Assembly: GCA_030747595.1 (NCBI GenBank) | Contig: JASLKK010000002.1 | Location: 62,001-126,000, forward strand | DNA from: Acidimicrobiales bacterium | Lineage (GTDB): Bacteria > Actinomycetota > Acidimicrobiia > Acidimicrobiales > MedAcidi-G1 | Reading direction: 5' to 3' | Length of the DNA stretch: 64,000 nt | Shown: in pieces, positions 1 to 64,000 of the stretch | Numbering within the stretch: position 1 is the stretch's first letter | How the letters are laid out: each line of letters opens with the position of its first letter | Position numbers and translations under genes: made by a program | The notes under the pieces: generated by a model | Database searches by the model: none | Told to the model about the DNA's origin: nothing | The model's input: the letters and a program-made list of their open reading frames with translations, nothing else

Positions 1-940
1 CCGAGTCGTCGGTCACTCGAGACAGGTCTCGGTCCAGCGGAGGGACGATGGCCCCTCGGAGGAAGATCCGTTCCCCGTTTATCGACCACACGTGGTTGTG
101 CATCTGGACTGACCGGAAGCCGGTGCGTCGCACCACCCGGTCACTGACCCGACCGTCTTCGGTGGCCACCTCGAGCTCCACGTCGTGTAGTGGCTGGTCG
201 CCCATTTCGGCGGGCCACCACAATGGTGGGCGCGGAATACGGATCGACCACTCGACCCGGTTTTCGCCGCCGGCCAACGACTGACGGTAGCGGTGGTCGA
301 CGCCCAGGACCCGGGTGTGGAACACCGCGGCCCGGGGCCGATCGGTGTGGACCACGGCGCGAAACGTCAGGGTGGCGACGGACTCGGTGGCGCGGGTACA
401 CACCACCCGGACGTGAAGCAGGGGGACCGGCCCGGTCTCTCGCAGCCGAACCGGGCGTCCGATCCCACCGGGGTTCCACGGGGCGATGCCCCGGCCGCCC
501 TGGGTCGTCCCGGTGAGGGTGCGTTTCTCGTCCGGGTTCCCGACCGGTGGGCAGGTGGCCTCCACGGCCAGCAGGTGGTCGGAGCGGGCCCGGACTAGTT
601 CAGTCACTTCGAGGAGGTGGGGGGTGAACGAGCCTTCGGTGGGGCCGAGGTACGAACCGTCCAACCACACGTCCCCCTGGAAGGTGACCCCGGCTAACTC
701 CAAGAACGTTCGCCGATCTAGGTCCGGGGGTTGGGTGGAAAATCGGGTGCGGTAAAGGAGTGGCCCGTCGGCGTCGGCGAAGGCCGGGGTGCTTCGCCAT
801 GCACCGGGCACCGTGACCTCGGGCCAGTCACCGTCGTCGAGGTCCTCGAGGGGGAAATCGCGCCGCAGCATTTCGTCGGCCTCGATAGCCCGCCATGGTC
901 CGGGCAGGGCCCCGGGCGCGTCCATGCTCCGATGCACCAT
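1..940 (-). CDS. Glycoside hydrolase family 2 protein, N-terminal part (runs off the window)
   Basis: About 313 codons are readable on the minus strand with no stop before base 1, so the gene continues past the left edge. The translation has the GH2 jelly-roll (sugar-binding) domain at about residues 45-150, including FLELAGVTFQGDVWLDG. The immunoglobulin-like linker follows, ending in LWWPAEMGDQPLHDVELEV, and then the start of the TIM barrel (GFRSVQMHNHVWSINGERIF). This order is typical of beta-mannosidase and beta-galactosidase relatives. The catalytic glutamates lie in the missing part, so substrate and activity cannot be judged. The start at 940 is the first ATG; an in-frame ATG at 925 is an alternative. 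No signal peptide is seen. It lies 118 bp downstream of the GH1-like gene on the same strand. Confidence 0.85.
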   Translation of the reverse strand, partial: MVHRSMDAPGALPGPWRAIEADEMLRRDFPLEDLDDGDWPEVTVPGAWRSTPAFADADGPLLYRTRFSTQPPDLDRRTFLELAGVTFQGDVWLDGSYLGPTEGSFTPHLLEVTELVRARSDHLLAVEATCPPVGNPDEKRTLTGTTQGGRGIAPWNPGGIGRPVRLRETGPVPLLHVRVVCTRATESVATLTFRAVVHTDRPRAAVFHTRVLGVDHRYRQSLAGGENRVEWSIRIPRPPLWWPAEMGDQPLHDVELEVATEDGRVSDRVVRRTGFRSVQMHNHVWSINGERIFLRGAIVPPLDRDLSRVTDDS

Positions 941-1058
941 GTCCAGACGCTACGCCCGGCAGGATCCTGATCAAGGCGCGCTGCCTATGGTGCCGCCATG
1001 CTCCGGCGGTGGCGGAAAGGACGGGTCCCGAGGAACCTGCTCAGGAGCAAGCCAGCCG

Positions 1059-2345
1059 CTAGGACAGGGAGCCGGCCGGTGGTCGGCCGGTGATGTGCTC
1101 GGAGAGCCAGCGTCCGCTCTCCTTGAGCCGTCGATTCCTGGTCACTAGCCCGCGGGGCCCGGCAAAGCCCGGGACCGGCCCCCAGCCTGCGGTGGAGTAA
1201 CCGTCGAGGAGCGCGTCGTGGAACAAGCCCACGACCGGTATCCCGTCGACCGCCGCCGACTCAACCTGGGCGACGACGTCGCGCAGCAACTCGTTGCGCC
1301 AGTCATCGTCGGTCGTGGACACGCCCCATCCGGCGACTACGAGTTTCTGCTCATCGAGCCGGTCGTGGATCCTCCGGAGGGCCACGCCGAGTTCCTCGGG
1401 GAGGGGCGCTCCACCGGTGGCGTCGACCCGGGCACCTGCCGGGTAGGGCCACGTGGTCCCGTTGCCATCCAGGGCGACCGGATGGTCCCCGACCACGCCC
1501 ACCAGGTCGAAGGCGTTGGCCAACTCCGGCCGGTCCACCGGAGAGCGCCAAGGCCAGGCCATCTCACCGTCGCTCAGGGCCCGCAGCCACGGATCCCAGA
1601 GCACCTGCTCCCAGTGGAGGGTCTGGTCACGGGCCAGGTCCAGAGCCTGCTGCCCGGCCTGACTCCTGACCCGGTCCCCACCGATGGTTCCCTCGGGGGA
1701 TGTGGCGAACACTGACGGCGCGCCGAATACGCCCATGACCGGAGCGTCACCGCTCTGCAGGAGGCGCCACGCTTCGAAGGTTGCTTCGAGTGCGCCCTCG
1801 ATAGCGACCTGGGCCGCCTCGGGGTTGGTCCTACCGGGGGGGCGGATACCTAGCAGGTGGCCCCGGAAGGCTGATCCGATGGGGTCCTCGATGGGGACCC
1901 AGCCGGCGGCCAGATCCTCGAGGGCCTCGGCGGTGCGATCGACGTGGCGGGCCCACCAGCTGCTTCGGCTCGCTGGCTCGGCGAACCCTCGCTCGTCGTC
2001 AGCGAACCACCCGGGGAGCGTCCCGTGGACCAACGTGACCCATGGTCGTAGCTTTGCCTCGACGGCGGCAGTCAAGACCTCCCGGGCCTGGTCCAGCGCG
2101 TCGGTGTCGACCACCCCCGGTCGGGGTTCGAGTCGGGCCCACTCGACGGTGATGCGGACGTCGGTAAATCCCAGTGCGGCGGTCAGCCGGAGGTCGTCGG
2201 CGTGGTCGATGGCGAACCCGGCTCCGTCACCTGAGGTCGGTACTCGTCCGTCTCGTTCCCAGCGCGACCAGTCGGCGGTCGGTGCCACCCCCTCGACCGA
2301 CAGGGACGAGTCGGTCACCCCCCATAGAAAGTCCGGTTGGCTCAT
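1059..2345 (-). CDS. GH1-fold (beta-glucosidase-like) protein lacking the catalytic nucleophile
   Basis: This 428-residue protein follows the glycoside hydrolase family 1 barrel from end to end. It has FLWG at residues 6-9, RITVEWARLEP at 64-74, TLVHGTLPGWF at 104-114, and a C-terminal stretch matching the usual DxxWR...GYxxxSLLDxxxxxxGY pattern. The acid/base motif TxNEP is degenerate (VPIEDP, Glu153 kept). The nucleophile motif, normally ITENG, reads VVAGWG at 336-341, so the nucleophilic glutamate is replaced by glycine 339. Normal retaining glycosidase activity is therefore unlikely, and a binding or other role is an inference. It starts 21 bp after the MaoC-type hydratase stop on the same strand, so the two are probably cotranscribed. 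Confidence 0.75.
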   Translation of the reverse strand: MSQPDFLWGVTDSSLSVEGVAPTADWSRWERDGRVPTSGDGAGFAIDHADDLRLTAALGFTDVRITVEWARLEPRPGVVDTDALDQAREVLTAAVEAKLRPWVTLVHGTLPGWFADDERGFAEPASRSSWWARHVDRTAEALEDLAAGWVPIEDPIGSAFRGHLLGIRPPGRTNPEAAQVAIEGALEATFEAWRLLQSGDAPVMGVFGAPSVFATSPEGTIGGDRVRSQAGQQALDLARDQTLHWEQVLWDPWLRALSDGEMAWPWRSPVDRPELANAFDLVGVVGDHPVALDGNGTTWPYPAGARVDATGGAPLPEELGVALRRIHDRLDEQKLVVAGWGVSTTDDDWRNELLRDVVAQVESAAVDGIPVVGLFHDALLDGYSTAGWGPVPGFAGPRGLVTRNRRLKESGRWLSEHITGRPPAGSLS

Positions 2346-2366
2346 CGCCGTGGAACCGTGGGTTGT

Positions 2367-3212
2367 CTAGGGGCGGCGTTCCATCACACCGGAGTCGAAG
2401 ACCACGCGGTCGCCGACCCGGGTCTGGAAGAGGACGGTGGTGTCGTCGACCTCCCACACATGGACGTCGAGTACCTCGCCGGGCATGACCGGCGACTTGA
2501 ATCGGCCGCCCATGCCGCCGAATCGACCCGGGTCCGAACCACATGTCGCGTGGAGCAGTGCCCTGCCGGTGAATCCATAGGTGCACAAGCCGTGGAGGAT
2601 CGGCTTGTCGAAGCCGGCGGCCGAGGCGAACGTCGGGTCGGAGTGCAGCGGGTTGCGGTCGCCGTTGAGGCGGTACAGCAGGGCCTGGTCGGCCCGGGTG
2701 GCGTAGGAGACGACATGGTCGGCACCACGGTCCGGCGCCGCCCAGTCGGCTGACGGGCCACGGTCCCCGCCCCAGCCGCCCTCGCCGCCCAGAAAGAGCC
2801 CGGCGCTGGTCGACCACAGTGGTTTGCCATCGGAGTCGGTCACGTCGGTCTCGAGGTAGACGAGCGCCGCCTTGCCTTTGTCCCAGATCGGGCCGATCTT
2901 CCCGGTGGCGATGCCGGTGCCCTCGGCGGGAATCTCCCGGTGACAGGTGATGGACTGTTCAGCGTGTAGCAGGAAGACCGGGTTGAAGCTACCGAAGTCG
3001 GGGGTTCCGCCTCCGCCCATGACCACACCCTGGGTCGGAAAGGACCGCTGGTTGATCCCATCGGAGTTCTCGGTCGTGAACTCCAGTTCGAAGCCAGTCG
3101 GGTCGGCCACGCCGGCACCGATACCGAGGGAGTACAGCAGGCTCTGCTTGGAGGTCCAGGAGATCTCGGTCGGTTCGCCGACTGATCCAACGGCGTCTGG
3201 GTTGATGGGCAT
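2367..3212 (-). CDS. MaoC-family enoyl-CoA hydratase 2
   Basis: A 281-residue double hotdog protein. The N-terminal half is degenerate. The C-terminal half carries the hydratase-2 signature GDRNPLHSDPTFASAAGFDKPILHGLCTYGFTGRALL, shown here as its key blocks DRNPLHSDP and KPILHGLCTYG, with the Asp/His pair that hydrates trans-2-enoyl-CoA in beta-oxidation. Length and layout match mycobacterial and peroxisomal hydratase-2 proteins. I chose the ATG at 3212 (MPINPDAVG) because upstream in-frame sequence reads as non-coding. It is divergent from the whiB-like gene and immediately upstream of the GH1-like gene. The physiological acyl chain cannot be read from sequence; sterol or fatty-acid side-chain oxidation is typical for this family in actinobacteria. 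Confidence 0.85.
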   Translation of the reverse strand: MPINPDAVGSVGEPTEISWTSKQSLLYSLGIGAGVADPTGFELEFTTENSDGINQRSFPTQGVVMGGGGTPDFGSFNPVFLLHAEQSITCHREIPAEGTGIATGKIGPIWDKGKAALVYLETDVTDSDGKPLWSTSAGLFLGGEGGWGGDRGPSADWAAPDRGADHVVSYATRADQALLYRLNGDRNPLHSDPTFASAAGFDKPILHGLCTYGFTGRALLHATCGSDPGRFGGMGGRFKSPVMPGEVLDVHVWEVDDTTVLFQTRVGDRVVFDSGVMERRP

Positions 3213-3427
3213 TGTCACTTCCGGGTCTGTGTAGGGCGCGCCCGACGAGGCACGATGGATGGTACCGATGACGTTACGGGCTGGTCGACTGGTGCTTGCT
3301 GTTCGGGGACGTACTGGTGGACTTTGTGGAACAGCGTCGGACAGTTCGATCCCGATGTTGAATTGATTGGGAAATCCCAGATTTTCCTTGCAATTCGGGG
3401 AATCACAGTGGTGTAATTCCATGGACG

Positions 3428-3445
3428 GAACCCTTCGGGGGGTTC
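3428..3445 (+). other. Hairpin in the leader of the whiB-like gene
   Basis: GAACCC-TTCGGG-GGGTTC forms a perfect 6-bp stem with a 6-nt loop; an alternative pairing closes a CUUCGG tetraloop. It lies 70 bp upstream of the whiB-like start and has no following T-run, so a leader structure is more likely than a terminator. Confidence 0.4.
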
Positions 3446-3479
3446 TGGGGGACCGAGACTGGCCCCAGTGACCGGAACG

Positions 3480-3497
3480 ACCGGTCGATCGACCGGT
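3480..3497. promoter_or_regulatory. 18-bp perfect palindrome upstream of whiB-like gene, candidate operator
   Basis: ACCGGTCGATCGACCGGT is identical to its reverse complement over all 18 bases. It ends 18 bp before the whiB-like ATG at 3516, in leader or core-promoter position. A dimeric repressor or activator site is the likely explanation; which protein binds is unknown. Confidence 0.5.
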
Positions 3498-3515
3498 GAA
3501 AGGCGGATCAGCAAC

Positions 3516-3800
3516 ATGGGGATCATCGCAAAGCCCGACCTGGATACCGATTGGAAGGATTCGTCGAACTGTCTCGGTGTGGATCCCGACCTGTTCTTTC
3601 CCGAGCGTGGGGCGAGTACGCGAGAAGCCAAGGAGGTGTGCCGGGGCTGCATCGTGCAGGAGGACTGCTTGGAGTATGCGCTGGCCAACGGCGAGAAGTT
3701 TGGTATCTGGGGTGGCATGAGCGAGCGGGAACGTCGCCGCATCCGTCGCCAGCGGGCCCTCGAACGGCAGGCTGCCGCCCGGACCGCTGAGGCCGTCTGA
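3516..3800 (+). CDS. WhiB-family [4Fe-4S] transcriptional regulator
   Basis: A 94-residue Wbl protein. Four cysteines (C19, C42, C45, C51) give the C-x22-C-x2-C-x5-C cluster motif, followed by the GIWGG turn at 63-67 and a basic DNA-binding tail (RERRRIRRQRA). Such proteins bind a redox- or NO-sensitive iron-sulfur cluster and act with the main sigma factor. I chose the ATG at 3516 because AAAGGCGG lies about 12 nt upstream and homologous length fits; the longer frame from 3468 would read through the 18-bp palindrome. It is more like the WhiA/WhiB2 short type than the long WhiB7 type, but orthology is not certain. Confidence 0.93.
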   Translation: MGIIAKPDLDTDWKDSSNCLGVDPDLFFPERGASTREAKEVCRGCIVQEDCLEYALANGEKFGIWGGMSERERRRIRRQRALERQAAARTAEAV

Positions 3801-3891
3801 GAATCGTCCCCCGGGGCCGACACCGAGCGTCAGAGTGACCGGGCAATCGGGTGACCGGGCCAGTAGCCGGACCGGTAGGTAGAGTCGCTCT

Positions 3892-4092
3892 ATGAACATG
3901 CTTGCATTCCTGGGGACCCAGGAACTGATCATCGTGGCGATCATCGCCCTAGTCCTATTCGGTGGGAACCAGATACCGAAGCTGGCCCGCAACCTCGGCA
4001 AGGCCCAGAAGGAGCTCCAGCGGGGGCTCGCCGAGGGTCAGGCAGAAGCCGACAAACAGTCGGAGGCCCAACCGGAGAAGGACCAGGAGTAG
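3892..4092 (+). CDS. tatA: Twin-arginine translocase subunit TatA
   Basis: This 66-residue protein has one N-terminal membrane helix (about residues 9-25, LIIVAIIALVLFGG), then the conserved amphipathic helix beginning IPKLARNLGKAQKELQRG, and a charged disordered tail. This is the standard TatA/TatE layout; TatA oligomerises with TatBC to export folded proteins. FG after the membrane helix is the family hallmark. The start is ATG 3892, with ATG 3898 possible. No tatB or tatC lies nearby, so tatA is unlinked from the rest of the system here. Confidence 0.93.
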   Translation: MNMLAFLGTQELIIVAIIALVLFGGNQIPKLARNLGKAQKELQRGLAEGQAEADKQSEAQPEKDQE

Positions 4093-4163
4093 GCGCCCCA
4101 CGTGGCGTCCCGAACTGCCGACCCCAGCCAAGCCCCGGTGGGCCACCGGTACACTCCCCGCCC

Positions 4164-4451
4164 ATGAGCACCTTCCCCGACGATCTCCCACCCCAGCCGC
4201 CAGTCGGCGACGTGAACGTCGTCTACCTCGGTCCGTCAGCCCCCCACTGGGAGGTCCGGTCCAGTTTCGGTGATCCGCAGATGATCGAATTGTTCCGTGA
4301 TCGTGTGCAGGCCCGGCTGATGTTGCTGCCGCCCCACGATCCGCAGTTCCGACGCAACCGGGAACGAATCAACCGCGACGCCGAGCGCGAGAACGTGCTC
4401 ATTTCCTGGGACCTCGGCTACGAGGAAGAAGAGAGCCAGGCCTCAGCCTGA
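4164..4451 (+). CDS. Conserved-looking small hypothetical protein
   Basis: A 95-residue soluble protein that I do not recognise. It has a proline-rich N-terminus, a central segment (PHWEVRSSFGDPQMIELFRDRVQARL) and an acidic C-terminus (YEEEESQ). Codon third positions are GC-rich like the neighbours, and the start is well placed 72 bp after tatA, which supports a real gene. No membrane segment or metal motif is seen. It converges on the second whiB-like gene. Confidence 0.6.
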   Translation: MSTFPDDLPPQPPVGDVNVVYLGPSAPHWEVRSSFGDPQMIELFRDRVQARLMLLPPHDPQFRRNRERINRDAERENVLISWDLGYEEEESQASA

Positions 4452-4512
4452 GCTTCGGCTTCTGACATCGGCTCCATTCTGGTTCGCCGGCTGTGGCCAA
4501 AACGACAGCAAC

Positions 4513-4533
4513 CCCGACGATTGGCTCGTCGGG
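4513..4533. terminator. Hairpin between convergent genes, candidate bidirectional terminator
   Basis: CCCGACGA-TTGGC-TCGTCGGG is a perfect 8-bp stem with a 5-nt loop. It lies 62 bp after the small hypothetical gene and 100 bp beyond the end of the convergent whiB-like gene. There is no T-run, as is common for GC-rich actinobacterial hairpins. Confidence 0.5.
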
Positions 4534-4632
4534 ATCACTGCCGCAGGGAGGCCCTGCACCGGGGCGAGAGGGGAACGCCCCGTGATCGGCCGGATGCTGC
4601 CTCGTGGCAGCGCACCGGGATCAGAACAAGAA

Positions 4633-4959
4633 TCAGGCCGCCACGGCCACCAGACCGGTCGAACGGGCGGCGGCCCGACGGTCCCGGAGGATGCGTCGAC
4701 GCTGGCGCTCCGAGCAGCCACCCCAGACCCCGTGCTCGATCCGATTGGCCAGCGCGTACTCCAGACAGGGGCTGGTTGCACGGCAGTCGGCGCAGATCGC
4801 CTTGGCGATCTCCACGCCTACACCGTCGTGGGGGAAGAAAACGTTCGGGTTGCTCTGGGCGCAGGCGCCGCGCGCCATCCAGGTCGACGCCGCTCCTTCT
4901 GCCGTGGGTGATTCGGCTAGGGGACTGATGGGATTGAATTCCAGCAACTGGGTGCTCAT
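4633..4959 (-). CDS. Second WhiB-family [4Fe-4S] regulator
   Basis: A 108-residue Wbl protein with cluster cysteines C33, C56, C59 and C65 (C-x22-C-x2-C-x5-C), GVWGG at 77-81 and a basic tail (RQRRRILRDRRAA). The frame is open further upstream to 5031, but MSTQLLEFNP at 4959 gives the usual WhiB length and an N-terminal arm like WhiB1/WhiB4 types. It is divergent from the Na/Pi symporter gene. It differs clearly from the first WhiB-like protein (only the cluster and turn motifs align), so the two are probably not recent duplicates. Confidence 0.92.
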   Translation of the reverse strand: MSTQLLEFNPISPLAESPTAEGAASTWMARGACAQSNPNVFFPHDGVGVEIAKAICADCRATSPCLEYALANRIEHGVWGGCSERQRRRILRDRRAAARSTGLVAVAA

Positions 4960-5125
4960 GGTTCTCGGTGCTCTGCTTTCTGCTTGCGTGCTCTCCGTGG
5001 GGGCGACCCGGAGAGTGGTCGCTCCGCCCATGCAGGTGTGCCTGCAGGGAGAGTTCTCTCACATCGGACCGAAAACCCCCGTAAAGGGCGCGATGGCCGG
5101 GCCGGTCTTCTAGGGTTCGGCCCCG

Positions 5126-6316
5126 GTGGCTCCTGACACGTCTTCCCCGAACCACGGTTCCCCGTCGCAGGGTCCGCCTTCGTTGCGGCCATTGTCTGAC
5201 CAGCAACGCGAGATGGTGACCCTCTTGCGGGGCTTCCTCGTCCTGGCGCTGCTGTACCTTTTCCTGACCGGGGTCGAGCTGCTCAGTGGCGGCTTCAAGA
5301 TCATGGGCAAGGGCTTTGTGGACGGCCTGTTCGAGGGGGTGTCCAATCCCCTCGCCGGCCTCTTCGTCGGTCTGCTGGCTACTGTCCTAGTCCAGTCGTC
5401 ATCGGTGTCGACGTCGGTGATCGTTGGGTTGGTGGCGTCTGGGGTGGTAGGCCCCGACGAGGCCGTGCCGATGATCATGGGTGCCAATCTGGGGACCACG
5501 GTTACCAACACGGTGGCCTCGCTCGGCCATGTCCGGCGCGACCAGGAGTTCCGGCGGGCCTTCGCGGCGGCCACCGTGCACGACTTCTTCAACATCCTCG
5601 CGGTGGCCATCTTCCTGCCCATCGAGCTGGCCACCGGCTACCTGTCCGAGACAGCGGAATGGATCACCGAGCGTGTGCTGGGCAGTTCCGGGGCGGCTTT
5701 CGACAGCCCGCTGAAGGCTGCGGTCAAGAAGCCGGCCAGCCTGGTCAAGGACGTCCTCGACGACCTGGGTGCCCACGGAAACTGGAAGGGCGGGCTGATG
5801 ATCGTCGTCGGTCTGGCCTGCATCTTCGTGGCGCTGGGCTACATCACAAAGAACATGCGGCTGCTGGTGGCCGACCGAGTGGAGGCGGCCATCAACCGGG
5901 CTCTCGGGGCCGGTTCGGGAATCGTGGCCATCGTCCTGGGCATGGTCATCACCATTGCTGTGCAGTCGTCGTCCATCACGACCTCGGTGCTGGTGCCACT
6001 CGCCGCGTCGGGCGTTCTGACGTTGGAGAACATCTATCCGGTAACCCTGGGAGCCAACGTCGGCACCACGGTGACAGCGTTGCTGGCCTCGCTGGCCACT
6101 GGAAACCCTGCCGCGGTCACCGTGGCCCTCGTGCACACCCTGTTCAACCTCAGCGGGAGCCTGCTCGTCGCCCCGATCCGTGTCCTACGGAACCTGCCGT
6201 TGCGTCTAGCCACCGGTATGTCCGACATCGCCGCGGAGCGAAGAAGCACGGCCATTGGCTACGCCCTAGGCATGTTCGTGGTCGTCCCCCTTCTCGGCGT
6301 TCTTCTCCTCCGATGA
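5126..6316 (+). CDS. Na+/phosphate symporter, NptA / Na-Pi cotransporter II family
   Basis: This 396-residue inner-membrane protein has two inverted-repeat halves, each with the QSSS signature (QSSSVSTSVIVGLVASG and QSSSITTSVLVPLAASG) followed by a GANLGTTVT or GANVGTTVT re-entrant motif. These are the substrate- and Na+-binding repeats of the NptA/SLC34 fold. About eight hydrophobic segments are visible. Translation from GTG 5126 gives a hydrophilic 30-residue leader; a later start at the internal Met (MVTLLRGF) is possible. The PhoU-like gene follows 115 bp downstream, a pairing common for Na/Pi transporters. Role: phosphate uptake or export driven by sodium. Confidence 0.9.
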   Translation: MAPDTSSPNHGSPSQGPPSLRPLSDQQREMVTLLRGFLVLALLYLFLTGVELLSGGFKIMGKGFVDGLFEGVSNPLAGLFVGLLATVLVQSSSVSTSVIVGLVASGVVGPDEAVPMIMGANLGTTVTNTVASLGHVRRDQEFRRAFAAATVHDFFNILAVAIFLPIELATGYLSETAEWITERVLGSSGAAFDSPLKAAVKKPASLVKDVLDDLGAHGNWKGGLMIVVGLACIFVALGYITKNMRLLVADRVEAAINRALGAGSGIVAIVLGMVITIAVQSSSITTSVLVPLAASGVLTLENIYPVTLGANVGTTVTALLASLATGNPAAVTVALVHTLFNLSGSLLVAPIRVLRNLPLRLATGMSDIAAERRSTAIGYALGMFVVVPLLGVLLLR

Positions 6317-6431
6317 GTGTGCGCGTCCGTTCGACGGTCAGCCCGCCATCCCGAGGGGGATCCGGCCGCGACCTGAAGCACGGTCAAACCTCGCTGGTAC
6401 CGTTGCCCCTAACCCGTCAGGAGTCCCTCCC

Positions 6432-7100
6432 ATGGTCATGAGCTTCTTCCGCCGCCCCGATGACAGCGGTATCGACCACATCGAGGCCCAGGTCCAGCGG
6501 ATGGTGAACGACGCCCGACATACGTTCGACCTGGCCATGAACGCCATCACCGGAGGGTCGGTGTCCTCAGTGGCTGACGAGGTCCGGCGGACCGATCGCC
6601 AGATCAACATCACGGAGATGGAGATCCGCCGTGAGTTGGTTGTCCACTTTTCGGTCCATGCCGGCGCCGATGCCACCGAGATGCTCGTGTTCATGAACAT
6701 GATCAAGGATCTCGAGCGGATCGGTGACTACAACAAAAACGTCTTTGACCTGGCCGAGGAGGGCGTGTCGTTCGCCGATGACGCAGACCTCGGGCTGATC
6801 CTCGGCTTCCGTGACGAGATCTCCTCTCGTATCGCTCTCATGGGCGAGATCTTGACCGTTCGTGACGAGGAGCGTGCCCGGGCGTTCATTGCCCAGGGGG
6901 ACGAGATGCGTCGCAAGTTTGACGCTCTGGTGACCGACCTGGTGCACGCCACCGACCCGGCGTCACATGCCGTGCCACGTGCACTGTTGTTCCGGTTCCT
7001 GAAGCGGATCACCGCTCACAGCGTGAACGTGGTGACCGCGGTGGTCATGCCAGTGGATCGCCTCGACTACCACGACGAGTCCGACGACACCCGGGTCTGA
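6432..7100 (+). CDS. PhoU-like phosphate-transport accessory protein
   Basis: A 222-residue all-helical protein with two PhoU-type three-helix repeats. The signature acidic motifs are visible as DLERIGDYNKNVFDLA (residues about 94-109), the classic E/DRIGD metal-binding helix. The second repeat is degenerate. In this family the protein damps the activity of a phosphate transporter. Its position directly after the Na/Pi symporter, rather than after pstSCAB, suggests it regulates that symporter. The start is ATG 6432; ATG 6438 is equally possible. Confidence 0.85.
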   Translation: MVMSFFRRPDDSGIDHIEAQVQRMVNDARHTFDLAMNAITGGSVSSVADEVRRTDRQINITEMEIRRELVVHFSVHAGADATEMLVFMNMIKDLERIGDYNKNVFDLAEEGVSFADDADLGLILGFRDEISSRIALMGEILTVRDEERARAFIAQGDEMRRKFDALVTDLVHATDPASHAVPRALLFRFLKRITAHSVNVVTAVVMPVDRLDYHDESDDTRV

Positions 7101-7189
7101 CCGGCTCGAGTGGCTCGGGAACGGGTGGCTAGGGAGTCGGTCGCTTAAAAGCGGGTCTGTCCATCATGAACCGCTCCTAGGGTCGAACC

Positions 7190-8017
7190 GTGCGTGTACT
7201 GGTCACCAACGACGACGGCATCTCCTCACCGGGCCTGCACGCGCTCGCCGCGACGGTGGCCGATGCTGGCCACGAACCGGTGGTCGCGGCCCCGTCCACC
7301 GACTGGAGCGGTGCCTCGGCCTGCCTGGGCCCACTCGATGATCCCGATCGCGTCTCGGTTCGGCGGGTGGAGGTGCCCGGTGTGGCTGGTCCGACTGGCG
7401 GCCCGTTGATCGGTTACTCGGTCGGCGCCCCGCCGGCCCTGATCTCGATGTTGGCCGATCTAGGTGGCTTTGGTCCGCCGCCCGGGCTGGTAGTGGCCGG
7501 CATCAACCGTGGGCCGAACACCGGCCGGTCCACCCTTTTCTCAGGGACAATCGGTGCCGTGCTAGCCGGTGAACGTTTTGGCCTATCCGGTATGGCGGTA
7601 AGCGCAGATGTCACGGTCACCGGTGAGACGGGGGCGACGGGGGCACCTGGCGACGTCCACTGGGAGACCGCCGCCCGGGTGGCCCGGGTGGTCCTGCCGT
7701 GGCTAGTTGATGCACCGGCCCGGACCGTGCTCAACGTGAACACCCCGGACATTCCGTTGGCTGACCTCCGGGGGGTCCGATTTGCCGAACTCGCCCCCGT
7801 CGGTGGCGTACGGACGGTGATCACCGGCCGTGACAGTACGGGGCTGGACCTCGATCTGGTGGCCAACGAGGAACTGATGCCAGACGACAGCGACACCGCG
7901 CTGATCCGTGCGGGTTGGGCCGCCGTCACGCCGATCACCCCGGCGTCCGCGTTCGGTCTGGACCTGCCTCTCGCCGAGTGGGAGCGAGACATCGGCGGTG
8001 AGGATAGGCCGCGATGA
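7190..8017 (+). CDS. surE: 5'/3'-nucleotidase SurE
   Basis: A 275-residue protein with the SurE N-terminus RVLVTNDDGISSPGL, where the DD pair binds the divalent metal, and later a VAGINRGPNTG block with the conserved Asn ligand. SurE dephosphorylates nucleoside monophosphates and short polyphosphate. It starts at GTG 7190. The MFS gene follows after 13 bp, so they are probably cotranscribed. Length is slightly above the bacterial norm (about 250). Confidence 0.92.
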   Translation: MRVLVTNDDGISSPGLHALAATVADAGHEPVVAAPSTDWSGASACLGPLDDPDRVSVRRVEVPGVAGPTGGPLIGYSVGAPPALISMLADLGGFGPPPGLVVAGINRGPNTGRSTLFSGTIGAVLAGERFGLSGMAVSADVTVTGETGATGAPGDVHWETAARVARVVLPWLVDAPARTVLNVNTPDIPLADLRGVRFAELAPVGGVRTVITGRDSTGLDLDLVANEELMPDDSDTALIRAGWAAVTPITPASAFGLDLPLAEWERDIGGEDRPR

Positions 8018-8030
8018 GCCCGGCCACCCC

Positions 8031-9335
8031 GTGAGTCCGTTCACCCGATTCGGCCGTACCCACGGCCTGGGCGCCATGTCCGACGCCATGCTGGCCGTGG
8101 CCCTCGCCGGTTCGATCTTCTTCTCCATCGACCCCGATGCGGCCCGGTGGCGGGTCGCCCTCTACCTGCTGTTGACCATCGCACCGTTCGCTGTGGTCAC
8201 CCCACTCCTGGGCCCGTTGGTCGATCGGGTGAAGGGTGGTCGTCGGGGCATGATCATTACGTCGATCTTGGCCCGGATGCTGATCGCCTGGCAGATGATC
8301 GAACACATCGATGGGCTGTTGTTGTTTCCGTTGGCTTTCGGCCTGCTGGTGATGCAGAAGACGTACTCAATCGCGAAGAGCGCGGTGGTGCCGTCGCTGG
8401 TCCGCAACGACATCGAGTTGGTCGAGGCCAACGCCAAACTGGCCATGTTGAGCGCGGTCTGTTCGATGGTGGGCGCAGGAATCGGAGGCATCGCCCTGCT
8501 GTTCAGCTCGTCGTCGCCGGCCGTGGTGGCGGTTATCGGCTACGGCCTGACAATGGTGGCCGCCGTCCAGGTGCCCAAGGTGCTGGTGGCCGACGCGCCG
8601 GTGTCGGCCGGCGAACGAGCCGTGCTTCGCCAGCGCGGGATCCTCACAGCGTCGTTGGCCATAGGGCTACTACGGGCCGTGGTCGGCTTCACATCGTTCT
8701 TGCTGGCTTTCGAGTTCCGAGGTGGTGGTGGCGGTGTGTCGATCGAGTCGGTCGGCCGACCGGCTGGTGCGGGTTCGGGGTTGGTCCGAGGTGAGTCCGT
8801 GCTGGCTGCCGCACCCGCACCGGCTTGGCACTTTGGCCTGGTACTCGCCTCGGTCGGGCTGGGAGCCTTCGCCGCCGCCCAGTTCTCACCGGTCCTGCGA
8901 ACTCGCCTTCTGGAAGAACGGATCATTCGCGGTGTGCTCTTCGTTGGGGTGACGTTGTCGGGACTGGCCGTGTGGTTGGGAGGGCTCTGGGGGGCCGTCC
9001 TAGTCGGCGGCACGGTGGCCATGTGCAGTGGGACGGCCAAGTTGGCCTTCGACTCGTTGGTCCAGCGGGATGCGCCTGGCACCAACCACGGTCGGTCGTT
9101 TGCCAAGTTCGAGGGTCGTTTCCAGCTGGCATGGGCCGTCGGGGCGTTCCTCGCGGTGTTCCTTCCGCTGTCGATCGAGGTCGGTTACCTATTCATTGCG
9201 GCGTTGTTCGCTGCGGCGCTCACTTGGTTCGGTTTGGCAACACCGCCGATTCCACGCATCGAGACCCCGGACGAACCGGACCGGCCCGATGGTCAGTTCG
9301 GCTTCTGGCGGCGCGGCGACCCCGGCGGGGGCTGA
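8031..9335 (+). CDS. Major facilitator superfamily permease
   Basis: A 434-residue polytopic membrane protein with about 10-12 hydrophobic segments. A loop DRVKGGRRG after the second or third helix matches the MFS loop 2-3 motif (DRxGRR). The frame is open upstream into surE, but GTG 8031 follows the surE stop closely and gives an N-terminus (SPFTRFGRTHGLGAMSDAM) that leads into the first helix. Substrate is unknown. A glycine/valine-rich insert (about residues 230-265) separates the two halves. Confidence 0.8.
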   Translation: MSPFTRFGRTHGLGAMSDAMLAVALAGSIFFSIDPDAARWRVALYLLLTIAPFAVVTPLLGPLVDRVKGGRRGMIITSILARMLIAWQMIEHIDGLLLFPLAFGLLVMQKTYSIAKSAVVPSLVRNDIELVEANAKLAMLSAVCSMVGAGIGGIALLFSSSSPAVVAVIGYGLTMVAAVQVPKVLVADAPVSAGERAVLRQRGILTASLAIGLLRAVVGFTSFLLAFEFRGGGGGVSIESVGRPAGAGSGLVRGESVLAAAPAPAWHFGLVLASVGLGAFAAAQFSPVLRTRLLEERIIRGVLFVGVTLSGLAVWLGGLWGAVLVGGTVAMCSGTAKLAFDSLVQRDAPGTNHGRSFAKFEGRFQLAWAVGAFLAVFLPLSIEVGYLFIAALFAAALTWFGLATPPIPRIETPDEPDRPDGQFGFWRRGDPGGG

Positions 9336-9353
9336 GCGCCGGATCCCGACCGG

Positions 9354-10673
9354 TCAGTCGTCCGACGGCGGATCGGGAAGTTCAAGGCGGGCCAGCCATA
9401 GCCCAGGGGCGTCCACCTCTGAGGGGGTGGGGAGGTTGCGGGCCTCGGTCCAGAGCAGGGCCAGTCCATCTTCGCCCGCCCGCTCCACGACACCGGTCAC
9501 GAAGGCGGACCCACGGTCGACCTGTTCCTGGGTGAGGTTCAGGCCGAGGATGCGCTCTACGAAACGGTCGGCGTCGGACGTGGTCACTCGGCGGCGGCGC
9601 AGCGCCTCGGTCACCTGGCCGTACGAGCCGATGAGTCCGGTGCCCACAGTGTCCATTACATGGTCGACTACTCCGACCGTCACAGCCACCAGGGCCTCAA
9701 GGTGGGGCAGCAGCACTTCTTGTTCAGGAGATCGCACGGCGCCCAGTACGGCTTCGGGGTCCAGCGCATCCTGGAGACGGGCCAGTGCGTCGGCTCCGGC
9801 AGCCGGATCGGGATTCGTAGGGTTGAGGCCCGGGAGATCTTCGAGGCCCAGCTCCAGTCGGTCGCTTAGCTCGGCGGGGTCAGTTCGGAACGCCCCGGCG
9901 TGACGGGCCAAGAGGTCGCCGATGGCGTGACGGACGTGGGGAACGCCGAGCACCGCATGATGGGCGACCTCATGGAGACAGATCCAAAGCCGAAGGTCGT
10001 CCGCGGGAAGGCTCCAGTCGGCGCTGAACGCCTCGACGTTGGGGGACACGATGAGCAGGGTGTCGGCGTCGGATCCGCCGGTCGGACGGGGGATGGGGAG
10101 GTCGTAGGTACCGAGACTGCGGAGGGCGAGGCGACCGACCATCGTGCCGGTGGTCATCCCGGCCATCATTGGTGCCATGGCTGCCATGAGGCCCGATAGC
10201 CACTGGAGGGTCTGCTCGCCGCGGGGATCATCGGGGTCGATCGGCTCACCGTCTATCTCAAGACCCGAACCGACGCCGAGATCACCAGCCAGATCGGTCG
10301 GCAACTGGGCCATCTTGGATAGGTACGGCCGGTAGGCGTCGACCGACGATGATGCCCAGACGGTTCGAGTCACCGGTCGGATCGACAGTGCGCCCGAGCG
10401 GGCCACGGTGAGGCCGGTGCAGGACGCGACCTGGAGTTCAGCGACCCGCAGTAGGGACTCGTACTCCATGCGGACCATCGGGTCGACGTTCGGCTCGCTG
10501 GCCCCTTCTGACGCGATGGCCATGGCGATCTGGCGGGCCGGATCGGCGCCGGCCTGGCCCATTCCGGGAAGGCCGGTACCTGAAGGCATCCCCGCATCCA
10601 TTCCGGGAAACATGCTGCCGAACGCCTGGGTGAAGGCGGCGAACGGGTCCTCTGGTGGATCCTCGGGGCTCAC
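9354..10673 (-). CDS. Zinc-dependent metalloprotease of the DUF2342 family
   Basis: This 439-residue protein has a zincin motif HEVAH at 234-238 (LWICLHEVAHHAV), preceded by a long helical region and a flexible Met/Gly-rich N-terminus. The size and motif match the actinobacterial DUF2342 family (often annotated as coenzyme-F420-associated or putative hydrolase). The family is a hallmark of actinobacteria, and its substrate is not established. No signal peptide is seen, so it is likely cytoplasmic. It converges with the MFS gene 18 bp away and is divergent from the epimerase gene. Confidence 0.82.
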   Translation of the reverse strand: MSPEDPPEDPFAAFTQAFGSMFPGMDAGMPSGTGLPGMGQAGADPARQIAMAIASEGASEPNVDPMVRMEYESLLRVAELQVASCTGLTVARSGALSIRPVTRTVWASSSVDAYRPYLSKMAQLPTDLAGDLGVGSGLEIDGEPIDPDDPRGEQTLQWLSGLMAAMAPMMAGMTTGTMVGRLALRSLGTYDLPIPRPTGGSDADTLLIVSPNVEAFSADWSLPADDLRLWICLHEVAHHAVLGVPHVRHAIGDLLARHAGAFRTDPAELSDRLELGLEDLPGLNPTNPDPAAGADALARLQDALDPEAVLGAVRSPEQEVLLPHLEALVAVTVGVVDHVMDTVGTGLIGSYGQVTEALRRRRVTTSDADRFVERILGLNLTQEQVDRGSAFVTGVVERAGEDGLALLWTEARNLPTPSEVDAPGLWLARLELPDPPSDD

Positions 10674-10763
10674 GAGGGCACTCTATGGGAGTGACTTCCC
10701 CCGACTACCCGCGATCCGCCACCCGGCGGACTTGCCGCTCCCTATGAGTACCGGCCGTTCCCG

Positions 10764-11834
10764 ATGAGCCGGGTCGTGGTCACCGGATCGACCGGTGCGG
10801 TCGGACGGCAGCTCTGTGTAGGCCTGGCCGCGGCCGGGCACGAGGTCATCGGCTTGGATCGACGGTCGAGCACTGCGCCAGCGCCCGAAATAGAACTACG
10901 TACGGTCGACCTGGCGGTCACTGACCTGCGTTCACAGTTGGCCGACGTCGAGGTAGTGGTTCACCTGGCGGCCGGGGTGACTGCTGGTGATCAGGACACC
11001 GACGAGGGCCGCGACCGCCTGGCGGTCGTGGAACGGTTACTGGCTGCGGCGTCCGATGCCGGGGTGACTCATCTTGTCGTCCGCTCTTCGGCCATGGTCT
11101 ACGGAGCGTGGCCCGACAACCCGGTGCCGCTGACCGAGGACGCTCCGGTACGACCGTGCCCGGATTTTGCCTTCGCCGTGCATAGGGCCCGGATGGAGGA
11201 GCTGGCCGGAGCGTGGGCCGCCGAGTCAGACGACCGTGCGTTGACCGTGCTGCGTGCAGCGGTGACTGTCGCCGAGGAGCGTCCGGGCGGCCTGGCCACC
11301 GTCGTCGGCGCCGCGGCATCCATCCGTAGCGACGAGGGCGAGCCGTTGGGGCAGTTTCTGCATTCCGACGACCTAGCGTCCGCCGCGGTGTGTGCCGTGC
11401 AGGCCCGTTACAACGGACCGTTGAACGTGGCGCCCGACGGATGGATCGGCGTGGAGGTCATGGCCGAGCTTGGTGGTCCCGGTCCCCGGCTACGTCTGCC
11501 CGGTCCGGTAGCTGCCCTGGTGACCCGGGCTTTATGGAAGGCCGGGTTGTCTCCGGCCCCCCCGGGGGTGTTCCCCTACTCGGTTCACCCGTGGGTGGTG
11601 GCCAACGACCGTCTCCGGAATCTCGGCTGGGTACCCACCCATTCCAACGAGGAGGCCTACGTGGCCGGCCACGAACCGGGCCTGCTGGACCGCATGGACG
11701 CCCAGGCTCGCCAGCAGGTCTCACTGGCCGTAGCTGGGGTTCTGGTGCTCATCCTGGGCCGGTTAATAGTGCGTCTGATCCGCCGCCCCCGGGGGTCGGG
11801 TCGGGCACCCTACGATGCGACCGATGGCCGGTGA
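10764..11834 (+). CDS. NAD-dependent epimerase/dehydratase family protein
   Basis: A 356-residue extended SDR. The N-terminal Rossmann motif is VVVTGSTGAVGRQL (GxxGxxG), and the expected VHLAAG and SSAMVYG segments follow. The active-site Tyr/Lys pair is not clear: the usual YxxxK region reads FAFAVHRARMEEL, where Tyr and Lys appear to be replaced. A C-terminal hydrophobic stretch (about residues 318-338) suggests a membrane anchor. It overlaps moaE by 11 bp, so cotranscription is likely. Substrate is unknown. Confidence 0.78.
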   Translation: MSRVVVTGSTGAVGRQLCVGLAAAGHEVIGLDRRSSTAPAPEIELRTVDLAVTDLRSQLADVEVVVHLAAGVTAGDQDTDEGRDRLAVVERLLAAASDAGVTHLVVRSSAMVYGAWPDNPVPLTEDAPVRPCPDFAFAVHRARMEELAGAWAAESDDRALTVLRAAVTVAEERPGGLATVVGAAASIRSDEGEPLGQFLHSDDLASAAVCAVQARYNGPLNVAPDGWIGVEVMAELGGPGPRLRLPGPVAALVTRALWKAGLSPAPPGVFPYSVHPWVVANDRLRNLGWVPTHSNEEAYVAGHEPGLLDRMDAQARQQVSLAVAGVLVLILGRLIVRLIRRPRGSGRAPYDATDGR

Positions 11835-12384
11835 GACCCCTTCTGATGGCCGTCCCTCTGGGGCCGGTCCGGGTGTTGTCCCCGATCTAGTGGACGGTCC
11901 GGACGACGAGACCTGGGTGGCGTTGACGGACGGCCCACTACCCGTCGACGAAGTAACCGGTTGGATCGGGCGACACGACTGTGGGGCCGTCGTGGTGTTC
12001 CGTGGTGACGCCCGGGACCATGCCGAGGGGCGCCCGGAGGTCACCGCACTGGAATACGAGGCGTACGAGTCTCAGGTGGTCCCGAGGCTAGGGCGACTGG
12101 CCGGCGAGGCTCGGAACCGATGGCCTGACCTGGGTCGCATCGCCCTGATCCACCGGACCGGACCGTTGGCCATTGGCGAGACGGCCGTGGTGGTGGCCGT
12201 GTCGTCGCCTCACCGGGACACCGCGTTCGACGCCGGCCGGTGGTGCATCGACACGCTCAAGGAAACTGTGCCGATCTGGAAGAGCGAGGCGTGGGCCGGT
12301 GGCGAGCACTGGGGTGTGGATGCCCAGCACGTGATCGAGGTGCCAGGCTCGGCGCCACAGGACAGTCCCCAGGAGGCCGTGTGA
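11824..12384 (+). CDS. moaE: Molybdopterin synthase catalytic subunit MoaE
   Basis: Translated from ATG 11824 the protein has 186 residues. It carries MoaE blocks CGAVVVFRGDARDH, ALEYEAYE, IALIHRTGPLAIGE, and the catalytic lysine region DTLKETVPIWKSEAW. With MoaD it inserts the dithiolene sulfurs of molybdopterin. The N-terminal 35 residues are an extra low-complexity leader. No moaD is visible in the window. A small membrane protein gene overlaps its stop by 4 bp (GTGA). Confidence 0.9.
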   Translation: MAGETPSDGRPSGAGPGVVPDLVDGPDDETWVALTDGPLPVDEVTGWIGRHDCGAVVVFRGDARDHAEGRPEVTALEYEAYESQVVPRLGRLAGEARNRWPDLGRIALIHRTGPLAIGETAVVVAVSSPHRDTAFDAGRWCIDTLKETVPIWKSEAWAGGEHWGVDAQHVIEVPGSAPQDSPQEAV

Positions 12385-12647
12385 ATCCAGCAGTCCTGTT
12401 CTTGGCTGGTGGGGTCAGTCTGGCCGTCGTGCTCTCGGCGGTCGTCTGGCTGTTCAGCCGTCCGAAGAAGGCCGTTGAGGACCCGAACCAGGCACGTGCC
12501 AATCTGCGGGCCCTTCGGCATGGCCCCGGCGGTGGAGCGCCCGCCCGCGGACCGGGTGCCCTTGGGACCGGTGGTATCCGTGTGCTCGGAGACGCTTCGT
12601 CCGAAGAGCCCGGATCCGGTTCCGACACCGGATCAGAGAGGCGCTGA
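12381..12647 (+). CDS. Small single-pass membrane protein, unknown function
   Basis: An 88-residue protein starting at GTG 12381, overlapping the moaE stop in a GTGA junction, which argues for translational coupling. It has one N-terminal membrane helix (about residues 4-22, LFLAGGVSLAVVLSAVVWLF) followed by a Gly/Pro/Ser-rich cytoplasmic or periplasmic tail. I do not recognise the family. The mreB-like gene starts 4 bp later, so it sits inside a tight moaE-orf-mreB unit. Confidence 0.6.
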   Translation: MNPAVLFLAGGVSLAVVLSAVVWLFSRPKKAVEDPNQARANLRALRHGPGGGAPARGPGALGTGGIRVLGDASSEEPGSGSDTGSERR

Positions 12648-12651
12648 CCTC

Positions 12652-13656
12652 ATGGCACGGGACCTGGCCATCGACCTAGGCACGGCCAACACCCTGGTCT
12701 ATGCCCGAGGTGAGGGGGTGGTGCTGGCTGAGCCATCGGTGATCGCCATTAACGAGCGCACCAGCGAGGTGCTTGCCATGGGCGACGAGGCGTGGCACAT
12801 GATCGGCCGCACACCGGAGCACGTGGTGGCCCAGCGGCCACTCCGCAAGGGGGCCATCACCGACTTTGAGGTGACCCAGCGGATGGTTCGCCTGCTGTTG
12901 GAACGGGTTGGGGTGAGCCGGTTTAACCGGCCGAAGGTCCTGATCTGCGTCCCGTCGGCCATCACCGCTGTAGAGCGGCGTGCGGTCACCGACGCAGCGC
13001 GTCGGGCCGGCGCCACCGACGCCCAGTTGATCGAGCAGCCGTTGGCCGCTGCGATAGGCGCGAACCTGCCGATCTCCGAACCGGTCGGGAACATGGTCGT
13101 CGACATCGGGGGTGGCACGTCGGAATCCGCGTTGCTCTCACTGGGGGGGGTGGTGGCCCTCGAGGCGGTGCGGGTCGGGTCGTTTGACATCGATGCCGCC
13201 ATCCAGGCGTACGTGCGTCGGGAGTACGGACTGGCCATCGGCGAGCGCACCGCCGAGGAGATCAAGTGGACGATCGGTTCGGCGGCGCCAACGCCCGAGG
13301 AGGGCCGGGCGGAGGTCAAGGGACGGGAGCTCATGAGCGGCCTCCCCAAGACGGTGGTGCTAACCCCGCTGGAGATCCGTCGGGCCATCGAGGAGCCGGT
13401 GGCCGCCATGGTCGAGTCGGTGGTTCAGTGCCTGGCCCAGGCTCCACCGGAGCTGGCTCAGGACCTGTTGGCCCACGGGATCTGCCTGGTGGGCGGGGGG
13501 AGTCTGCTACGGGGACTTGACGTACGGATCGCCGAGGATGCGGGCGTACCGGTGGTGAAGGTCGAGACTCCCATGGAATGCGTCGTGCTGGGTGCCGGCC
13601 ACTGCATCGAGTCGTTCGAGGCCATGCGGGTGATGTTCATGGAAGGCCGGCGCTAG
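12652..13656 (+). CDS. mreB: Rod-shape determining protein MreB
   Basis: This 334-residue actin-fold ATPase has phosphate-1 motif IDLGTANTLVYARG, VIAINERTSEVLAMGDEA, phosphate-2 motif VVDIGGGTSESALLSLGG, and the adenosine motif CLVGGGSLLRGLD. The layout and length match MreB/Mbl, which form membrane-bound filaments guiding lateral wall synthesis. It starts at ATG 12652. No mreC or mreD follows; the next gene is convergent and shares the 4-bp sequence CTAG with its stop. An isolated mreB-like gene may have a role other than rod elongation. Confidence 0.88.
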   Translation: MARDLAIDLGTANTLVYARGEGVVLAEPSVIAINERTSEVLAMGDEAWHMIGRTPEHVVAQRPLRKGAITDFEVTQRMVRLLLERVGVSRFNRPKVLICVPSAITAVERRAVTDAARRAGATDAQLIEQPLAAAIGANLPISEPVGNMVVDIGGGTSESALLSLGGVVALEAVRVGSFDIDAAIQAYVRREYGLAIGERTAEEIKWTIGSAAPTPEEGRAEVKGRELMSGLPKTVVLTPLEIRRAIEEPVAAMVESVVQCLAQAPPELAQDLLAHGICLVGGGSLLRGLDVRIAEDAGVPVVKVETPMECVVLGAGHCIESFEAMRVMFMEGRR

Positions 13657-14444
13657 CCGGGACCGGGATCCACACCTAGGAGGTCCTCGGCAGCTTGGCG
13701 GACCTGCCAGTCCCGGTCGTCCAGTGCCTCGGCCAGAGCGGCTTCGATATCGTCGCCTTCGAAAGCGGCCAGGGCCAGCACCGCCCGGCGGCGGATGGTG
13801 GCCTTCTGGGTGAGTCCGGCCAGGACCGATTCCCGTCCAGCTTCGTGACCGAGGGCGCCGAGGGCGGCCACCGCTGCCTCCCGGCATAGGTGGTCAGGAT
13901 GGCCGGGTCGTTCGGCCTCGGGGCCCGATCCGGTACCGGCCACCGCCACCAGAGGTCTGACCAGCACGTTGGCGCTGCCGGGGTGTTCGCCGGCCGCCCA
14001 GCAGGCCACCTCTACCACTGTGGGGTCGTGATCGCTCAGCAGGTCAGCCAGCAGGCGGGCCAGCAGATCGGCCAATGACCCAGATGGGGCGCCGGCCGAC
14101 TTGCTCACTGGCTCTTCGGGGGCACCGAGGATCTCCAGGGCGCGTCTGCGAACCGCAGCGTTGGTGTCGGTGAGCCCGCCGGCCAACTCGTCGTCGGTGA
14201 GCCCACCGGCGCGGGCCAGGGCGCCGAGGGCGGCGGCGCGAACCACCGGCTCGGGGTCGAGACGAAGGGAGCGGGCCGTTTCGACGTCGCCGGTGTGCCC
14301 AGCCAGCACGGCATGTCGGCGACGCTCGGCCACCTCCGGCGTGGGAGGCGGATCAGGATGGACGTGCCGATTGATGGGCGGCGCAGGATTCTCGCCGGGA
14401 TGCCCGTCGGGGTCAGATTCGTTGTTCGCGTTGGGGTTGGTCAC
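13653..14444 (-). CDS. HEAT-repeat protein
   Basis: A 263-residue soluble protein. A proline- and histidine-rich N-terminal 40 residues precede about six alpha-helical repeats of the HEAT/PBS-lyase type (for example DPEPVVRAAALGALARAGG, DTNAAVRRRALEILG, DRDWQVRQAAEDLLG). Such repeats form a curved protein-binding scaffold; no catalytic motif is visible. Its stop overlaps that of mreB in the palindrome CTAG. A small membrane protein gene lies just upstream on the same strand. Confidence 0.75.
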   Translation of the reverse strand: MTNPNANNESDPDGHPGENPAPPINRHVHPDPPPTPEVAERRRHAVLAGHTGDVETARSLRLDPEPVVRAAALGALARAGGLTDDELAGGLTDTNAAVRRRALEILGAPEEPVSKSAGAPSGSLADLLARLLADLLSDHDPTVVEVACWAAGEHPGSANVLVRPLVAVAGTGSGPEAERPGHPDHLCREAAVAALGALGHEAGRESVLAGLTQKATIRRRAVLALAAFEGDDIEAALAEALDDRDWQVRQAAEDLLGVDPGPG

Positions 14445-14456
14445 CGGGGCGGCTTC

Positions 14457-14735
14457 TCAGCCGATGGCCCGCTCGATGAGGAAACCCGAAAGGAAGATCC
14501 CCACACCGACGACGGTGGCCAGAGCGATGCCTCCAAATACGACGAAGAAGGCCAGTAGGACGACGGAGCGGACGCGGTGCCACCAGCGGATCCGCGCCCG
14601 CCGGCCGGTCGCCACTCGATGGGGCGGATGGAACCAGATGCCGAGACGGGCGCCGGGGCTCCACGGTCGGTCCACGGCGTATTCCAGGTCGCCGGTGGGC
14701 GGCAGGGATCGGTTCAGAAAGGATCGGCGGCTCAT
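14457..14735 (-). CDS. Small membrane protein, unknown function
   Basis: A 92-residue protein with a basic N-terminal half (GRRARIRWWHRVRS) and a C-terminal hydrophobic region (about residues 58-88) long enough for one or two membrane helices. No known motif is visible. It lies 12 bp upstream of the HEAT-repeat gene on the same strand and is divergent from the Lon-like protease gene. The paired arrangement suggests the two minus-strand genes are cotranscribed. Confidence 0.6.
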   Translation of the reverse strand: MSRRSFLNRSLPPTGDLEYAVDRPWSPGARLGIWFHPPHRVATGRRARIRWWHRVRSVVLLAFFVVFGGIALATVVGVGIFLSGFLIERAIG

Positions 14736-14807
14736 CGGGGTTCATCCACGTGTCGGCCCGTAGACCCGATGCGGTTGCTGGTCGGCACCATGGCAGGCTG
14801 GGCGTCC

Positions 14808-15872
14808 ATGGAGGAGAACCTACTGGCGGACGACCCGCCGTCTCCGCCGTCCCACCCACTCCGGGGAGCCATCGTCTTGCTGCTCGTGGCCGCCGCGCTG
14901 CTGGCCACGTTCGTTCGGGTCCCCTACTTCGTGTTCCGGCCCGGGTCGGTCCAGCCGCTGAGTACCAAGGTGATGATCACCACGGGTCAGCGGTTCAACG
15001 CCACCGGCGAGATCCACTTCACGACGGTCCGCCAAGACGCCACGGTCAACGGTTGGGAGTGGCTCGAAGCCCGGATGAAGCCGTCGTTGACGCTGATCGA
15101 AGAGGACCGTGTTCTCGGCGGTCGGTCCCGGGACGAGAACCGGACGTTCAATATGCAGTTGATGCGTGTCTCAAAGTCCACGGCGGTCGCCGTGGCGCTG
15201 CGGTACCTCGGGGTGGATCCATTTCGGGCCACCGGCGTGGGGCTGGCCGAGGTAGGTGGACCGTCGACCGGTCTGTTGACCATCGACGACGTGATTTTGA
15301 CCGTGGACGGCGCACCGGTGCTGAGGGCCATGGACCTCGTGGAGGCCATCCGGGACCGTGGTCCGGGCGACGTCGTCGATCTCGAGGTGGAGCCGGTCCG
15401 GGGTGGGGCGTCACGAACGGTGTCGGTCGTGTTGGGGGCCCGTGATGACGACCAGACGGTGGGGTTCATGGGCGTGGCGCCCCAAACTCGGTGGGAGGAC
15501 GTCGAGGATCTGCCGATCGATGTGCTGGTCAACACTGGCAGCGTGGGCGGAAACTCGGCTGGGCTGGCCCTCACACTGTCGATCTTGGACCTGATTACGC
15601 CCGGTGAGTTGACCGGTGGGCTGCAGGTGGCTACCACGGGCACCATCGACCCGACTGGCGTGGTCGGTTCGATAGGCGGAATCGTCCAGAAGGTGGTGGC
15701 GGCCCGCGACGGGGGAATGGATCTGTTCCTGGTGCCGACGTCTGAGGCCGACCAGGCTCGACAGCACGCAGGGGACATGCCGGTCGAAGGGGTGGCCACA
15801 CTCGACGACGCGTTGGCCGCGCTGGCTCGACACGGTGGTCAGACCCAGAACCTCCGACTCCCGACTGGCTGA
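14808..15872 (+). CDS. YlbL-type PDZ / Lon-like serine protease
   Basis: A 354-residue membrane-anchored protease. The N-terminal helix (about residues 19-37) is followed by a PDZ-type domain (about 130-210, with GGPSTGLLTIDDVILTVDG) and a C-terminal S16 Lon protease domain. The Ser-Lys dyad is visible as S250 in GGNSAG and K295 in IVQKVVAA. This is the YlbL/SdrC architecture common in actinobacteria and firmicutes, and acts on extracytoplasmic or membrane substrates. I chose ATG 14808; ATG 14790 and ATG 14769 are in-frame alternatives. The UPF0182 gene follows 26 bp later, probably in the same operon. Confidence 0.88.
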   Translation: MEENLLADDPPSPPSHPLRGAIVLLLVAAALLATFVRVPYFVFRPGSVQPLSTKVMITTGQRFNATGEIHFTTVRQDATVNGWEWLEARMKPSLTLIEEDRVLGGRSRDENRTFNMQLMRVSKSTAVAVALRYLGVDPFRATGVGLAEVGGPSTGLLTIDDVILTVDGAPVLRAMDLVEAIRDRGPGDVVDLEVEPVRGGASRTVSVVLGARDDDQTVGFMGVAPQTRWEDVEDLPIDVLVNTGSVGGNSAGLALTLSILDLITPGELTGGLQVATTGTIDPTGVVGSIGGIVQKVVAARDGGMDLFLVPTSEADQARQHAGDMPVEGVATLDDALAALARHGGQTQNLRLPTG

Positions 15873-15898
15873 CGGGTCATCGGCCGTAGGCTGAGTCC

Positions 15899-18800
15899 AT
15901 GCGCCCAGAAGACGCCCCGCCGCCAGGTCCACGTCCCTTCCCCCGGGTCCGTCGCCGGTCTGGAGGCTCCATGAAGATCCGGGTGATCGCTGGCGTGGTG
16001 GTGTCGACGTTCTTCATCCTCATGCTGTCGCTGCGGGGAATCGCCGGCTTCTGGACCGACTACCTCTGGTTCGACGCCCTTGGACACGAGGGAGTGTTCG
16101 TATCGGTATTCGGCGCCCAGGTGGTGCTAGTGGCCCTGTTCACCGCCTTGTTCTTCGGGATCCTGTTCACCAACCTCACGGTCGCTGACCGCCTCGCACC
16201 GCCCATCCGTCCGCCGGGTCCGGAAGAGGACCTTCTGCGGAACTACCACCTGATCGTCGGTCGGCGTCGTTGGTTGGTGCGTTTCGTGCTGTCGGGCCTA
16301 TTCGCATTGATCGCCGGGTTCGGGGTGAGCGGCCGGTGGGAGGAGTGGCTGCTGTTCACCAACGGGGTGGACTTCGGTGTGGTCGACGCCCAGTTCGGGC
16401 GCGACATCGGCTTCTACGTGTTCCGTTTGCCGTTCTTGTCGTTCGTGGTCGGGTGGGTGTTCGCCACGCTGATCGTGACGCTGGTCGTCACCACGCTGTT
16501 TCACTACATCAACGGCGGGATCCGCCTCCAGACGACCGGTGAGCGGGTGCAGCCTGCGGTCAAGGCCCACCTCTCGGTGTTGCTGGGACTTGTCGCCCTG
16601 GTGCGGGCCGCCGACTACTGGTTGGCCCGGTTCGAGTTGACCACGTCGGACCGCGGCGCGGTGACCGGCGCAACCTATACCGACGTGAAGGCCCAACTGC
16701 CGGCCATCAACCTGCTGATCCTCATCTCGCTGTTCGCCGTGGCGTTACTCATCGTGAACATCAGGCGGCGCGGTTGGGTGCTGCCCACGCTGGCCGTCGG
16801 CCTGTGGGCCTTCGTGGCCCTGATCATGGGGAACATCTATCCGGCGGTCATCCAGAACCTCCGGGTGGAGCCTGCGGAGTCCGAGAAGGAAGCGCCGTAC
16901 ATCGAGCGCAACATCACGGCGACCCGTGCGGCCTACGGCCTAGACGCCATGATCGAGGTGCAACTCACCGACTTCGATAACCGGGTTACGGCGGCTGACC
17001 TGCGGGCCAATCCGGGCACGGTGCGAAACATCCGGACGCTGGATCCCCTCGTGGTGCAGGGGACCTTCGACCGGCTTCAGGGAGAGCGCGAGTTCTACAC
17101 CTTCGCCGACGAGATGGACACTGATCGGTACACGATCGACGGCGAGACCACCCAGGTGCTGCTCGGTACCCGTGAGCTGGAGTTGAACGAGACCCGATCG
17201 TGGGAAAATCAGCACGTGGCGTTCACGCACGGCTATGGCGTGGCCATGGCGCCGGTGAGTCGAGTCAAGGGCTCGGGCGACCCGGACTTCCTGGTCGGCG
17301 ACTTGCCGGTGTCGATCGACCCGACGGTGGACGTGGTCCTGGACCGGCCGCAGTTGTACATGGGCGAGGGTCTGGGTGGCTACGCGGTGGTCGGTGCGAC
17401 CCGAGACGAGGTCGACTTCACCGATGAGAATCAGGAGACGCAGGCTGTCCGTTATGCCGACATTGGCGGCGACGGTGGCGTGGGGATGGGTTCGATAGTG
17501 CGGCGTGTGGCGTTCGCCCTGCGGTTCGGCCAACTGGAGCCACTGATCTCGAACTTCATCACCGACGAGTCACGGGTGTTTTACGTACGTGACATCCGGA
17601 GCCGGGTCGAGAAGCTGGCGCCCTTCCTGCACTTCGATGCCGACCCGTACCCGGTGCTGGCCGATGGTCGGATCTACTACGTGGTCGACGGGTACACGAC
17701 GACCGACCGCTACCCGTATTCGCAGCCGGCGTCGGTGGGCGAGCTACCGAAGTCGAGTGGGCTGCGTCACGGCCTTAACTACGTCCGGAACTCGGTGAAG
17801 GCCACGGTGGATGCGTTCACCGGCGAGGTCGTGTTGTACGTGGTCGATGAGACCGACCCGCTGGTGGCGGCGTTCTCGTCGGCCTTCGACGGACTCTTCA
17901 CGCCGCTCTCGGAGATGCCGGCGAGTTTGGTGGCCCACCTGCGGTACGCCGAGGACTTGTTCCGACTCCAGTCCGAGATCTGGGGTGCCTACCACGTTGA
18001 CGACACCGAGAACTTCTACCAGCGGGCTTCCGAGTGGGCGGTCTCTCAGGATCCCGGCCGGACCGGAGAGGGTGCGGCCAACGTGATGCTGGTCGATGAA
18101 CAGGGATTTCAGGTTGGGACCCGCCACCGGAGGATGGCGCCGTACCGGACCATGGTGTCGCTGCCGGAGGGCGATGACGCCAGCGGTGACGGGGTTTACG
18201 ATGCAGGGTCGTCTGAAGACGCCGAGTTCGTCATCATGCGGGCGTACGTGCCGTTGGACGAGGACGACGCCCGCAAAGAGCTGGCTGCTTACCTGGTGGG
18301 TCGCAGCGACGGGGATCGACTGGGCGAGCTGGTCGTCTACCGGCCGCCGTCGTCGAATTTCGACGGCCCGGCGTTGGCCGAGGAACGGATACGGAACGAC
18401 GAAGCGGTGGCCAGTCTCCAGACCCTCTTGAGCCAGCGTGGGTCGTCGGTGTTGTTCGGCGAGCTGTTGCTGGTACCCATCGAGGATTCGATTCTCTACG
18501 TCCGGCCGCTGTACGTGCAGGCCGAGGGCGATAGCACGGTGCCGGAACTGGAACGGGTCATCGTGGCCGTCGGCGAGCAGGTTGTGATGGCCGATTCGTT
18601 GCAGGAGGCTCTCGAGGAGCTGACCGGCGCATCGCTAGGCGATCTGTTTCGGGGCATCTCGACTGGGGTTAGCGCCGACACCGCCACCGATGCCACGGGA
18701 ACGGGATCGGGCTCGTCGGGCGATGCTGCTTCGGGGAGCGGGTCCTCGTCGGACAGCAGCATCGGGACGGGATCATCGGTGCCTGACAACCTGGCTGATC

Positions 18801-18928
18801 TGGTGGCCGAGTTGGCTCGCCTGCAGGCGGCGTCGGCGGCTGCGTTGTCGGAGGATCCGGCCGACTGGGCCGAGTTCGGGCGCATTCAGGCCCGGATGCA
18901 GGATCTGGTGGAGGACTTGGCCGGCTAG
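15899..18928 (+). CDS. UPF0182 family large integral membrane protein
   Basis: A 1009-residue protein with about seven membrane helices in its first 320 residues, then a large extracytoplasmic region. The signatures LRGIAGFWTDYLWF, YVERNI-like PYIERNITATRAAYGLD and WENQHVAFTHGYG are typical of UPF0182/COG1615, a family widespread in actinobacteria and cyanobacteria. Its function is not established. A Ser/Gly-rich linker (about 920-960) precedes a helical C-terminus. The start may instead be ATG 15971 just before the first helix. It follows the YlbL-type protease by 26 bp, a neighbour pairing seen in other actinobacteria. Confidence 0.88.
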   Translation: MRPEDAPPPGPRPFPRVRRRSGGSMKIRVIAGVVVSTFFILMLSLRGIAGFWTDYLWFDALGHEGVFVSVFGAQVVLVALFTALFFGILFTNLTVADRLAPPIRPPGPEEDLLRNYHLIVGRRRWLVRFVLSGLFALIAGFGVSGRWEEWLLFTNGVDFGVVDAQFGRDIGFYVFRLPFLSFVVGWVFATLIVTLVVTTLFHYINGGIRLQTTGERVQPAVKAHLSVLLGLVALVRAADYWLARFELTTSDRGAVTGATYTDVKAQLPAINLLILISLFAVALLIVNIRRRGWVLPTLAVGLWAFVALIMGNIYPAVIQNLRVEPAESEKEAPYIERNITATRAAYGLDAMIEVQLTDFDNRVTAADLRANPGTVRNIRTLDPLVVQGTFDRLQGEREFYTFADEMDTDRYTIDGETTQVLLGTRELELNETRSWENQHVAFTHGYGVAMAPVSRVKGSGDPDFLVGDLPVSIDPTVDVVLDRPQLYMGEGLGGYAVVGATRDEVDFTDENQETQAVRYADIGGDGGVGMGSIVRRVAFALRFGQLEPLISNFITDESRVFYVRDIRSRVEKLAPFLHFDADPYPVLADGRIYYVVDGYTTTDRYPYSQPASVGELPKSSGLRHGLNYVRNSVKATVDAFTGEVVLYVVDETDPLVAAFSSAFDGLFTPLSEMPASLVAHLRYAEDLFRLQSEIWGAYHVDDTENFYQRASEWAVSQDPGRTGEGAANVMLVDEQGFQVGTRHRRMAPYRTMVSLPEGDDASGDGVYDAGSSEDAEFVIMRAYVPLDEDDARKELAAYLVGRSDGDRLGELVVYRPPSSNFDGPALAEERIRNDEAVASLQTLLSQRGSSVLFGELLLVPIEDSILYVRPLYVQAEGDSTVPELERVIVAVGEQVVMADSLQEALEELTGASLGDLFRGISTGVSADTATDATGTGSGSSGDAASGSGSSSDSSIGTGSSVPDNLADLVAELARLQAASAAALSEDPADWAEFGRIQARMQDLVEDLAG

Positions 18929-19023
18929 TTCGAATTGGGTCCGTCTCGCTAGTTCATCCCGGCCGGCTCATCCCCGCTGGGTGAGTAGGTCAGCCGGTGA
19001 GATCTGACCGAGTCCTGCCGGGG

Positions 19024-19524
19024 TCAGTCGGCGGGTTGCCAGCCGCTGGTGCGGCGGGCTGTGGACGTGCCCGAGGGGGAGTTGGCACCCCGGGCCCGAG
19101 CCGGGGAGTCGGCGGTGAGGTCCTCGAAGGTCTCGTCGCCGGCCAATGCCGGAGTGGTGATGGGCAGGCCCACCGTAGACAGGGTGGCACTGACCGGGTC
19201 GCCGGCCATTGCCACGCCGGCATGGCCGGCCACCTCGGCGATACGGGCCTCGAGACCGACGGTGACCCGGGATACCTCGGCGAACAGCCGGGCCACGTGG
19301 AGTCGGAGGTCCATGACGTCCTCGCCGTCGGGGTCGATGGCGGCCGAGGTGCCAAGGGCGTCGAACCGGTGCTCCAGGACGTCGACGCGTTCGGCGATCT
19401 CGCGGAGACCGTTGACTAAATCAAGGAGGGTCTGGTCGGCGCCGGGTCCGTTGGCCACGGTCTGGGCGACGGGTCGCCGACCCCGATGGGACTTGACTCG
19501 CTTGGAGTTCCGACGGATGACCAT
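19024..19524 (-). CDS. Hypothetical helical protein
   Basis: A 166-residue protein I do not recognise. A basic N-terminus (MVIRRNSKRVKSHRGRRP) leads into a predicted coiled-coil (about residues 30-85, LLDLVNGLREIAERVDVLEHRF, listed here only as its first part LLDLVNGLREIAERVD), then an Ala/Gly-rich tail. There is no membrane segment. It converges on the UPF0182 gene and is divergent from the lipoprotein gene. Codon use is like the neighbours. Confidence 0.6.
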   Translation of the reverse strand: MVIRRNSKRVKSHRGRRPVAQTVANGPGADQTLLDLVNGLREIAERVDVLEHRFDALGTSAAIDPDGEDVMDLRLHVARLFAEVSRVTVGLEARIAEVAGHAGVAMAGDPVSATLSTVGLPITTPALAGDETFEDLTADSPARARGANSPSGTSTARRTSGWQPAD

Positions 19525-19705
19525 AGGTCGATGTTAGCGACGAGCGGGTTTCCGACAGGTCGCCCACGGAATGGCTTGTTCAAGTTGTCCGGCGCCGCCT
19601 GACTACCCTCCCGTGCGTGATCTTCCGGTGCTCCCTGCCGCTGTCTGAGCCAACCGATTGGGTCGGTCCGGGGACTGCCGTCGGGGCGCGGCGATGGTGG
19701 ATGCG

Positions 19706-20626
19706 ATGACCTGCGGGAGGGTCCGCATGTGGACCGGCGTGTTGGCCGTATTGATGGGGACGCTGTTGCTAGTCGGTTGTGCAGCTGCTGATGGTCGCGA
19801 GATGGTGGCCAACGGCATCGGGCATACGCCGGAACCGACCGAGGCGCCGGTTGTCGAGGAGCCGGAGCCCGAACCGACCAGTTCGCTGCCTGAGGGAACG
19901 ATCCTTGAATCCGGTGGTAGTGCCAATGACGGCGGGTTTGCTTCGGGAGCGGCGCACGGTTCGGTGTACGTGGATTCGATGGCCGGGACGGTCGGTGGGG
20001 CGGGGTCATACAACCTGAGCTACCCGCAACTAGATGGGCTGGAACTGGACCACCCGGTGAATGTGGCGCTCCGGCGTCCGACCGAGGCGATGCGGGCCGA
20101 GTTCGTAGCGGCCATGTCCGAACGGTCTGGTGAGGGGTCAGGCGAGGATTCAGGTGAGGTGATCGGTGGCGACTCGCTTCGGGGGTCGGGCAAGGTCTAC
20201 CTCCTGGACGACCGGTTGGTCAGCGTGGTGTACGAGTTCCGGATCGAGTGGTCGGGCGCGGCCGGTGTAGACGATCGGGTGGATTCGGTGCTGGTTGACC
20301 TGCAGATGGGTGACGAGTTGGGCCTCGAGGATTTGTTTGTACCGGGGAGCCCATGGCTGGAGACGGTCGGATTCTTCGCCCGTCAGGACCTGGTGGACGG
20401 TCTAGGGGATATGGGCCTGTGGCCGGACGGTCGGGGCCTGGAGTCCGAGGCGTCGAACTACTCGGTGTTCGGTCTGACGGTTGCGGAGTTGGTGGTCCGG
20501 TTTGGTCGGTACCAGGTGGCCCCGGGCGCTGCCGGCATGCCGGATGCCACTGTGCGATGGGCGTCGTTGGCTGGGCTGGTGGATCCGGATGGCCCAGCCG
20601 GGCACCTCGCTGCTTCGGCGGGCTGA
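19706..20626 (+). CDS. Lipoprotein with a DUF3298/RsiV-like domain
   Basis: Translated from ATG 19706 it has 306 residues. A signal peptide ends in a lipobox (LLLVGCAA), followed by an acidic Pro/Glu linker (EPTEAPVVEEPEPEP). The globular part (about 115-290) includes NLSYPQLDGL, a stretch on rising and falling strands (VYEFRIEWSGAAG), and DELGLEDLFVPGSPWL. This pattern fits DUF3298/RsiV-type domains that sit outside the membrane, and domain assignment is moderate. Another start at ATG 19727 is possible. It converges with the MttB-family gene 37 bp away. Confidence 0.7.
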   Translation: MTCGRVRMWTGVLAVLMGTLLLVGCAAADGREMVANGIGHTPEPTEAPVVEEPEPEPTSSLPEGTILESGGSANDGGFASGAAHGSVYVDSMAGTVGGAGSYNLSYPQLDGLELDHPVNVALRRPTEAMRAEFVAAMSERSGEGSGEDSGEVIGGDSLRGSGKVYLLDDRLVSVVYEFRIEWSGAAGVDDRVDSVLVDLQMGDELGLEDLFVPGSPWLETVGFFARQDLVDGLGDMGLWPDGRGLESEASNYSVFGLTVAELVVRFGRYQVAPGAAGMPDATVRWASLAGLVDPDGPAGHLAASAG

Positions 20627-20663
20627 TTTGACCGAGGTCCGGAGCGAGTCGCCACCGATCGCC

Positions 20664-22250
20664 TCAGCCCCAGCGGGTCGATGTGGTGAGCGCTCCGACC
20701 GGGAGCCTGATGTCGAACCGGTCGCGGACCCGGGCGTCCAAGTCGGGCGACACGTGCGACGGGAAGTGTGAACCGAGTATCTCGTGCACCCGGAGCCGAG
20801 CCCGTTCGTCAACTGAGGTGGCTCCGGCGTCGAACCAGTCGGCTGGGCTCAGCCGGTCGCCGACCTCCGGATAGATGTACTCGCTTTGCATCAGCGACAG
20901 AGTCTGGTCCTGGCCGAGGAAGTGGCCGGCGCCGAATATGACTGACTTGATGGTCTCGATCGAGAGGGTGTCGGGGGTGACCTCAATGCCGCGGACGGTC
21001 CGGTTGACGGCGCCCAGCATGTCGTTGTCGATGACCAGGGCCTCGTACGAGCAGGCCAGAAGGCTGGCCAGCATCCCCGCTGATTCGTAGACGAGGTTGG
21101 CGCCTGCGTGCCCGGCGAGGGCCACGGTCAGACCCTTCTCGTGGCCGGCCTGGTTGTCGGGAACCTTTGAGTCGGCCATCCCGGCGGCCACGCCGGAGGG
21201 AAGGCCCAGCCAGTTGGCCATCTGGGCCGCTGCCGCGTTGAGAACTGCCTCCTCGCCGGAGCCACCGGTCATGGCACCGGTGCGGAGGTCGGACACGAAC
21301 GGCCACAGGCCCATCACGCATGGATGGCCCGGGTTGAGCAGGTTCACGCACGTAAGCGCTGACAGGCATTCAGCGAGGGCCTGGGCGAGCGACCCGGCTA
21401 GCGCGGCGGGCGACGTAGCGCCGGCCTGCCCGGCCGACAGAAGGTTGATGGGCATGCCGGTTTGGACCTGGGCGACCATGGAACGCACGGCGTCCTCGGC
21501 ATAGCGAAGCGGCGGCACGACGAATGTGTTGTTGGCCACGCAGAACGGCCGTTCGGCGAAGGATCCGGGTCGCCCGCCCAGCATTTCATCGAACATGTCG
21601 ACCACCTCGACTACGTGTTCGGGCTGGAAAAACGACGTGCCCACTGGCTTGGTGGTGCCCATGGCCACCGCGTAGGCGGTGTTCACGTCGAGATCACGTG
21701 ACTCGATCATGTCTCGGGCTACCAGGGTGCGGACGTGGAAGTGGACGTGCTCGAGGGTGTCGACGAGGCGGGCCACGTCAAACACGTCTTGGAGGTCGGA
21801 TGGACGGTGCTTGCGGGTCTCGTGGTCCCATACCGAGACGGCGGCGCCAGCGGTGCCGAAGTGGACGCGGTCGCCGCCGACCACGATGGAGCGGTCGTCG
21901 TCATAACCGTGCCAGGTGAACTCCTTGGCGGCCATGTCGACGGCGTCCTCGACGAGGGATCGGGGGAAGTGGAGGCGCTCGTCATCGTCCAGCCAGCCGC
22001 CGGCTGGGACCACGACCTCGATGAACTCGGGGATGGGGGTGCCCATGCCGAACTCCTCGAGCATGGTCAGCGCCGTTTCGTAGACGGTGCGGCACTCCGA
22101 ATCGGTCAGCGGCTTGAAGGCGCCACCGGACTGACCGGGGTGGACGGCCTTCTCGTCGTCGGACAGTCCGGCGGTCCGTGCGGCGACACGTGCGGCCCGG
22201 CCCCCTGTCCGGCCGGCACGCTTCCCGGGAGTAGGGGTGGTGGCGCTCAT
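20664..22250 (-). CDS. MttB-superfamily methyltransferase (non-pyrrolysine type)
   Basis: A 528-residue protein of the trimethylamine methyltransferase (MttB) family, with typical blocks such as KPVGTSFFQPEHVVEVVDMF, NLLSAGQAGATSPAALAGSLAQ and GAGHFLGQDQTLSLMQSEY, given here only as short key parts. The barrel is uninterrupted by TAG, so it lacks pyrrolysine, as in the glycine-betaine methyltransferase branch (MtgB). Those enzymes pass a methyl group from a quaternary amine to a corrinoid protein. The start ATG 22250 overlaps the stop of the upstream flavoenzyme gene (ATGA at 22247-22250), so translation is coupled. No corrinoid-protein gene is in the window. Exact substrate is an inference. 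Confidence 0.85.
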   Translation of the reverse strand: MSATTPTPGKRAGRTGGRAARVAARTAGLSDDEKAVHPGQSGGAFKPLTDSECRTVYETALTMLEEFGMGTPIPEFIEVVVPAGGWLDDDERLHFPRSLVEDAVDMAAKEFTWHGYDDDRSIVVGGDRVHFGTAGAAVSVWDHETRKHRPSDLQDVFDVARLVDTLEHVHFHVRTLVARDMIESRDLDVNTAYAVAMGTTKPVGTSFFQPEHVVEVVDMFDEMLGGRPGSFAERPFCVANNTFVVPPLRYAEDAVRSMVAQVQTGMPINLLSAGQAGATSPAALAGSLAQALAECLSALTCVNLLNPGHPCVMGLWPFVSDLRTGAMTGGSGEEAVLNAAAAQMANWLGLPSGVAAGMADSKVPDNQAGHEKGLTVALAGHAGANLVYESAGMLASLLACSYEALVIDNDMLGAVNRTVRGIEVTPDTLSIETIKSVIFGAGHFLGQDQTLSLMQSEYIYPEVGDRLSPADWFDAGATSVDERARLRVHEILGSHFPSHVSPDLDARVRDRFDIRLPVGALTTSTRWG

Positions 22251-24709
22251 GCTCGCAGCCTCGCGTTGGTCGGATCGTGGGCCGGACGGTCCAGCACGGT
22301 GGCGGTGTGGCGTTGTCCGAACAGGGTGATCTCGAATGTAGAGCCGGGTGATTCGAAGGCCGGTTCGACGTAGGCGAAGGCCAGTGATCGGTCGACGGTG
22401 TGGCCCCAAGCGCCGCCGGTGGTGATGCCCATACAGCGCGAGCCGTCGCCGACCGGGTCGTAGCAGGGTTCGTTGCCCCGGCAGTCCGAGTCGGTGGTGT
22501 CGACCTCGCAGTACACGAGGACCATGTCGAGGCCGGCGTCGCCCTCCTGTTGGCGCCGGGCCAGGGTGGCATCACGGCCGAGGAAGTTGCGGCCCGAGTC
22601 GAGGTCGACGAAGCGCTCGAGGCGAGCCTCGATAGGGGTGATCTCGGTGGTGAGTTCGCCGCCCCACGCCTTGTAGGCCTTCTCCATTCGCATGACGTTC
22701 ATGGCCGACGAGCCGAAGTGGACCATGCCGTGGGGCTGGCCGGCGGCCACCAGGGTGTCGTACAACTGGGGCATTTGGTCGATGGGGTGGTGGATCTCCC
22801 AGCCGAGCTCGCCGACATAGCTGACCCGCAGGGCGATGCAGTCCACCCCACCAATCTCGACCTGCTGGCAGGTCAGCCACGGCCAGGCATCCGATGACAG
22901 GTCGGCGTCGGTGCAGGCGGCCAGCACGTCGCGGGCCAGGGGGCCGGTCACGGCGAGGATCCCCATCTGGTCGGTCCAGTCCTCGATGGTTACGTCCTCG
23001 TCGGGGAGCACGTGCTGCTGCAGCCAGTCGAGGTCGTGGGTGGAGCCGGCGATGGCCGAGTTGAGGTAGAAGCGATCGTCGGACATGCGGGTGACGGTCA
23101 TCTCGCACTCGATGCCGCCGTGCTCGGTAAGCATGTGGATGAGGCGGATGCCGCTATGGCGGGTTGGGAGCCGGTTGGCCGAGAGGCGGCCAAGGAGGGC
23201 TGCGGCGTCAGGGCCGAACACGCCGAACTTGGCGAAGGCGGTTAGGTCGGCGATGCCCACCCGGTTGCGCACGCCATGGCATTCAGCGCCGACGATGTCA
23301 TGGGCGTTGGAGCGCCGCCACGAGTAGTCCTCGGGTTCGCCGTAGTAGCGGGGACGTTCCCAACCCCAGACGTCCTGCCACTGGGCACCTAGGGCATCGA
23401 GTCGATCGGCGATGGGCGTGCGTTTCATGGGGCGGCCCGCCGAGCGGTACTCGCCGGGCATCCGCACCTGGTACATCTCGTGGTATTCGTCCACGGACTT
23501 GTCGATCGTGTACTGCTGGTCGGACCACGGGCCGAAGCGGCGGGGGTCCATTTCGCGGACGTTGATCTCGGTCTGGCCGTGGACCATCCACTGGGCGAGG
23601 TACTTCCCGGCGCCCGGCCCCTGGGTGATGCCGATGGAGGCGCCGGCGCACATCCAGTAGTTGCGTGCGCCGGCGACGGGGCCCATGAGGTAGCCGCCGT
23701 CGGGGGTGTGGGTGATGGGGCCGCTGACCACCTGTTTGATACCTGCTTCGGCGAACACCGGGAAGCGTTCGGTGGAGATCTCCAACCACGGTGCGAGCTG
23801 TTCAAGGTCGGGTGGGGTCAGGTGGAAGTGAAGGTTCCAGTCGATGCCGTCGACGCCGTAGGTGATGGAGTCGCGGGTCTCGTATGGGCCGATGAGCAGG
23901 CTGTCGATCTCGCGGCGGTAGTAGCACGATGAGCGGGGGTCTCTAATGACGGGCATCTCAACGTCGCATGCCTTCATGGCGTCGAGCGGTTCGGTAATGA
24001 GGTACTGGTGGATCATCGAAACAATGGGGACGTCGATGCCAGACATGGCGCCCAGCTGGGGGGCGTAATGGCCGGCCGCGTTGACGACGTGGTCGCAGGT
24101 GATCTGTTGCTGTTCGCTGGCGTTCCCGTCTCCAGTTTGGGTCGTGACCTGCCAGCGGCCGTCGGGCAGTTGGGTCACGTCCGTGACGAGCGTGTGGCGG
24201 GCGATTCGGGCGCCGAGTTGGCGGGCGCCGACGGCCATGGCGTTGGTGGACCCGGTGGGGTCGGACCAGCCGTCGTGGGGGGTGTGGAATCCCAGGACGA
24301 CGTCGTCGATGGACTCCATGAGGGGGGCCATGGCGCGGATCTCGTCGTGTCCGATGAGGTGCGACTCGATGCCGATCGAATCGAGCATGGCGTCGACGTA
24401 GCGGTACCACTCGGCCTGTTCGTGGTTGACGGCGAGGCGGATCGCGCCGCAACCGTGCCAGCCGGTGGACATGCCGGTCTCGGCTTCGAGGGTGGTGTAC
24501 AGCTCGGCGCCGTAGGCGTGGACCTTGGCCATGTTGAGGCTGCCGATGAAGTGCGGGACGAGGCCTGCGGCGTGCCAGGTGGAGCCCGACGTGAGTTCGC
24601 CCTTCTCGATGAGGAGGGTGTCGGTCCAGCCCTCGTGGGCCAGGTGGTAGAGGAGGCCGACGCCCATGGCGCCGCCCCCGATTATCACGCACTGCGCGTC
24701 GTTGCGCAT
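22247..24709 (-). CDS. Dimethylglycine/sarcosine dehydrogenase-like flavoenzyme with GcvT domain
   Basis: This 820-residue protein has an N-terminal DAO-type FAD domain (VIIGGGAMGVG at about 8-18, then GSTWHAAGLVP), a middle FAO_M-type linker (about 370-430), and a C-terminal aminomethyltransferase (GcvT) folate-binding domain (about 430-810, with IALRVSYVGELGWEIH). This three-part layout is that of dimethylglycine and sarcosine dehydrogenases, which demethylate the amine and pass formaldehyde to tetrahydrofolate. The first gene of a two-gene operon with the MttB-family gene, it lies opposite the IclR gene, whose candidate operator is just upstream of its start. Substrate could also be another N-methyl amine. 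Confidence 0.87.
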   Translation of the reverse strand: MRNDAQCVIIGGGAMGVGLLYHLAHEGWTDTLLIEKGELTSGSTWHAAGLVPHFIGSLNMAKVHAYGAELYTTLEAETGMSTGWHGCGAIRLAVNHEQAEWYRYVDAMLDSIGIESHLIGHDEIRAMAPLMESIDDVVLGFHTPHDGWSDPTGSTNAMAVGARQLGARIARHTLVTDVTQLPDGRWQVTTQTGDGNASEQQQITCDHVVNAAGHYAPQLGAMSGIDVPIVSMIHQYLITEPLDAMKACDVEMPVIRDPRSSCYYRREIDSLLIGPYETRDSITYGVDGIDWNLHFHLTPPDLEQLAPWLEISTERFPVFAEAGIKQVVSGPITHTPDGGYLMGPVAGARNYWMCAGASIGITQGPGAGKYLAQWMVHGQTEINVREMDPRRFGPWSDQQYTIDKSVDEYHEMYQVRMPGEYRSAGRPMKRTPIADRLDALGAQWQDVWGWERPRYYGEPEDYSWRRSNAHDIVGAECHGVRNRVGIADLTAFAKFGVFGPDAAALLGRLSANRLPTRHSGIRLIHMLTEHGGIECEMTVTRMSDDRFYLNSAIAGSTHDLDWLQQHVLPDEDVTIEDWTDQMGILAVTGPLARDVLAACTDADLSSDAWPWLTCQQVEIGGVDCIALRVSYVGELGWEIHHPIDQMPQLYDTLVAAGQPHGMVHFGSSAMNVMRMEKAYKAWGGELTTEITPIEARLERFVDLDSGRNFLGRDATLARRQQEGDAGLDMVLVYCEVDTTDSDCRGNEPCYDPVGDGSRCMGITTGGAWGHTVDRSLAFAYVEPAFESPGSTFEITLFGQRHTATVLDRPAHDPTNARLRA

Positions 24710-24758
24710 GGTGGCCTGCCTTTCGGGGCGACTTATCAGGGATGGCCGCCCAGAGACT

Positions 24759-24780
24759 GTTCCATTTAATGGAACGTTCC
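24759..24780. promoter_or_regulatory. Overlapping palindromes, candidate IclR operator
   Basis: GTTCCATTTAATGGAAC (24759-24775) has perfect 8-bp arms about one central base. Its right half also forms a second palindrome, GGAACGTTCC (24771-24780). The GTTCC/GGAAC half-site therefore occurs three times. Dyads of this size suit IclR-family dimers or tetramers. It lies between the start codons of the DMGDH-like gene (50 bp away) and the IclR gene (54 bp), well placed to control both. Confidence 0.7.
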
Positions 24781-24833
24781 GGTGAGTGGTGTCCTAGACT
24801 ACCGGAATCCAGACGATTGAGCGAACGTTCAGT

Positions 24834-25550
24834 GTGCTGCGGGCCTTGGCGGGCCAGAGCGACTCGGTGGGCGTCTCCGAGGTGGCCCGGACGACCGGGT
24901 TGGCCAAGTCGACGTGCTCACGGATCCTGTCCAGCCTCGACGAGCTAGGGATCGTGGAACGGGTGGACGAGGCCGGGCGGTACGTGATCGGGCCGGGCCT
25001 GCGGGCGTTGGCCGCAGCGGGGGCGCCGGTAGGGACGCTGCGCGACCTGGCCGAGCCATACCTGAGGGAGTTGGCCGGGCGGCTGGGTGAGTCGGCGGCC
25101 CTGTCGGTGATGGATGGTGGCGAGGGGCTTTACGTGACCCAGGTGGCGGCACCCGGGCCCGTACAGGTGACCGATTGGACGGGTCAACGGTTCCCGCTGC
25201 ACACCATTGCGGCGGGCCAGGCCTTTATGGGGTCATGGACCGACGAGCAGGTGGCCGGGTACGCGGCCAACGGGCTGGCGGAGTACACGGAGCGCACTGT
25301 GACCACATTGGTGGGCCTTCGCCAACGGGTGGGTGAGGTGCGCCGGCGGGGCGTGGCTTGGACGTTGGGTGAGTTCTCCGAGGAGATCACCGGAGTGGCG
25401 GCGCCGGTGTGCGACCCGGACGGTGATGCCGTGGCGTCGGTGTCGGTCTACGGCCCAGGTTGGAGGTTCCCCGGTGACGCCGACACCACCGAGATCGAAC
25501 GGGTCGTCCGGGAGACAGCTGAGCGCGTGGGGGCATTGCTGGGGGGCTAG
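24834..25550 (+). CDS. IclR-family transcriptional regulator
   Basis: From GTG 24834 it has 238 residues: an N-terminal winged helix (VSEVARTTGLAKSTCSRILSSLDELGIV, of which AKSTCSRILSSLDELG is the recognition helix) and a C-terminal ligand-binding domain (from about residue 75, ending in the SVSVYGPGWRF...IERVVRETAERVGALLG pattern). The usual first helix begins earlier: the in-frame codons 24807-24833 read IQTIERTFS, matching the start of IclR proteins, but no ATG, GTG or TTG occurs between the stop at 24795 and GTG 24834. ATT 24816 or ATC 24807 is a possible rare start. It is probably the local regulator of the divergent DMGDH/MttB operon. Confidence 0.87.
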   Translation: MLRALAGQSDSVGVSEVARTTGLAKSTCSRILSSLDELGIVERVDEAGRYVIGPGLRALAAAGAPVGTLRDLAEPYLRELAGRLGESAALSVMDGGEGLYVTQVAAPGPVQVTDWTGQRFPLHTIAAGQAFMGSWTDEQVAGYAANGLAEYTERTVTTLVGLRQRVGEVRRRGVAWTLGEFSEEITGVAAPVCDPDGDAVASVSVYGPGWRFPGDADTTEIERVVRETAERVGALLGG

Positions 25551-25589
25551 CTGAGCGGTCTGGGTGGCCGTTCCGTAGATTCCACGGGT

Positions 25590-26246
25590 GTGGGGGTCGA
25601 CGCTGAACCGGTAGTCATCGGGCCCGCTGAGGTGGTGGACGGCCATTCGTGCACCGCCACCGGCCTTTACGCCGCGGACCGGGGGTTGCTGGCCTACATG
25701 CTTCAGGATGTCCGGGCGCTGGCTCGACTGTGGATAGACGGGACGACCGATGTCGTGCCGTACGAGCCGATCATCTGGTGGGTGCACGGCCTGAAGCGTC
25801 GGTTGGTGCCGTGCGACCTGGAACGGTTGGTCGATGGGTGTGACCTGGAGGTGGTGGGGTTCTTTGGGAGCCGTCGACTGGCGTCTGAGGGTGGGCTCGA
25901 TCCGGAGGCCGACCTGATTGACGATCTGGATGCCCAACTCACGGCCGAGTTCCGCAACCACCCGGGGATTGCCAGTTACTCGACGATCGAGATGCACGAT
26001 GGGTTCTGGGCCAACCTGGTCCTGCACTCGGTGCCGTCCGATGCCGAGGACTGGCGGGGCAGCGGGGTCCACAAGGGTGCGGTAAGGATGTCGCCCACGC
26101 TGTACCGCGACGTGCGTATCCACAATGGGCGGTTACCCGGTGGTGTCGGATCGTCCGACGAGGTCGTGCTGGACCAGACCAAGTACTGGGACTACGGGCC
26201 TGTGCCCAACGCTGAGCCAACCTGGACGGCAGTCCGGCAGTGGTGA
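25590..26246 (+). CDS. Hypothetical protein, unknown family
   Basis: A 218-residue soluble protein I do not recognise. It has no signal peptide or membrane helix. Notable segments are EVVDGHSCTATGLYAADRG, PIIWWVHGLKRRLVPCD and an His/Asp-containing stretch MHDGFWANLVLHSVPSDAEDW; the histidines and cysteines could bind metal, but no known motif is present. It starts at GTG 25590 and overlaps the PhnD-like gene by 4 bp, so the two are probably translationally coupled. The IclR gene ends 39 bp upstream. Confidence 0.6.
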   Translation: MGVDAEPVVIGPAEVVDGHSCTATGLYAADRGLLAYMLQDVRALARLWIDGTTDVVPYEPIIWWVHGLKRRLVPCDLERLVDGCDLEVVGFFGSRRLASEGGLDPEADLIDDLDAQLTAEFRNHPGIASYSTIEMHDGFWANLVLHSVPSDAEDWRGSGVHKGAVRMSPTLYRDVRIHNGRLPGGVGSSDEVVLDQTKYWDYGPVPNAEPTWTAVRQW

Positions 26247-27055
26247 CCGGCCTTGAACCCGGCTCAGTTGCTGGGCTCCCCATGTACGACTGGCCCGAGG
26301 TATCCGCTGAGGTGGATGCCCTGTGGCGGGCCATCGCCACCCGGATCCGGGCAGCCGGTCTGGAGGCACCGTCGACGCTCTGGCGGCCAGCGGCTGCGGA
26401 GGACCTCTGGTCGCACCCCGACCTACTAGTCGGCGAGACATGCGGCTCTCAGGTGGTCGGAGCTTTCGCTGGGAGAGTCGAGGTACTCGGGGTCCTGGAT
26501 CATGCGGTGGACGGCTGTCGGCCCGGCGATTACCGCTCGGTGCTGGTGTGCCGTAACGACGACCCGGCCGACTCGTTGGCCGACCTTCGAGGGCGACCAG
26601 TGGCCATCAACGGTCGGTATTCGCAGTCGGGCCATGGCGCACTGGCGGCCGAGGTCGCACCGTTGGCGGCCGACGCCCGGTTCTTCGGCGAGGTGGTGGA
26701 GACGGGTTCGCACCGGGAGTCCATGCGGGCAACGGCCGAGGGCCGGGCCGACCTGGCAAGCATCGACGAAGTGTGCTGGCGGCTGGGCCTCGACCATGAA
26801 CCCGCTGTCGATGAACTACGGGTCCTGGCTTGGACCGATCCCACGCCGGCGCCCCCGCTGGTCACCGGTTGGGCCAATGTTGGCCTACGCGATCGGCTGA
26901 ACCGAGCGGTCGCTGAAGCGGTCGCCGACCTCGACTTGTCGGTCCGGGAAACGCTGCACCTCTACGGCTACCGGCCCCGATCGACAACGGACTACAGGGT
27001 GATCACCGAACGCCTGACCGCAGCCGAAGCCGCTGGCTATCCGACAGTTCGCTGA
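26243..27055 (+). CDS. PhnD-like substrate-binding-fold protein without signal peptide
   Basis: A 270-residue protein starting at GTG 26243 in the GTGA overlap (GTG 26240 is an alternative). It follows the PhnD/SsuA/transferrin-type periplasmic-binding fold: a first lobe with LWSHPDLLVGETCG, a hinge ending YRSVLVCRNDDP, LADLRGRPVAINGRYSQSGHGAL, and a helix SHRESMRATAEGRADLASID. These are the segments that bind phosphonate or similar ligands. There is no signal peptide, so it may be cytoplasmic or act as a sensor or enzyme. No ABC permease genes are nearby. Confidence 0.75.
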   Translation: MTGLEPGSVAGLPMYDWPEVSAEVDALWRAIATRIRAAGLEAPSTLWRPAAAEDLWSHPDLLVGETCGSQVVGAFAGRVEVLGVLDHAVDGCRPGDYRSVLVCRNDDPADSLADLRGRPVAINGRYSQSGHGALAAEVAPLAADARFFGEVVETGSHRESMRATAEGRADLASIDEVCWRLGLDHEPAVDELRVLAWTDPTPAPPLVTGWANVGLRDRLNRAVAEAVADLDLSVRETLHLYGYRPRSTTDYRVITERLTAAEAAGYPTVR

Positions 27056-27102
27056 TCGACCGTCGGGTAGGAGCGATAGTGGGGCGCCGTTACCCTCCTT
27101 TC

Positions 27103-27179
<77 letters not shown>

Positions 27180-27181
27180 AG

Positions 27182-27219
27182 CAGAAGGCCCGGGATCACA
27201 ACGGTTCCGGGCCCTTCTG
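27182..27219 (+). terminator. Hairpin after the tRNA, probable terminator
   Basis: CAGAAGG-CCCGG pairs with CCGGG-C-CCTTCTG across a 13-nt loop, giving a 7+5 bp stem with a single-C bulge. It begins 2 bp after the tRNA CCA end and is followed by a T-containing stretch (GGTTCTCC) rather than a clean T-run. Confidence 0.6.
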
Positions 27220-27284
27220 GTTCTCCGGATCGTTCGCTGAAGTGGCTGAGTGTCAGAAGAACAGTCACGACCTACGGTGAACCA

Positions 27285-28727
27285 GTGCATCTGAACTCAC
27301 TCCGCACAGTTTTGGGCGTGTTTCTGCTTACCGCCTGCTCCTCTACGGCCTCCATTGCGCCCAGCACCACCACGACGGTTGTCTCGACGCACGTCACCGC
27401 CGAAACGACGACCACCGCCACAGAGACCACCACCACAGCCGGTGGGAACGTGTCGGTGCTCGCTGCCGACGATTCCGGCTACATCTTCGACCAGGAGCGG
27501 TTGCACACGTTCGAGTTGACACTGTCCGACGAGGCTCTTGCCCAGATCGACCGAAACCCGTCGGCCGAGGAGTGGGTGCTGGGCTCGCTCACCTTCGAGG
27601 GTGAGACCATCGACCGGGTCGGCATCCGGTACAAGGGTTCGATTGGAGCATGGGTCGGCTGCCTCTCCGACCCGGACTGGTCGGACCCGTCCGGCCACAA
27701 GGTCTGCACCAAGCTGTCGATGAAGGTCAAGGTCAACTGGGATGACTCGAACCGGGAGTTCCACGGGCTGCGGCGCCTGCAGTTCCACACCATGAACCTG
27801 GACCCGTCGCAGATGCACGAGCGCCTCGGCTACTGGCTATTTCGTGAAATGGGTGTGCCGGCCCCCCGGTCGGTCCACGCCCGACTGATCGTCAACGGCA
27901 CCTACCTCGGGGTGTTCGCCCTCACCGAGCAGGTCGATGGCCGCTTCACCCGCCACAACTTCGACGACGGCACCGGCAATCTCTACAAGGAGGTGTGGCC
28001 GCTCAACTGGGACGGCGACACCATTACTAACGACTTTGAATTCGTGGAGGCGCTCAAGACCAACGAGGACGAGAACCCCTCCATCGAGTTGATCAAGAAC
28101 TTCGGTTCCGAGGTGAAGGCTGCTGGGCCGGGTGAGGCGGCCGAGGTGGTCGACCGGTGGATGGATATCGACGAAGTGCTGGCCTGGGCGGTCGTCGACC
28201 GCACCATCCGCAACGACGACGGCCCCTTCCACTGGTACTGCTTCGACGGGTGCCGCCCCCACAACTACTACTGGTACGAGGACCCGACGGCCGGCACGCT
28301 GCACCTCATCCCATGGGACCTCGACAATGCCTTTCAGAACATCGTCAAGGACTCCAACCCGGTCACCCCGGTGGCCGACGCCTGGGGCGAAATCACCGCC
28401 AACTGCCTTCCATTCGGTTACGGGGATTGGGGTTTGCTGCAGCGATCAGCAGCCTGTGACCCGCTGTTCGCCGCTTGGGCCATGTTCGACGACGACTACG
28501 GACGGCTCCTCAACGAGTTCCTCGACGGACCGTTTGCCGAGGAACTCGTGACAGCCCAGATTGAAGCCTGGGCGACCCAGATCGCCGACGCCACCGCCGA
28601 AGCCGCCGACATCCACGACGACGCCGTGTCGGTACGCAAGTGGGCCGGCGCTGTCAAAGAGTTGTTAGCCGCTCTTGACCATGCCCGGTCCATCGCCCGG
28701 TCGCCTCTAGACGGCCCCGACGCCTAA
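27285..28727 (+). CDS. CotH-family protein kinase-like lipoprotein
   Basis: A 480-residue protein starting at GTG 27285. A short signal peptide ends in a lipobox (LLTACSS), followed by a Thr-rich linker (about residues 25-50). The CotH domain begins around residue 65 (HTFELTLSDEALAQID) and continues with IRYKGSIGAW, HTMNLDPSQMHERLGYWLFREMGVPAP in part, and the metal-binding end HLIPWDLDNAF. CotH proteins are atypical kinases that phosphorylate secreted proteins. It is the first gene of a cassette with DUF4956 and VTC-domain genes. Outer-surface location is inferred from the lipobox. Confidence 0.87.
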   Translation: MHLNSLRTVLGVFLLTACSSTASIAPSTTTTVVSTHVTAETTTTATETTTTAGGNVSVLAADDSGYIFDQERLHTFELTLSDEALAQIDRNPSAEEWVLGSLTFEGETIDRVGIRYKGSIGAWVGCLSDPDWSDPSGHKVCTKLSMKVKVNWDDSNREFHGLRRLQFHTMNLDPSQMHERLGYWLFREMGVPAPRSVHARLIVNGTYLGVFALTEQVDGRFTRHNFDDGTGNLYKEVWPLNWDGDTITNDFEFVEALKTNEDENPSIELIKNFGSEVKAAGPGEAAEVVDRWMDIDEVLAWAVVDRTIRNDDGPFHWYCFDGCRPHNYYWYEDPTAGTLHLIPWDLDNAFQNIVKDSNPVTPVADAWGEITANCLPFGYGDWGLLQRSAACDPLFAAWAMFDDDYGRLLNEFLDGPFAEELVTAQIEAWATQIADATAEAADIHDDAVSVRKWAGAVKELLAALDHARSIARSPLDGPDA

Positions 28728-28766
28728 CTTTGTTGGCGAACGACCCCGAAGACAGGTAACTGCCCC

Positions 28767-29315
28767 ATGTCAACACCCTGGCTAATCGTCTCCGACCTGG
28801 TTGCCGTAGCGGTGTTGGTGTTCGTCCTGTACTTCCCCCGCAACGGCCGGCGCGACATGGTGGTGGCACTGCTCGGCATCAACGTCGGGTTGCTCGGCAT
28901 CGCCATGACCCTGACACGCAGCACGGTGAACCTCGGCCTTGGGTTGGGCCTGTTCGGCGTGCTGTCAATCATCCGCCTGCGCTCCTCAGAACTGGGCCAG
29001 CAGGAGGTCGCCTACTACTTCACCGCCCTTGCCCTTGGTCTACTGGGTGGCATGCCGATCGACCCGGCATGGGCAACCCCAACTCTTATGGGAGCGACTC
29101 TGGTCGCCGTCTACGTCGGTGATCATCCGAGGCTCTACGAAAGGAACCGCAACCAGACTGTCACCCTCGACCGGGCCCACACCGACGAGACCGAGTTGGT
29201 TACCCGCCTCGAGTCCATGCTGGGCGGCACCGTGGTGCGGCTGAAGGTACGCCGCATCGATCTGGTGAACGACAGCACCATCGTTGACGTGCGCTACCGG
29301 ATGAATGGCGGCTGA
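28767..29315 (+). CDS. DUF4956 membrane protein
   Basis: This 182-residue protein has three or four membrane helices in its first 110 residues, including LLGIAMTLTRSTVNLGLGLGLFG in part and the family segment GVLSIIRLRSSELGQQEVAYYF, whose key part is IIRLRSSELGQQEVAYYF. The cytoplasmic C-terminal domain (about 115-182) ends in a beta strand typical of DUF4956 proteins. It lies 39 bp after cotH and 6 bp before the VTC gene, forming one transcription unit. Function is not established; co-occurrence with CotH and VTC is a known genomic pattern. Confidence 0.85.
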   Translation: MSTPWLIVSDLVAVAVLVFVLYFPRNGRRDMVVALLGINVGLLGIAMTLTRSTVNLGLGLGLFGVLSIIRLRSSELGQQEVAYYFTALALGLLGGMPIDPAWATPTLMGATLVAVYVGDHPRLYERNRNQTVTLDRAHTDETELVTRLESMLGGTVVRLKVRRIDLVNDSTIVDVRYRMNGG

Positions 29316-29321
29316 CCGGCC

Positions 29322-30047
29322 ATGATCGACGATCTGCCGTCGGTTTCGCTGGCGGAGATCGGAAATATCGCCGGCCTCCAGACCCGCCGCGACCGCAAGT
29401 ACGTGGTAGCGCCGACGCTCGTGGATCAGCTGGTCAGCGAACTGTGGCCAGAGGTACTGGCCCTAGAGATCGACGGGCAGCGCGACTTCGGCTACGAGTC
29501 GCTCTACTTCGATACCCCGGATCTGGTGTCCTACCGTGCGGCCGCCCATCGCCGTCGACGCCGGTTCAAGGTGCGCCACCGCCACTACGTCGACGCCGGC
29601 TCAGCGATGCTGGAGGTCAAGGTCCGGACAGGACGAGGTCGCAACGCCAAACTGCGACTGCCGGCCGACAGCGCCGGGGCCAATCTGTTCTCGGCCGCCG
29701 GCCGGGTGTTCGTTGACGGCGTGGTCGGTGCCGGCACCGCTGAGAGGCTCGTCCCCATTTTGACCACCCGGTACCGGCGCTCCACCCTCGTCGACCTCGA
29801 CGGCCCCTCCCGCCTCACCATTGACCGGGCCGTCACTTGCATCGACCGGGACGATTCCACCGCATCGGTGGTCGGTGTGGTGCTCGAAACCAAGACCGCT
29901 GGGCCGCCTAGCCGGTTCGACCGCTGGCTTTGGGCACAGGGCCACCGGCCGATCCGGCTTTCCAAGTACTGCACCGGGCTGGCCGCCCTGCGCCCCAACC
30001 TCCCTGCCAACAAATGGCACCGAACCCTGGACCAGCACGTGAGCTGA
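29322..30047 (+). CDS. VTC-domain (polyphosphate polymerase-like) protein
   Basis: A 241-residue tunnel-fold protein. It has the VTC motif set: RRDRKYVV at the start, YESLYFDTPDLVSYR, the basic patch RRRRRFKVRHRHYVD, LEVKVRTGRGRNAKLRL, and LETKT with SKYCTG near the end. These Lys/Arg/Glu residues line the catalytic tunnel of yeast Vtc4, which makes polyphosphate from ATP. Bacterial relatives are usually found next to CotH and DUF4956 genes, as here. Whether it makes polyphosphate or another polymer is not known. Confidence 0.87.
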   Translation: MIDDLPSVSLAEIGNIAGLQTRRDRKYVVAPTLVDQLVSELWPEVLALEIDGQRDFGYESLYFDTPDLVSYRAAAHRRRRRFKVRHRHYVDAGSAMLEVKVRTGRGRNAKLRLPADSAGANLFSAAGRVFVDGVVGAGTAERLVPILTTRYRRSTLVDLDGPSRLTIDRAVTCIDRDDSTASVVGVVLETKTAGPPSRFDRWLWAQGHRPIRLSKYCTGLAALRPNLPANKWHRTLDQHVS

Positions 30048-30292
30048 GCGCACTGGATTTACTGCTCATCGCTCTTCATGCTCACTCCGAGCGGTCAGGC
30101 CAAATGGGATAGAAACAGCACTTTGCTGGGACAGACACCGGCCCCACAGCCCAGAAACCCTTCACATACTGGGCAAACACAAACCTACCGAGACCCCATC
30201 AAACGAGGAGGTCCGGTCCAGAGCGGGGTCTTGGTCGCGTCTGGTGGTCAGTGGCGATGCGTCGGCCTCGGCGATCATGTCGACCCAGGCCG
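30048..30292. other. Intergenic stretch without a gene, between VTC and DAO genes
   Basis: About 245 bp between two convergent genes. The base composition is less GC-rich than the surroundings around 30100-30200. I see no convincing open reading frame, hairpin with T-run or repeat. It may be the remains of a lost gene or just spacer. Confidence 0.4.
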
Positions 30293-31618
30293 TCAGCCGT
30301 GGACCGACATGGACGAATCGGCGTTGATCTCCCGATTGCGGCTGTAGAAGCCGATGTCGATCTCCCAACCGGTGTAACGACCGGTCATGACCACCGGTGA
30401 GGCGTCGTGGTCGTGTCCGGATTCGACGGCGGCGATTAGCTCGGACATGAGCTGGCCGACGGCTCCGGCGTTCTTGTACTGGTTCCCGCTGGAGCCGATG
30501 GCTACGTAGAAACCGTTTAGGTCGGTGCGGTCGTAGATGGGTAGCCAGTCATCGGACACGTCGTAGAGGTCGACTACGCCCCGCTTCTCATGGGGCACCC
30601 CGAGGTTGGGCATGCGGCGGTTGGCCCGCAGCACTTGGGCCTCCCACTGTTCCTGGCTGAGGCTGGTGTCGTAGTCGTCGGGGTCGACGAACTCCCGGGG
30701 GTCACACGTCGGATCGACGCTGCCGATCAACACGTTGTTGCCTGTCTCGGGTCGGAAGTAAAAGCCGGTGTCGTCGTCGGCGCCCACCATGCCGTCGGCC
30801 ATGAAGTCAAAGCCCTGTGGCGCTGGTACGTGGTGGACCTCGTGGCGCAACGCCCGGGTCTTGATGTTCATCGAGTCGTGAACGCCGGCCATTCGGTTTA
30901 TGACCGCACTGTGGGGGCCGGCCACGTTGACGACAATCGGGGCCGCTACCCGGCGACCGTCGGCCAGCGTCACGCCGGAGACCCGATCCTCGGCCCGGTT
31001 CACTGAGATGACCTCGGCGTTGAACCAGAACTCCCCGCCCGCCGCCTCGGCGGCACGTTGCAGGTTGTGGCAAGACAGCTGGGGATCGCTCACGTACCCG
31101 GAGTCCGGCGAGAACAACGCCCCGGTAACGGTTCCGTGCGCGTCGTCCCAGAAGTGGGGGTCGTCAGGTCGTTTGGGCGGGCCGTAGAGGCCGTGATCGA
31201 GCACCGGCATCCGTTGGGTGAGGTCGTCGAGCGTCCACTCCTCAAAGGGGATGCCCAGTTGTTCCCACAGTGCCCGAACGGTCGCCGAGTGGTCGTCTCC
31301 GCCTACCAGCAGGTTGAACTGGCCGCACCGGTTGAAGGTGATGAGCCCGAGTTCATCGTCGGTGCCGATGTAGGCGGGCCAGTCGGTCCAGTAGTGCATG
31401 GCCTCCCAGGCCAGGGACACGCCGGGAACCGTCGAGTAGCTGAAGCGCACGATGGCACATGAGTTGCTCGTCGACCCGGCACCCGCCGTAGGAGCCTTGT
31501 CGACGTTCAGGGTTCGCAGGCCGCGGCGGGCCAGTTCGACGGCGATGGCGCCGCCGAGCACGCCGGCGCCGATGATGACGGCGTCGAAATCGTACGACGG
31601 CGCTGTCTCGTGGGTCAC
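30293..31618 (-). CDS. DAO-family FAD-dependent amine oxidoreductase
   Basis: A 441-residue flavoenzyme with the Rossmann FAD motif VIIGAGVLGGAIAVELARRG (residues about 14-33) and the DAO-family layout, including SYSTVPGVSLAWEAMHYW in part, LLVGGDDHS and a C-terminal GFYVAIGSSGNQYKNAGAVGQLMSELI in part. Relatives oxidise amino acids or N-methyl amines such as sarcosine. It lies opposite a hotdog-fold protein gene (106 bp apart). It is not linked to the GcvT-type flavoenzyme at 22 kb, so it may act on another amine. Confidence 0.85.
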   Translation of the reverse strand: MTHETAPSYDFDAVIIGAGVLGGAIAVELARRGLRTLNVDKAPTAGAGSTSNSCAIVRFSYSTVPGVSLAWEAMHYWTDWPAYIGTDDELGLITFNRCGQFNLLVGGDDHSATVRALWEQLGIPFEEWTLDDLTQRMPVLDHGLYGPPKRPDDPHFWDDAHGTVTGALFSPDSGYVSDPQLSCHNLQRAAEAAGGEFWFNAEVISVNRAEDRVSGVTLADGRRVAAPIVVNVAGPHSAVINRMAGVHDSMNIKTRALRHEVHHVPAPQGFDFMADGMVGADDDTGFYFRPETGNNVLIGSVDPTCDPREFVDPDDYDTSLSQEQWEAQVLRANRRMPNLGVPHEKRGVVDLYDVSDDWLPIYDRTDLNGFYVAIGSSGNQYKNAGAVGQLMSELIAAVESGHDHDASPVVMTGRYTGWEIDIGFYSRNREINADSSMSVHG

Positions 31619-31724
31619 CGCTTCCTCCTTGGATTCGTATCACCCTGAGGACGGCGCTCAGGTCCGTCGGAACCTAGTTCGTTGTGGGAAACCGGAGGTC
31701 TCCCGGGGGTAGGTTCTGGGCCCT

Positions 31725-32465
31725 ATGACGACGGCCACGCCACGTACTTGGTCGGTGACGGCCCGGAACCTGCCCGAGCACGCTGACAACCCGATCCATA
31801 CCGACGATGGGGCGAGGGCGGCTGGTTTTCCAGCGGCGATCGTGGCCGGGACCACCGTGCACGCCTACCTGACTAGGCCGATCGTCGAAGCGTGGGGGAT
31901 GGCCTGGCTGGCCAACGGTTCGTCCACCGTGGCGTTCGTGGCCCCAGTGCTGGCCGATGACCCGGTGGACTGCGTTCCCGTGGTGGCTGTCGACGGGTCG
32001 GTCGAGATTCAGGCCCTGGTGGGTGGGGAGCTACGGGCCCGGTTGGTCGCCCGGCCCGAAGCCGACACCATCGACGATGGGAGCCAATGGGACGGCGAGC
32101 CGTTGCCGGCACATGTCGAATCTCTGGCCGATGGCTGGGTCGATTACGCCCGACGGGCTGGAGACGACCTGGCCCTGTATGCGACCGCGGGGATCGTGCA
32201 TCCGTGTCTGTGGTCGTCGTTGGCCAACGGGGTGATGGTCCGCCACCTGGTGGAAGGACCCTGGATCCACACCTCTAGCCGGATCGTCCACTATGGAACG
32301 GTCCGGGTCGGGGCCACGGCACTGGTCGAGGCGAAGGTGGTGGACCGGTTCGAGACCCGGCGGGGTATCCGCGCCGTGGTTGATGTCAATATCTCGGTCG
32401 ACGGCGGCTCTGTGGCGGCTGTCCGACACGAGGCGTTGGTCAGCCTGACGCCGACCGCCCTCTGA
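31725..32465 (+). CDS. Hotdog-fold (MaoC-like) acyl dehydratase-type protein
   Basis: A 246-residue protein with a MaoC-type first half: PEHADNPIHTDDGARAAGFPAAIVAGTTV corresponds to the hydratase helix where D and H lie in IHTDDGARAAGFPAAIVAG. The second half is a degenerate hotdog. It resembles fatty-acyl-CoA hydratases or esterases of the MaoC fold, but lacks the full catalytic signature of hydratase 2. It starts at ATG 31725 and is the first gene of an operon with SRPBCC and AhpD-like genes (26 bp and 3 bp gaps). Confidence 0.7.
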   Translation: MTTATPRTWSVTARNLPEHADNPIHTDDGARAAGFPAAIVAGTTVHAYLTRPIVEAWGMAWLANGSSTVAFVAPVLADDPVDCVPVVAVDGSVEIQALVGGELRARLVARPEADTIDDGSQWDGEPLPAHVESLADGWVDYARRAGDDLALYATAGIVHPCLWSSLANGVMVRHLVEGPWIHTSSRIVHYGTVRVGATALVEAKVVDRFETRRGIRAVVDVNISVDGGSVAAVRHEALVSLTPTAL

Positions 32466-32490
32466 CCGGTCAGCGGGCCTACCTTTGACC

Positions 32491-32994
32491 ATGGACGAAC
32501 GACAGATCTGTGTTCAACGGGCGGTCTGCGCATCACCCGGAACCATTTTCGAAGTGTTGGCCAGTCCGGCCGGGCACGTATCAATTGACGCCTCCGGGAT
32601 GCTGATGTCGGCTGACGGCGACCCGGTGTCGGCGGTTGGTGACCGATTCACCGTACAGATGGACCGCGACTCGCTGCAGGACTTCCCCCTGGGTGAGTAC
32701 GAGGTAGAGGTGGTTGTCACCCGCTTCGAGGTTGACCGGGCTATTGCCTGGGGCATCGAGAGTGCCAACCTGCAGCCCCCCATCGGCCACGTCTACGGCT
32801 ACGACCTGGAGCCAATCGACGGGGGCACCCTGGTCACCTCCACCTACGACTGGACCGACGTCCACCCAGACTGGGAGGCGGCCGTCGACGCCATCTTCCC
32901 GGTGATTAGCGAGACCAACCTACGGGCCACCTTGGGCATCCTGGCCCGGACCGTCGCCCCCGGCCAGGGCCGCCCGGGTGCCGGGGAGGACTGA
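32491..32994 (+). CDS. SRPBCC-family protein
   Basis: A 167-residue protein with the helix-grip fold of polyketide cyclases/START-like proteins: VQRAVCASPGTIFEVLASPAGHVSID opening, a sheet ending TVQMDRDSLQDFPLGEYEVEV, and the final helix WEAAVDAIFPVISETNLRATLGILAR (each given as its key part only). These proteins bind hydrophobic ligands. I chose ATG 32491; an upstream TTG gives two extra residues. It lies 3 bp upstream of the AhpD-like gene in the same operon. Confidence 0.78.
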   Translation: MDERQICVQRAVCASPGTIFEVLASPAGHVSIDASGMLMSADGDPVSAVGDRFTVQMDRDSLQDFPLGEYEVEVVVTRFEVDRAIAWGIESANLQPPIGHVYGYDLEPIDGGTLVTSTYDWTDVHPDWEAAVDAIFPVISETNLRATLGILARTVAPGQGRPGAGED

Positions 32995-32997
32995 CCA

Positions 32998-33549
32998 GTG
33001 GCTTGGATCCAAACCATCCGTGAGGACGAGTGGGAGGGCCCGCTGGCCGACCTCTACGGCCAGGTGGTCGATGACGCCTATGGCCGGGTGGACAACGTCA
33101 TGCAGATCCACTCCCTTAACCCGAACGCTCTGGCCGGGCACCTCGCCGTCTACCGGTCGGCCATGGCCGGCACGAAGACGCTGCGAAAGGTCGAACGCGA
33201 GTTGGTGGCCCTAGTAGTCAGTCGGTACAACGACTGCCACTACTGAACGGTTCACCACGGGCGCGGTCTGCGCCGACTCCTGAAGGACGACGACCTGCTG
33301 GCCGCCATCGAGGACGACTGGCGCACCGCTGGCCTGTCTGACCAGCGCACAGCGATGTTGGCCTACGCGGAAAAGTTGACCGCCCATCCCGGCGACATGG
33401 TGGAGGCCGACGTGGAGGCCCTGCGGTCCGTCGGCTTCAGTGATCGCGACGTGCTCGACATCTGTGAGGTGGTGGCCTACTACGCCTACGCCAACCGGAT
33501 CGTGGACGGCCTTGGCGTGTCGATGGAGTCGTGGATCCCTGAGGACTGA
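32998..33549 (+). CDS. AhpD-like peroxidase-related protein, probable selenoprotein with TGA read as Sec
   Basis: Read through one in-frame TGA at 33244-33246, the gene gives 183 residues matching the peroxidase-related AhpD/CMD family: GPLADLYGQVVDDAYGRVDN, SLNPNALAGHLAVYRSAM, ERELVALVVSRYNDCHY, then TVHHGRGLRRLL. The TGA falls exactly where the family has the second Cys of its CxxC redox motif (NDCHY-C-xxHHG). Both sides stay in frame with no other stop, and the downstream part keeps the family end DILDI-like LDICEVVAYYAYANRIVDGLGV. A hairpin like a bacterial SECIS starts 13 nt after the TGA. The start is GTG 32998 with GGGGAGGA 7 nt upstream. The sequence cannot rule out a simple nonsense mutation, but the position and hairpin argue against it. 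Confidence 0.85.
33244..33284 (+). promoter_or_regulatory. Candidate bacterial SECIS element after the TGA
   Basis: GGCGC-GGTCT-GCGCC (33260-33274) forms a 5-bp stem with loop GGTCT. An outer pairing TTCA (33251-33254) with TGAA (33281-33284) can extend it. The loop begins at nucleotide 19 after the TGA, and the GGUCU loop is the same as that recognised by SelB in E. coli fdhF, at the same distance as far as I recall. Confidence 0.7.
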
Positions 33550-33581
33550 CCGGTCGGTGTCGGGTCACGGGGACCTGGGGA

Positions 33582-34619
33582 TCAGCTGAAGGCGGGGATG
33601 ACCTCGTCGCAGAACAGCTCCATGGACCGCTTCTGCTCGTTGAGCCCCAGGCCGAGGCTGGCGTAGTAGATGAACTCGTCCACGCCGAGCACTTCGTAGC
33701 GTCGGAGTTTGGCGATCACCTCGTCGGGGGTGCCGAATAGGAGATTTTCGCTCAACGTGGCCGGTTCGTAGTCCGCAGCGTTGGTCACCTGGTCCATGGG
33801 GATGGTTGCCGGGAATCCGTCTTGCACGTCGCCCAGGTTCTTGAACAGGTTCTCGAACTGGCTGAGCTGCTGTTGGGCGGCCTTCACGGGCACCATCCAC
33901 TGATCGGCCGAGTCGTACACCGCGGTGTGGCGCATCAGCGCCCATGTGGGCCGGGGTGCCTCGGGGCAGGCGGCGATCGAGGCGTCCAACTGTTCCCTGT
34001 AGAGCTCGGCCTCGGCAAACGGTCGGGCGATGGGCCACGACATGACATTGCACCCGTTGGCCACTGCGTAGTCGAACGTGATGGGTGACCGGGCGGCCAC
34101 CCAGATCGGCGGGTGGGGCTGCTGGACTGGTTTGGGTACCGATGTCGACGTCGGGAACGACCAGAACTCACCGTCGTGGGCATAGTCGCCAGCCCACAAC
34201 TCTTTGAGGACGGGCAGCATCTCCTGCATGTAGCGCCAAGCGTCGGACTGCTTAAGGCCGGGGCGCATCCGGTCGAACTCGCGCTGGTAGGCCCCCGATC
34301 CGATGCCGAACTCGAGGCGGCCGTCACTCACCAGGTCCAGGAACGCCGCTTCGCCGGCCAGCTTGATGGGGTTCCAGTAGGCGGCCACGGCTACCGCGGT
34401 GCCCAGGCGGATCCGGCTGGTATGGCCGGCCCACCACGTCAGAATCTGCAGCGGGTTGGGGGCGATGGTCATCTCAAGGGCGTGGTGCTCAGCGGCCCAT
34501 GCAGTGGTGAATCCTCCGGCCTCGGCCATCTGGACCATCTCGAGGGTGTGGCGGGCCACGTCGTCCATGGCGAGCGAGTCGTCGAGCCGCTCCAGGTTGA
34601 TGGCCAGTTGGAACTTCAT
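33582..34619 (-). CDS. Luciferase-like (LLM class) flavin-dependent oxidoreductase
   Basis: A 345-residue monooxygenase of the bacterial luciferase family with AEHHALEMTIAPNPL, TSRIRLGTAVAVAAYWNPIKLAGEAAFLD in part, and GRLEFGIGSGAYQREFDRM. These correspond to the TIM-barrel FMN-binding segments. The family oxidises diverse substrates with reduced FMN and O2. It overlaps the upstream ThDP gene in an ATGA junction and is the last gene of a four-gene operon (PhyH, alpha/beta hydrolase, ThDP enzyme, LLM). Substrate is unknown. Confidence 0.87.
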   Translation of the reverse strand: MKFQLAINLERLDDSLAMDDVARHTLEMVQMAEAGGFTTAWAAEHHALEMTIAPNPLQILTWWAGHTSRIRLGTAVAVAAYWNPIKLAGEAAFLDLVSDGRLEFGIGSGAYQREFDRMRPGLKQSDAWRYMQEMLPVLKELWAGDYAHDGEFWSFPTSTSVPKPVQQPHPPIWVAARSPITFDYAVANGCNVMSWPIARPFAEAELYREQLDASIAACPEAPRPTWALMRHTAVYDSADQWMVPVKAAQQQLSQFENLFKNLGDVQDGFPATIPMDQVTNAADYEPATLSENLLFGTPDEVIAKLRRYEVLGVDEFIYYASLGLGLNEQKRSMELFCDEVIPAFS

Positions 34620-36361
34620 GAAAGTTTCTCCGAGTTGGGGTCGGTGGGGGTTCGATGGGCGAACGAGTCGCGTCGGAAGCTATAGAGCGCATCGCCGTCC
34701 ACCTCGACGACGACCACGGCGGGGCGACCCGACTCAAGCCCAGCCCGGACGGCCTCGCCCACCTCGTCAATACGTTCGGCTCGTAGACCGACGGCTCCGT
34801 AGAGTTCGGCGACCCGTTCGAACGGGGGGCTGTGCACGTCTGCGCCGATGTATCGGCCGTCGAAGAAGTCGCGCTGGTAGGCCTTTTCGGCGCCCCAGCA
34901 GCCGTTGTCCATGACCACGGTGACAGTAGGGATGTCATGGCTGACCGCCGTGGACAGCTCCGACAGCGTCATACCGAATCCGCCATCACCCATCAGGCTG
35001 ATCACCGGGCGGTCGGGACGGGCCAGCTTTACGCCAAGGCCGCAGGCGAAAGAGAAGCCTACGAGGCCGAAGTCCAGGGGACTGAACAGGCAGGGAGGCT
35101 CGAAGTGGTCGAGGGCGTCGGTGGCCTGTAGGCACAGCGTCCCGGCATCCAAGGTGATCATGGCGTCACGGGGCAGTACGGCTCGCAGCTCGCGGAACAG
35201 GCCCGAGGGCTGGATTGGGTAGGCGCTGGATGCCTGCTCCTCACGCCTGACTTGGTGGGCGGCCCGGTCGTCGGCGAAAGTCCGGGCCCACTTGGCGTCT
35301 GTGGTCCCGTCTCCCCTAACGGAGACTAGGGCGGCGGCCAACTGCCCGGCCACCGTCGGGGCATCGCCGTGGATGCCGACCTCGACGGGGAAGAACCGGC
35401 CGATGGCCGTGGGCTCGACCTCCACCTGGATGATCGCAGCGTTCCGGTTGACGTTGTCCCACGAATAGAAGGTTGAGTTGAACCCGAGCCGGGTACCCAG
35501 GGCGAGGATGACGTCGGCCTCGCACACCAGACGGGACGCCACCGGATTGCCACGGGGACCCATTTGCCCGGCGCACAGCCGGTGGTCGGCGGGGATCGCA
35601 TCTCCGTGGCCGGGCGAGGTGGCGATAGGGGCGTCCAGCTTCTCGGCCAGGTCAATCACCTCGGCGAATCGACCCCCATTTTTGATCCCGGCGCCAGCCA
35701 CGATGACCGGCCGCTCAGCTGTGGTCAACAGGGCAGCAGCCTGCTGCACCGGCACGTCGGCACCGGCTGGCAGGTCGACCACCCGGGTAGCCGCGGGGTC
35801 CCACGGCGGGTCGAAGTTGGCGGTGCCGGCCAGCACGTCGCGGGGGAGGTTCAGGTGGACGGGCCCTCGCCGGGGGGACAACGCGACCCGGAACGCCTCG
35901 CGAATCATTTCGGGGATCCGTTCGGTAGACGGGACGGTCCAGGTCCGCTTCGTGATGGGGCGAAACAGGGCGTCCTGATCGACCTCTTGGAAGGCGTCGC
36001 GGTAGACGTGGCTGGTTGCCAGTGCACCAGCCAGGGACACCACCGGCGAGAAGGCTGCCGCGGCCTGGGCCACTCCGGTCACCAAGTTGGTGGCACCGGG
36101 GCCGTTCTGCCCGGCTAGGACTACCCCGGCCCTGCCGGAGGCCCGGGCGTACCCGTCAGCCATGTGCGTGCCGGTGCGCTCGTCGTGGACACCGATATAG
36201 GTGATGTCGTCGGCGTCGTGGAGCCCGTCGAACAACTCCATGGCAGCCGAGCCGATCAGTCCAAATACGTGGCGGACCCCCTCGACCTGCAGGGCTTCTA
36301 CCGCGGCAAGGCCACCGGACATGGCCTGCGGTTCGGTACGTCGTTGCGGGTCTGTCGCCAT
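34616..36361 (-). CDS. Thiamine-diphosphate enzyme related to sulfoacetaldehyde acetyltransferase
   Basis: This 581-residue ThDP enzyme has the Pyr-domain segment FGLIGSAAMELFDGL, a glutamate in HDERTGTHMADGY for cofactor activation, QNGPGATNLVTGVAQAAAAFSP, and the PP-domain motif GDGGFGMTLSELSTAV with NGCWGAEKAYQRDFFDGRYIG. The last segment parallels the WGAEK block of the Xsc gene at 50.4 kb, and the GSAAM opening resembles Xsc GSAMM/GSAFM rather than acetolactate synthase. It is a paralog of Xsc with uncertain substrate. Overlaps with neighbours on both sides indicate one operon with LLM and the alpha/beta hydrolase. Confidence 0.8.
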   Translation of the reverse strand: MATDPQRRTEPQAMSGGLAAVEALQVEGVRHVFGLIGSAAMELFDGLHDADDITYIGVHDERTGTHMADGYARASGRAGVVLAGQNGPGATNLVTGVAQAAAAFSPVVSLAGALATSHVYRDAFQEVDQDALFRPITKRTWTVPSTERIPEMIREAFRVALSPRRGPVHLNLPRDVLAGTANFDPPWDPAATRVVDLPAGADVPVQQAAALLTTAERPVIVAGAGIKNGGRFAEVIDLAEKLDAPIATSPGHGDAIPADHRLCAGQMGPRGNPVASRLVCEADVILALGTRLGFNSTFYSWDNVNRNAAIIQVEVEPTAIGRFFPVEVGIHGDAPTVAGQLAAALVSVRGDGTTDAKWARTFADDRAAHQVRREEQASSAYPIQPSGLFRELRAVLPRDAMITLDAGTLCLQATDALDHFEPPCLFSPLDFGLVGFSFACGLGVKLARPDRPVISLMGDGGFGMTLSELSTAVSHDIPTVTVVMDNGCWGAEKAYQRDFFDGRYIGADVHSPPFERVAELYGAVGLRAERIDEVGEAVRAGLESGRPAVVVVEVDGDALYSFRRDSFAHRTPTDPNSEKLS

Positions 36362-37125
36362 CAGCCGGGGAGTCTTCCCGATCCGGCGAGGAAGTGCACA
36401 AGGGGATCGGCGAACCGGTCGGGTGCCTCCAGCAAACCAAGGTGGCGGACCCCGGGGACGATGACGACCTCCCCGGAGGAGGCCTCGGAGGCGATGGCCC
36501 GGGCCATGTCGGGGGTACTGCCTGAGTCGTAGTCCCCAGTCATGGCGAGTAGAGGCAGGTCAGGTAGGAAATTTGGTCGGACCAGCTCGTCGACGCCAGT
36601 AGCCAGCACATGACGGGCCCGGGCGAGGGCTTCGCTGTCGGCGGCCAGGACACGTCGACGGACGTCGGCCACCACCTCTGGCTGATCGTCACGGAACTCC
36701 GGAGTGAACCAACGGTCCAGGGTGACGTCGATGGTGGACGCCATGCCCCACCGCGCAGTGGCGGTGGCCCGCTCCTCGACCAGGCGTTGAGCCTCGGGGC
36801 TCCGCTTATGCGGCGACGCGATGACCACCAGACCGGCCACCCGGTCCGGGTGGTCCATGCCCACCCGACGGTTGATCATGCCGCCCAGAGAGAATCCGAC
36901 CAGCACAGCCCGGTCGATGCCGTGGTCATCCATGACCGTGATGGCATGGTCGGCGAAGGCCCGCAGCGTGGGCTCGACGAGTGGGTCCGGGGCGACACCG
37001 TGGCCCGGGAGATCGTAGGACACCACCTGACGATCAGCCTCGAGCGCCGGGAGCATCCCGTCCCAGATGGTCCGGTCCAGCCCGATCCCGTGGATGAGGA
37101 CCAGCGGCGGGCTGGCAGCGGTCAC
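36361..37125 (-). CDS. Alpha/beta hydrolase
   Basis: A 254-residue protein with the fold hallmarks: VLIHGIGLDRTIWDGM (oxyanion HG), VSYDLPGHG, the nucleophile elbow VGFSLGGM with Ser in GFSLG, Asp in TGDYDSG and His in GVRHLGLLEAP. Closest in layout to 3-oxoadipate enol-lactonase or haloperoxidase-type hydrolases. The start is GTG 37125, overlapping the PhyH stop by 4 bp. It touches the downstream ThDP gene by 1 bp. Probably acts in the same pathway; the substrate is unknown. Confidence 0.87.
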   Translation of the reverse strand: MTAASPPLVLIHGIGLDRTIWDGMLPALEADRQVVSYDLPGHGVAPDPLVEPTLRAFADHAITVMDDHGIDRAVLVGFSLGGMINRRVGMDHPDRVAGLVVIASPHKRSPEAQRLVEERATATARWGMASTIDVTLDRWFTPEFRDDQPEVVADVRRRVLAADSEALARARHVLATGVDELVRPNFLPDLPLLAMTGDYDSGSTPDMARAIASEASSGEVVIVPGVRHLGLLEAPDRFADPLVHFLAGSGRLPG

Positions 37126-37955
37126 CCGAATCCGAGGGGCAGCATGGGGAACCAGTCTTCGCGGAGGCGCTGACCGTCAACCATGTCGTGGCCGTCGAAC
37201 GGCGGCGAGGTGGTGCCCCGGCGCTGCACGTAGCGGGCGTCGTCTCCGACCATGCGCAGCGAGAACGCCCGCCGGAGGTTCGCCGACCCTCGGGCGCCGT
37301 GGACGGTCCGGTAGTGGAAGGCCACGGCGTCGCCCGGCTCGCACGCCCACTCCATGACCTCGAACCGGTCGGGTTCGGCGTCGGGATCTGGTGCCGGCTG
37401 GAAGCCTCCGCTGTGGGTCGTGTGGTCGTCGCCGTAAAAGCCGGTCATGGTGGTCCAGCTCACCGGATGGACGGCCTCGTCCCATAGGTGGGACCCGCGG
37501 ATCAGACGGAGGGTGGCCTCTGTCGGCACGGGGTCCAGTGGGATCCAGATGCTGACCGTCTGTGGGCCGTCCACGAAGTAGTAAGGAGCGTCGCAGTGCC
37601 AGGGGGTCGGACGGGGCGCACCCGGCTCCTTGACCAGCACGTGCTCGTGGAACAACTGCACGGTCTCGGAGCGCATCAGTCCGGCGGCCACGTCGGCAAT
37701 GCCCGAATCGAAAGCGAACCGCTCGAACTCGGGGATGCGAGACCAGTTGCAGTAGTCGTCCCAGAAGCGTCCGGCGTCATCAGCGGTGCCGTTGTCGTCG
37801 AAGAACTCGCTGGGTTCAGCCTCGTTGCGGGCTATTCCGGCGGCCAACTCGTCGACCCAGTCGGCGAACAGCCCCTCAAGGTGCACGGCTCCGTCGGCGG
37901 CGAACGCGTCGGCCAACTCGTCGGAGATGGGAGGCGCGGTCGCGTGGTCGGTCAC
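37122..37955 (-). CDS. Phytanoyl-CoA dioxygenase (PhyH) family protein
   Basis: A 277-residue Fe(II)/2-oxoglutarate-dependent dioxygenase. The facial triad is visible as HxD in PTPWHCDAPYYF and the distal His in FHYRTVHGARGSANLRR, with the following Arg binding 2-oxoglutarate. The start is taken as GTG 37955 since the longer open frame overlaps the LysR gene. It is the first gene of the minus-strand operon, 41 bp from the divergent LysR gene. Substrate is unknown; family members hydroxylate small acids, amines or ectoine. Confidence 0.85.
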   Translation of the reverse strand: MTDHATAPPISDELADAFAADGAVHLEGLFADWVDELAAGIARNEAEPSEFFDDNGTADDAGRFWDDYCNWSRIPEFERFAFDSGIADVAAGLMRSETVQLFHEHVLVKEPGAPRPTPWHCDAPYYFVDGPQTVSIWIPLDPVPTEATLRLIRGSHLWDEAVHPVSWTTMTGFYGDDHTTHSGGFQPAPDPDAEPDRFEVMEWACEPGDAVAFHYRTVHGARGSANLRRAFSLRMVGDDARYVQRRGTTSPPFDGHDMVDGQRLREDWFPMLPLGFG

Positions 37956-37996
37956 CCGGGGAGGATACGTCGCCCCATCTCCGCGATGCTTGGGGG

Positions 37997-38914
37997 ATGC
38001 GGAAGGTGACGTTGCGTGAGTTGGAGCACTTCGTGGCCCTTGCCGAGCATGGTTCGGTGACCGGGGCGGCCCGGGCCATCGGGCTGTCCCAGCCCGCCAT
38101 GTCGACCTCGCTGCAGGAGCTGGAGAGGGCTCTCGGGGTGACACTGTTCGTGCGGCACCGGGGTCGTGGCCTCGGCCTGTTGGCGGAGGGCGAGGCGCTA
38201 TTGGTGGAGGCCCGGGAGCTGCTAGCCCGGGCGGCCGAACTCGAAGAGCGTATGTCGGCCTCGTCGGACGGCTCGGCGGGGCGGCTGGTGCTGGGTTCTC
38301 TGACCACCGCTGCGCCCATCGTGGTGCCGTCTCTGGTCCGTCGGTTTCGTGACCGGCATCCGGGGGTGGATGTGGAGATTCGGACCGGGGCCCAGGCCGA
38401 GTTGTTGGAGGCGGTGGCGTCCGGTGCGCTTCATGCGGCGTTGACCTACGACCTGGGGCTGGGCTCCGGTATCCGCTTCGTCCGGTTGGCCGATTCGGCA
38501 CCCCACGTGCTGGTGGCCGCTGACCACCGACTGGCCATTGAGGTAGCGGTGGGCCTCGATCAACTGGTCGACGACCCGTTCGTGATGCTGGACCTGTCGA
38601 CCAGCCGCGAGTACTACACGTCGCTGTTTCTGGCTGCCGGGGTGTCGATGCGTCCGGCCATGACGGTGACCGACCTCTCGTTGGTGCGTTCGCTGGTCGG
38701 CAATGGGTTTGGGTGGTCGCTGGGCAACCACGTCCCGGCGCGGGACGAGGCCCAGGACGGTTCCCGGGTGGCCTATGTCTCGTTGAGGACCGACGTACCG
38801 CCGTTGGGCCTTGGCTTGGCCTGCCGGAGCGCTGATCGTGGTCCGGCCGTGCTGGATGCCTTCACGGAGTTCGCCAGTTCGTCGCTGCGATTCCCACGAC
38901 AGTTGGAAGACTGA
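37997..38914 (+). CDS. LysR-family transcriptional regulator
   Basis: A 305-residue protein with N-terminal winged helix (LRELEHFVALAEHGSVTGAARAIGLSQPAMSTSLQELE, key part GAARAIGLSQPAMSTSLQ) and a periplasmic-binding-type effector domain from residue 92. It is divergent from the PhyH/hydrolase/ThDP/LLM operon across 41 bp and precedes the M20/Rieske operon on its own strand. It probably controls one or both. No clear T-N11-A site could be picked in the short gap. Confidence 0.9.
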   Translation: MRKVTLRELEHFVALAEHGSVTGAARAIGLSQPAMSTSLQELERALGVTLFVRHRGRGLGLLAEGEALLVEARELLARAAELEERMSASSDGSAGRLVLGSLTTAAPIVVPSLVRRFRDRHPGVDVEIRTGAQAELLEAVASGALHAALTYDLGLGSGIRFVRLADSAPHVLVAADHRLAIEVAVGLDQLVDDPFVMLDLSTSREYYTSLFLAAGVSMRPAMTVTDLSLVRSLVGNGFGWSLGNHVPARDEAQDGSRVAYVSLRTDVPPLGLGLACRSADRGPAVLDAFTEFASSSLRFPRQLED

Positions 38915-38977
38915 CCGTTCTATATAGGTAATACGAATCCAGTAGATCAAAAGCATCCCTTTGACGGATGGCTCGAC

Positions 38978-40186
38978 ATGCACCAGCATTTGGGGGTGCC
39001 TTCGATCTCCATCCCTTCGATCCCTGCTGTGGCGGACCTGCTGGGGGAGCTAGTGGCGTACCCCACCGAGAGTTGCTCTCCCAACGTCGACTTCATCGAC
39101 CACTACGCGGATCGGGCCCGGAGGATCGGCGCTGCGGTCGACGTGGTGTCCGGTGAGGCGGGGCGAGCCAACCTGCACCTCCGCTTCGGTCCGGATGCAC
39201 CGGGCGGGATCCTGTTGTCGGGTCATACCGACGTGGTTCCCGCCGGGACTGGTTGGGATACAGATCCCTACGTCCTCACCGAGGTGGACGGACGACTTGC
39301 CGCCCGCGGTACCACCGACATGAAGGGCTTCTTGGCCGCCACACTCGTGCTGCTTGAGGAGATCGACGTTGACTCCCTCCGGGCCCCGGTCCACCTGGGC
39401 CTCAGTTACGACGAGGAGGTCGGCTGCATCGGCGTACGGGGTCTGCTCGACGTGCTGGCTACCGGGTCCACGGGTGCCGGAACGTGTGCCCCTGAGGTCG
39501 TGGTGGTGGGCGAACCTACGGGGATGCGACTATGCAACGCCCACGCCGGCAAGGTCGCCCACCGGATCGATCTCACTGCGGCTTCCGGGCATTCCAGCCG
39601 GGCCGGGACTGAACCGACCGCTGTACACGAGGGCGCTGCTCTGGTTGCGCTGGTCCAAGGCCTGAACGATTCCGATCGCGGCATCAGCGCCAACGTGGGA
39701 TCGATTCACGGCGGGGTGGCGGTCAACGTGTTGGCCCCGTCGTGCACGCTCGAGTTCGAGGTGCGTCATCGGGCCGACACCGATCCCGACGAGGTGCTGG
39801 CCGGTGTCCTGGACGCGGTGGCCGACGCCGATCGGCGACTGTCGGCCGTGGGCGGACGTGCCACCTCCGAGTTGTTCATTGGCTACCCGGGCCTGGACAC
39901 CGATCCCTCGCTGGCCCCGGTCGTCGCCATGGCCGACCTGGTGGGTTGCGGCGCACCGGGCACCGTGGCGTTTGGTACCGAGGCCGGCCTTTACGCCGAC
40001 CGGTTGGGCGTGCCGTCGGTCATCGTCGGACCCGGCGACATCGCAGACGCCCACCGTCCCAACGAGACGGTGGCCCCCGACCAACTTGAGCGGTGCGGTG
40101 ACGTGCTGCGTCGAACCATCCACCGTTTCTGTTCCGACGACGGCTCGGCCGTTGCAGGGACTGTCCCAGTTGACCGTCTCAGTTAA
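38978..40186 (+). CDS. M20-family deacylase (ArgE/DapE type)
   Basis: A 402-residue metallopeptidase-fold amidohydrolase. Zinc-site motifs are SGHTDVVPAG, ARGTTDMKGF, the catalytic SYDEEVGCIG and a later VVGEPTG, with ASGHSSRAG in the lid domain. It is of acetylornithine-deacetylase type, removing an acyl group from an amino acid. It leads a plus-strand operon (13-bp gap to the next gene) with an acyl-CoA-dehydrogenase-like, Rid, Rieske and other genes, so its substrate is probably an intermediate of that pathway rather than arginine biosynthesis. Confidence 0.87.
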   Translation: MHQHLGVPSISIPSIPAVADLLGELVAYPTESCSPNVDFIDHYADRARRIGAAVDVVSGEAGRANLHLRFGPDAPGGILLSGHTDVVPAGTGWDTDPYVLTEVDGRLAARGTTDMKGFLAATLVLLEEIDVDSLRAPVHLGLSYDEEVGCIGVRGLLDVLATGSTGAGTCAPEVVVVGEPTGMRLCNAHAGKVAHRIDLTAASGHSSRAGTEPTAVHEGAALVALVQGLNDSDRGISANVGSIHGGVAVNVLAPSCTLEFEVRHRADTDPDEVLAGVLDAVADADRRLSAVGGRATSELFIGYPGLDTDPSLAPVVAMADLVGCGAPGTVAFGTEAGLYADRLGVPSVIVGPGDIADAHRPNETVAPDQLERCGDVLRRTIHRFCSDDGSAVAGTVPVDRLS

Positions 40187-40199
40187 GGGAGACCCCCCC

Positions 40200-41453
40200 A
40201 TGAGTACCGCTACCGAAGAGAAGTTCACCACCGACCCGTGGCCCGAGTCCCCCGAAACCGGCGAGGTCCTAGCCCGGGTCGATGCCCTGGGCCCGGTCTG
40301 GCGGGAGCGCGCTCGCGCTCTAGACGAAGCCGTCGAGTTCCCGCACGAGAACTTCGCTGAGGCCAAGGCTGCCGGTCTACACGCCCTCTGCCTCCCCACC
40401 GAGTACGGCGGCGCTGGCTGGTGGCTGCCCGGTCGCTTCAGTCCCTGGTACAAGGTGCTGGAGCGAATGGCCCGGTGGGAGACCAACACTGCCCAGTTGC
40501 TCCAGGTGCACAACCATGCGGCGGGCATTATCGCCTTCCACTCCACGCCTGAGCAGCGCGACCGGTTCCTTCCCGACATCGCTGATGGGGCCTTTTGTGC
40601 CTCGTTGGGCTCGGAGGCGCACCTGTACGAGAACGGCGCTGAGGTCCTCGAGTCCGAGTTGACCCAAGTCGACGGCGGTTACCGACTGACGGCCCGCAAG
40701 GGATTCGCCTCGGTCGCCGCTGCCGCCAAGTACCTGATGGTGTGGTGTGCCGTGGAGGGTGACACGCCGTATGCGGGTCGGATGGTGTTCGCGGTGGTGG
40801 AGGTGGACTGGGAGGGCGTCGAGTTGTTGGACGACTGGCAGATGTTGGGTATGCGATCCACCATCTCCTGTGGCGTGAAGTTCGACGACGTGTTCGTGCC
40901 CGACAGCCACGTGGTGGGCACCCCTGGCGGGTGGGTCACCGAGGACCAACGCACCTTCTCCTGTGCATACGCCGCCAACCACCTGGGTTCGGCCCAGGGG
41001 GCTTTCGACTTCCTGACTGACTACATCGGCGGGCGCCCCGACCTGGCTGGGTCGGAGGCTGTACGGGTGAAGCTAGGCCAGATGGACGCCCAGCTATTCG
41101 CCGCCCGATCCTGCCTGTACGCCACAGCGGCCCGGCTGGACCGGGGCGACGATCCTGACGAGTGCGAGGCCGATGCGGTGCGCACTATGCATCTGGCCAA
41201 GGACGCGGTACTGACCATCCCCTACCAAGGATTCGACCTGGTAGGCGCCCGGGCCTGCCACGAGCGGTACCCGCTGGGCCAGATGATGCGTGACGCCCGG
41301 ACCTTTACCCTCCACTTCAGGGACGACCTTTACGTGGAGCGCCTGGCCCAATTGGCCCTCGGTAAGGGCTTCTTGCCCAAGGGCGGCCGCGGGGGATCCA
41401 CTCCCTTCGAGGAGGGGGCGGGGGCTACGGCCCAGGCCACCGCTGGGGCATGA
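40200..41453 (+). CDS. Acyl-CoA dehydrogenase-like flavoprotein
   Basis: A 417-residue protein of the acyl-CoA dehydrogenase fold. It has the N-terminal helices (LPTEYGGAGW), the flavin-contact region SLGSEAHLYENG, the beta-domain TARKGFASVAAAAKYLMVWC in part and DVFVPDSHVVG, then the C-terminal four-helix bundle with GFDLVGARACHERYPLGQMMRDAR in part. Relatives of this sort include flavin-dependent monooxygenases of the DszC type as well as dehydrogenases, so the reaction is uncertain. I chose ATG 40200. It is the second gene of the operon. Confidence 0.82.
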   Translation: MSTATEEKFTTDPWPESPETGEVLARVDALGPVWRERARALDEAVEFPHENFAEAKAAGLHALCLPTEYGGAGWWLPGRFSPWYKVLERMARWETNTAQLLQVHNHAAGIIAFHSTPEQRDRFLPDIADGAFCASLGSEAHLYENGAEVLESELTQVDGGYRLTARKGFASVAAAAKYLMVWCAVEGDTPYAGRMVFAVVEVDWEGVELLDDWQMLGMRSTISCGVKFDDVFVPDSHVVGTPGGWVTEDQRTFSCAYAANHLGSAQGAFDFLTDYIGGRPDLAGSEAVRVKLGQMDAQLFAARSCLYATAARLDRGDDPDECEADAVRTMHLAKDAVLTIPYQGFDLVGARACHERYPLGQMMRDARTFTLHFRDDLYVERLAQLALGKGFLPKGGRGGSTPFEEGAGATAQATAGA

Positions 41454-41511
41454 TCTGCTCCACCCGAACGCCGCCATCCACGCCGTCAGTTATGAGAAAG
41501 CGTCCGACGCC

Positions 41512-41925
41512 ATGACCCATCAGCGCATCCGCCCCTTCAACACGAAGGAGACGTACCCCGAGCAGAACCTCGATAACGACCTCAGCCAGGGTGTGGTGGC
41601 CCGCGGAACCATGGTCTTCCTGCGGGGCCAGGTCGCCCAGGACCTCGACACCCGGGAGTCGTTGCACACTGGCGACGCCGGAGCCCAGACGGCCAAGACC
41701 ATGGAGAACATCGCCATGCTGCTGGCCGAGGCTGGCTCGGAGATGTCCCATATCTGCCGGATCGTCGTCTACCTGACTGACATCCGATACAGGGAGGCCG
41801 TCTATCAGGAGATGGGAAGGTGGCTCCAGGGCGTCCACCCGTGCTCGACGGGAATCATCGTGTCCGCCTTGGCTCGCCCCGAGTGGGTGGTGGAGATCGA
41901 GGTCACCGCGGTGATCCCCGACTGA
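41512..41925 (+). CDS. Rid-family (YjgF/YER057c/UK114) protein, non-archetypal
   Basis: A 137-residue trimer-forming Rid protein with RPFNTKETYPEQN, GTMVFLRGQVAQDL and VVEIEVTAVIPD. The archetypal RidA active-site arginine (in P-A-R-S) is not present: the segment reads HPCSTGIIVSALARPEWVVEI, with Ser at that position. It therefore belongs with the Rid subfamilies lacking general imine-deaminase activity, which often sit in catabolic operons, as here. I chose ATG 41512 although the frame is open further upstream. Confidence 0.85.
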   Translation: MTHQRIRPFNTKETYPEQNLDNDLSQGVVARGTMVFLRGQVAQDLDTRESLHTGDAGAQTAKTMENIAMLLAEAGSEMSHICRIVVYLTDIRYREAVYQEMGRWLQGVHPCSTGIIVSALARPEWVVEIEVTAVIPD

Positions 41926-41951
41926 CCGATTCGATTGACCGGCCTGACCGA

Positions 41952-43115
41952 ATGGATCTCCACGTGACGACCCCCCAGCCTGAGACTGGCGCCTTGTTGT
42001 CTGGTCTGCGCACCGTGGCCGACGGGCCGCTGTCGGCGGCTACCAACATGCCACCGGCCATGTACCACTCCGACGCGGTGTTGGCCCTCGAACAAGAGCG
42101 GGCCTTCGGACGGGACTGGGTGTCGCCCGGGCTGGCCGCCGAGATCCCCGAGGTGGGCGACCACCTGGTCTGGTCGATCGCCGACCAGCCGGTGTTCTGC
42201 GTCCGCGACGGTGATGATCGGGTCCGGACGTTTTCCAACGTGTGCCGGCACCGGATGATGACCTTGGTGGCCGGCGACGGGAATTCCCGCCGGATTACCT
42301 GCCCGTACCATTCGTGGACATACGACCTAGGTGGGCAACTAGTGGGGACAAACCACATGGAGCGCACCGACGGATTCGACCGGGTGGACATCTGTCTGCC
42401 CGAGATCCGCACCGAACTCTGGGAGGGGTGGATCTACTGCACTCTGGACGACGATGCCCCGTCGGTGGCCGATCTGCTGGCTCCCATCGAGGGCTTCGTG
42501 GCGCCCTACGGCCTAGCCGACTACGTGCCGATCCACCGGGTGGACGAGGTGTGGGACGGTAACTGGAAGTTCCTTACTGAGAACTTCATGGAGGGCTACC
42601 ACCTGCCTGTCACCCACCGGGTCACGCTCGGAACCTGGATGCCCATGGACTCGGTGGTGTTCCCCGACGAGAGCCACGGAGCGTTCACGTACCAGATGTT
42701 CGAGAAGGACGAGAACGCCGTGTATGGGCGCGCCCATCCGGACAACGACCGACTGGAGGGGGCGTGGCGGAGCACCACGTTCATGCCGACGGTGTTCCCC
42801 GCCCACATGTACATCCTCGCCCCCGACCACCTCTGGTACCTATCGCTACGACCCCGGGGAACCGGTCAGGTCGAGCTGCGGTTTGGGATTGCCCTAGCGC
42901 CCGAAGTGCACGCCTCGCTGGTCGAACCCGAAGCGTGGATCACCGAGATGGTCGACTTCTTCACCGCGGTCTGCGAGGAAGACCGCAAGGTGGTGGAGGG
43001 CATCCACGTCGGATCCCGCTCGCCGCTGGCCACACCTGGTCCGCTGAGTTGGCTCGAGCATGAACTCCACCACTTCATGGGCTATCTGGCCGACCGCTTG
43101 ACGTCCACCGACTGA
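41952..43115 (+). CDS. Rieske non-heme iron ring-hydroxylating/demethylating oxygenase
   Basis: A 387-residue alpha-subunit. The Rieske [2Fe-2S] ligands are C98-x-H100 and C117-x2-H120 (NVCRHRM and ITCPYHSW). The mononuclear iron site is ENFMEGYHLPVTH at about 210-222 with H217 and H222, and E214 as bridge. Relatives demethylate quaternary amines such as glycine betaine, stachydrine and carnitine. No ferredoxin reductase component is in the window, so it must borrow one. It sits between the Rid and DUF1028 genes. N-methylated substrates are a reasonable inference. Confidence 0.88.
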   Translation: MDLHVTTPQPETGALLSGLRTVADGPLSAATNMPPAMYHSDAVLALEQERAFGRDWVSPGLAAEIPEVGDHLVWSIADQPVFCVRDGDDRVRTFSNVCRHRMMTLVAGDGNSRRITCPYHSWTYDLGGQLVGTNHMERTDGFDRVDICLPEIRTELWEGWIYCTLDDDAPSVADLLAPIEGFVAPYGLADYVPIHRVDEVWDGNWKFLTENFMEGYHLPVTHRVTLGTWMPMDSVVFPDESHGAFTYQMFEKDENAVYGRAHPDNDRLEGAWRSTTFMPTVFPAHMYILAPDHLWYLSLRPRGTGQVELRFGIALAPEVHASLVEPEAWITEMVDFFTAVCEEDRKVVEGIHVGSRSPLATPGPLSWLEHELHHFMGYLADRLTSTD

Positions 43116-43136
43116 CCCCCGACCCGGGAGCCCACC

Positions 43137-43814
43137 ATGACCTTCTCCATCACCGGACACTGTGCCAGGACCGGTATGGCCGGGGTGGCTATCACTACCT
43201 CGTCCATCTGTGTGGGGTCGCGTTGCCCCCATGCCAGAGCCGGCGTGGGCGCCGTGGCTACCCAGAACATCACCGACCCGACTCTGGCCACCCGTGTGTT
43301 CGAGTGCCTACAGGCCGGTGAAACGGCCGCCGAGGCGGTGGCCACCGTCATGGACGGTCGAGCCAACGCCGAATACCGACAACTGGCGGTGGTCGACATG
43401 GCCGGTCGGACTGGACACTTCACCGGGGCCCACATCTTGGGCACCAACCGCGTCGTGGAGGGTGACCACTGCATCGCAGCGGGCAATCTGCTGTCGACAC
43501 CGGAGGTTCCTGCCGCCATGGTGGCCGGCTTCGAGGCCGACCCTGGCGCCCACCTGGCCGACCGCCTGCTACTTGGCCTGGAGGCCGGGCTAGCCGCTGG
43601 TGGAGAGGAGGGTCCAGTTCGCTCAGCAGCCCTTCTGGTCCACCACGAGCAACCCTTCGCACTGGTCGACCTGCGTTGCGATTGGAACGAAGACGACCCA
43701 GTGGTCGTGCTGCGCCGTCTGTGGACCGATTACGAACCCCAGATGCAGCCCTACTTGGACCGGGCCGTAGATCCGGGGGTGGCGCCCAGCTACGGCGTGG
43801 CCGGCGACCGGTGA
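43137..43814 (+). CDS. DUF1028 family protein (Ntn-hydrolase-like)
   Basis: A 225-residue protein with the family pattern: MTFSITGHCARTGMAGVAITTSS at the start, GVGAVATQNITDPTLATRVFE in part, AGNLLSTPEVPAAMVAGF and LLLGLEAGLAAGGEEGPVRSAALLV in part. DUF1028 proteins have an Ntn-hydrolase-like fold and often accompany amidohydrolases and Rid proteins in catabolic operons; the reaction is not established. It is separated from Rieske by 21 bp and from the PhyH gene by 10 bp. Confidence 0.88.
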   Translation: MTFSITGHCARTGMAGVAITTSSICVGSRCPHARAGVGAVATQNITDPTLATRVFECLQAGETAAEAVATVMDGRANAEYRQLAVVDMAGRTGHFTGAHILGTNRVVEGDHCIAAGNLLSTPEVPAAMVAGFEADPGAHLADRLLLGLEAGLAAGGEEGPVRSAALLVHHEQPFALVDLRCDWNEDDPVVVLRRLWTDYEPQMQPYLDRAVDPGVAPSYGVAGDR

Positions 43815-43824
43815 GTCGATACCG

Positions 43825-44700
43825 GTGCTGACCGACGAACAGGTCGAAACGTTCCGGCGCGATGGAGTCTTGACGGTTCCCAACGCAGTCACGCCGGATC
43901 AACTGGCAGCACTGCGCGCCGACATGGACCGCTGGGTCGAGGAGAGTCGGGCCCACACCGGGCCCTACGGGGAGACGATCGACGGGCGCCCCCGGTTCGA
44001 CGTGCAGCCGGGTCATTCGAAGGACCGGCCGGCGTTGCGGCGGGTCTCGGCGCCCACGGAGGTCTCAGCCGCCCACCGCGAGGTCATGGCCAACAGCGCC
44101 ATGGTCGACATGGTGGCTGACTTGATCGGTCCCGACGTCCGGCTCCACCACACCAAGGTCAACACCAAACTCCCGGGGGCGGCCACCGAGGTGCAGTGGC
44201 ACCAGGACTTCCCGTTCACCCCGCACTCCAACGCTGACCTGATGACCGCCCTGCTGATGGTCGACGAGGTGACTGTGGAGAACGGCCCCTTGGAAGTGGC
44301 TCCTGGTTCGCACAACGGCCCGATTCACTCGCTGTGGCACGACGGGGTTTTCACGGGCGCCATCTGTCCAGACGCCGTCGCTGCGATGCGTGATGCTGCC
44401 GTATCGTGCACAGGCCCGGCGGGTTCGGTGTGTCTGATGCACACCCGGTTGGCCCACGCCTCGGCCCCCAACCGGTCGGATCGGTCCCGGACCCTGTTCA
44501 TCTGTGTCTACGGGGCGGGCGATGCCGTGCCGTATGGCCCCAATCCGGTGCCCACGGCCCATCAGGGATTGTTCGTACGGGGTTCGGACCCCGGTCGGGT
44601 CCGGACCGGGGACTTCGAGATGGACCTGCCTGAACCGCCGACGGGAGCGTCGTTCTTCACCCAGCAGGAGGCCTCGGTAGTAGATCCGGGGCGAGGGTGA
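43825..44700 (+). CDS. Second phytanoyl-CoA dioxygenase (PhyH) family protein
   Basis: A 291-residue Fe(II)/2-oxoglutarate dioxygenase starting at GTG 43825. The metal site is VQWHQDFPFTPHSN (HxD), with the distal His in MHTRLAHASAPNRSDRSR followed by the 2-oxoglutarate Arg. It is the last gene of the M20/ACAD/Rid/Rieske/DUF1028 operon. It differs substantially from the PhyH protein at 37 kb, so substrate is probably different. EctD-type ectoine hydroxylases share this fold, but I cannot call that here. Confidence 0.87.
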   Translation: MLTDEQVETFRRDGVLTVPNAVTPDQLAALRADMDRWVEESRAHTGPYGETIDGRPRFDVQPGHSKDRPALRRVSAPTEVSAAHREVMANSAMVDMVADLIGPDVRLHHTKVNTKLPGAATEVQWHQDFPFTPHSNADLMTALLMVDEVTVENGPLEVAPGSHNGPIHSLWHDGVFTGAICPDAVAAMRDAAVSCTGPAGSVCLMHTRLAHASAPNRSDRSRTLFICVYGAGDAVPYGPNPVPTAHQGLFVRGSDPGRVRTGDFEMDLPEPPTGASFFTQQEASVVDPGRG

Positions 44701-44780
44701 CGGTACGTCGACCGGTGGCAGTCGACGACCGGCTCCGATCGTGAACCCGAAGCCTTCGAAGCGATTACCGTACCGAAACT

Positions 44781-44814
44781 GTCTGAAGCGATCGTCTGAA
44801 GTGGGGTCGTCTGA
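44781..44814. repeat. Three short direct repeats upstream of the second MttB gene
   Basis: GTCTGA occurs at 44781-44786, 44794-44799 and 44809-44814, in the 130-bp gap between the PhyH and MttB-family genes. Spacing is 13 and 15 bp. Too short to be sure; a regulator binding to one face of the helix at irregular spacing is only one possibility. Confidence 0.3.
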
Positions 44815-44829
44815 GATGTGGGGCTGTCG

Positions 44830-46359
44830 ATGATCGGTGAGCGCCGTCGAGGAGGCCGGGGTGCGCGCGCTGCTGCACGGGCGACTGAATCGGTCGCCGG
44901 GGTGCTGCAACCTCGCCGGCGCATCCCCACCTACGACCTGCTCGACGAGGGGTCGCTGGACCGCCTCGAGGCCCACGCCGACTGGATCCTCGATGAGATC
45001 GGCATCGAAATCCGGGGGGACGAGGAGGCTGTCGAACTGTTCCGGGCGGTGGGTGCCCGCGTCGAGGGGGAGCGGGTGCGGTTCGATCCAGGCCTGGCCC
45101 GGAGCCTGTGCACCACGGCGCCGGCCGAGTTCGCCATGCACGGGCGCGATGAACGCCATACGGTCACCGTCGGTGGCGACCACGTCGTCTTCTCACCGGC
45201 CTACGGGTCACCGTTCGTGTCGGACCTCGACGACGGCCGGCGCTACGCCACGCTGGTCGACTTCGAGAACCTAGTGAAGCTGGCCTACGTGTCGCCGTGG
45301 CTGCAGCACTCAGGTGGCACGGTGTGCGAGCCAGTGGACGTTCCTGTCAATAAGCGGCACCTGGACATGGTGTACGCCCACCTGCGCTGGTCGACCAAGC
45401 CGTTCATGGGTGCGGTGACGGCGCCGGAGCGGGCCGAGGACTCTGTCGCCATGGCCCGCATCGTCTTCGGAGCCGACCGCCTCGAACGGGACTGCGTTGT
45501 CCAGGGGAACATCAATGTCAATTCGCCGCTGGTGTTCGACGACGTGATGACCGGGGCGCTCAAGACCTATGCCCGGGCCAACCAGGCCAACGTGATTTCA
45601 CCGTTCATCATCGGGGGTGCCATGGGTCCGGTCACCCAGCCGGCGCTCATCGCCCAGGCTCACGCTGAGACCATGGTGGGCATCGCTCTGGCCCAACTGG
45701 TGCGCTCTGGTTCACCGGTGGTGTACGGCAGCTTTTTGACCACCATGGACCTGCGCAGCGGAGCACCGACGTTCGGGACGCCCGAGGCGGTACTAGCCAC
45801 CTACGCCATGGGTCAGCTGTCGCGCCGACTGGGACTGCCACTGCGTTGCGGCGGTCACTACACGGCGTCCAAGGTGGCCGACGCCCAGGCGATGATGGAG
45901 TCGGCCGACGCCATGGGGGCGTCCATCTACGCTGGGGCCAACTTCGTGCACCAGGCCGCTGGCTGGCTGGAGGGCGGGCTGGTCACCGGTTACGAGAAGT
46001 TCGTGATGGATGCCGACCACCTGGGGATGCTCACCCGACGCATGGGGGGTCTAGTGGTCGACGACGACTCGTTGGCCGTTGAGGGTTATCGGGAGGCTGG
46101 GCCGGGAACGGCCCATCTGGGGACTGCCCACACCCTGGCCCACTTCGAGGAAGCCAACTACAACTCAGTACTCCTCGACACCAACTCCTTCGAGCAGTGG
46201 GCCGAGGATGGGGGGCGGGACATGCAGCAGCGGGCCAACGCCCTCTGGAAGCGCATGCTGGCCGACTACGAGCCGCCGGAGATCGATCCGGGGACGGATT
46301 CCGAGTTGCAGGCGTTCATGGCCGAACGCAAGGGTTCCGAAGATGACGCTTGGTATTGA
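44830..46359 (+). CDS. Second MttB-superfamily methyltransferase (non-pyrrolysine)
   Basis: A 509-residue protein (start ATG 44830; GTG 44818 adds four residues). MttB family blocks include NVNSPLVFDDVMTGALKTYARANQ in part, ISPFIIGGAMGPVTQPALIAQAHAE in part, AGANFVHQAAGWLEGGLVTGYEKFVMDADHLGM in part. No TAG interrupts the barrel, so it is pyrrolysine-free. Sequence is quite unlike the copy at 20.6 kb, so the two are old paralogs. It follows the Rieske/PhyH operon and may act in the same pathway of N-methyl compound breakdown; no corrinoid protein is nearby. Confidence 0.85.
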   Translation: MIGERRRGGRGARAAARATESVAGVLQPRRRIPTYDLLDEGSLDRLEAHADWILDEIGIEIRGDEEAVELFRAVGARVEGERVRFDPGLARSLCTTAPAEFAMHGRDERHTVTVGGDHVVFSPAYGSPFVSDLDDGRRYATLVDFENLVKLAYVSPWLQHSGGTVCEPVDVPVNKRHLDMVYAHLRWSTKPFMGAVTAPERAEDSVAMARIVFGADRLERDCVVQGNINVNSPLVFDDVMTGALKTYARANQANVISPFIIGGAMGPVTQPALIAQAHAETMVGIALAQLVRSGSPVVYGSFLTTMDLRSGAPTFGTPEAVLATYAMGQLSRRLGLPLRCGGHYTASKVADAQAMMESADAMGASIYAGANFVHQAAGWLEGGLVTGYEKFVMDADHLGMLTRRMGGLVVDDDSLAVEGYREAGPGTAHLGTAHTLAHFEEANYNSVLLDTNSFEQWAEDGGRDMQQRANALWKRMLADYEPPEIDPGTDSELQAFMAERKGSEDDAWY

Positions 46360-46370
46360 GCATCTATACC

Positions 46371-46390
46371 GAAACTGAACCTTGAGTTTC
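46371..46390. terminator. Hairpin after the MttB-family gene, candidate terminator
   Basis: GAAACT-GAACCTTG-AGTTTC, a 6-bp stem with an 8-nt loop, lies 11 bp after the MttB-family stop and before the convergent PhyH gene. It is low in GC for this genome, and there is no long T-run. Confidence 0.4.
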
Positions 46391-46482
46391 ACCCTGCCCT
46401 TGTCATCGCCGGGGTGGGTGTCGACGTGTTCGAATTCATGTGGCGGGCTCAGGTGCTGGTGGGCTGATCGGGAGGAACGGCG

Positions 46483-47310
46483 TCAGTAGGAGCGTCGCTC
46501 GGTAGCGCCGTGGTACAACACATCGGACAGGGCGGCGTTGGCCGACGCCCGGACTGCTCGGCCGTCGTCAGTCATCTCGGTTTCTGGTCGGGGCACGACG
46601 AGGAACGCCGGATCCACGGGGTCGTTGCCTACGACCAGCACGTGGTGCTCACCTCGTTCCGGGCGGGCGTCGACGCCGATGTAGGACTGGAAGGCCACGC
46701 CCACCCGTCGGGTATCGGATTCGTTGGGCCGTGACCCGTGGATCAGGTGTGGATGGTGGAGCGACATCTGGCCGGGCTGGAGCACCACGTCGACAGCCGT
46801 GTCGGGGTCGAACCCGCTCACGTGCTGACCTCGAGTGAGGATGTTGTCTTGCCCGTACCGGTCCTCGTGGGGGCGGATGCCGTCTAGGTGGGTGGCCGGG
46901 GCCATGGCCACGCAGCCGTTTTCCGACGTGCTGGGAGTTAGAGCCAGCCAGGCTGTGACCATGTCGGTCCCCTCGATCCCCATGTAGGTGGAGTCCTGAT
47001 GCCAACTTACGTAGGCCGTGGCATCCGGGTCCTTGATGAACAGCACTGAATTGAGCAGGGCAGCGGGCCGGTCCACGAGTGACGCAACGCAGCCCAGGAT
47101 TGTCGGGTGGAGGGCCAGGTCGGCCAGGAACGGCAGGACTAGGTGAGCGTTGTTGCGGTGGTCACCATGCAGGTCCTCGGGGAATCGGGCTTCGGCCTCT
47201 TCGAGGGCGGCTAGGGCAGCAGAGGCCTCGGCGGTCGTAAGTACGTTGATCGGGGCGAGCCAGCCGTCGTTCCGGTACCGGGAGACCTGCTCGTCGGTGA
47301 GTATCGGCAC
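46483..47310 (-). CDS. Third phytanoyl-CoA dioxygenase (PhyH) family protein
   Basis: A 275-residue Fe(II)/2-oxoglutarate dioxygenase, starting at GTG 47310 (MPILTDEQVSRYRNDGW). Iron ligands are HxD in YVSWHQDSTYMG and His in HHPHLIHGSRPNESDTRR, followed by the Arg for 2-oxoglutarate. It converges on the second MttB-family gene and is divergent from a DUF983 gene. The nearby ectoine hydrolase makes an ectoine-related substrate possible, but the sequence alone does not show that. Confidence 0.87.
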   Translation of the reverse strand: MPILTDEQVSRYRNDGWLAPINVLTTAEASAALAALEEAEARFPEDLHGDHRNNAHLVLPFLADLALHPTILGCVASLVDRPAALLNSVLFIKDPDATAYVSWHQDSTYMGIEGTDMVTAWLALTPSTSENGCVAMAPATHLDGIRPHEDRYGQDNILTRGQHVSGFDPDTAVDVVLQPGQMSLHHPHLIHGSRPNESDTRRVGVAFQSYIGVDARPERGEHHVLVVGNDPVDPAFLVVPRPETEMTDDGRAVRASANAALSDVLYHGATERRSY

Positions 47311-47383
47311 GGCCGCGGACGGTAGCCGAGGCTCCGGTGTTCCACACCGGTGGGTGAGGTCGGGTCGCCAGTATGTTCGGATA

Positions 47384-47791
47384 ATGGACGGAGCAGGTCG
47401 GATGCGGGTTCTGTCCAGGGGGATCGTGGCAGCCTGCCCGGGATGTGGGGGACGGGGCTTGTTCCGCCGTCCGTCCCGTCGGGGCTGGTTGCGGATCCGT
47501 GAGGCGTGCCCCAGTTGTGGGCTCGTCTTTGAGCGCACTCACGGTCACTGGATCGGCGCCGTGGCTGTTAACACCGTCCTGTCCACTGTGGCGATCCTGA
47601 TCGTGTTGGTCGTTGCGTTCGTCGTGGCATGGCCCGACCCAGAGGTGCTCGAGGTCCTGGTACCCACGGTCGCTACTTCGCTGGTGGCACCGTTGGCTTT
47701 CGCCCCGATTAGCCGCAGCCTCTGGACGGCCATGGTTGTTCTCGTTCTGCCACCGGATGACCCACCCTCGGTGGGCACGCGTCCGATCTAG
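47384..47791 (+). CDS. DUF983 zinc-ribbon membrane protein
   Basis: A 135-residue protein with a CPGCGGRGLF...CPSCGLVF zinc ribbon (four Cys) at the N-terminal end, then two membrane helices (about 55-80 and 85-105). This is the DUF983 family, of unknown function. I chose ATG 47384 (MDGAGRMRV); ATG 47402 is an alternative. It lies 60 bp upstream of doeA, possibly by chance, and is divergent from the PhyH gene. Confidence 0.83.
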   Translation: MDGAGRMRVLSRGIVAACPGCGGRGLFRRPSRRGWLRIREACPSCGLVFERTHGHWIGAVAVNTVLSTVAILIVLVVAFVVAWPDPEVLEVLVPTVATSLVAPLAFAPISRSLWTAMVVLVLPPDDPPSVGTRPI

Positions 47792-47851
47792 CCTTCGCGA
47801 ACCTCAGCCCAATGACCGAGCCGGGCCGACACCCGAGAGGAGAGGGAAACC

Positions 47852-49036
47852 ATGCCAGATGTTGAGCTTCCGTTTAGCCGTGAGGAGTACGCACAGCGCC
47901 TGGCGAAGGTGCGTAGAGCTATGGAGGCTCACGGCATCGAGGTTCTTGTGGCCGCCGACCCGTCAAACATGTCGTGGCTGACCGGCTACGACGGGTGGTC
48001 GTTCTATACCCCGCAGGCCGTGGTGGTCACTCACGACGGCGAGCCGTGGTGGTGGGGACGACGTATGGACGCCAATGGCGCCCGCCTCACCGTCTACATG
48101 GATGAGTCCCGGATACTTGACTACTCCGACGACCATGTCATGTCGACCGAGAAGCACGCTTTCGGCCAGTTAGCTGACCTCTTGGACGGGATGGGTCATG
48201 GTTCGGCCCGGGTCGGCGTTGAACTTGACAACTACTACTACTCGGCGGCCGCTCACCAGAACCTGTGTGCCAGGTTGCCCGACGCCGATGTTGTGGACGC
48301 CACGGCGCTCGTCAACTGGCAGCGCGGGGTCAAGTCCGACCAGGAACTCGTGTACATGCGGCGGGGCGCCCGGATCGTGGAACGCATGCACGCCCGGATC
48401 CGCGACATCATCGAACCGGGTATGCGAAAGTGCGACCTCGTGGCCGAGATCTACGCCACCGGCGTATCGGGCACCGAGGAGTTCGGAGGCGACTACCCGG
48501 CCTTCGTACCCATGATGCCAACTGGAGCCGAAGCCTCGGCCCCCCACTTGACCTGGGATGACAAGCCGTTGAAGAGCGGCGAGGGGTCGTTTTTCGAGAT
48601 CGCTGGTGCTCACCGTCGCTACCAATTACCGCTGTGCCGGACGTCGTTCCTAGGCACCCCGCCCGACGAGATGCGCCGGGCCGAAAAGGCCGTGCTTGAC
48701 GGCCTCGACGCAGGGTTGGGCGCGGCCCGGGCCGGTAGCCGGGCGTGCGACATGGCCCGAGCCTTTTTCTCGGTGATGGAGGACGCTGGCTTCCACAAGG
48801 AGGGCCGCTGTGGTTACCCCATTGGCATCAGCTACCCGCCGGACTGGGGGGAGCGGACCATCTCGCTGCGAGATACCGACGAGTCGGTGCTGGAGCCGGG
48901 CATGACCTTCCACTTCATGCCCGGCCTCTGGATGGACACCTGGGGCCTGGAGATCACCGAGAGCTTCGTGGTCGTCGAGAACGGTCCCGGCGAGCCACTG
49001 GCCGACGTGTCTCGCGGCATCCACGTGAAGGGGTGA
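47852..49036 (+). CDS. doeA: Ectoine hydrolase DoeA
   Basis: A 394-residue M24-fold hydrolase. It matches the DoeA pattern from end to end as I recall it: FSREEYAQRLAKVRRAMEAHGIEVLV opening in part, SNMSWLTGYDGWSFY, WWWGRRMDANGARLTVYM, VNWQRGVKSDQELVYMRRGARIVE in part, GMRKCDLVAEIYATG, PHLTWDDKPLKSGEGSFFEI in part, and GYPIGISYPPDWGERTISLR. DoeA opens the ectoine ring to N-acetyl-L-2,4-diaminobutyrate. A strong Shine-Dalgarno (AGGAGAGGG, 47838-47846) precedes ATG 47852. An M20 deacylase follows in a GTGA overlap, fitting the next step. Confidence 0.88.
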   Translation: MPDVELPFSREEYAQRLAKVRRAMEAHGIEVLVAADPSNMSWLTGYDGWSFYTPQAVVVTHDGEPWWWGRRMDANGARLTVYMDESRILDYSDDHVMSTEKHAFGQLADLLDGMGHGSARVGVELDNYYYSAAAHQNLCARLPDADVVDATALVNWQRGVKSDQELVYMRRGARIVERMHARIRDIIEPGMRKCDLVAEIYATGVSGTEEFGGDYPAFVPMMPTGAEASAPHLTWDDKPLKSGEGSFFEIAGAHRRYQLPLCRTSFLGTPPDEMRRAEKAVLDGLDAGLGAARAGSRACDMARAFFSVMEDAGFHKEGRCGYPIGISYPPDWGERTISLRDTDESVLEPGMTFHFMPGLWMDTWGLEITESFVVVENGPGEPLADVSRGIHVKG

Positions 49037-50217
49037 CCGTGCCTGCGCCGACCACTGACGGGTCACCAGTCGATCAGATGCTGGCCATCCTCGACGGCCT
49101 GATCGCCTTCCCGTCGGTCGCCCTCACCCCGAACGTCGACCTGATAGCCCACGTGGAGGATCTGCTCCGGCCGTACTGCTCGGAGATTCTGCTCTCGCAT
49201 GACGAGACCAAGACGAAGGCCAACCTCTTCGCCACCATCGGACCGGTCGTCGACGGCGGGATCATGTTGGCCGGCCACAGTGATGTGGTCCCCGTCGACC
49301 TTGGTGACTGGACCTCGCCGCCCTTCACTGCCACCCGCCGTGGCGACCGCATCTACGGGCGGGGCACGGCCGACATGAAGGGATTCTTGGCCTGCGTGCT
49401 GGCCCTGGTCCCCCGATGGGCGGCGCTCGATCTGGTTCGGCCCGTCCACGTGGCCCTCACCTTCGACGAGGAGGACGGTTTCCACGGCGCTCCGATCCTC
49501 ATTGATTCGTTGGCCGACGCGCCCCGGCCCGCCGTGGCCATCGTCGGCGAGCCGACCGGCCTGAAAGTGGTTGGGGCCCACAAGGGCTGTTATGAGTACA
49601 CCACCACGGTCACCGGTATGAACGGACACAGTTCCCGCCCGGCCGAGGCGGTTAGTGCCGTGCACTACGCCACCCGTTGGATCGGCGGTCTGCTGGGCCT
49701 CGAGGAAGAACTGGTCGAGCGGGCGCCGGCCGGTAGTCGGTTCGAGCCGATACATACCACTACGAACGTTGGCGTGATCAACGGTGGGCTGGCTCGCTGC
49801 ACAGTGGCCGGGGGCTGTTCGTTCGACTGGGAGATGCGCCCCGTGCAGGGCAGCGACGCCGGGTTCGTGAAGGACCGGATGGCTGCACTTGAGTCGGGGC
49901 TATTGGCCGAGATGCGCGCCGTGCACCCTGAAGCCGCCATCGAGACCGAGGCGGTGTGTGAGATCGACGGCCTTGAATGGGAGGAGTCGTCCCCGGCTCT
50001 GGACCTCATGCGGTCCCTGCTGGGTGGTGATCCACCGGTCGGGGTGGTGGCCTACGGGACCGAGGCCGGTCTCTACCAGGCGGCCGGGATGCCCTCGGTG
50101 GTGTGGGGACCCGGTGACATCGCTGTGGCCCATCGACCCGACGAGTTCGTCGAGGTGTCCGACCTCGAGGTCTGCCTGGAACTGCTCCTGGGACTGGGCA
50201 GCCACCTGACCGACTGA
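49033..50217 (+). CDS. M20-family deacylase coupled to doeA, likely N-acetyl-diaminobutyrate deacetylase
   Basis: A 394-residue ArgE/DapE-type metallohydrolase starting at GTG 49033 in the GTGA overlap with doeA (GTG 49039 possible). Zinc-site motifs are LAGHSDVVPVD, GRGTADMKGF, the catalytic TFDEEDGFHG, and VGEPTGLKV, with GMNGHSSRPAEA in the lid. The usual ectoine deacetylase DoeB belongs to a different (AstE/AspA-like) family; an M20 enzyme in this place suggests it takes over deacetylation of N-acetyl-diaminobutyrate. That role is inference from the overlap and pathway order. Confidence 0.85.
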   Translation: MTVPAPTTDGSPVDQMLAILDGLIAFPSVALTPNVDLIAHVEDLLRPYCSEILLSHDETKTKANLFATIGPVVDGGIMLAGHSDVVPVDLGDWTSPPFTATRRGDRIYGRGTADMKGFLACVLALVPRWAALDLVRPVHVALTFDEEDGFHGAPILIDSLADAPRPAVAIVGEPTGLKVVGAHKGCYEYTTTVTGMNGHSSRPAEAVSAVHYATRWIGGLLGLEEELVERAPAGSRFEPIHTTTNVGVINGGLARCTVAGGCSFDWEMRPVQGSDAGFVKDRMAALESGLLAEMRAVHPEAAIETEAVCEIDGLEWEESSPALDLMRSLLGGDPPVGVVAYGTEAGLYQAAGMPSVVWGPGDIAVAHRPDEFVEVSDLEVCLELLLGLGSHLTD

Positions 50218-50296
50218 GGCCTGCATGGCCGGGGACTCGGGTCATCCGGGACGCCCTGTCGTGGAAGTTCCCAGCAGGCCGTCGTAGGTGATTTGA

Positions 50297-50310
50297 CCAT
50301 CGCACGATGG
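50297..50310. promoter_or_regulatory. Inverted repeat upstream of xsc, candidate operator
   Basis: CCATCG-CA-CGATGG is a perfect 6-bp inverted repeat with a 2-bp centre. It lies in the 198-bp gap between the M20 gene and xsc, next to a possible -35 box (TTGACC, 50293-50298), and about 106 bp before the xsc start. Confidence 0.45.
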
Positions 50311-50415
50311 CTCTAGACAGTCTCACGGATCCGTTATAGGCTCTCACTTCCACGCGCTCGAGAGTTGCTCCCGGTGGCGTGTCTGATCGAACCCACACCC
50401 GGTAGGAGTGCACCG

Positions 50416-52182
50416 ATGACCCGCATGACCCCCAGCGAGGCCTTCGTCGAGACGATGGTGGCCAATGACGTCACCACCACGTTCGGCATCATGGGCTCGG
50501 CGTTCATGGACGCCATGGACATCTTCGCTCCGGCCGGCATCCGCCTGGTGCCTGTAGTCCACGAGCAGGGTGCTGCCCACATGGCCGACGGCTATGCCCG
50601 GGTCAGCGGTCGCCACGGGGTGGTCATCGGCCAAAATGGCCCCGGCGTCTCCAACTGCGTGACGGCCATCGCCGCGGCCTTTTGGGCCCACAGCCCGGTG
50701 GTCATGATCACCCCGGAGACCGGGACCATGGGCCAGGGCCTAGGAGGCTTCCAGGAGGCCAACCAACTCCCGATGTTCCAGGAGTTCGTCAAGTACCAGG
50801 GTCACATTGCCAATGAGAATCGTATGGCCGAGATCACCGCCCGCTGCTTCGACCGGGCCATGTCTGAGATCGGTCCCACCCAGCTGAACATCCCCCGCGA
50901 CCGCTTCTACGGCGACATCGACGTGGAGATCGCTAAGCCAATGGTGCTCGATCGTGGCCCCGGAGGCGACGACAGCCTGAACGCTGCAGCCGACATGCTC
51001 GCTGCTGCGAAGTTCCCGGTGATGGTGTCGGGCGGCGGCGTGGTCATGGGCGACGCCATGGCCGAGGCCGTTGCTCTGGCCGAGCGCCTGGGCTGCCCGG
51101 TGGTGAACAGTTACCTACACAACGACTCGTTCCCGGCCAGCCATCCGCAGTGGTGCGGCCCGCTGGGCTACCAGGGCTCCAAGGCTGCCATGAAGTTGAT
51201 CGCCCAGGCCGACGTCGTCCTGGCGCTGGGAACCCGCCTCGGCCCGTTCGGCACCCTGCCCCAGCACGACATGGACTATTGGCCCAAGGACGCCAAGATC
51301 ATCCAGGTCGACGCCGACCACAAGATGCTCGGCCTGGTCAAGAAGATCTCTGTCGGGATCTGCGGCGACGCCGGTGCGGCTGCCGTTGCTCTCACCGACC
51401 GACTGGCTGATCGCACCCTGGCCTGCGACGCTACGACGGTCGAGCGGGCCCAGCTCATGGCCGACGAGAAGGCTGACTGGGAAGCCGAGCTGGACGACTG
51501 GACGCACGAGACCGATGACTTCAGCATCGACATGATCAAGGAGGCCGTCCAGGAGAAGGACAACTGGATGCACCCCCGCCAGGTCCTACGCGAGCTGGAG
51601 AAGGCCATGCCGGCCCGGGTCATGGTGTCCACTGACATCGGCAACATCAACTCGGTTGCCAACAGTTACCTGCGCTTCGAGGAGCCCCGTTCCTTCTTCG
51701 CCGCCATGAGCTGGGGCAACTGCGGTTACGCCCTGCCGACCATCATCGGCGCCAAGGCCGCTGCTCCGGATCGACCAGCCGTCTCGTACGCCGGTGACGG
51801 CGCGTGGGCCATGAGTATGGTCGAGACGATGACCGCAGTGCGCCACGACATTCCGGTTACCGCGGTGGTCTTCCACAACCGCCAGTGGGGTGCCGAGAAG
51901 AAGAATCAGGTCGACTTCTACGGCCACCGGTTCGTGGCCGGCGAACTGGACGGCGAGGAGAACTACGCCGAGATCGCCCGGGCCATGGGAGCCGAGGGCG
52001 TCAGGGTGAACCAGTTGGAGGACGTCGGTCCCGCACTGACAGCCGCTATCGACGCCCAGATGAACGACGGCAAGACCACGGTCATCGAGGTCATGTGCAC
52101 CAAGGAACTGGGGGACCCATTCCGCAAGGATGCACTGTCCACCCCGGTGCGCCACCTCGAGAAGTACGCCGACTTCGTCTAA
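50416..52182 (+). CDS. xsc: Sulfoacetaldehyde acetyltransferase Xsc
   Basis: A 588-residue ThDP enzyme matching the Xsc family throughout: EAFVETMVANDVTTTFGIMGSAFMD in part, GQNGPGVSNCVTAIAAAFWAHSPV in part, GQGLGGFQEANQL, TQLNIPRDRFYGDIDVEI in part, YLHNDSFPASHPQWCGPLGYQGSKAAMKL in part, ALGTRLGPFGTLP, and NRQWGAEKKNQVDFYGHRFV. Xsc converts sulfoacetaldehyde and phosphate to acetyl phosphate and sulfite in taurine, isethionate and related sulfonate breakdown. I chose ATG 50416, with GGTAGGAG 7 nt upstream. No taurine transaminase, pta or sulfite exporter gene is in the window. Confidence 0.88.
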   Translation: MTRMTPSEAFVETMVANDVTTTFGIMGSAFMDAMDIFAPAGIRLVPVVHEQGAAHMADGYARVSGRHGVVIGQNGPGVSNCVTAIAAAFWAHSPVVMITPETGTMGQGLGGFQEANQLPMFQEFVKYQGHIANENRMAEITARCFDRAMSEIGPTQLNIPRDRFYGDIDVEIAKPMVLDRGPGGDDSLNAAADMLAAAKFPVMVSGGGVVMGDAMAEAVALAERLGCPVVNSYLHNDSFPASHPQWCGPLGYQGSKAAMKLIAQADVVLALGTRLGPFGTLPQHDMDYWPKDAKIIQVDADHKMLGLVKKISVGICGDAGAAAVALTDRLADRTLACDATTVERAQLMADEKADWEAELDDWTHETDDFSIDMIKEAVQEKDNWMHPRQVLRELEKAMPARVMVSTDIGNINSVANSYLRFEEPRSFFAAMSWGNCGYALPTIIGAKAAAPDRPAVSYAGDGAWAMSMVETMTAVRHDIPVTAVVFHNRQWGAEKKNQVDFYGHRFVAGELDGEENYAEIARAMGAEGVRVNQLEDVGPALTAAIDAQMNDGKTTVIEVMCTKELGDPFRKDALSTPVRHLEKYADFV

Positions 52183-52218
52183 GCCTCTATCCGTGGTGCC
52201 GGACCGCCGGCGAAGGCG

Positions 52219-52755
52219 TCAGTCAGACCCTCGGGCCGGCGCGTGAGACACGTCGCCGGGCCCCAGGGTGCGCGTCCAGGCGGCGAACTCCAGTTGGATG
52301 CCGTCAGGGTCCATGAAATAGATCGACCGGACGAACACGCTTCCTCCGGGGTCAGCGGCCACTCCCCATTCGGAATCGTCGTGGTTCATGACTTCGGTGC
52401 AGGGCACGCCCGCGTCGCGTAGGCGCTGGACGTAACCGTCGATGTCGGCGGGGTCGACATCGAGGGCCACGTGGTTCATCGAGCCGTGGGCCGTGCGGAA
52501 GTCACCCTCGCCGGGCATGGCGGCTGGAGAGGCCACCCCGGGAGCGGCCGGTGGGGAATCGGTGAACCAGAAGAAGGCAATCGAGTCGCCGTTGCCACAG
52601 TCGAAGAAGAAGTGCTGGCCCCCACCGCCGCCCAACTCAATGGTCTTGACCAGCGGCAGGCCCAGCACGCCCTCGTAGAAGGCCACGGTGGCAGCCATGT
52701 CGCGACACACCAACGCCAGGTGATTGATGCCCCGGGTGCGGAATCCATCGGTCAT
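52219..52755 (-). CDS. VOC-family (glyoxalase/dioxygenase fold) protein
   Basis: A 178-residue protein of two VOC beta-alpha-beta-beta-beta modules: GINHLALVCRDMAATVAFYEGVLGL (metal His in HLAL), and later SMNHVALDVDPADIDGYVQRLRDAG with the end DPDGIQLEF carrying the last Glu ligand. Such enzymes bind a divalent metal and act on small oxygenated substrates. It converges with xsc 37 bp away and is divergent from the SDR gene. Substrate is unknown. Confidence 0.88.
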   Translation of the reverse strand: MTDGFRTRGINHLALVCRDMAATVAFYEGVLGLPLVKTIELGGGGGQHFFFDCGNGDSIAFFWFTDSPPAAPGVASPAAMPGEGDFRTAHGSMNHVALDVDPADIDGYVQRLRDAGVPCTEVMNHDDSEWGVAADPGGSVFVRSIYFMDPDGIQLEFAAWTRTLGPGDVSHAPARGSD

Positions 52756-52918
52756 GGCTGTTGATCCTCGCGCACCGGATGTCGAGTGTCGGGGGTGAAC
52801 CGCATGCTGAGTGACTTGCGGCCGTTCAGGATGGCGATTGGTAGAGGGAGGACCCCCCGATCGTGGTCACCCGCTCCGGTCATGGGCGCACCCTAGGCGG
52901 GCTGTCAGAATCGCTTCT

Positions 52919-53710
52919 GTGCCGGACCTGATCAAACGCCACCCTGAACAGCAACTCGTCGATCTGGCCGATCGGGTGGTCGTGGTGACCGGAGGGAGCC
53001 GGGGACTAGGCCGGGCCATGGTGGAGGCGTTCGCCCGGTGCGGAGCCAACGTGGTGGTGGCCAGCCGCAAGCTCGAGAACTGCACCGCCCTCGCTGACGA
53101 GGTGGCCGAGGCGACGGGCCGCCGGATCCTCCCGGTGGTGTGCCACGTCGGCGACTGGGACCAGTGCGATGCCCTGGTCCAGGCCACCTATGAGGCCTTC
53201 GGCCGTTGCGACGTGCTGGTCAACAACGCCGGCAGCTCACCGCTCTACCCGTCGTTAGAGGAGGTCACGCCTGAGCTCTTCGACAAGACGATCGCCGTGA
53301 ACCTACGGGGCACGTTTCGCCTGTCGGCCGCCTTTGGTACCCGGATGGTGGCCGACGGTGGCGGGAGCATCATCAACGTGAGCTCCATCTCGGCATCGGC
53401 GCCTACGGCCGTCGAGGCCATCTACGGAGCTGCCAAGGCTGGCGTACATTCGTTGACCGAGTCGTTCGCCCGGGCCTACGGGCCGACGGTGCGGGTCAAC
53501 TGCCTGCAACCCGGCCCGTTCCTGACTGACATCTCCACCCACTGGCCGGAAAGCGCACATGAGGGGTTCCGCCGTCGGCTGGCCCTGGGGAGGGCCGGCG
53601 AGGCGCACGAGATCGTTGGTGCGGCGCTGTACCTGGCGTCGGACGCTTCGTCGTTCGCCACCGGCTCGGTCATCAAGGTTGACGGTGGCGCGGTGTACGG
53701 CACCGGCTGA
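52919..53710 (+). CDS. Short-chain dehydrogenase/reductase
   Basis: A 263-residue classical SDR. Cofactor motif VVVTGGSRGLGRAM, NNAG in DVLVNNAGSSP, catalytic Ser in INVSSISAS, and Tyr/Lys in YGAAKAG, with DGGAVYGTG at the end. The start is GTG 52919, since the frame is open upstream into non-coding sequence. It starts a plus-strand series with the FAD-linked oxidase and aminotransferase genes (48-bp gap). Substrate is unknown; it acts on alcohols or ketones using NAD(P). Confidence 0.88.
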   Translation: MPDLIKRHPEQQLVDLADRVVVVTGGSRGLGRAMVEAFARCGANVVVASRKLENCTALADEVAEATGRRILPVVCHVGDWDQCDALVQATYEAFGRCDVLVNNAGSSPLYPSLEEVTPELFDKTIAVNLRGTFRLSAAFGTRMVADGGGSIINVSSISASAPTAVEAIYGAAKAGVHSLTESFARAYGPTVRVNCLQPGPFLTDISTHWPESAHEGFRRRLALGRAGEAHEIVGAALYLASDASSFATGSVIKVDGGAVYGTG

Positions 53711-53758
53711 CGGGTCCCTCAACGGATCGGCCTTGTGGGGTTGTCCTACGATGCGCCG

Positions 53759-55228
53759 ATGCTTGAGGTCTCCTCGCCGGAAGCACGACTGGTCGACGAA
53801 CTACAGGCCATCCTTGGCGCCGGGGGATGGCTGGAGCCGTCCGACGCGCTGCATCTGACCGTCGACTACCGGGGTGTGTTCTCCGGGACGCCGCTCCTGG
53901 TGGCCCGACCCAACTCAGTCGACGAGGTCCGGGCCGTGGTGCGACTGTGCGCGGCGGCCGGCGTGGCCATCGTCAGCCAGGGAGGCCACACGTCGCTGTC
54001 TGGTGGTTCAGTTCCCACCACGGATCGTCCATCGGTCCTCTTGTCCACCTCCCGCATGAACCGGATCGTTTCGGTCGACCCGGCCCGCTTCACCATCACC
54101 GCCGAGGCGGGCTGCACCATCGAGCAGGTCCAGCAGGCGGCCGCCGCGGTAGATCTGGAGCTGGGCATGGACTGGGGGGCCCGGGGCACGGCCACGGTGG
54201 GTGGCGCGGTGTCGACCAACGCTGGTGGCTTAAACGTGCTGCGTTACGGGCCAGCCCGGGACAGCGTGCTGGGACTCGAGGTTGTGCTGGCCGACGGCGA
54301 GGTGTTCGACGGGCTGCGGGCGCTGCGAAAGGACAACACCGGGTACGACCTCAAGCACCTGTTCATCGGAGGCGAGGGATCACTGGGTGTCGTGACCCAG
54401 GCGGTGCTACGCCTCTACCCCCGACAGGACCACCACCGCACGATGTTCGCCGCGCTGTCCGACCTAGATGCCGTGCACGAGCTCTTTGCCATGGCCTGCG
54501 CGCGGGACCACGGCGGCTTGACGGCTTTTGAACTGGTCCCCGAGACCGGAGTGGCCGGCACCATTGGCGCGTTCGGTGTGCTGCGTCCGCTGGCGACGGT
54601 GGCGGACTGGTACTTGCTGGCCCGGTTTTCCGGTAGCTCTTCGATGGACGCCACTGCCGAGGGGTTTCTGGCCGACGCGCTCGGTGCCGGCCTGGTGGTG
54701 GACGCCACGGTGGCCATGACCGTCGCCCAGGAGGAGAACCTCTGGCTGATGCGCGACGAACTTCCGCCCGAGACCCTGTTCGACGCCAAGGGGGCAAAGT
54801 TCGACGCCGCGGTGCCCATTGACCGCGTGGCCGAGTTCCAGCGGGCCGTCGAGGCGGTGACCGTCGAGATGTGTGGCGACCATGCCGTCGTCTACTCATT
54901 CGGCCATCTAGGCGACGGCAACCTGCACCTCTACGTCGTACCCGCCCTCGAGCGGGGCAGCCGAATGGATTCCGATCTGGCTGCCACGATTACCGACGCC
55001 ATCGACGAGCTGCTGTGGAGCATGGGCGGCACGGTGAGTGCCGAACACGGTGTGGGCCAAGACCTCCTGGACCGTGTGGGACGTCAGAAGTCGCCCGTGG
55101 AGTTGGACATGATGCGTCGGGTTAAGGCGGCACTGGACCCAAACGACCTGTTCAATCCCGGCCGGGGTGCACACTGCGCTCCCGTCCCGTCGACCGCTGA
55201 CCAGCCAACCGAGGAGGAGACGCCATGA
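53759..55228 (+). CDS. FAD-linked oxidase, GlcD / D-2-hydroxyacid dehydrogenase type
   Basis: A 489-residue flavoprotein of the VAO/PCMH fold. The N-terminal FAD domain includes VSQGGHTSLSGGSVP and GTATVGGAVSTNAGGLNVLRYG, then FIGGEGSLGVVTQ, and a C-terminal FAD-oxidase domain ending HLGDGNLHLYVVPA and VSAEHGVGQ, matching D-2-hydroxyglutarate and glycolate dehydrogenases. I chose ATG 53759 (GTG 53735 adds eight residues). It overlaps the aminotransferase gene in an ATGA junction. Probable role: oxidise a 2-hydroxyacid to a 2-oxoacid that the aminotransferase may use. Confidence 0.88.
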   Translation: MLEVSSPEARLVDELQAILGAGGWLEPSDALHLTVDYRGVFSGTPLLVARPNSVDEVRAVVRLCAAAGVAIVSQGGHTSLSGGSVPTTDRPSVLLSTSRMNRIVSVDPARFTITAEAGCTIEQVQQAAAAVDLELGMDWGARGTATVGGAVSTNAGGLNVLRYGPARDSVLGLEVVLADGEVFDGLRALRKDNTGYDLKHLFIGGEGSLGVVTQAVLRLYPRQDHHRTMFAALSDLDAVHELFAMACARDHGGLTAFELVPETGVAGTIGAFGVLRPLATVADWYLLARFSGSSSMDATAEGFLADALGAGLVVDATVAMTVAQEENLWLMRDELPPETLFDAKGAKFDAAVPIDRVAEFQRAVEAVTVEMCGDHAVVYSFGHLGDGNLHLYVVPALERGSRMDSDLAATITDAIDELLWSMGGTVSAEHGVGQDLLDRVGRQKSPVELDMMRRVKAALDPNDLFNPGRGAHCAPVPSTADQPTEEETP

Positions 55229-56316
55229 CGGTGGGGCGACCGAGGGCATCCGTCGCTGCCATGGCCTCGTATCGGCCCGGAAAGTCGGTGGCCATGGCCG
55301 CCGACGAGCACGGCCTCGATTCGACCGACGAGGCCCAAGCGGTCAAGTTGTCATCCAACGAGAACCCGTACCCGCCGGTGGCATCGGTGGTCAAGGCGGT
55401 GGCCGCGGCGGTCGGCGAGGTGAACCGTTACGGCGACCATGGGGCGGTCGAGCTCCGTCATGCCCTGGCCGGATGGCTGGGTGTCGACGTCGGACGGGTA
55501 GTTACGGGCTGCGGGTCAGTCGGCCTGCTTCAGCAGCTCTTCTTGGCCTACGTCGACCCTGGAGACGAGGTGGTCTATCCGTGGCCGTCGTTTGAGGCCT
55601 ATCCGGTGGATGTGGCGATCACCGCGGCCACCGAGGTGGCGGTTCCGCTGGCTGGACACACCGCCGATCTGGATGCGTTGGCCGCGGCCGTGACGCGCCG
55701 GACCAAGCTGGTGGTGCTGGCCAACCCCAACAATCCGACTGGGACCGCGCTGCACGTGGATCGGATCCGTTCGCTGGTGGAGCGGGTGCCCGACGACGTG
55801 CTGGTTGTGGTCGACGAGGCTTACCGGGAGTTCGTGACCGCGGACCTGGGTGATCCGATCGCCGCCCTGGTGCCTGATCATCCCAACGTGGTGGTGCTGC
55901 GGACGTTCTCCAAGGCTTACGGTTTGGCGGCCCTCCGGACCGGGTATGGCGTGGCCGACCCGTCGGTGGCCGAGCAGATCGACAAGGTCCTGATCCCGTT
56001 TGCCGTGAACCATCTGGCCCAGGTGGGGTCGTTAGCCGCCATTGCCGCCCGTGATGAGGTGCAGGTCGTGATCGACCGGCTGACCTCGGAACGCGACCGG
56101 GTGGCGGTGGCTCTGCGGGACGCTGGGTGGGAGGTGCCCGACGCCCACGCCAACTTCGTGTGGCTGCCTCTGGGTGAGCGTACCGACGAGGTCTTTCCCG
56201 CTTTGGAACGGCGGGGCGTGGTGGTCCGACCGTTTCCAGGAGTGGGGATCCGGGTCACGATAGGCACACCAGCCGAGAACGATCGGTTTCTGGAGGTACT
56301 GGCCGACCTGGACTGA
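55225..56316 (+). CDS. Histidinol-phosphate aminotransferase-like PLP enzyme
   Basis: A 363-residue class-I/II aminotransferase with VKLSSNENPYPP, NPNNPTG, VVDEAYREFV, the PLP lysine in RTFSKAYGLAALRTGYG, and VRPFPGVGIRVTIG at the end. The pattern is of HisC, but its location with a 2-hydroxyacid oxidase and away from his genes suggests a catabolic aminotransferase. It is translationally coupled to the upstream FAD oxidase (4-bp overlap). The specificity cannot be decided from sequence. Confidence 0.85.
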   Translation: MTVGRPRASVAAMASYRPGKSVAMAADEHGLDSTDEAQAVKLSSNENPYPPVASVVKAVAAAVGEVNRYGDHGAVELRHALAGWLGVDVGRVVTGCGSVGLLQQLFLAYVDPGDEVVYPWPSFEAYPVDVAITAATEVAVPLAGHTADLDALAAAVTRRTKLVVLANPNNPTGTALHVDRIRSLVERVPDDVLVVVDEAYREFVTADLGDPIAALVPDHPNVVVLRTFSKAYGLAALRTGYGVADPSVAEQIDKVLIPFAVNHLAQVGSLAAIAARDEVQVVIDRLTSERDRVAVALRDAGWEVPDAHANFVWLPLGERTDEVFPALERRGVVVRPFPGVGIRVTIGTPAENDRFLEVLADLD

Positions 56317-56550
56317 CGGCGGTCCGTCCCGCCGCGATTCAGCCGGGGCGGAGGTATGCCCGCACCGATGAGGATCCGGATTGGACACGCTGCGTATGGT
56401 GATCATCTCAGCCACTTTCGGCTGGCAAAGGGCAGGGTGGAGCGAAGAGTTCGCTGACGTTCAACGGGATCTTCGGCGGTTGCCGAGTACTGCTTTCCGG
56501 TTTGCTGTGGGTGGCGTCTTCGCGAGGGAACCTGCTGCAAATAAACAAGG
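56317..56550. other. Intergenic stretch between convergent aminotransferase and SDR genes
   Basis: About 234 bp. Short frames are present but none resembles a known protein, and the GC content drops a little around 56480-56560. I see no clear terminator hairpin or repeat. Confidence 0.4.
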
Positions 56551-57291
56551 TCAGGACCCTTTGAGAGAACCGCCCTCCACCGGTAGGCCGGTGCCGTTGA
56601 CATAGTTGGCGGTCTCCGAGCACAGGAAGGCCACGATCCGCCCAAAGTCGCCCGGGTCGCCGATCCGCCCCATGGGGTGGTCGGCGGCTACGGCGTCCAG
56701 GTCGTCGTAGAGTTCGCGCAGGCGGCTGGTGGCGTGCAGGCCCGGCTGGACCGAGTTGACCGTCACCCCGTCGCCGGCCACCTCCGTGGCCGTGGTCTTG
56801 AGGAACGCTGTCAGTCCGGCCCGGGCGGTGTTGGAAAGCATCAGGTTCGGGGACGGTTCGCGCACCGTGGCCGAAGTGATGGCCACTACCCGTCCCCAAC
56901 CTCGCTCGCGCATGGGCGGGATGAGGGCCCGGCACATCCGGACGTGGGCCAGCAGGTTCAACTGGAGGGCCGCCGGGTAGAGGTCGTCGTCAGTGGAGGT
57001 GAACGTGCCTGGAGGCGGTCCGCCGGCGTTGGCCACCAGGATGTCCACGTGGCCGAGGGTTGCCACTACTTCGGACAACATGGCGTCGATCGACTCGTCG
57101 TCGGTCAGGTCCGCAGCGACGGAGACCGGCTCGCCGGCAACAGTGGGTAGCGCGGCGGCCAGCTTTTCGGTTGACCGCGAGACCAATGCTACCCGTACCC
57201 CCTCAGCGGCCAGAGCCTGCGCAGAGGCCAGACCAAGGCCGGCAGAGGCCCCGGTGATCAGCGCAGTACGTCCGGCAATGCCCAAGTCCAT
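56551..57291 (-). CDS. SDR-family protein with replaced catalytic Tyr/Lys
   Basis: A 246-residue SDR with the cofactor motif ALITGASAGLGLA and VANAGGPP, and the catalytic Ser in VVAITSATVREPS. The usual YxxxK motif is replaced: the aligned segment reads NLMLSNTARAGLTAF, with Ser and Arg at the Tyr and Lys places. A subset of SDR proteins is known to carry such a variation; the reaction is unclear. I chose ATG 57291 (MDLGIAGRTALI) as the fold start. It converges with the aminotransferase gene and is divergent from a small membrane protein gene. Confidence 0.83.
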   Translation of the reverse strand: MDLGIAGRTALITGASAGLGLASAQALAAEGVRVALVSRSTEKLAAALPTVAGEPVSVAADLTDDESIDAMLSEVVATLGHVDILVANAGGPPPGTFTSTDDDLYPAALQLNLLAHVRMCRALIPPMRERGWGRVVAITSATVREPSPNLMLSNTARAGLTAFLKTTATEVAGDGVTVNSVQPGLHATSRLRELYDDLDAVAADHPMGRIGDPGDFGRIVAFLCSETANYVNGTGLPVEGGSLKGS

Positions 57292-57359
57292 GGTCGGACG
57301 GTAGTCGTGGCCGGCCGCCACGTCGCAGCCCAACGTTTGGAACTGGCAGGCTATGGCCC

Positions 57360-57578
57360 ATGGGATCACAGCCGTTCTGGAGGGACACCGAAGGGCTGAG
57401 CTGGTGGCTCTTCTTGGCGTGTGCATTGGTGTTCGTGGTGGCGTCCATCCGGATCGGCGACGTCCTGTTCACCATCGGATCGGTGCTCTTCCTATCGGCC
57501 TGCGTCGTATTTCTGGCCAGCAGGGACCGGCCTTCTGATGACGGGTCACCTGGCGGCGGGTCCGGCGGGGACGGATGA
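57360..57578 (+). CDS. Small membrane protein coupled to ThDP enzyme gene
   Basis: A 72-residue protein with two membrane helices (about 17-30 and 35-52, WWLFLACALVFVVASI and VLFTIGSVLFLSACVVFLA) and a Gly/Ser-rich tail. It resembles YrhK-type small membrane proteins in size and layout, but I cannot call a family. Its stop overlaps the start of the ThDP gene in an ATGA junction, so translation is probably coupled. Confidence 0.6.
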   Translation: MGSQPFWRDTEGLSWWLFLACALVFVVASIRIGDVLFTIGSVLFLSACVVFLASRDRPSDDGSPGGGSGGDG

Positions 57579-59260
57579 CCGGACGTCGCACCGGCGGTGC
57601 CCTGCTGGTCGACTGCCTCCTGGCCCAGGGGGTCGACACGGCGTTCGGGGTGCCCGGCGAGAGCTACCTGGCGGTCCTGGACGCTCTCCACGACGTAGAG
57701 GATCGTCTCCGGTACGTGCCTTGTCGCCAGGAGGGCGGCGCTGCCTATATGACCGAGGCATGGGCCCGTTTCACCGGAAGGGTCGGGGTGTGTTTCGTGA
57801 CCCGGGGACCCGGGGCCACCAACGCATCCATCGGGGTGCACACCGCCGACCAGGGTTCGACGCCCATGGTCCTATTCGTCGGCCAGGTGGGGCGTCCCCA
57901 TCGGGGATTGGAGGCCTTTCAGGAGGTCGAGTACACGTCGTTCTTCGACGACCTGGCCAAGTGGGTGGTCGAGGTGGACAACGCCGCAGACCTACCCCAG
58001 GTGGTAACCGCGGCGTTCACCATTGCCACCAGCGGCCGGCCGGGGCCCGTCGTGGTTGCCCTGCCGGAGGACGTCCTGCGTGACCTGACGACGGCCAAAC
58101 CGGGTCCGGCGGTAGAGGTCACCGAGCAGGACCCCACAGATGGTGGGGTGGCTGCGGTGCAGTCCGTTCTGGCTGGCGCCGAGCGACCTGTGGTCCTCGC
58201 CGGGGGAGGCGGATGGACCGATGTCGGGCGGACTTCGCTGGCCGCCTTCACCGAGGCCGCTGATCTACCTGTGGTCGTCTCGTTCCGGCGACACGACCTG
58301 TTCGACAACACGAACGCCCGGTATACGGGTGAGGCGGGGGTAGGGATGCCGCCAGCCGTGCGGGAGACCCTGGAGACCGCCGACGTGGTGCTGGCCCTGA
58401 ACTGCCGGTTCGGCGAGATGACGACTGCCGTCTACACGCTCTTCGGAACGGATGGTCGCCCCAACGACCAGCAGATCGTGCACATGCACCCGTCGGCGTA
58501 CGAGTTTGGGAAGGTCGTGACACCGGTGGCCACCGTTCAGGCAGGCCCGAATGCCATGGCCGCTGCCCTGCTAGCGGGAGCCGTTCCGGCGGGCGCGGAT
58601 CGTGCGCGCTGGGCGGGATGGCGGACCGGACGACGGGCCGCCTTTGAGGCCACTCTGGACTGTCCATCCCAGCTGGGAGACCTGGACATGGGTGAGGTCA
58701 CGGCGTGGTTGCGCGAACGACTTCCGTCAGACGTGGTGGTCACCAACGGGGCCGGAAACTTCTCGGTCTGGCCCAACAAGTTCATGCTCTACGGTTCCGA
58801 GGCCCGGCTACTGGCCCCCCAGAACGGGACCATGGGCTACGGCCTGCCTGCTGCCGTGGCGGCCAAGATTGTCGACCCGGATCGCATCGTCATCTGCTTT
58901 GCTGGCGATGGCGACGTGCAGATGAACATCCAGGAACTGGGCACCGCCCTGCAGGCCGACGCCCGCCCCATCGTCCTGGTGCTGGACAACTCGTCGTGGG
59001 GGACGATCCGCATGCACCAGGAGTTGCACCATCCGGGTCGTGTTTCGGCCACCGATCTCGTGAACCCCGACTTCGTTGCCCTGGCCGGTGCCTACGGCAT
59101 GCATGCCGAGCGGGTCGACCGGACTGACCGGTTTGCACCAGCCTTCGAGCGGGCACTGGCCTCAGACACCGGTGCCCTCCTGCACCTGGTGATTGCTACC
59201 GAGCAGCTAACCCCCCGCCTTACGGTCCAGGGCGTGCGCAACTCCGACGGACCGGAATGA
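57575..59260 (+). CDS. Thiamine-diphosphate enzyme, acetolactate-synthase-like
   Basis: A 561-residue ThDP enzyme. The Pyr domain has FGVPGESYLAVLDAL with Glu in CRQEGGAAYM, and FVTRGPGATNASIGVHTA. The PP domain carries the GDGDVQMNIQELGTALQ motif and NSSWGTIRMHQE. It looks like an acetolactate synthase/oxo-acid decarboxylase family protein but lacks a small regulatory subunit gene nearby. It differs clearly from the two Xsc-type proteins in this window. Substrate is unknown; it may use a 2-oxoacid produced by neighbouring enzymes. Confidence 0.85.
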   Translation: MTGRRTGGALLVDCLLAQGVDTAFGVPGESYLAVLDALHDVEDRLRYVPCRQEGGAAYMTEAWARFTGRVGVCFVTRGPGATNASIGVHTADQGSTPMVLFVGQVGRPHRGLEAFQEVEYTSFFDDLAKWVVEVDNAADLPQVVTAAFTIATSGRPGPVVVALPEDVLRDLTTAKPGPAVEVTEQDPTDGGVAAVQSVLAGAERPVVLAGGGGWTDVGRTSLAAFTEAADLPVVVSFRRHDLFDNTNARYTGEAGVGMPPAVRETLETADVVLALNCRFGEMTTAVYTLFGTDGRPNDQQIVHMHPSAYEFGKVVTPVATVQAGPNAMAAALLAGAVPAGADRARWAGWRTGRRAAFEATLDCPSQLGDLDMGEVTAWLRERLPSDVVVTNGAGNFSVWPNKFMLYGSEARLLAPQNGTMGYGLPAAVAAKIVDPDRIVICFAGDGDVQMNIQELGTALQADARPIVLVLDNSSWGTIRMHQELHHPGRVSATDLVNPDFVALAGAYGMHAERVDRTDRFAPAFERALASDTGALLHLVIATEQLTPRLTVQGVRNSDGPE

Positions 59261-59517
59261 TCGTGTGGCGGATCTCGAACCTTCTGTGTCGCTTCACTGC
59301 CGACGCTCCGGTGACCGACATGCTCGACGCCGTCGGTGGCTCCGAAGCGTTCGTCCGCTGGAGGACCAGGCTTGATGACCTGTTACCAGGCCGGATTCTG
59401 TCGAGCGAGGGGCTAGCCGATCTCGGCCTCGACCGCGTCGGCAACCAAGCGTCGCGTTTCGACATCGTTGATCACCCCGCCGTGGGCTACCTGCTGGATG
59501 GCCAACCCCTCAATTAG
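59257..59517 (+). CDS. Questionable small ORF overlapping tetR
   Basis: An 86-residue frame that begins in an ATGA overlap with the ThDP gene and has GC-rich third positions in its first 50 codons, which favour coding. Its last 105 bp lie antisense to the tetR gene end, and the sequence has no recognisable motif. It may be a real coupled gene, a degraded one, or chance. Low confidence. Confidence 0.25.
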   Translation: MIVWRISNLLCRFTADAPVTDMLDAVGGSEAFVRWRTRLDDLLPGRILSSEGLADLGLDRVGNQASRFDIVDHPAVGYLLDGQPLN

Positions 59518-60021
59518 GCAGGCCAGTCGCCATGCTGAGTCCCGGGGGTTGACACAGGAGAAGTCCCCGGAGGCGACACCGTCTGTGAGGGCTTCAGCGA
59601 GAACCTCGACCCAGGCCTCGTCCAACTCCATGACCGTCTGCCGGAAGGACTCGGACTGCAGCGCGACCGCCCAGCCCTCGATCCATAGTCGCCAGCTAGA
59701 AAAGCCGCTGGCTGGGTAGAAATTGTTGATCACTATGTCGAGGAGTTCTCTTGGTGTTCCGCCGGTTTCCACCAGAATCCGTAAAGCCGCTAGTTCCTTT
59801 TCGGCGGCGTGCCTGAACGCGGCGGCTAGGAGTTCATCCTTGGTGTCGAAGTGGTAGTGGACGAGACCGGTCGAGATCCCGAGGTGCTTCGCCACGTCGC
59901 CCACCCGAGTGGCGGCGATCCCCTGCTTGCCCATGACCGCGCAGGCTGCCTCAAGGATCTCTATTCGACGCTTCTCGACGGCCGGCTTGTGCCCCTGCGA
60001 CTCTTCCACCGATTGCACCAT
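59413..60021 (-). CDS. TetR/AcrR-family regulator
   Basis: A 202-residue protein with the N-terminal HTH (ILEAACAVMGKQGIAATRVGDVAKHLGISTGLVHYHFDTKDELLAAAF, key part VAKHLGISTGLVHYHF) and an all-helical C-terminal dimer domain of the BetI-like type. It is divergent from potA across 49 bp containing a palindrome, so it most likely represses the ABC importer and itself. The ligand is unknown; polyamine or betaine-like molecules are plausible from the context. Confidence 0.88.
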   Translation of the reverse strand: MVQSVEESQGHKPAVEKRRIEILEAACAVMGKQGIAATRVGDVAKHLGISTGLVHYHFDTKDELLAAAFRHAAEKELAALRILVETGGTPRELLDIVINNFYPASGFSSWRLWIEGWAVALQSESFRQTVMELDEAWVEVLAEALTDGVASGDFSCVNPRDSAWRLACLIEGLAIQQVAHGGVINDVETRRLVADAVEAEIG

Positions 60022-60025
60022 ACTG

Positions 60026-60039
60026 ACTGACCCGTCAGT
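60026..60039. promoter_or_regulatory. Palindrome between tetR and potA, candidate TetR operator
   Basis: ACTGAC-CC-GTCAGT is a perfect 6-bp inverted repeat with a 2-bp centre, 4 bp upstream of the tetR start and 31 bp before potA. Such short dyads with GAC/GTC arms are typical TetR/AcrR-family binding sites. Confidence 0.65.
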
Positions 60040-60070
60040 TCATCGCAGTCCGAGCCGGTACGCTGCGCCA

Positions 60071-61114
60071 ATGGCGGTCGCCACGGGCCACGTGGTCCTT
60101 TCCGACCTCGAGAAGCGGTTCGACGACGTGGCCGTGGTCCGGGGCATCGACCTTGACATAGCGTCCGGGGAGTTCTTCTCACTCCTCGGGCCGTCGGGAT
60201 GCGGCAAGACCACAACGCTGCGCATCATTGGGGGCTTCGAACGGCCGGACCGGGGCTCGGTGTGGATTGACGGTGAGGAGGTGACCGACCTAGCGCCGGA
60301 ACACCGCCCGGTCAACACCGTCTTCCAGAGTTACGCGCTTTTCCCCCACCTCACCGTGGAGCGCAATGTGGCCTTCGGGCTTCGGTTCCAGAAGGTCTCA
60401 ACCGATGAGGTGGGGACGCGGGTCGCCCGGGCGCTGGACCTGGTCGAACTCGGTGGCTTGGAGGGCCGGCGCCCCCACCAACTTTCCGGAGGGCAGCAGC
60501 AGCGCGTTGCCCTGGCCCGAGCCCTGATACTGGAGCCGCGGGTCCTGTTGCTCGACGAACCGTTGGGGGCGCTGGATGCCCGACTCCGCAAGGCCCTTCA
60601 GGTGGAGTTACGCAGCCTCCAGCAGGCGATCGGAATCACCTTTGTGTACGTCACCCACGACCAGGAGGAGGCGTTGACGATGAGCGACCGCTTGGCCGTG
60701 ATGGACGAGGGCCGTCTGGTGCAGGTGGGGACCCCTCGGGAGGTCTATGAGGAGCCGATCGACGGTTCGGTGGCCGATTTCCTGGGCGTGGCCAACCTCC
60801 TCGATGTGGAACACCTGGGCGGGGGGAGGGTCCAGGTTGGGGACCGAGTGCTTCGGGCGACAGGTGACGGACCAGTAGGGCGCTGTCGCGTGGTCATTCG
60901 GCCCGAGCGGGTCCGGCTGGTCGAAGGAGAGCCAGACAACGGACTGCCCGTTGTAGTGGAGCGGCGGGTCTTCACTGGTGCCACCACCCAGGTCCATCTC
61001 AGGAGCGGGGACGTAACCTTTCATGCCTTGTTGGCCAATAGCGGCGGGGTGGCAGGCGAAGGTGCTACCCACGCGGAGATGCCGGTCGACGCCCTCCGCT
61101 TGCTGGCCAGCTAG
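60071..61114 (+). CDS. ABC transporter ATP-binding protein, PotA type
   Basis: A 347-residue ATPase with Walker A GPSGCGKTTT (40-49), Q-loop QSYALFPHLTV, signature LSGGQQQR, Walker B VLLLDEPLGALDA, and H-loop VYVTHDQEEAL. A C-terminal TOBE-type domain follows (RVVIRPERVRLVEG). This is the polyamine/opine/iron (PotA) subgroup. I chose ATG 60071 (MAVATGHVVL) over the longer frame, which overlaps tetR. It converges with the potC-type gene, so the importer is built from two opposed units controlled partly by the TetR protein. Confidence 0.9.
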   Translation: MAVATGHVVLSDLEKRFDDVAVVRGIDLDIASGEFFSLLGPSGCGKTTTLRIIGGFERPDRGSVWIDGEEVTDLAPEHRPVNTVFQSYALFPHLTVERNVAFGLRFQKVSTDEVGTRVARALDLVELGGLEGRRPHQLSGGQQQRVALARALILEPRVLLLDEPLGALDARLRKALQVELRSLQQAIGITFVYVTHDQEEALTMSDRLAVMDEGRLVQVGTPREVYEEPIDGSVADFLGVANLLDVEHLGGGRVQVGDRVLRATGDGPVGRCRVVIRPERVRLVEGEPDNGLPVVVERRVFTGATTQVHLRSGDVTFHALLANSGGVAGEGATHAEMPVDALRLLAS

Positions 61115-61135
61115 CCGATTTCCAGACTGTTGGGT

Positions 61136-62011
61136 TCAGATGCCGACTGAGGTGAGGTCGGCCAGCGCCGACTCCTTAGTTCCGCGACGACGCCGGAACC
61201 ACGACATGACGCTGGCTCCAAGGGCGAGGGCAACCAGCGTGGAGGCGACGAGGAACGAGGCTAGGGCGTTTAGCGCTGGCGTAGAGCTGGTCCGCACGGC
61301 CGAGTAGATCCGGACAGGCACCGTCTCCGACCCAGCCCCCGAGGATAGGAAGGCGCTGATTACGAAGTCGTCGATCGACATGGCGAACACGATCACGAAA
61401 CCGGCGAAGATGGCCGGGGCGAGCAGCGGTAGGAGAACTAGTCGGATGGCCTGGAGCTGGCTAGCGCCCAGGTCTCGAGCCGCCTCCTCGTAGTCCCGTC
61501 CGATCGACAGGAGCCGGCCGCGGGCCACCACAACCACGTACGAGATGGAGAAGGTCACGTGGCCCAGCAGCTGGGCTGGTCGTCCCAGCGGGATTCCGGT
61601 GTACAGGTTCGTGAAGACCAACAGCAGCGAGGCGCCCATCACGATCTCGGGGGTGACGAGCGGGACCAACATCAACCAGTTGGCGCCGCTGGCCGTCCGG
61701 GACCGCCATCGGGCCAGGCCTATAGCCAGAGCGATGCCGATCGGGGTTGCCACCAGCATGGTGAGGAGAGCCAGAACCAACGAGTTACGCAGGGCACTGT
61801 GCAGGGTCTCGTCGTGGAGAAGCGAGGCATTAGGTTCCCCGGTCCACCAGCGCAGCGAGAAGCCCTGCCAGACCGAACGACTACGCCCGCCATTGAACGA
61901 GAACAAGACGGCGATGGCTACCGGCAGAAACATCCAGAGCACGTAGGCCCACGTCCAGGTGGCAAGGCCGATCGGCCGCCGCCACGGGTTCCGACCTCGT
62001 CGCCTGCTCAT
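61136..62011 (-). CDS. ABC transporter permease, PotC type
   Basis: A 291-residue permease with six membrane helices and the EAA loop EEAARDLGASQLQAIRLVLLPLLAPAIFAG in part (EEAARDLGASQLQA), which contacts the ATPase. The C-terminal helices match PotC/YdcV-type permeases (VIVFAMSIDDFVISAFLSSG). It overlaps potB by 4 bp (ATGA, 62008-62011). It probably forms the membrane channel with the PotB-type protein for polyamine or similar small cations. Confidence 0.9.
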   Translation of the reverse strand: MSRRRGRNPWRRPIGLATWTWAYVLWMFLPVAIAVLFSFNGGRSRSVWQGFSLRWWTGEPNASLLHDETLHSALRNSLVLALLTMLVATPIGIALAIGLARWRSRTASGANWLMLVPLVTPEIVMGASLLLVFTNLYTGIPLGRPAQLLGHVTFSISYVVVVARGRLLSIGRDYEEAARDLGASQLQAIRLVLLPLLAPAIFAGFVIVFAMSIDDFVISAFLSSGAGSETVPVRIYSAVRTSSTPALNALASFLVASTLVALALGASVMSWFRRRRGTKESALADLTSVGI

Positions 62012-62937
62012 GCCCGGATTTCCCGCTGCATCCGCATAGTGCTGACCAGGTAGTAGGACATGAGGACGACCAGAAGGGCCGACAGCACCAGGACTAGGAC
62101 GGCCCCCTTCTGGGGCTGGGTGGTGGCGTTCAGGTAGAAGTCGACCTGGTTCCCCACCATCTCAGTGGCCGGCGACCGCGACAGCATGTCGTTCGTGTAG
62201 TAGTCACCGAACATGGGCAGAGCGATGATCACACCGGCCCCGAGCATCCCGGGACGCGACAGTGGGATGGTCACGAGGCGGAAGGTCCGGCCTGGTCCGG
62301 CCCCCAGGTCACGGGCCGCCTCAAGGAGCCGGCCGTCGAGTCGCTCGAGGGCGGCGTAGAGGGGGAGGACTAGGAACGGGACGTAGCCGTATACCAGACC
62401 CAGCACCACGGTGACCGGCTGGCCGTCTAACCAGTTCACCTGGACCCCGAACACCGAGAAGGCCCGGGTTACCCAGCCGTCAACTTGTAGCAGGTTGACC
62501 CAGGCCAGCATCCGCATCAGGTAGTTGACCCAGAACGGCAGGACCATTAGGGCTAGGAGGAGGCCGCGCCATCGTCCAGCGTGCCGAGCCAGGTAGTACG
62601 CCACCGGATAGCCGACGAAGAACGAGAGGACGACGGCACACACCACATAGGAAATGGTGCGTAGGAACACCTTCCGGAGGCTCCCCCCGAAGATCTCGCC
62701 GAGGACCTCGCCCGCAGTGCCGAAGCTCCAGTTGAGAGGGTTCCAGGCCGGGACGGCGTTGCGGAAGACGGGATCGATGTCTCCGAAGGCCACGCAGACC
62801 AGCGCGTAGAACGGCACCACGAACAGCACCAGTAGCCAGACCGTCCCTGGGAGGGCGAACAGCCCCCAAAGGGTGCCCCGGTCACCGCGCTGTCGTGACC
62901 CGTCGGAGGTTGTTACGGAAGTTGGGGCGCCGGTCAC
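62008..62937 (-). CDS. ABC transporter permease, PotB type
   Basis: A 309-residue permease with six membrane helices and the EAA loop (LLEAARDLGAGPGRTFRLVTIPLSRPGML in part). The first helix and the periplasmic segment before the second match PotB/YdcU-type permeases. The start GTG 62937 sits 46 bp after the potD-type gene, and its stop overlaps potC. Together these form the two-permease unit of the importer. Confidence 0.9.
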   Translation of the reverse strand: MTGAPTSVTTSDGSRQRGDRGTLWGLFALPGTVWLLVLFVVPFYALVCVAFGDIDPVFRNAVPAWNPLNWSFGTAGEVLGEIFGGSLRKVFLRTISYVVCAVVLSFFVGYPVAYYLARHAGRWRGLLLALMVLPFWVNYLMRMLAWVNLLQVDGWVTRAFSVFGVQVNWLDGQPVTVVLGLVYGYVPFLVLPLYAALERLDGRLLEAARDLGAGPGRTFRLVTIPLSRPGMLGAGVIIALPMFGDYYTNDMLSRSPATEMVGNQVDFYLNATTQPQKGAVLVLVLSALLVVLMSYYLVSTMRMQREIRA

Positions 62938-62983
62938 CGTCGTTGCTCAGCGAGAAAGGGGTCGCCCGGCAGTGGGCCGAGGA

Positions 62984-64000
62984 TCAGCCAGCGGTGAACT
63001 TGGCCCAGACGTCGGTCCAGCGGGCATCCACGTCCGGCTCCAGGGCCACGGCTCGGTTGCCCTTGGCGTACTGCGCCGGGGTTATCAGGGCGTTGGCCAG
63101 ATTGGCCGGGACGTATTCCCAGTCGATCAACGTCTGGGCGTCCAGGGCCTCCAGGGCCGGCTGGTAGCCCGTCCACCCGAAGTTCTCCAGGGCGTTGTCG
63201 ACGTCGAGGAAGAAATTGATGAACTCATGGGCCAGGACGGGACGCTCGGCGTTCCTAGCCACGCAGAAGACGTCGTTTCCGGTCACCATTTCGTCGGGCT
63301 GCCAATAGCCGAGTTCGGTCCATGAGGCATCCTCCGGGAGGTACCAGACACCGAGGAGCATGTCACCTGACCAGCACTGGTTGACTACGCGTGTTCCAGC
63401 GGGGACCTCGGTGTAGGCGAGGATGTCGATCTTCGGGTTTGTGGCAGCCGACATCTCCCGGAGGTCCTCCAGGGCGGCGTTCAGGACCTTCTGGTCACCG
63501 GTGTTGATGTCCTCACCATTGCGGTGCAACACCGAGCCGATTACATCGCGGTAGGAGTCCAGGATGCCGAGGCGACCGGAATAGGCGGGGTCCCACAGGA
63601 TGTCCCACCCGTTGCCCGACTCGAAGTAGGACGTGTCGACGTCCATGTCCGTCCGGTAGCCGATCCCCGTCGAATAGATGATGTACGGAGTCGTGTACTG
63701 GGCACCCACGTCGTAGTAGGGGTCGCGGAGGCCCTCGATGACGTTGCCGAAATTGGACAGGTAGGAGTGATTGAGGGGCTGGAGAAGTTCAGCAGCCACC
63801 AGCCGGGATAGGACGGAGTCGGTCATCCCGATGATGAGGTCGGGCGTGAAGGCACCGGAGCGGAGCTTGTTGAGTGCCCCTTCCTCGGTGTCGTAGGTGG
63901 TGACGGCGGTCTTGACGCCGTAGGTCTCCTCAAACCGGGCGACCACGTCCGGGTTGAGGTAGTCCACGTAGTTGAGTATCTGCAGGGTTCCGCCTTCGTG
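62984..64000 (-). CDS. Periplasmic substrate-binding protein, PotD type (partial)
   Basis: The frame is open to the right edge, so the N-terminus (and any signal peptide) is outside. The 338 residues visible match the PotD/PotF family: TLQILNYVDYLNPDVVARFEETYGVKTAVTTY in part, FTPDLIIGMTDSVLSRLVAAELLQPLNHS in part, VVNQCWSGDMLLGVWYLPEDA and NVALENFGWTGYQPA-type ending (DNALENFGWTGYQPALEAL). Ligand residues cannot be fixed from here, so the substrate may be a polyamine, opine or other cation. It is the first gene of the potDBC unit. Confidence 0.88.
   Translation of the reverse strand, partial: HEGGTLQILNYVDYLNPDVVARFEETYGVKTAVTTYDTEEGALNKLRSGAFTPDLIIGMTDSVLSRLVAAELLQPLNHSYLSNFGNVIEGLRDPYYDVGAQYTTPYIIYSTGIGYRTDMDVDTSYFESGNGWDILWDPAYSGRLGILDSYRDVIGSVLHRNGEDINTGDQKVLNAALEDLREMSAATNPKIDILAYTEVPAGTRVVNQCWSGDMLLGVWYLPEDASWTELGYWQPDEMVTGNDVFCVARNAERPVLAHEFINFFLDVDNALENFGWTGYQPALEALDAQTLIDWEYVPANLANALITPAQYAKGNRAVALEPDVDARWTDVWAKFTAG

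Follow-up and report, generated by a model that had tools for sequence, protein, structure and literature searches.

The locus at 32998-33549(+) of the window (i.e. of the whole 64,000-nucleotide stretch analyzed here, which corresponds to G000:C2:62001-126000 in a 96%-complete genome) raises the question of whether an in-frame UGA in the gene of an AhpD-like protein marks a broken gene or a codon for selenocysteine (Sec). The comparative evidence presented below indicates that UGA codon 83 is almost certainly read as Sec, and that a gene split by table 11 calling is very probably a functional selenoprotein.

Reading Frame and Protein Family

32998..33549, + strand: predicted AhpD-like selenoprotein gene, GTG start, 183 aa, terminal TGA at 33547-33549
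33235..33237, + strand: Cys80, first Cys of the CxxU motif, invariant (TGC/TGT in all orthologs)
33244..33246, + strand: UGA codon 83, predicted to be read as Sec, at the second position of CxxC

When TGA is read as a residue, this frame contains a single internal TGA, at codon 83, exactly where the sequence-only reading had seen the gene split, and the motifs NDCHY and TVHHG, which that reading had placed on the 5′ and 3′ sides of the TGA, are both found there. Calling with table 11 produced two fragments of 82 aa and 64 aa, the latter from an internal ATG, as had been anticipated for automatic annotation. The 183-aa protein matches the NCBIfam model TIGR01926 (“peroxidase-related enzyme”) with 151.5 bits against a cut-off of 81.8 and Pfam CMD (PF02627) with 44 bits against a cut-off of 23, and the family-level match to AhpD-like proteins spans codon 83.

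An ORF at 32485-32994(+) is positioned directly upstream, ending 3 nt before the GTG; no Pfam match was found for it, and it accompanies the AhpD-like gene in the nearest relatives only. The gene neighborhood as a whole is likewise kept only among the nearest relatives, for which reason it was rejected as a clue to function.

Conservation of the UGA Codon

Among 60 distinct orthologs (55-98% identity, mostly from Acidimicrobiia), TGA is present at codon 83 in all 60 and Cys in none, and a second internal TGA or other stop is absent from all of the extracted ortholog frames. Cys occupies the aligned position in more distant homologs (L024, L038, L091, L092, and L151), so that the alignment of orthologs and distant homologs agrees with the earlier proposal that the TGA stands where the CxxC of relatives has its second Cys. 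Among 84,980 genomes scanned, 15 loci were recovered, mostly acidimicrobial and with 65-99% identity, all of which carry TGA at the same codon (15/15). Of 296 genomes drawn from the same class, 49 contain a full-length ortholog, with TGA in 49/49 and in every match down to E = 2.6e-59, while a draw of 396 genomes of the phylum yielded further TGA orthologs beyond the class (G490, G370). Conservation of the protein downstream of the UGA is as high as upstream, the mean identity to the window protein being 0.70 after and 0.65 before the codon. TGA is also found at the codon-83 position in more distant homologs with about 32-41% identity, some of them from genomes of ~1 Mb.

The Downstream Hairpin

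33260..33274, + strand: predicted bSECIS hairpin, 5-bp stem GGCGC/GCGCC, loop GGUCU

The stem is formed by 33260-33264 (GGCGC) and 33270-33274 (GCGCC) and carries the apical loop GGTCT (33265-33269), with 13 nt separating it from the UGA and the first loop base being the 19th after the UGA (18 nt between), which coincides with the position given in the sequence-only reading. In most relatives the stem is extended on the outside by a sixth pair; the window sequence has a G-G mismatch there, which leaves 5 bp. The published description of bSECIS elements calls for a loop of 3-9 nt, a stem of 4-16 bp, a minimum free energy of -7.5 kcal/mol or lower, a G within the first two loop positions, and a UGA-to-loop distance of 16-37 nt (PMC13188914); the hairpin, with its 5-nt loop GGUCU, 5 bp, 18 nt, and -9.9 kcal/mol, falls within all of these ranges.

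That the bSECIS structure is kept by covariation follows from 60 distinct sequences aligned without gaps over the six-pair stem, in which 98.1% of the cells are paired and 11 double-sided changes occur. The covariation score of 0.155, compared with a shuffled mean of 0.060, was reached in 0/500 shuffles, a control that is weakened by the relatedness of the sequences, whereas the slid controls, which preserve relatedness, are all exceeded by the hairpin as well. Column pair 18-30, made up of the third positions of two Arg codons, occurs as GC (42), GU (8), CG (7), AU (2), and UA (1), with mismatches in 0/60. Synonymous diversity over codons 88-93 is 0.39 of background, as opposed to about 0.9 elsewhere, and is lower than in any other stretch of six codons in the gene; synonymous sites within the loop GGUCU hardly vary, with Gly90 being GGT in 59/61 and Leu91 being CTG in 60/61 sequences. 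The comparative evidence, i.e. the position of the TGA, the covariation of the stem, and the synonymous constraint on the hairpin codons, is far beyond chance.

The resemblance to the fdhF SECIS, which the sequence-only reading had pointed out for the loop bases, extends to the distance: in E. coli K-12 fdhF (NC_000913), GGTCTG stands at the same offset from the UGA. The loop GGUCU is thus shared, but the stem sequence is different and the host protein is unrelated. The 60 sequences of this covarying SECIS, which has both the loop and the UGA-to-loop distance of fdhF, form a clean natural collection for studying how SelB recognizes a SECIS.

Folding of the single sequence (47 nt) gave z = 0.61, and since the hairpin alone is thermodynamically unexceptional this line of evidence was dropped. 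An Rfam search at the hairpin on the + strand matched no family. A scan of this genome for more selenoproteins with the pattern TGA-N18-GGTCTG returned 16 matches versus 19 for the reversed control, and was likewise discarded, the pattern occurring at chance frequency.

A further group of AhpD-like homologs with TGA (L082-L090 and L098; about 34-41% identity, some from ~1 Mb genomes of one family) carries the motif CxYUIRAH or similar and has its hairpin placed differently, further downstream than in the window clade, in several cases as GACCTCC-GGTC-GGAGGTC. This suggests that the use of Sec in the family may rest on two SECIS arrangements.

Selenocysteine Machinery

within C2:8419-11625, − strand: selA and selB, adjacent, 398 and 281 bits
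C2:25067-25158, − strand: tRNA-Sec, anticodon UCA, 66.9 bits
G000:C4, about 97516-98439: selD (L135), 357.5 bits, in-frame TGA in GAGUGCK

All four genes of Sec decoding for which the sequence-only reading had proposed a search (selA, selB, selC, and selD) are found in the genome, and the lack of selB or selC, which would have spoken against that reading, is not observed. The in-frame TGA in the catalytic loop GAGUGCK suggests that SelD is itself a selenoprotein, the second predicted in this genome.

Across the 296 class genomes, SelB scores over the cut-off in 47/49 of those that bear the ortholog versus 114/247 of those without it, as counts uncorrected for kinship. Two fragmented assemblies present a partial picture, with G245 having a selA-selB pair in which the SelB frame is without its N-terminal part and no tRNA-Sec scores over the cut-off, and with G058 having selA and tRNA-Sec and no SelB over the cut-off. 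Low SelB scores in the ~1 Mb genomes of family f29 gave a first impression of TGA without SelB, which was rejected: the one genome examined for this (G005) has a selA-selB pair whose SelB, at 197 bits, is below the cut-off and directly beside selA, and tRNA-Sec was found in 8/8 examined genomes of the family. The use of Sec is widespread in a poorly studied actinobacterial class.

Reading of the UGA Codon

The two fragments given by automatic calling are what would be expected if a nonsense mutation, or a sequencing error, had split an ordinary CxxC AhpD-like gene. Against this stands the same TGA in about 60 distinct sequences down to 55% identity, and the relatives, in which the sequence-only reading would have taken breaks at other positions as a refutation, show no second lesion; conservation downstream also equals that upstream, and the hairpin is under synonymous constraint. 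A pseudogene, a frameshift, or an assembly error was therefore rejected on the conservation of the TGA among orthologs, its probability being vanishingly small. The Cys of the relatives would agree with a readthrough of the UGA by some other route, be it a near-cognate tRNA or a reassignment to Cys or Trp, resulting in a residue other than Sec. This we consider highly improbable, given that the genome encodes a full Sec pathway, that the hairpin both fits the bSECIS model and covaries, and that the ortholog co-occurs with SelB. Moreover, UGA is the terminal stop of this gene and also of the upstream ORF, which indicates that it is not reassigned; this ordinary use of UGA as a stop, together with the presence of the Sec pathway, led to the rejection of reassignment.

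The insertion of Sec at the TGA, as proposed in the sequence-only reading, is thus supported by the conserved TGA, the covarying hairpin, and selA, selB, selC, and selD. The reading frame, the conservation of the TGA, the constraint on the RNA, the Sec machinery, the protein fold, and the catalytic residues are established computationally, and from them we infer the incorporation itself. In the mechanism envisaged, the ribosome would read UGA codon 83 as Sec, with SelB carrying Sec-tRNA(UCA) and binding the hairpin 14-28 nt downstream with its loop GGUCU, and translation would run on to UGA codon 184, which would terminate it.

Fold, Catalytic Residues, and Function

33199..33201, + strand: Glu68, putative proton-relay Glu, 12 residues before Cys80
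33256..33258, + strand: His87 (U+4), putative proton-relay His, matching PA0269 His55

In an alignment of 48 homologs, Glu68, Cys80, Tyr82, residue 83, and His87 are invariant. These residues supply the complete Glu/Cys/His(Tyr)/Cys(Sec)/His set of the proton relay (E68, C80, Y82, U83, H87), with exactly the spacing of the PA0269 relay Glu36-Cys48-Tyr50-Cys51-His55 (PMC3141380), and in the scheme described for PA0269 the equivalent of Sec83 is Cys133 of M. tuberculosis AhpD (PMC3141380). A structure model with Cys placed at position 83 (mean pLDDT 96.1, pTM 0.90) has its best PDB matches in the AhpD-like peroxidase-related proteins 6k40, 3c1l, and 2oyo, at a TM of about 0.85, and the sequence match to 3c1l has E = 7e-30. 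These proteins and 2pfx share the fold but are of the Cys type and not the Sec type; the CxxC of 3c1l, 2pfx, and 2oyo aligns with the CxxU of the window protein.

On these grounds the protein is probably a thiol/selenol peroxidase or reductase with a Glu-Cys-Tyr-Sec-His proton relay. The CxxU together with Glu68, Tyr82, and His87 would form a relay of the AhpD type, in which Sec would replace the second Cys of the relatives and a Cys80-Sec83 selenylsulfide would be formed in each cycle, the most likely reaction being the reduction of a (hydro)peroxide or of a small-molecule or protein disulfide. Also compatible with Sec is a function without peroxidase activity, either as a disulfide adaptor (an AhpD that reduces AhpC) or as an enzyme for some other substrate, e.g. 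in the debrominase branch of the fold. This alternative is a quite plausible one, falling somewhat short of even chances: the protein match is at the family level only, the fold comparison also retrieved the Bmp8 debrominase, and the peroxidase activity of PA0269 is only weak (PMC3141380). Its AhpC-adaptor version is made less likely by a search of the 96%-complete genome for the AhpC C-terminal domain PF10417, which found no match but leaves room for an AhpC without that domain or in the missing sequence; other substrates are unaffected by this result.

Returning to the peroxidase or reductase function, the Sec-locked AhpD-like lineage could be envisaged as an AhpC-independent selenol peroxidase/reductase and as a main reason for which these bacteria keep the Sec pathway, a speculative proposal that we regard as rather doubtful. 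The lineage would extend through Acidimicrobiia and into some further groups of actinobacteria; no reversion to Cys was seen in it, and no AhpC was detected in the window genome. A Sec-only clade without Cys reversion is in any case useful for the question of why Sec is retained.

Relation to Known Selenoproteins

AhpD-like selenoproteins with CxxU have been catalogued since 2005, when a survey of the Sargasso Sea reported 27 of them (PMC1088965); the GOS survey of 2008 followed with AhpD-like 1 (299) and AhpD-like 2 (70), both CxxU (PMC2398784), and a 2026 catalogue contains the entry “AhpD-like protein, TIGR01926, CxxU” (PMC13188914). The novelty implied by the sequence-only reading was therefore overrated, as even TIGR01926 is included. 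The window protein belongs to this known type, having the CxxU, the UGA at the second Cys, and Cys homologs elsewhere, and it shares with the Sargasso Sea and GOS examples the family model, the UGA with an in-frame bSECIS, and the widespread occurrence of Cys homologs. It differs from them in that those examples came from shotgun reads, whereas this gene lies in an assembled genome with Sec machinery, and in that it is part of a Sec-only clade in Acidimicrobiia. The model NF041238 (AhpD_rel_CFYUT, alkylhydroperoxidase-related (seleno)protein) represents a related fold with a CxxUT motif and matches the window protein with E = 2.3e-15; at 56.7 bits against a cut-off of 175, and over the second half of the model only, the match does not make the protein a member. 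A literature search, with subscription papers mostly outside its coverage, returned no relevant paper linking selenoproteins with Acidimicrobiia. The interpretation as a selenoprotein is thus right and very well supported, while its novelty extends only to a new and well-documented branch within a family of selenoproteins that was already known.

An MttB-Family Locus in the Window

Elsewhere in the window, at 21080-21179(-), the Rfam family PYLIS_3 (pyrrolysine mttB) gives a match over threshold inside the ORF 20664-22409(-), which encodes an MttB-family protein of 581 aa. The ORF is intact and has no in-frame TAG, and thus looks like a non-pyrrolysine MttB homolog. It adjoins an FAD/GCV_T ORF (dimethylglycine/sarcosine dehydrogenase-like) at 22247-24709(-).
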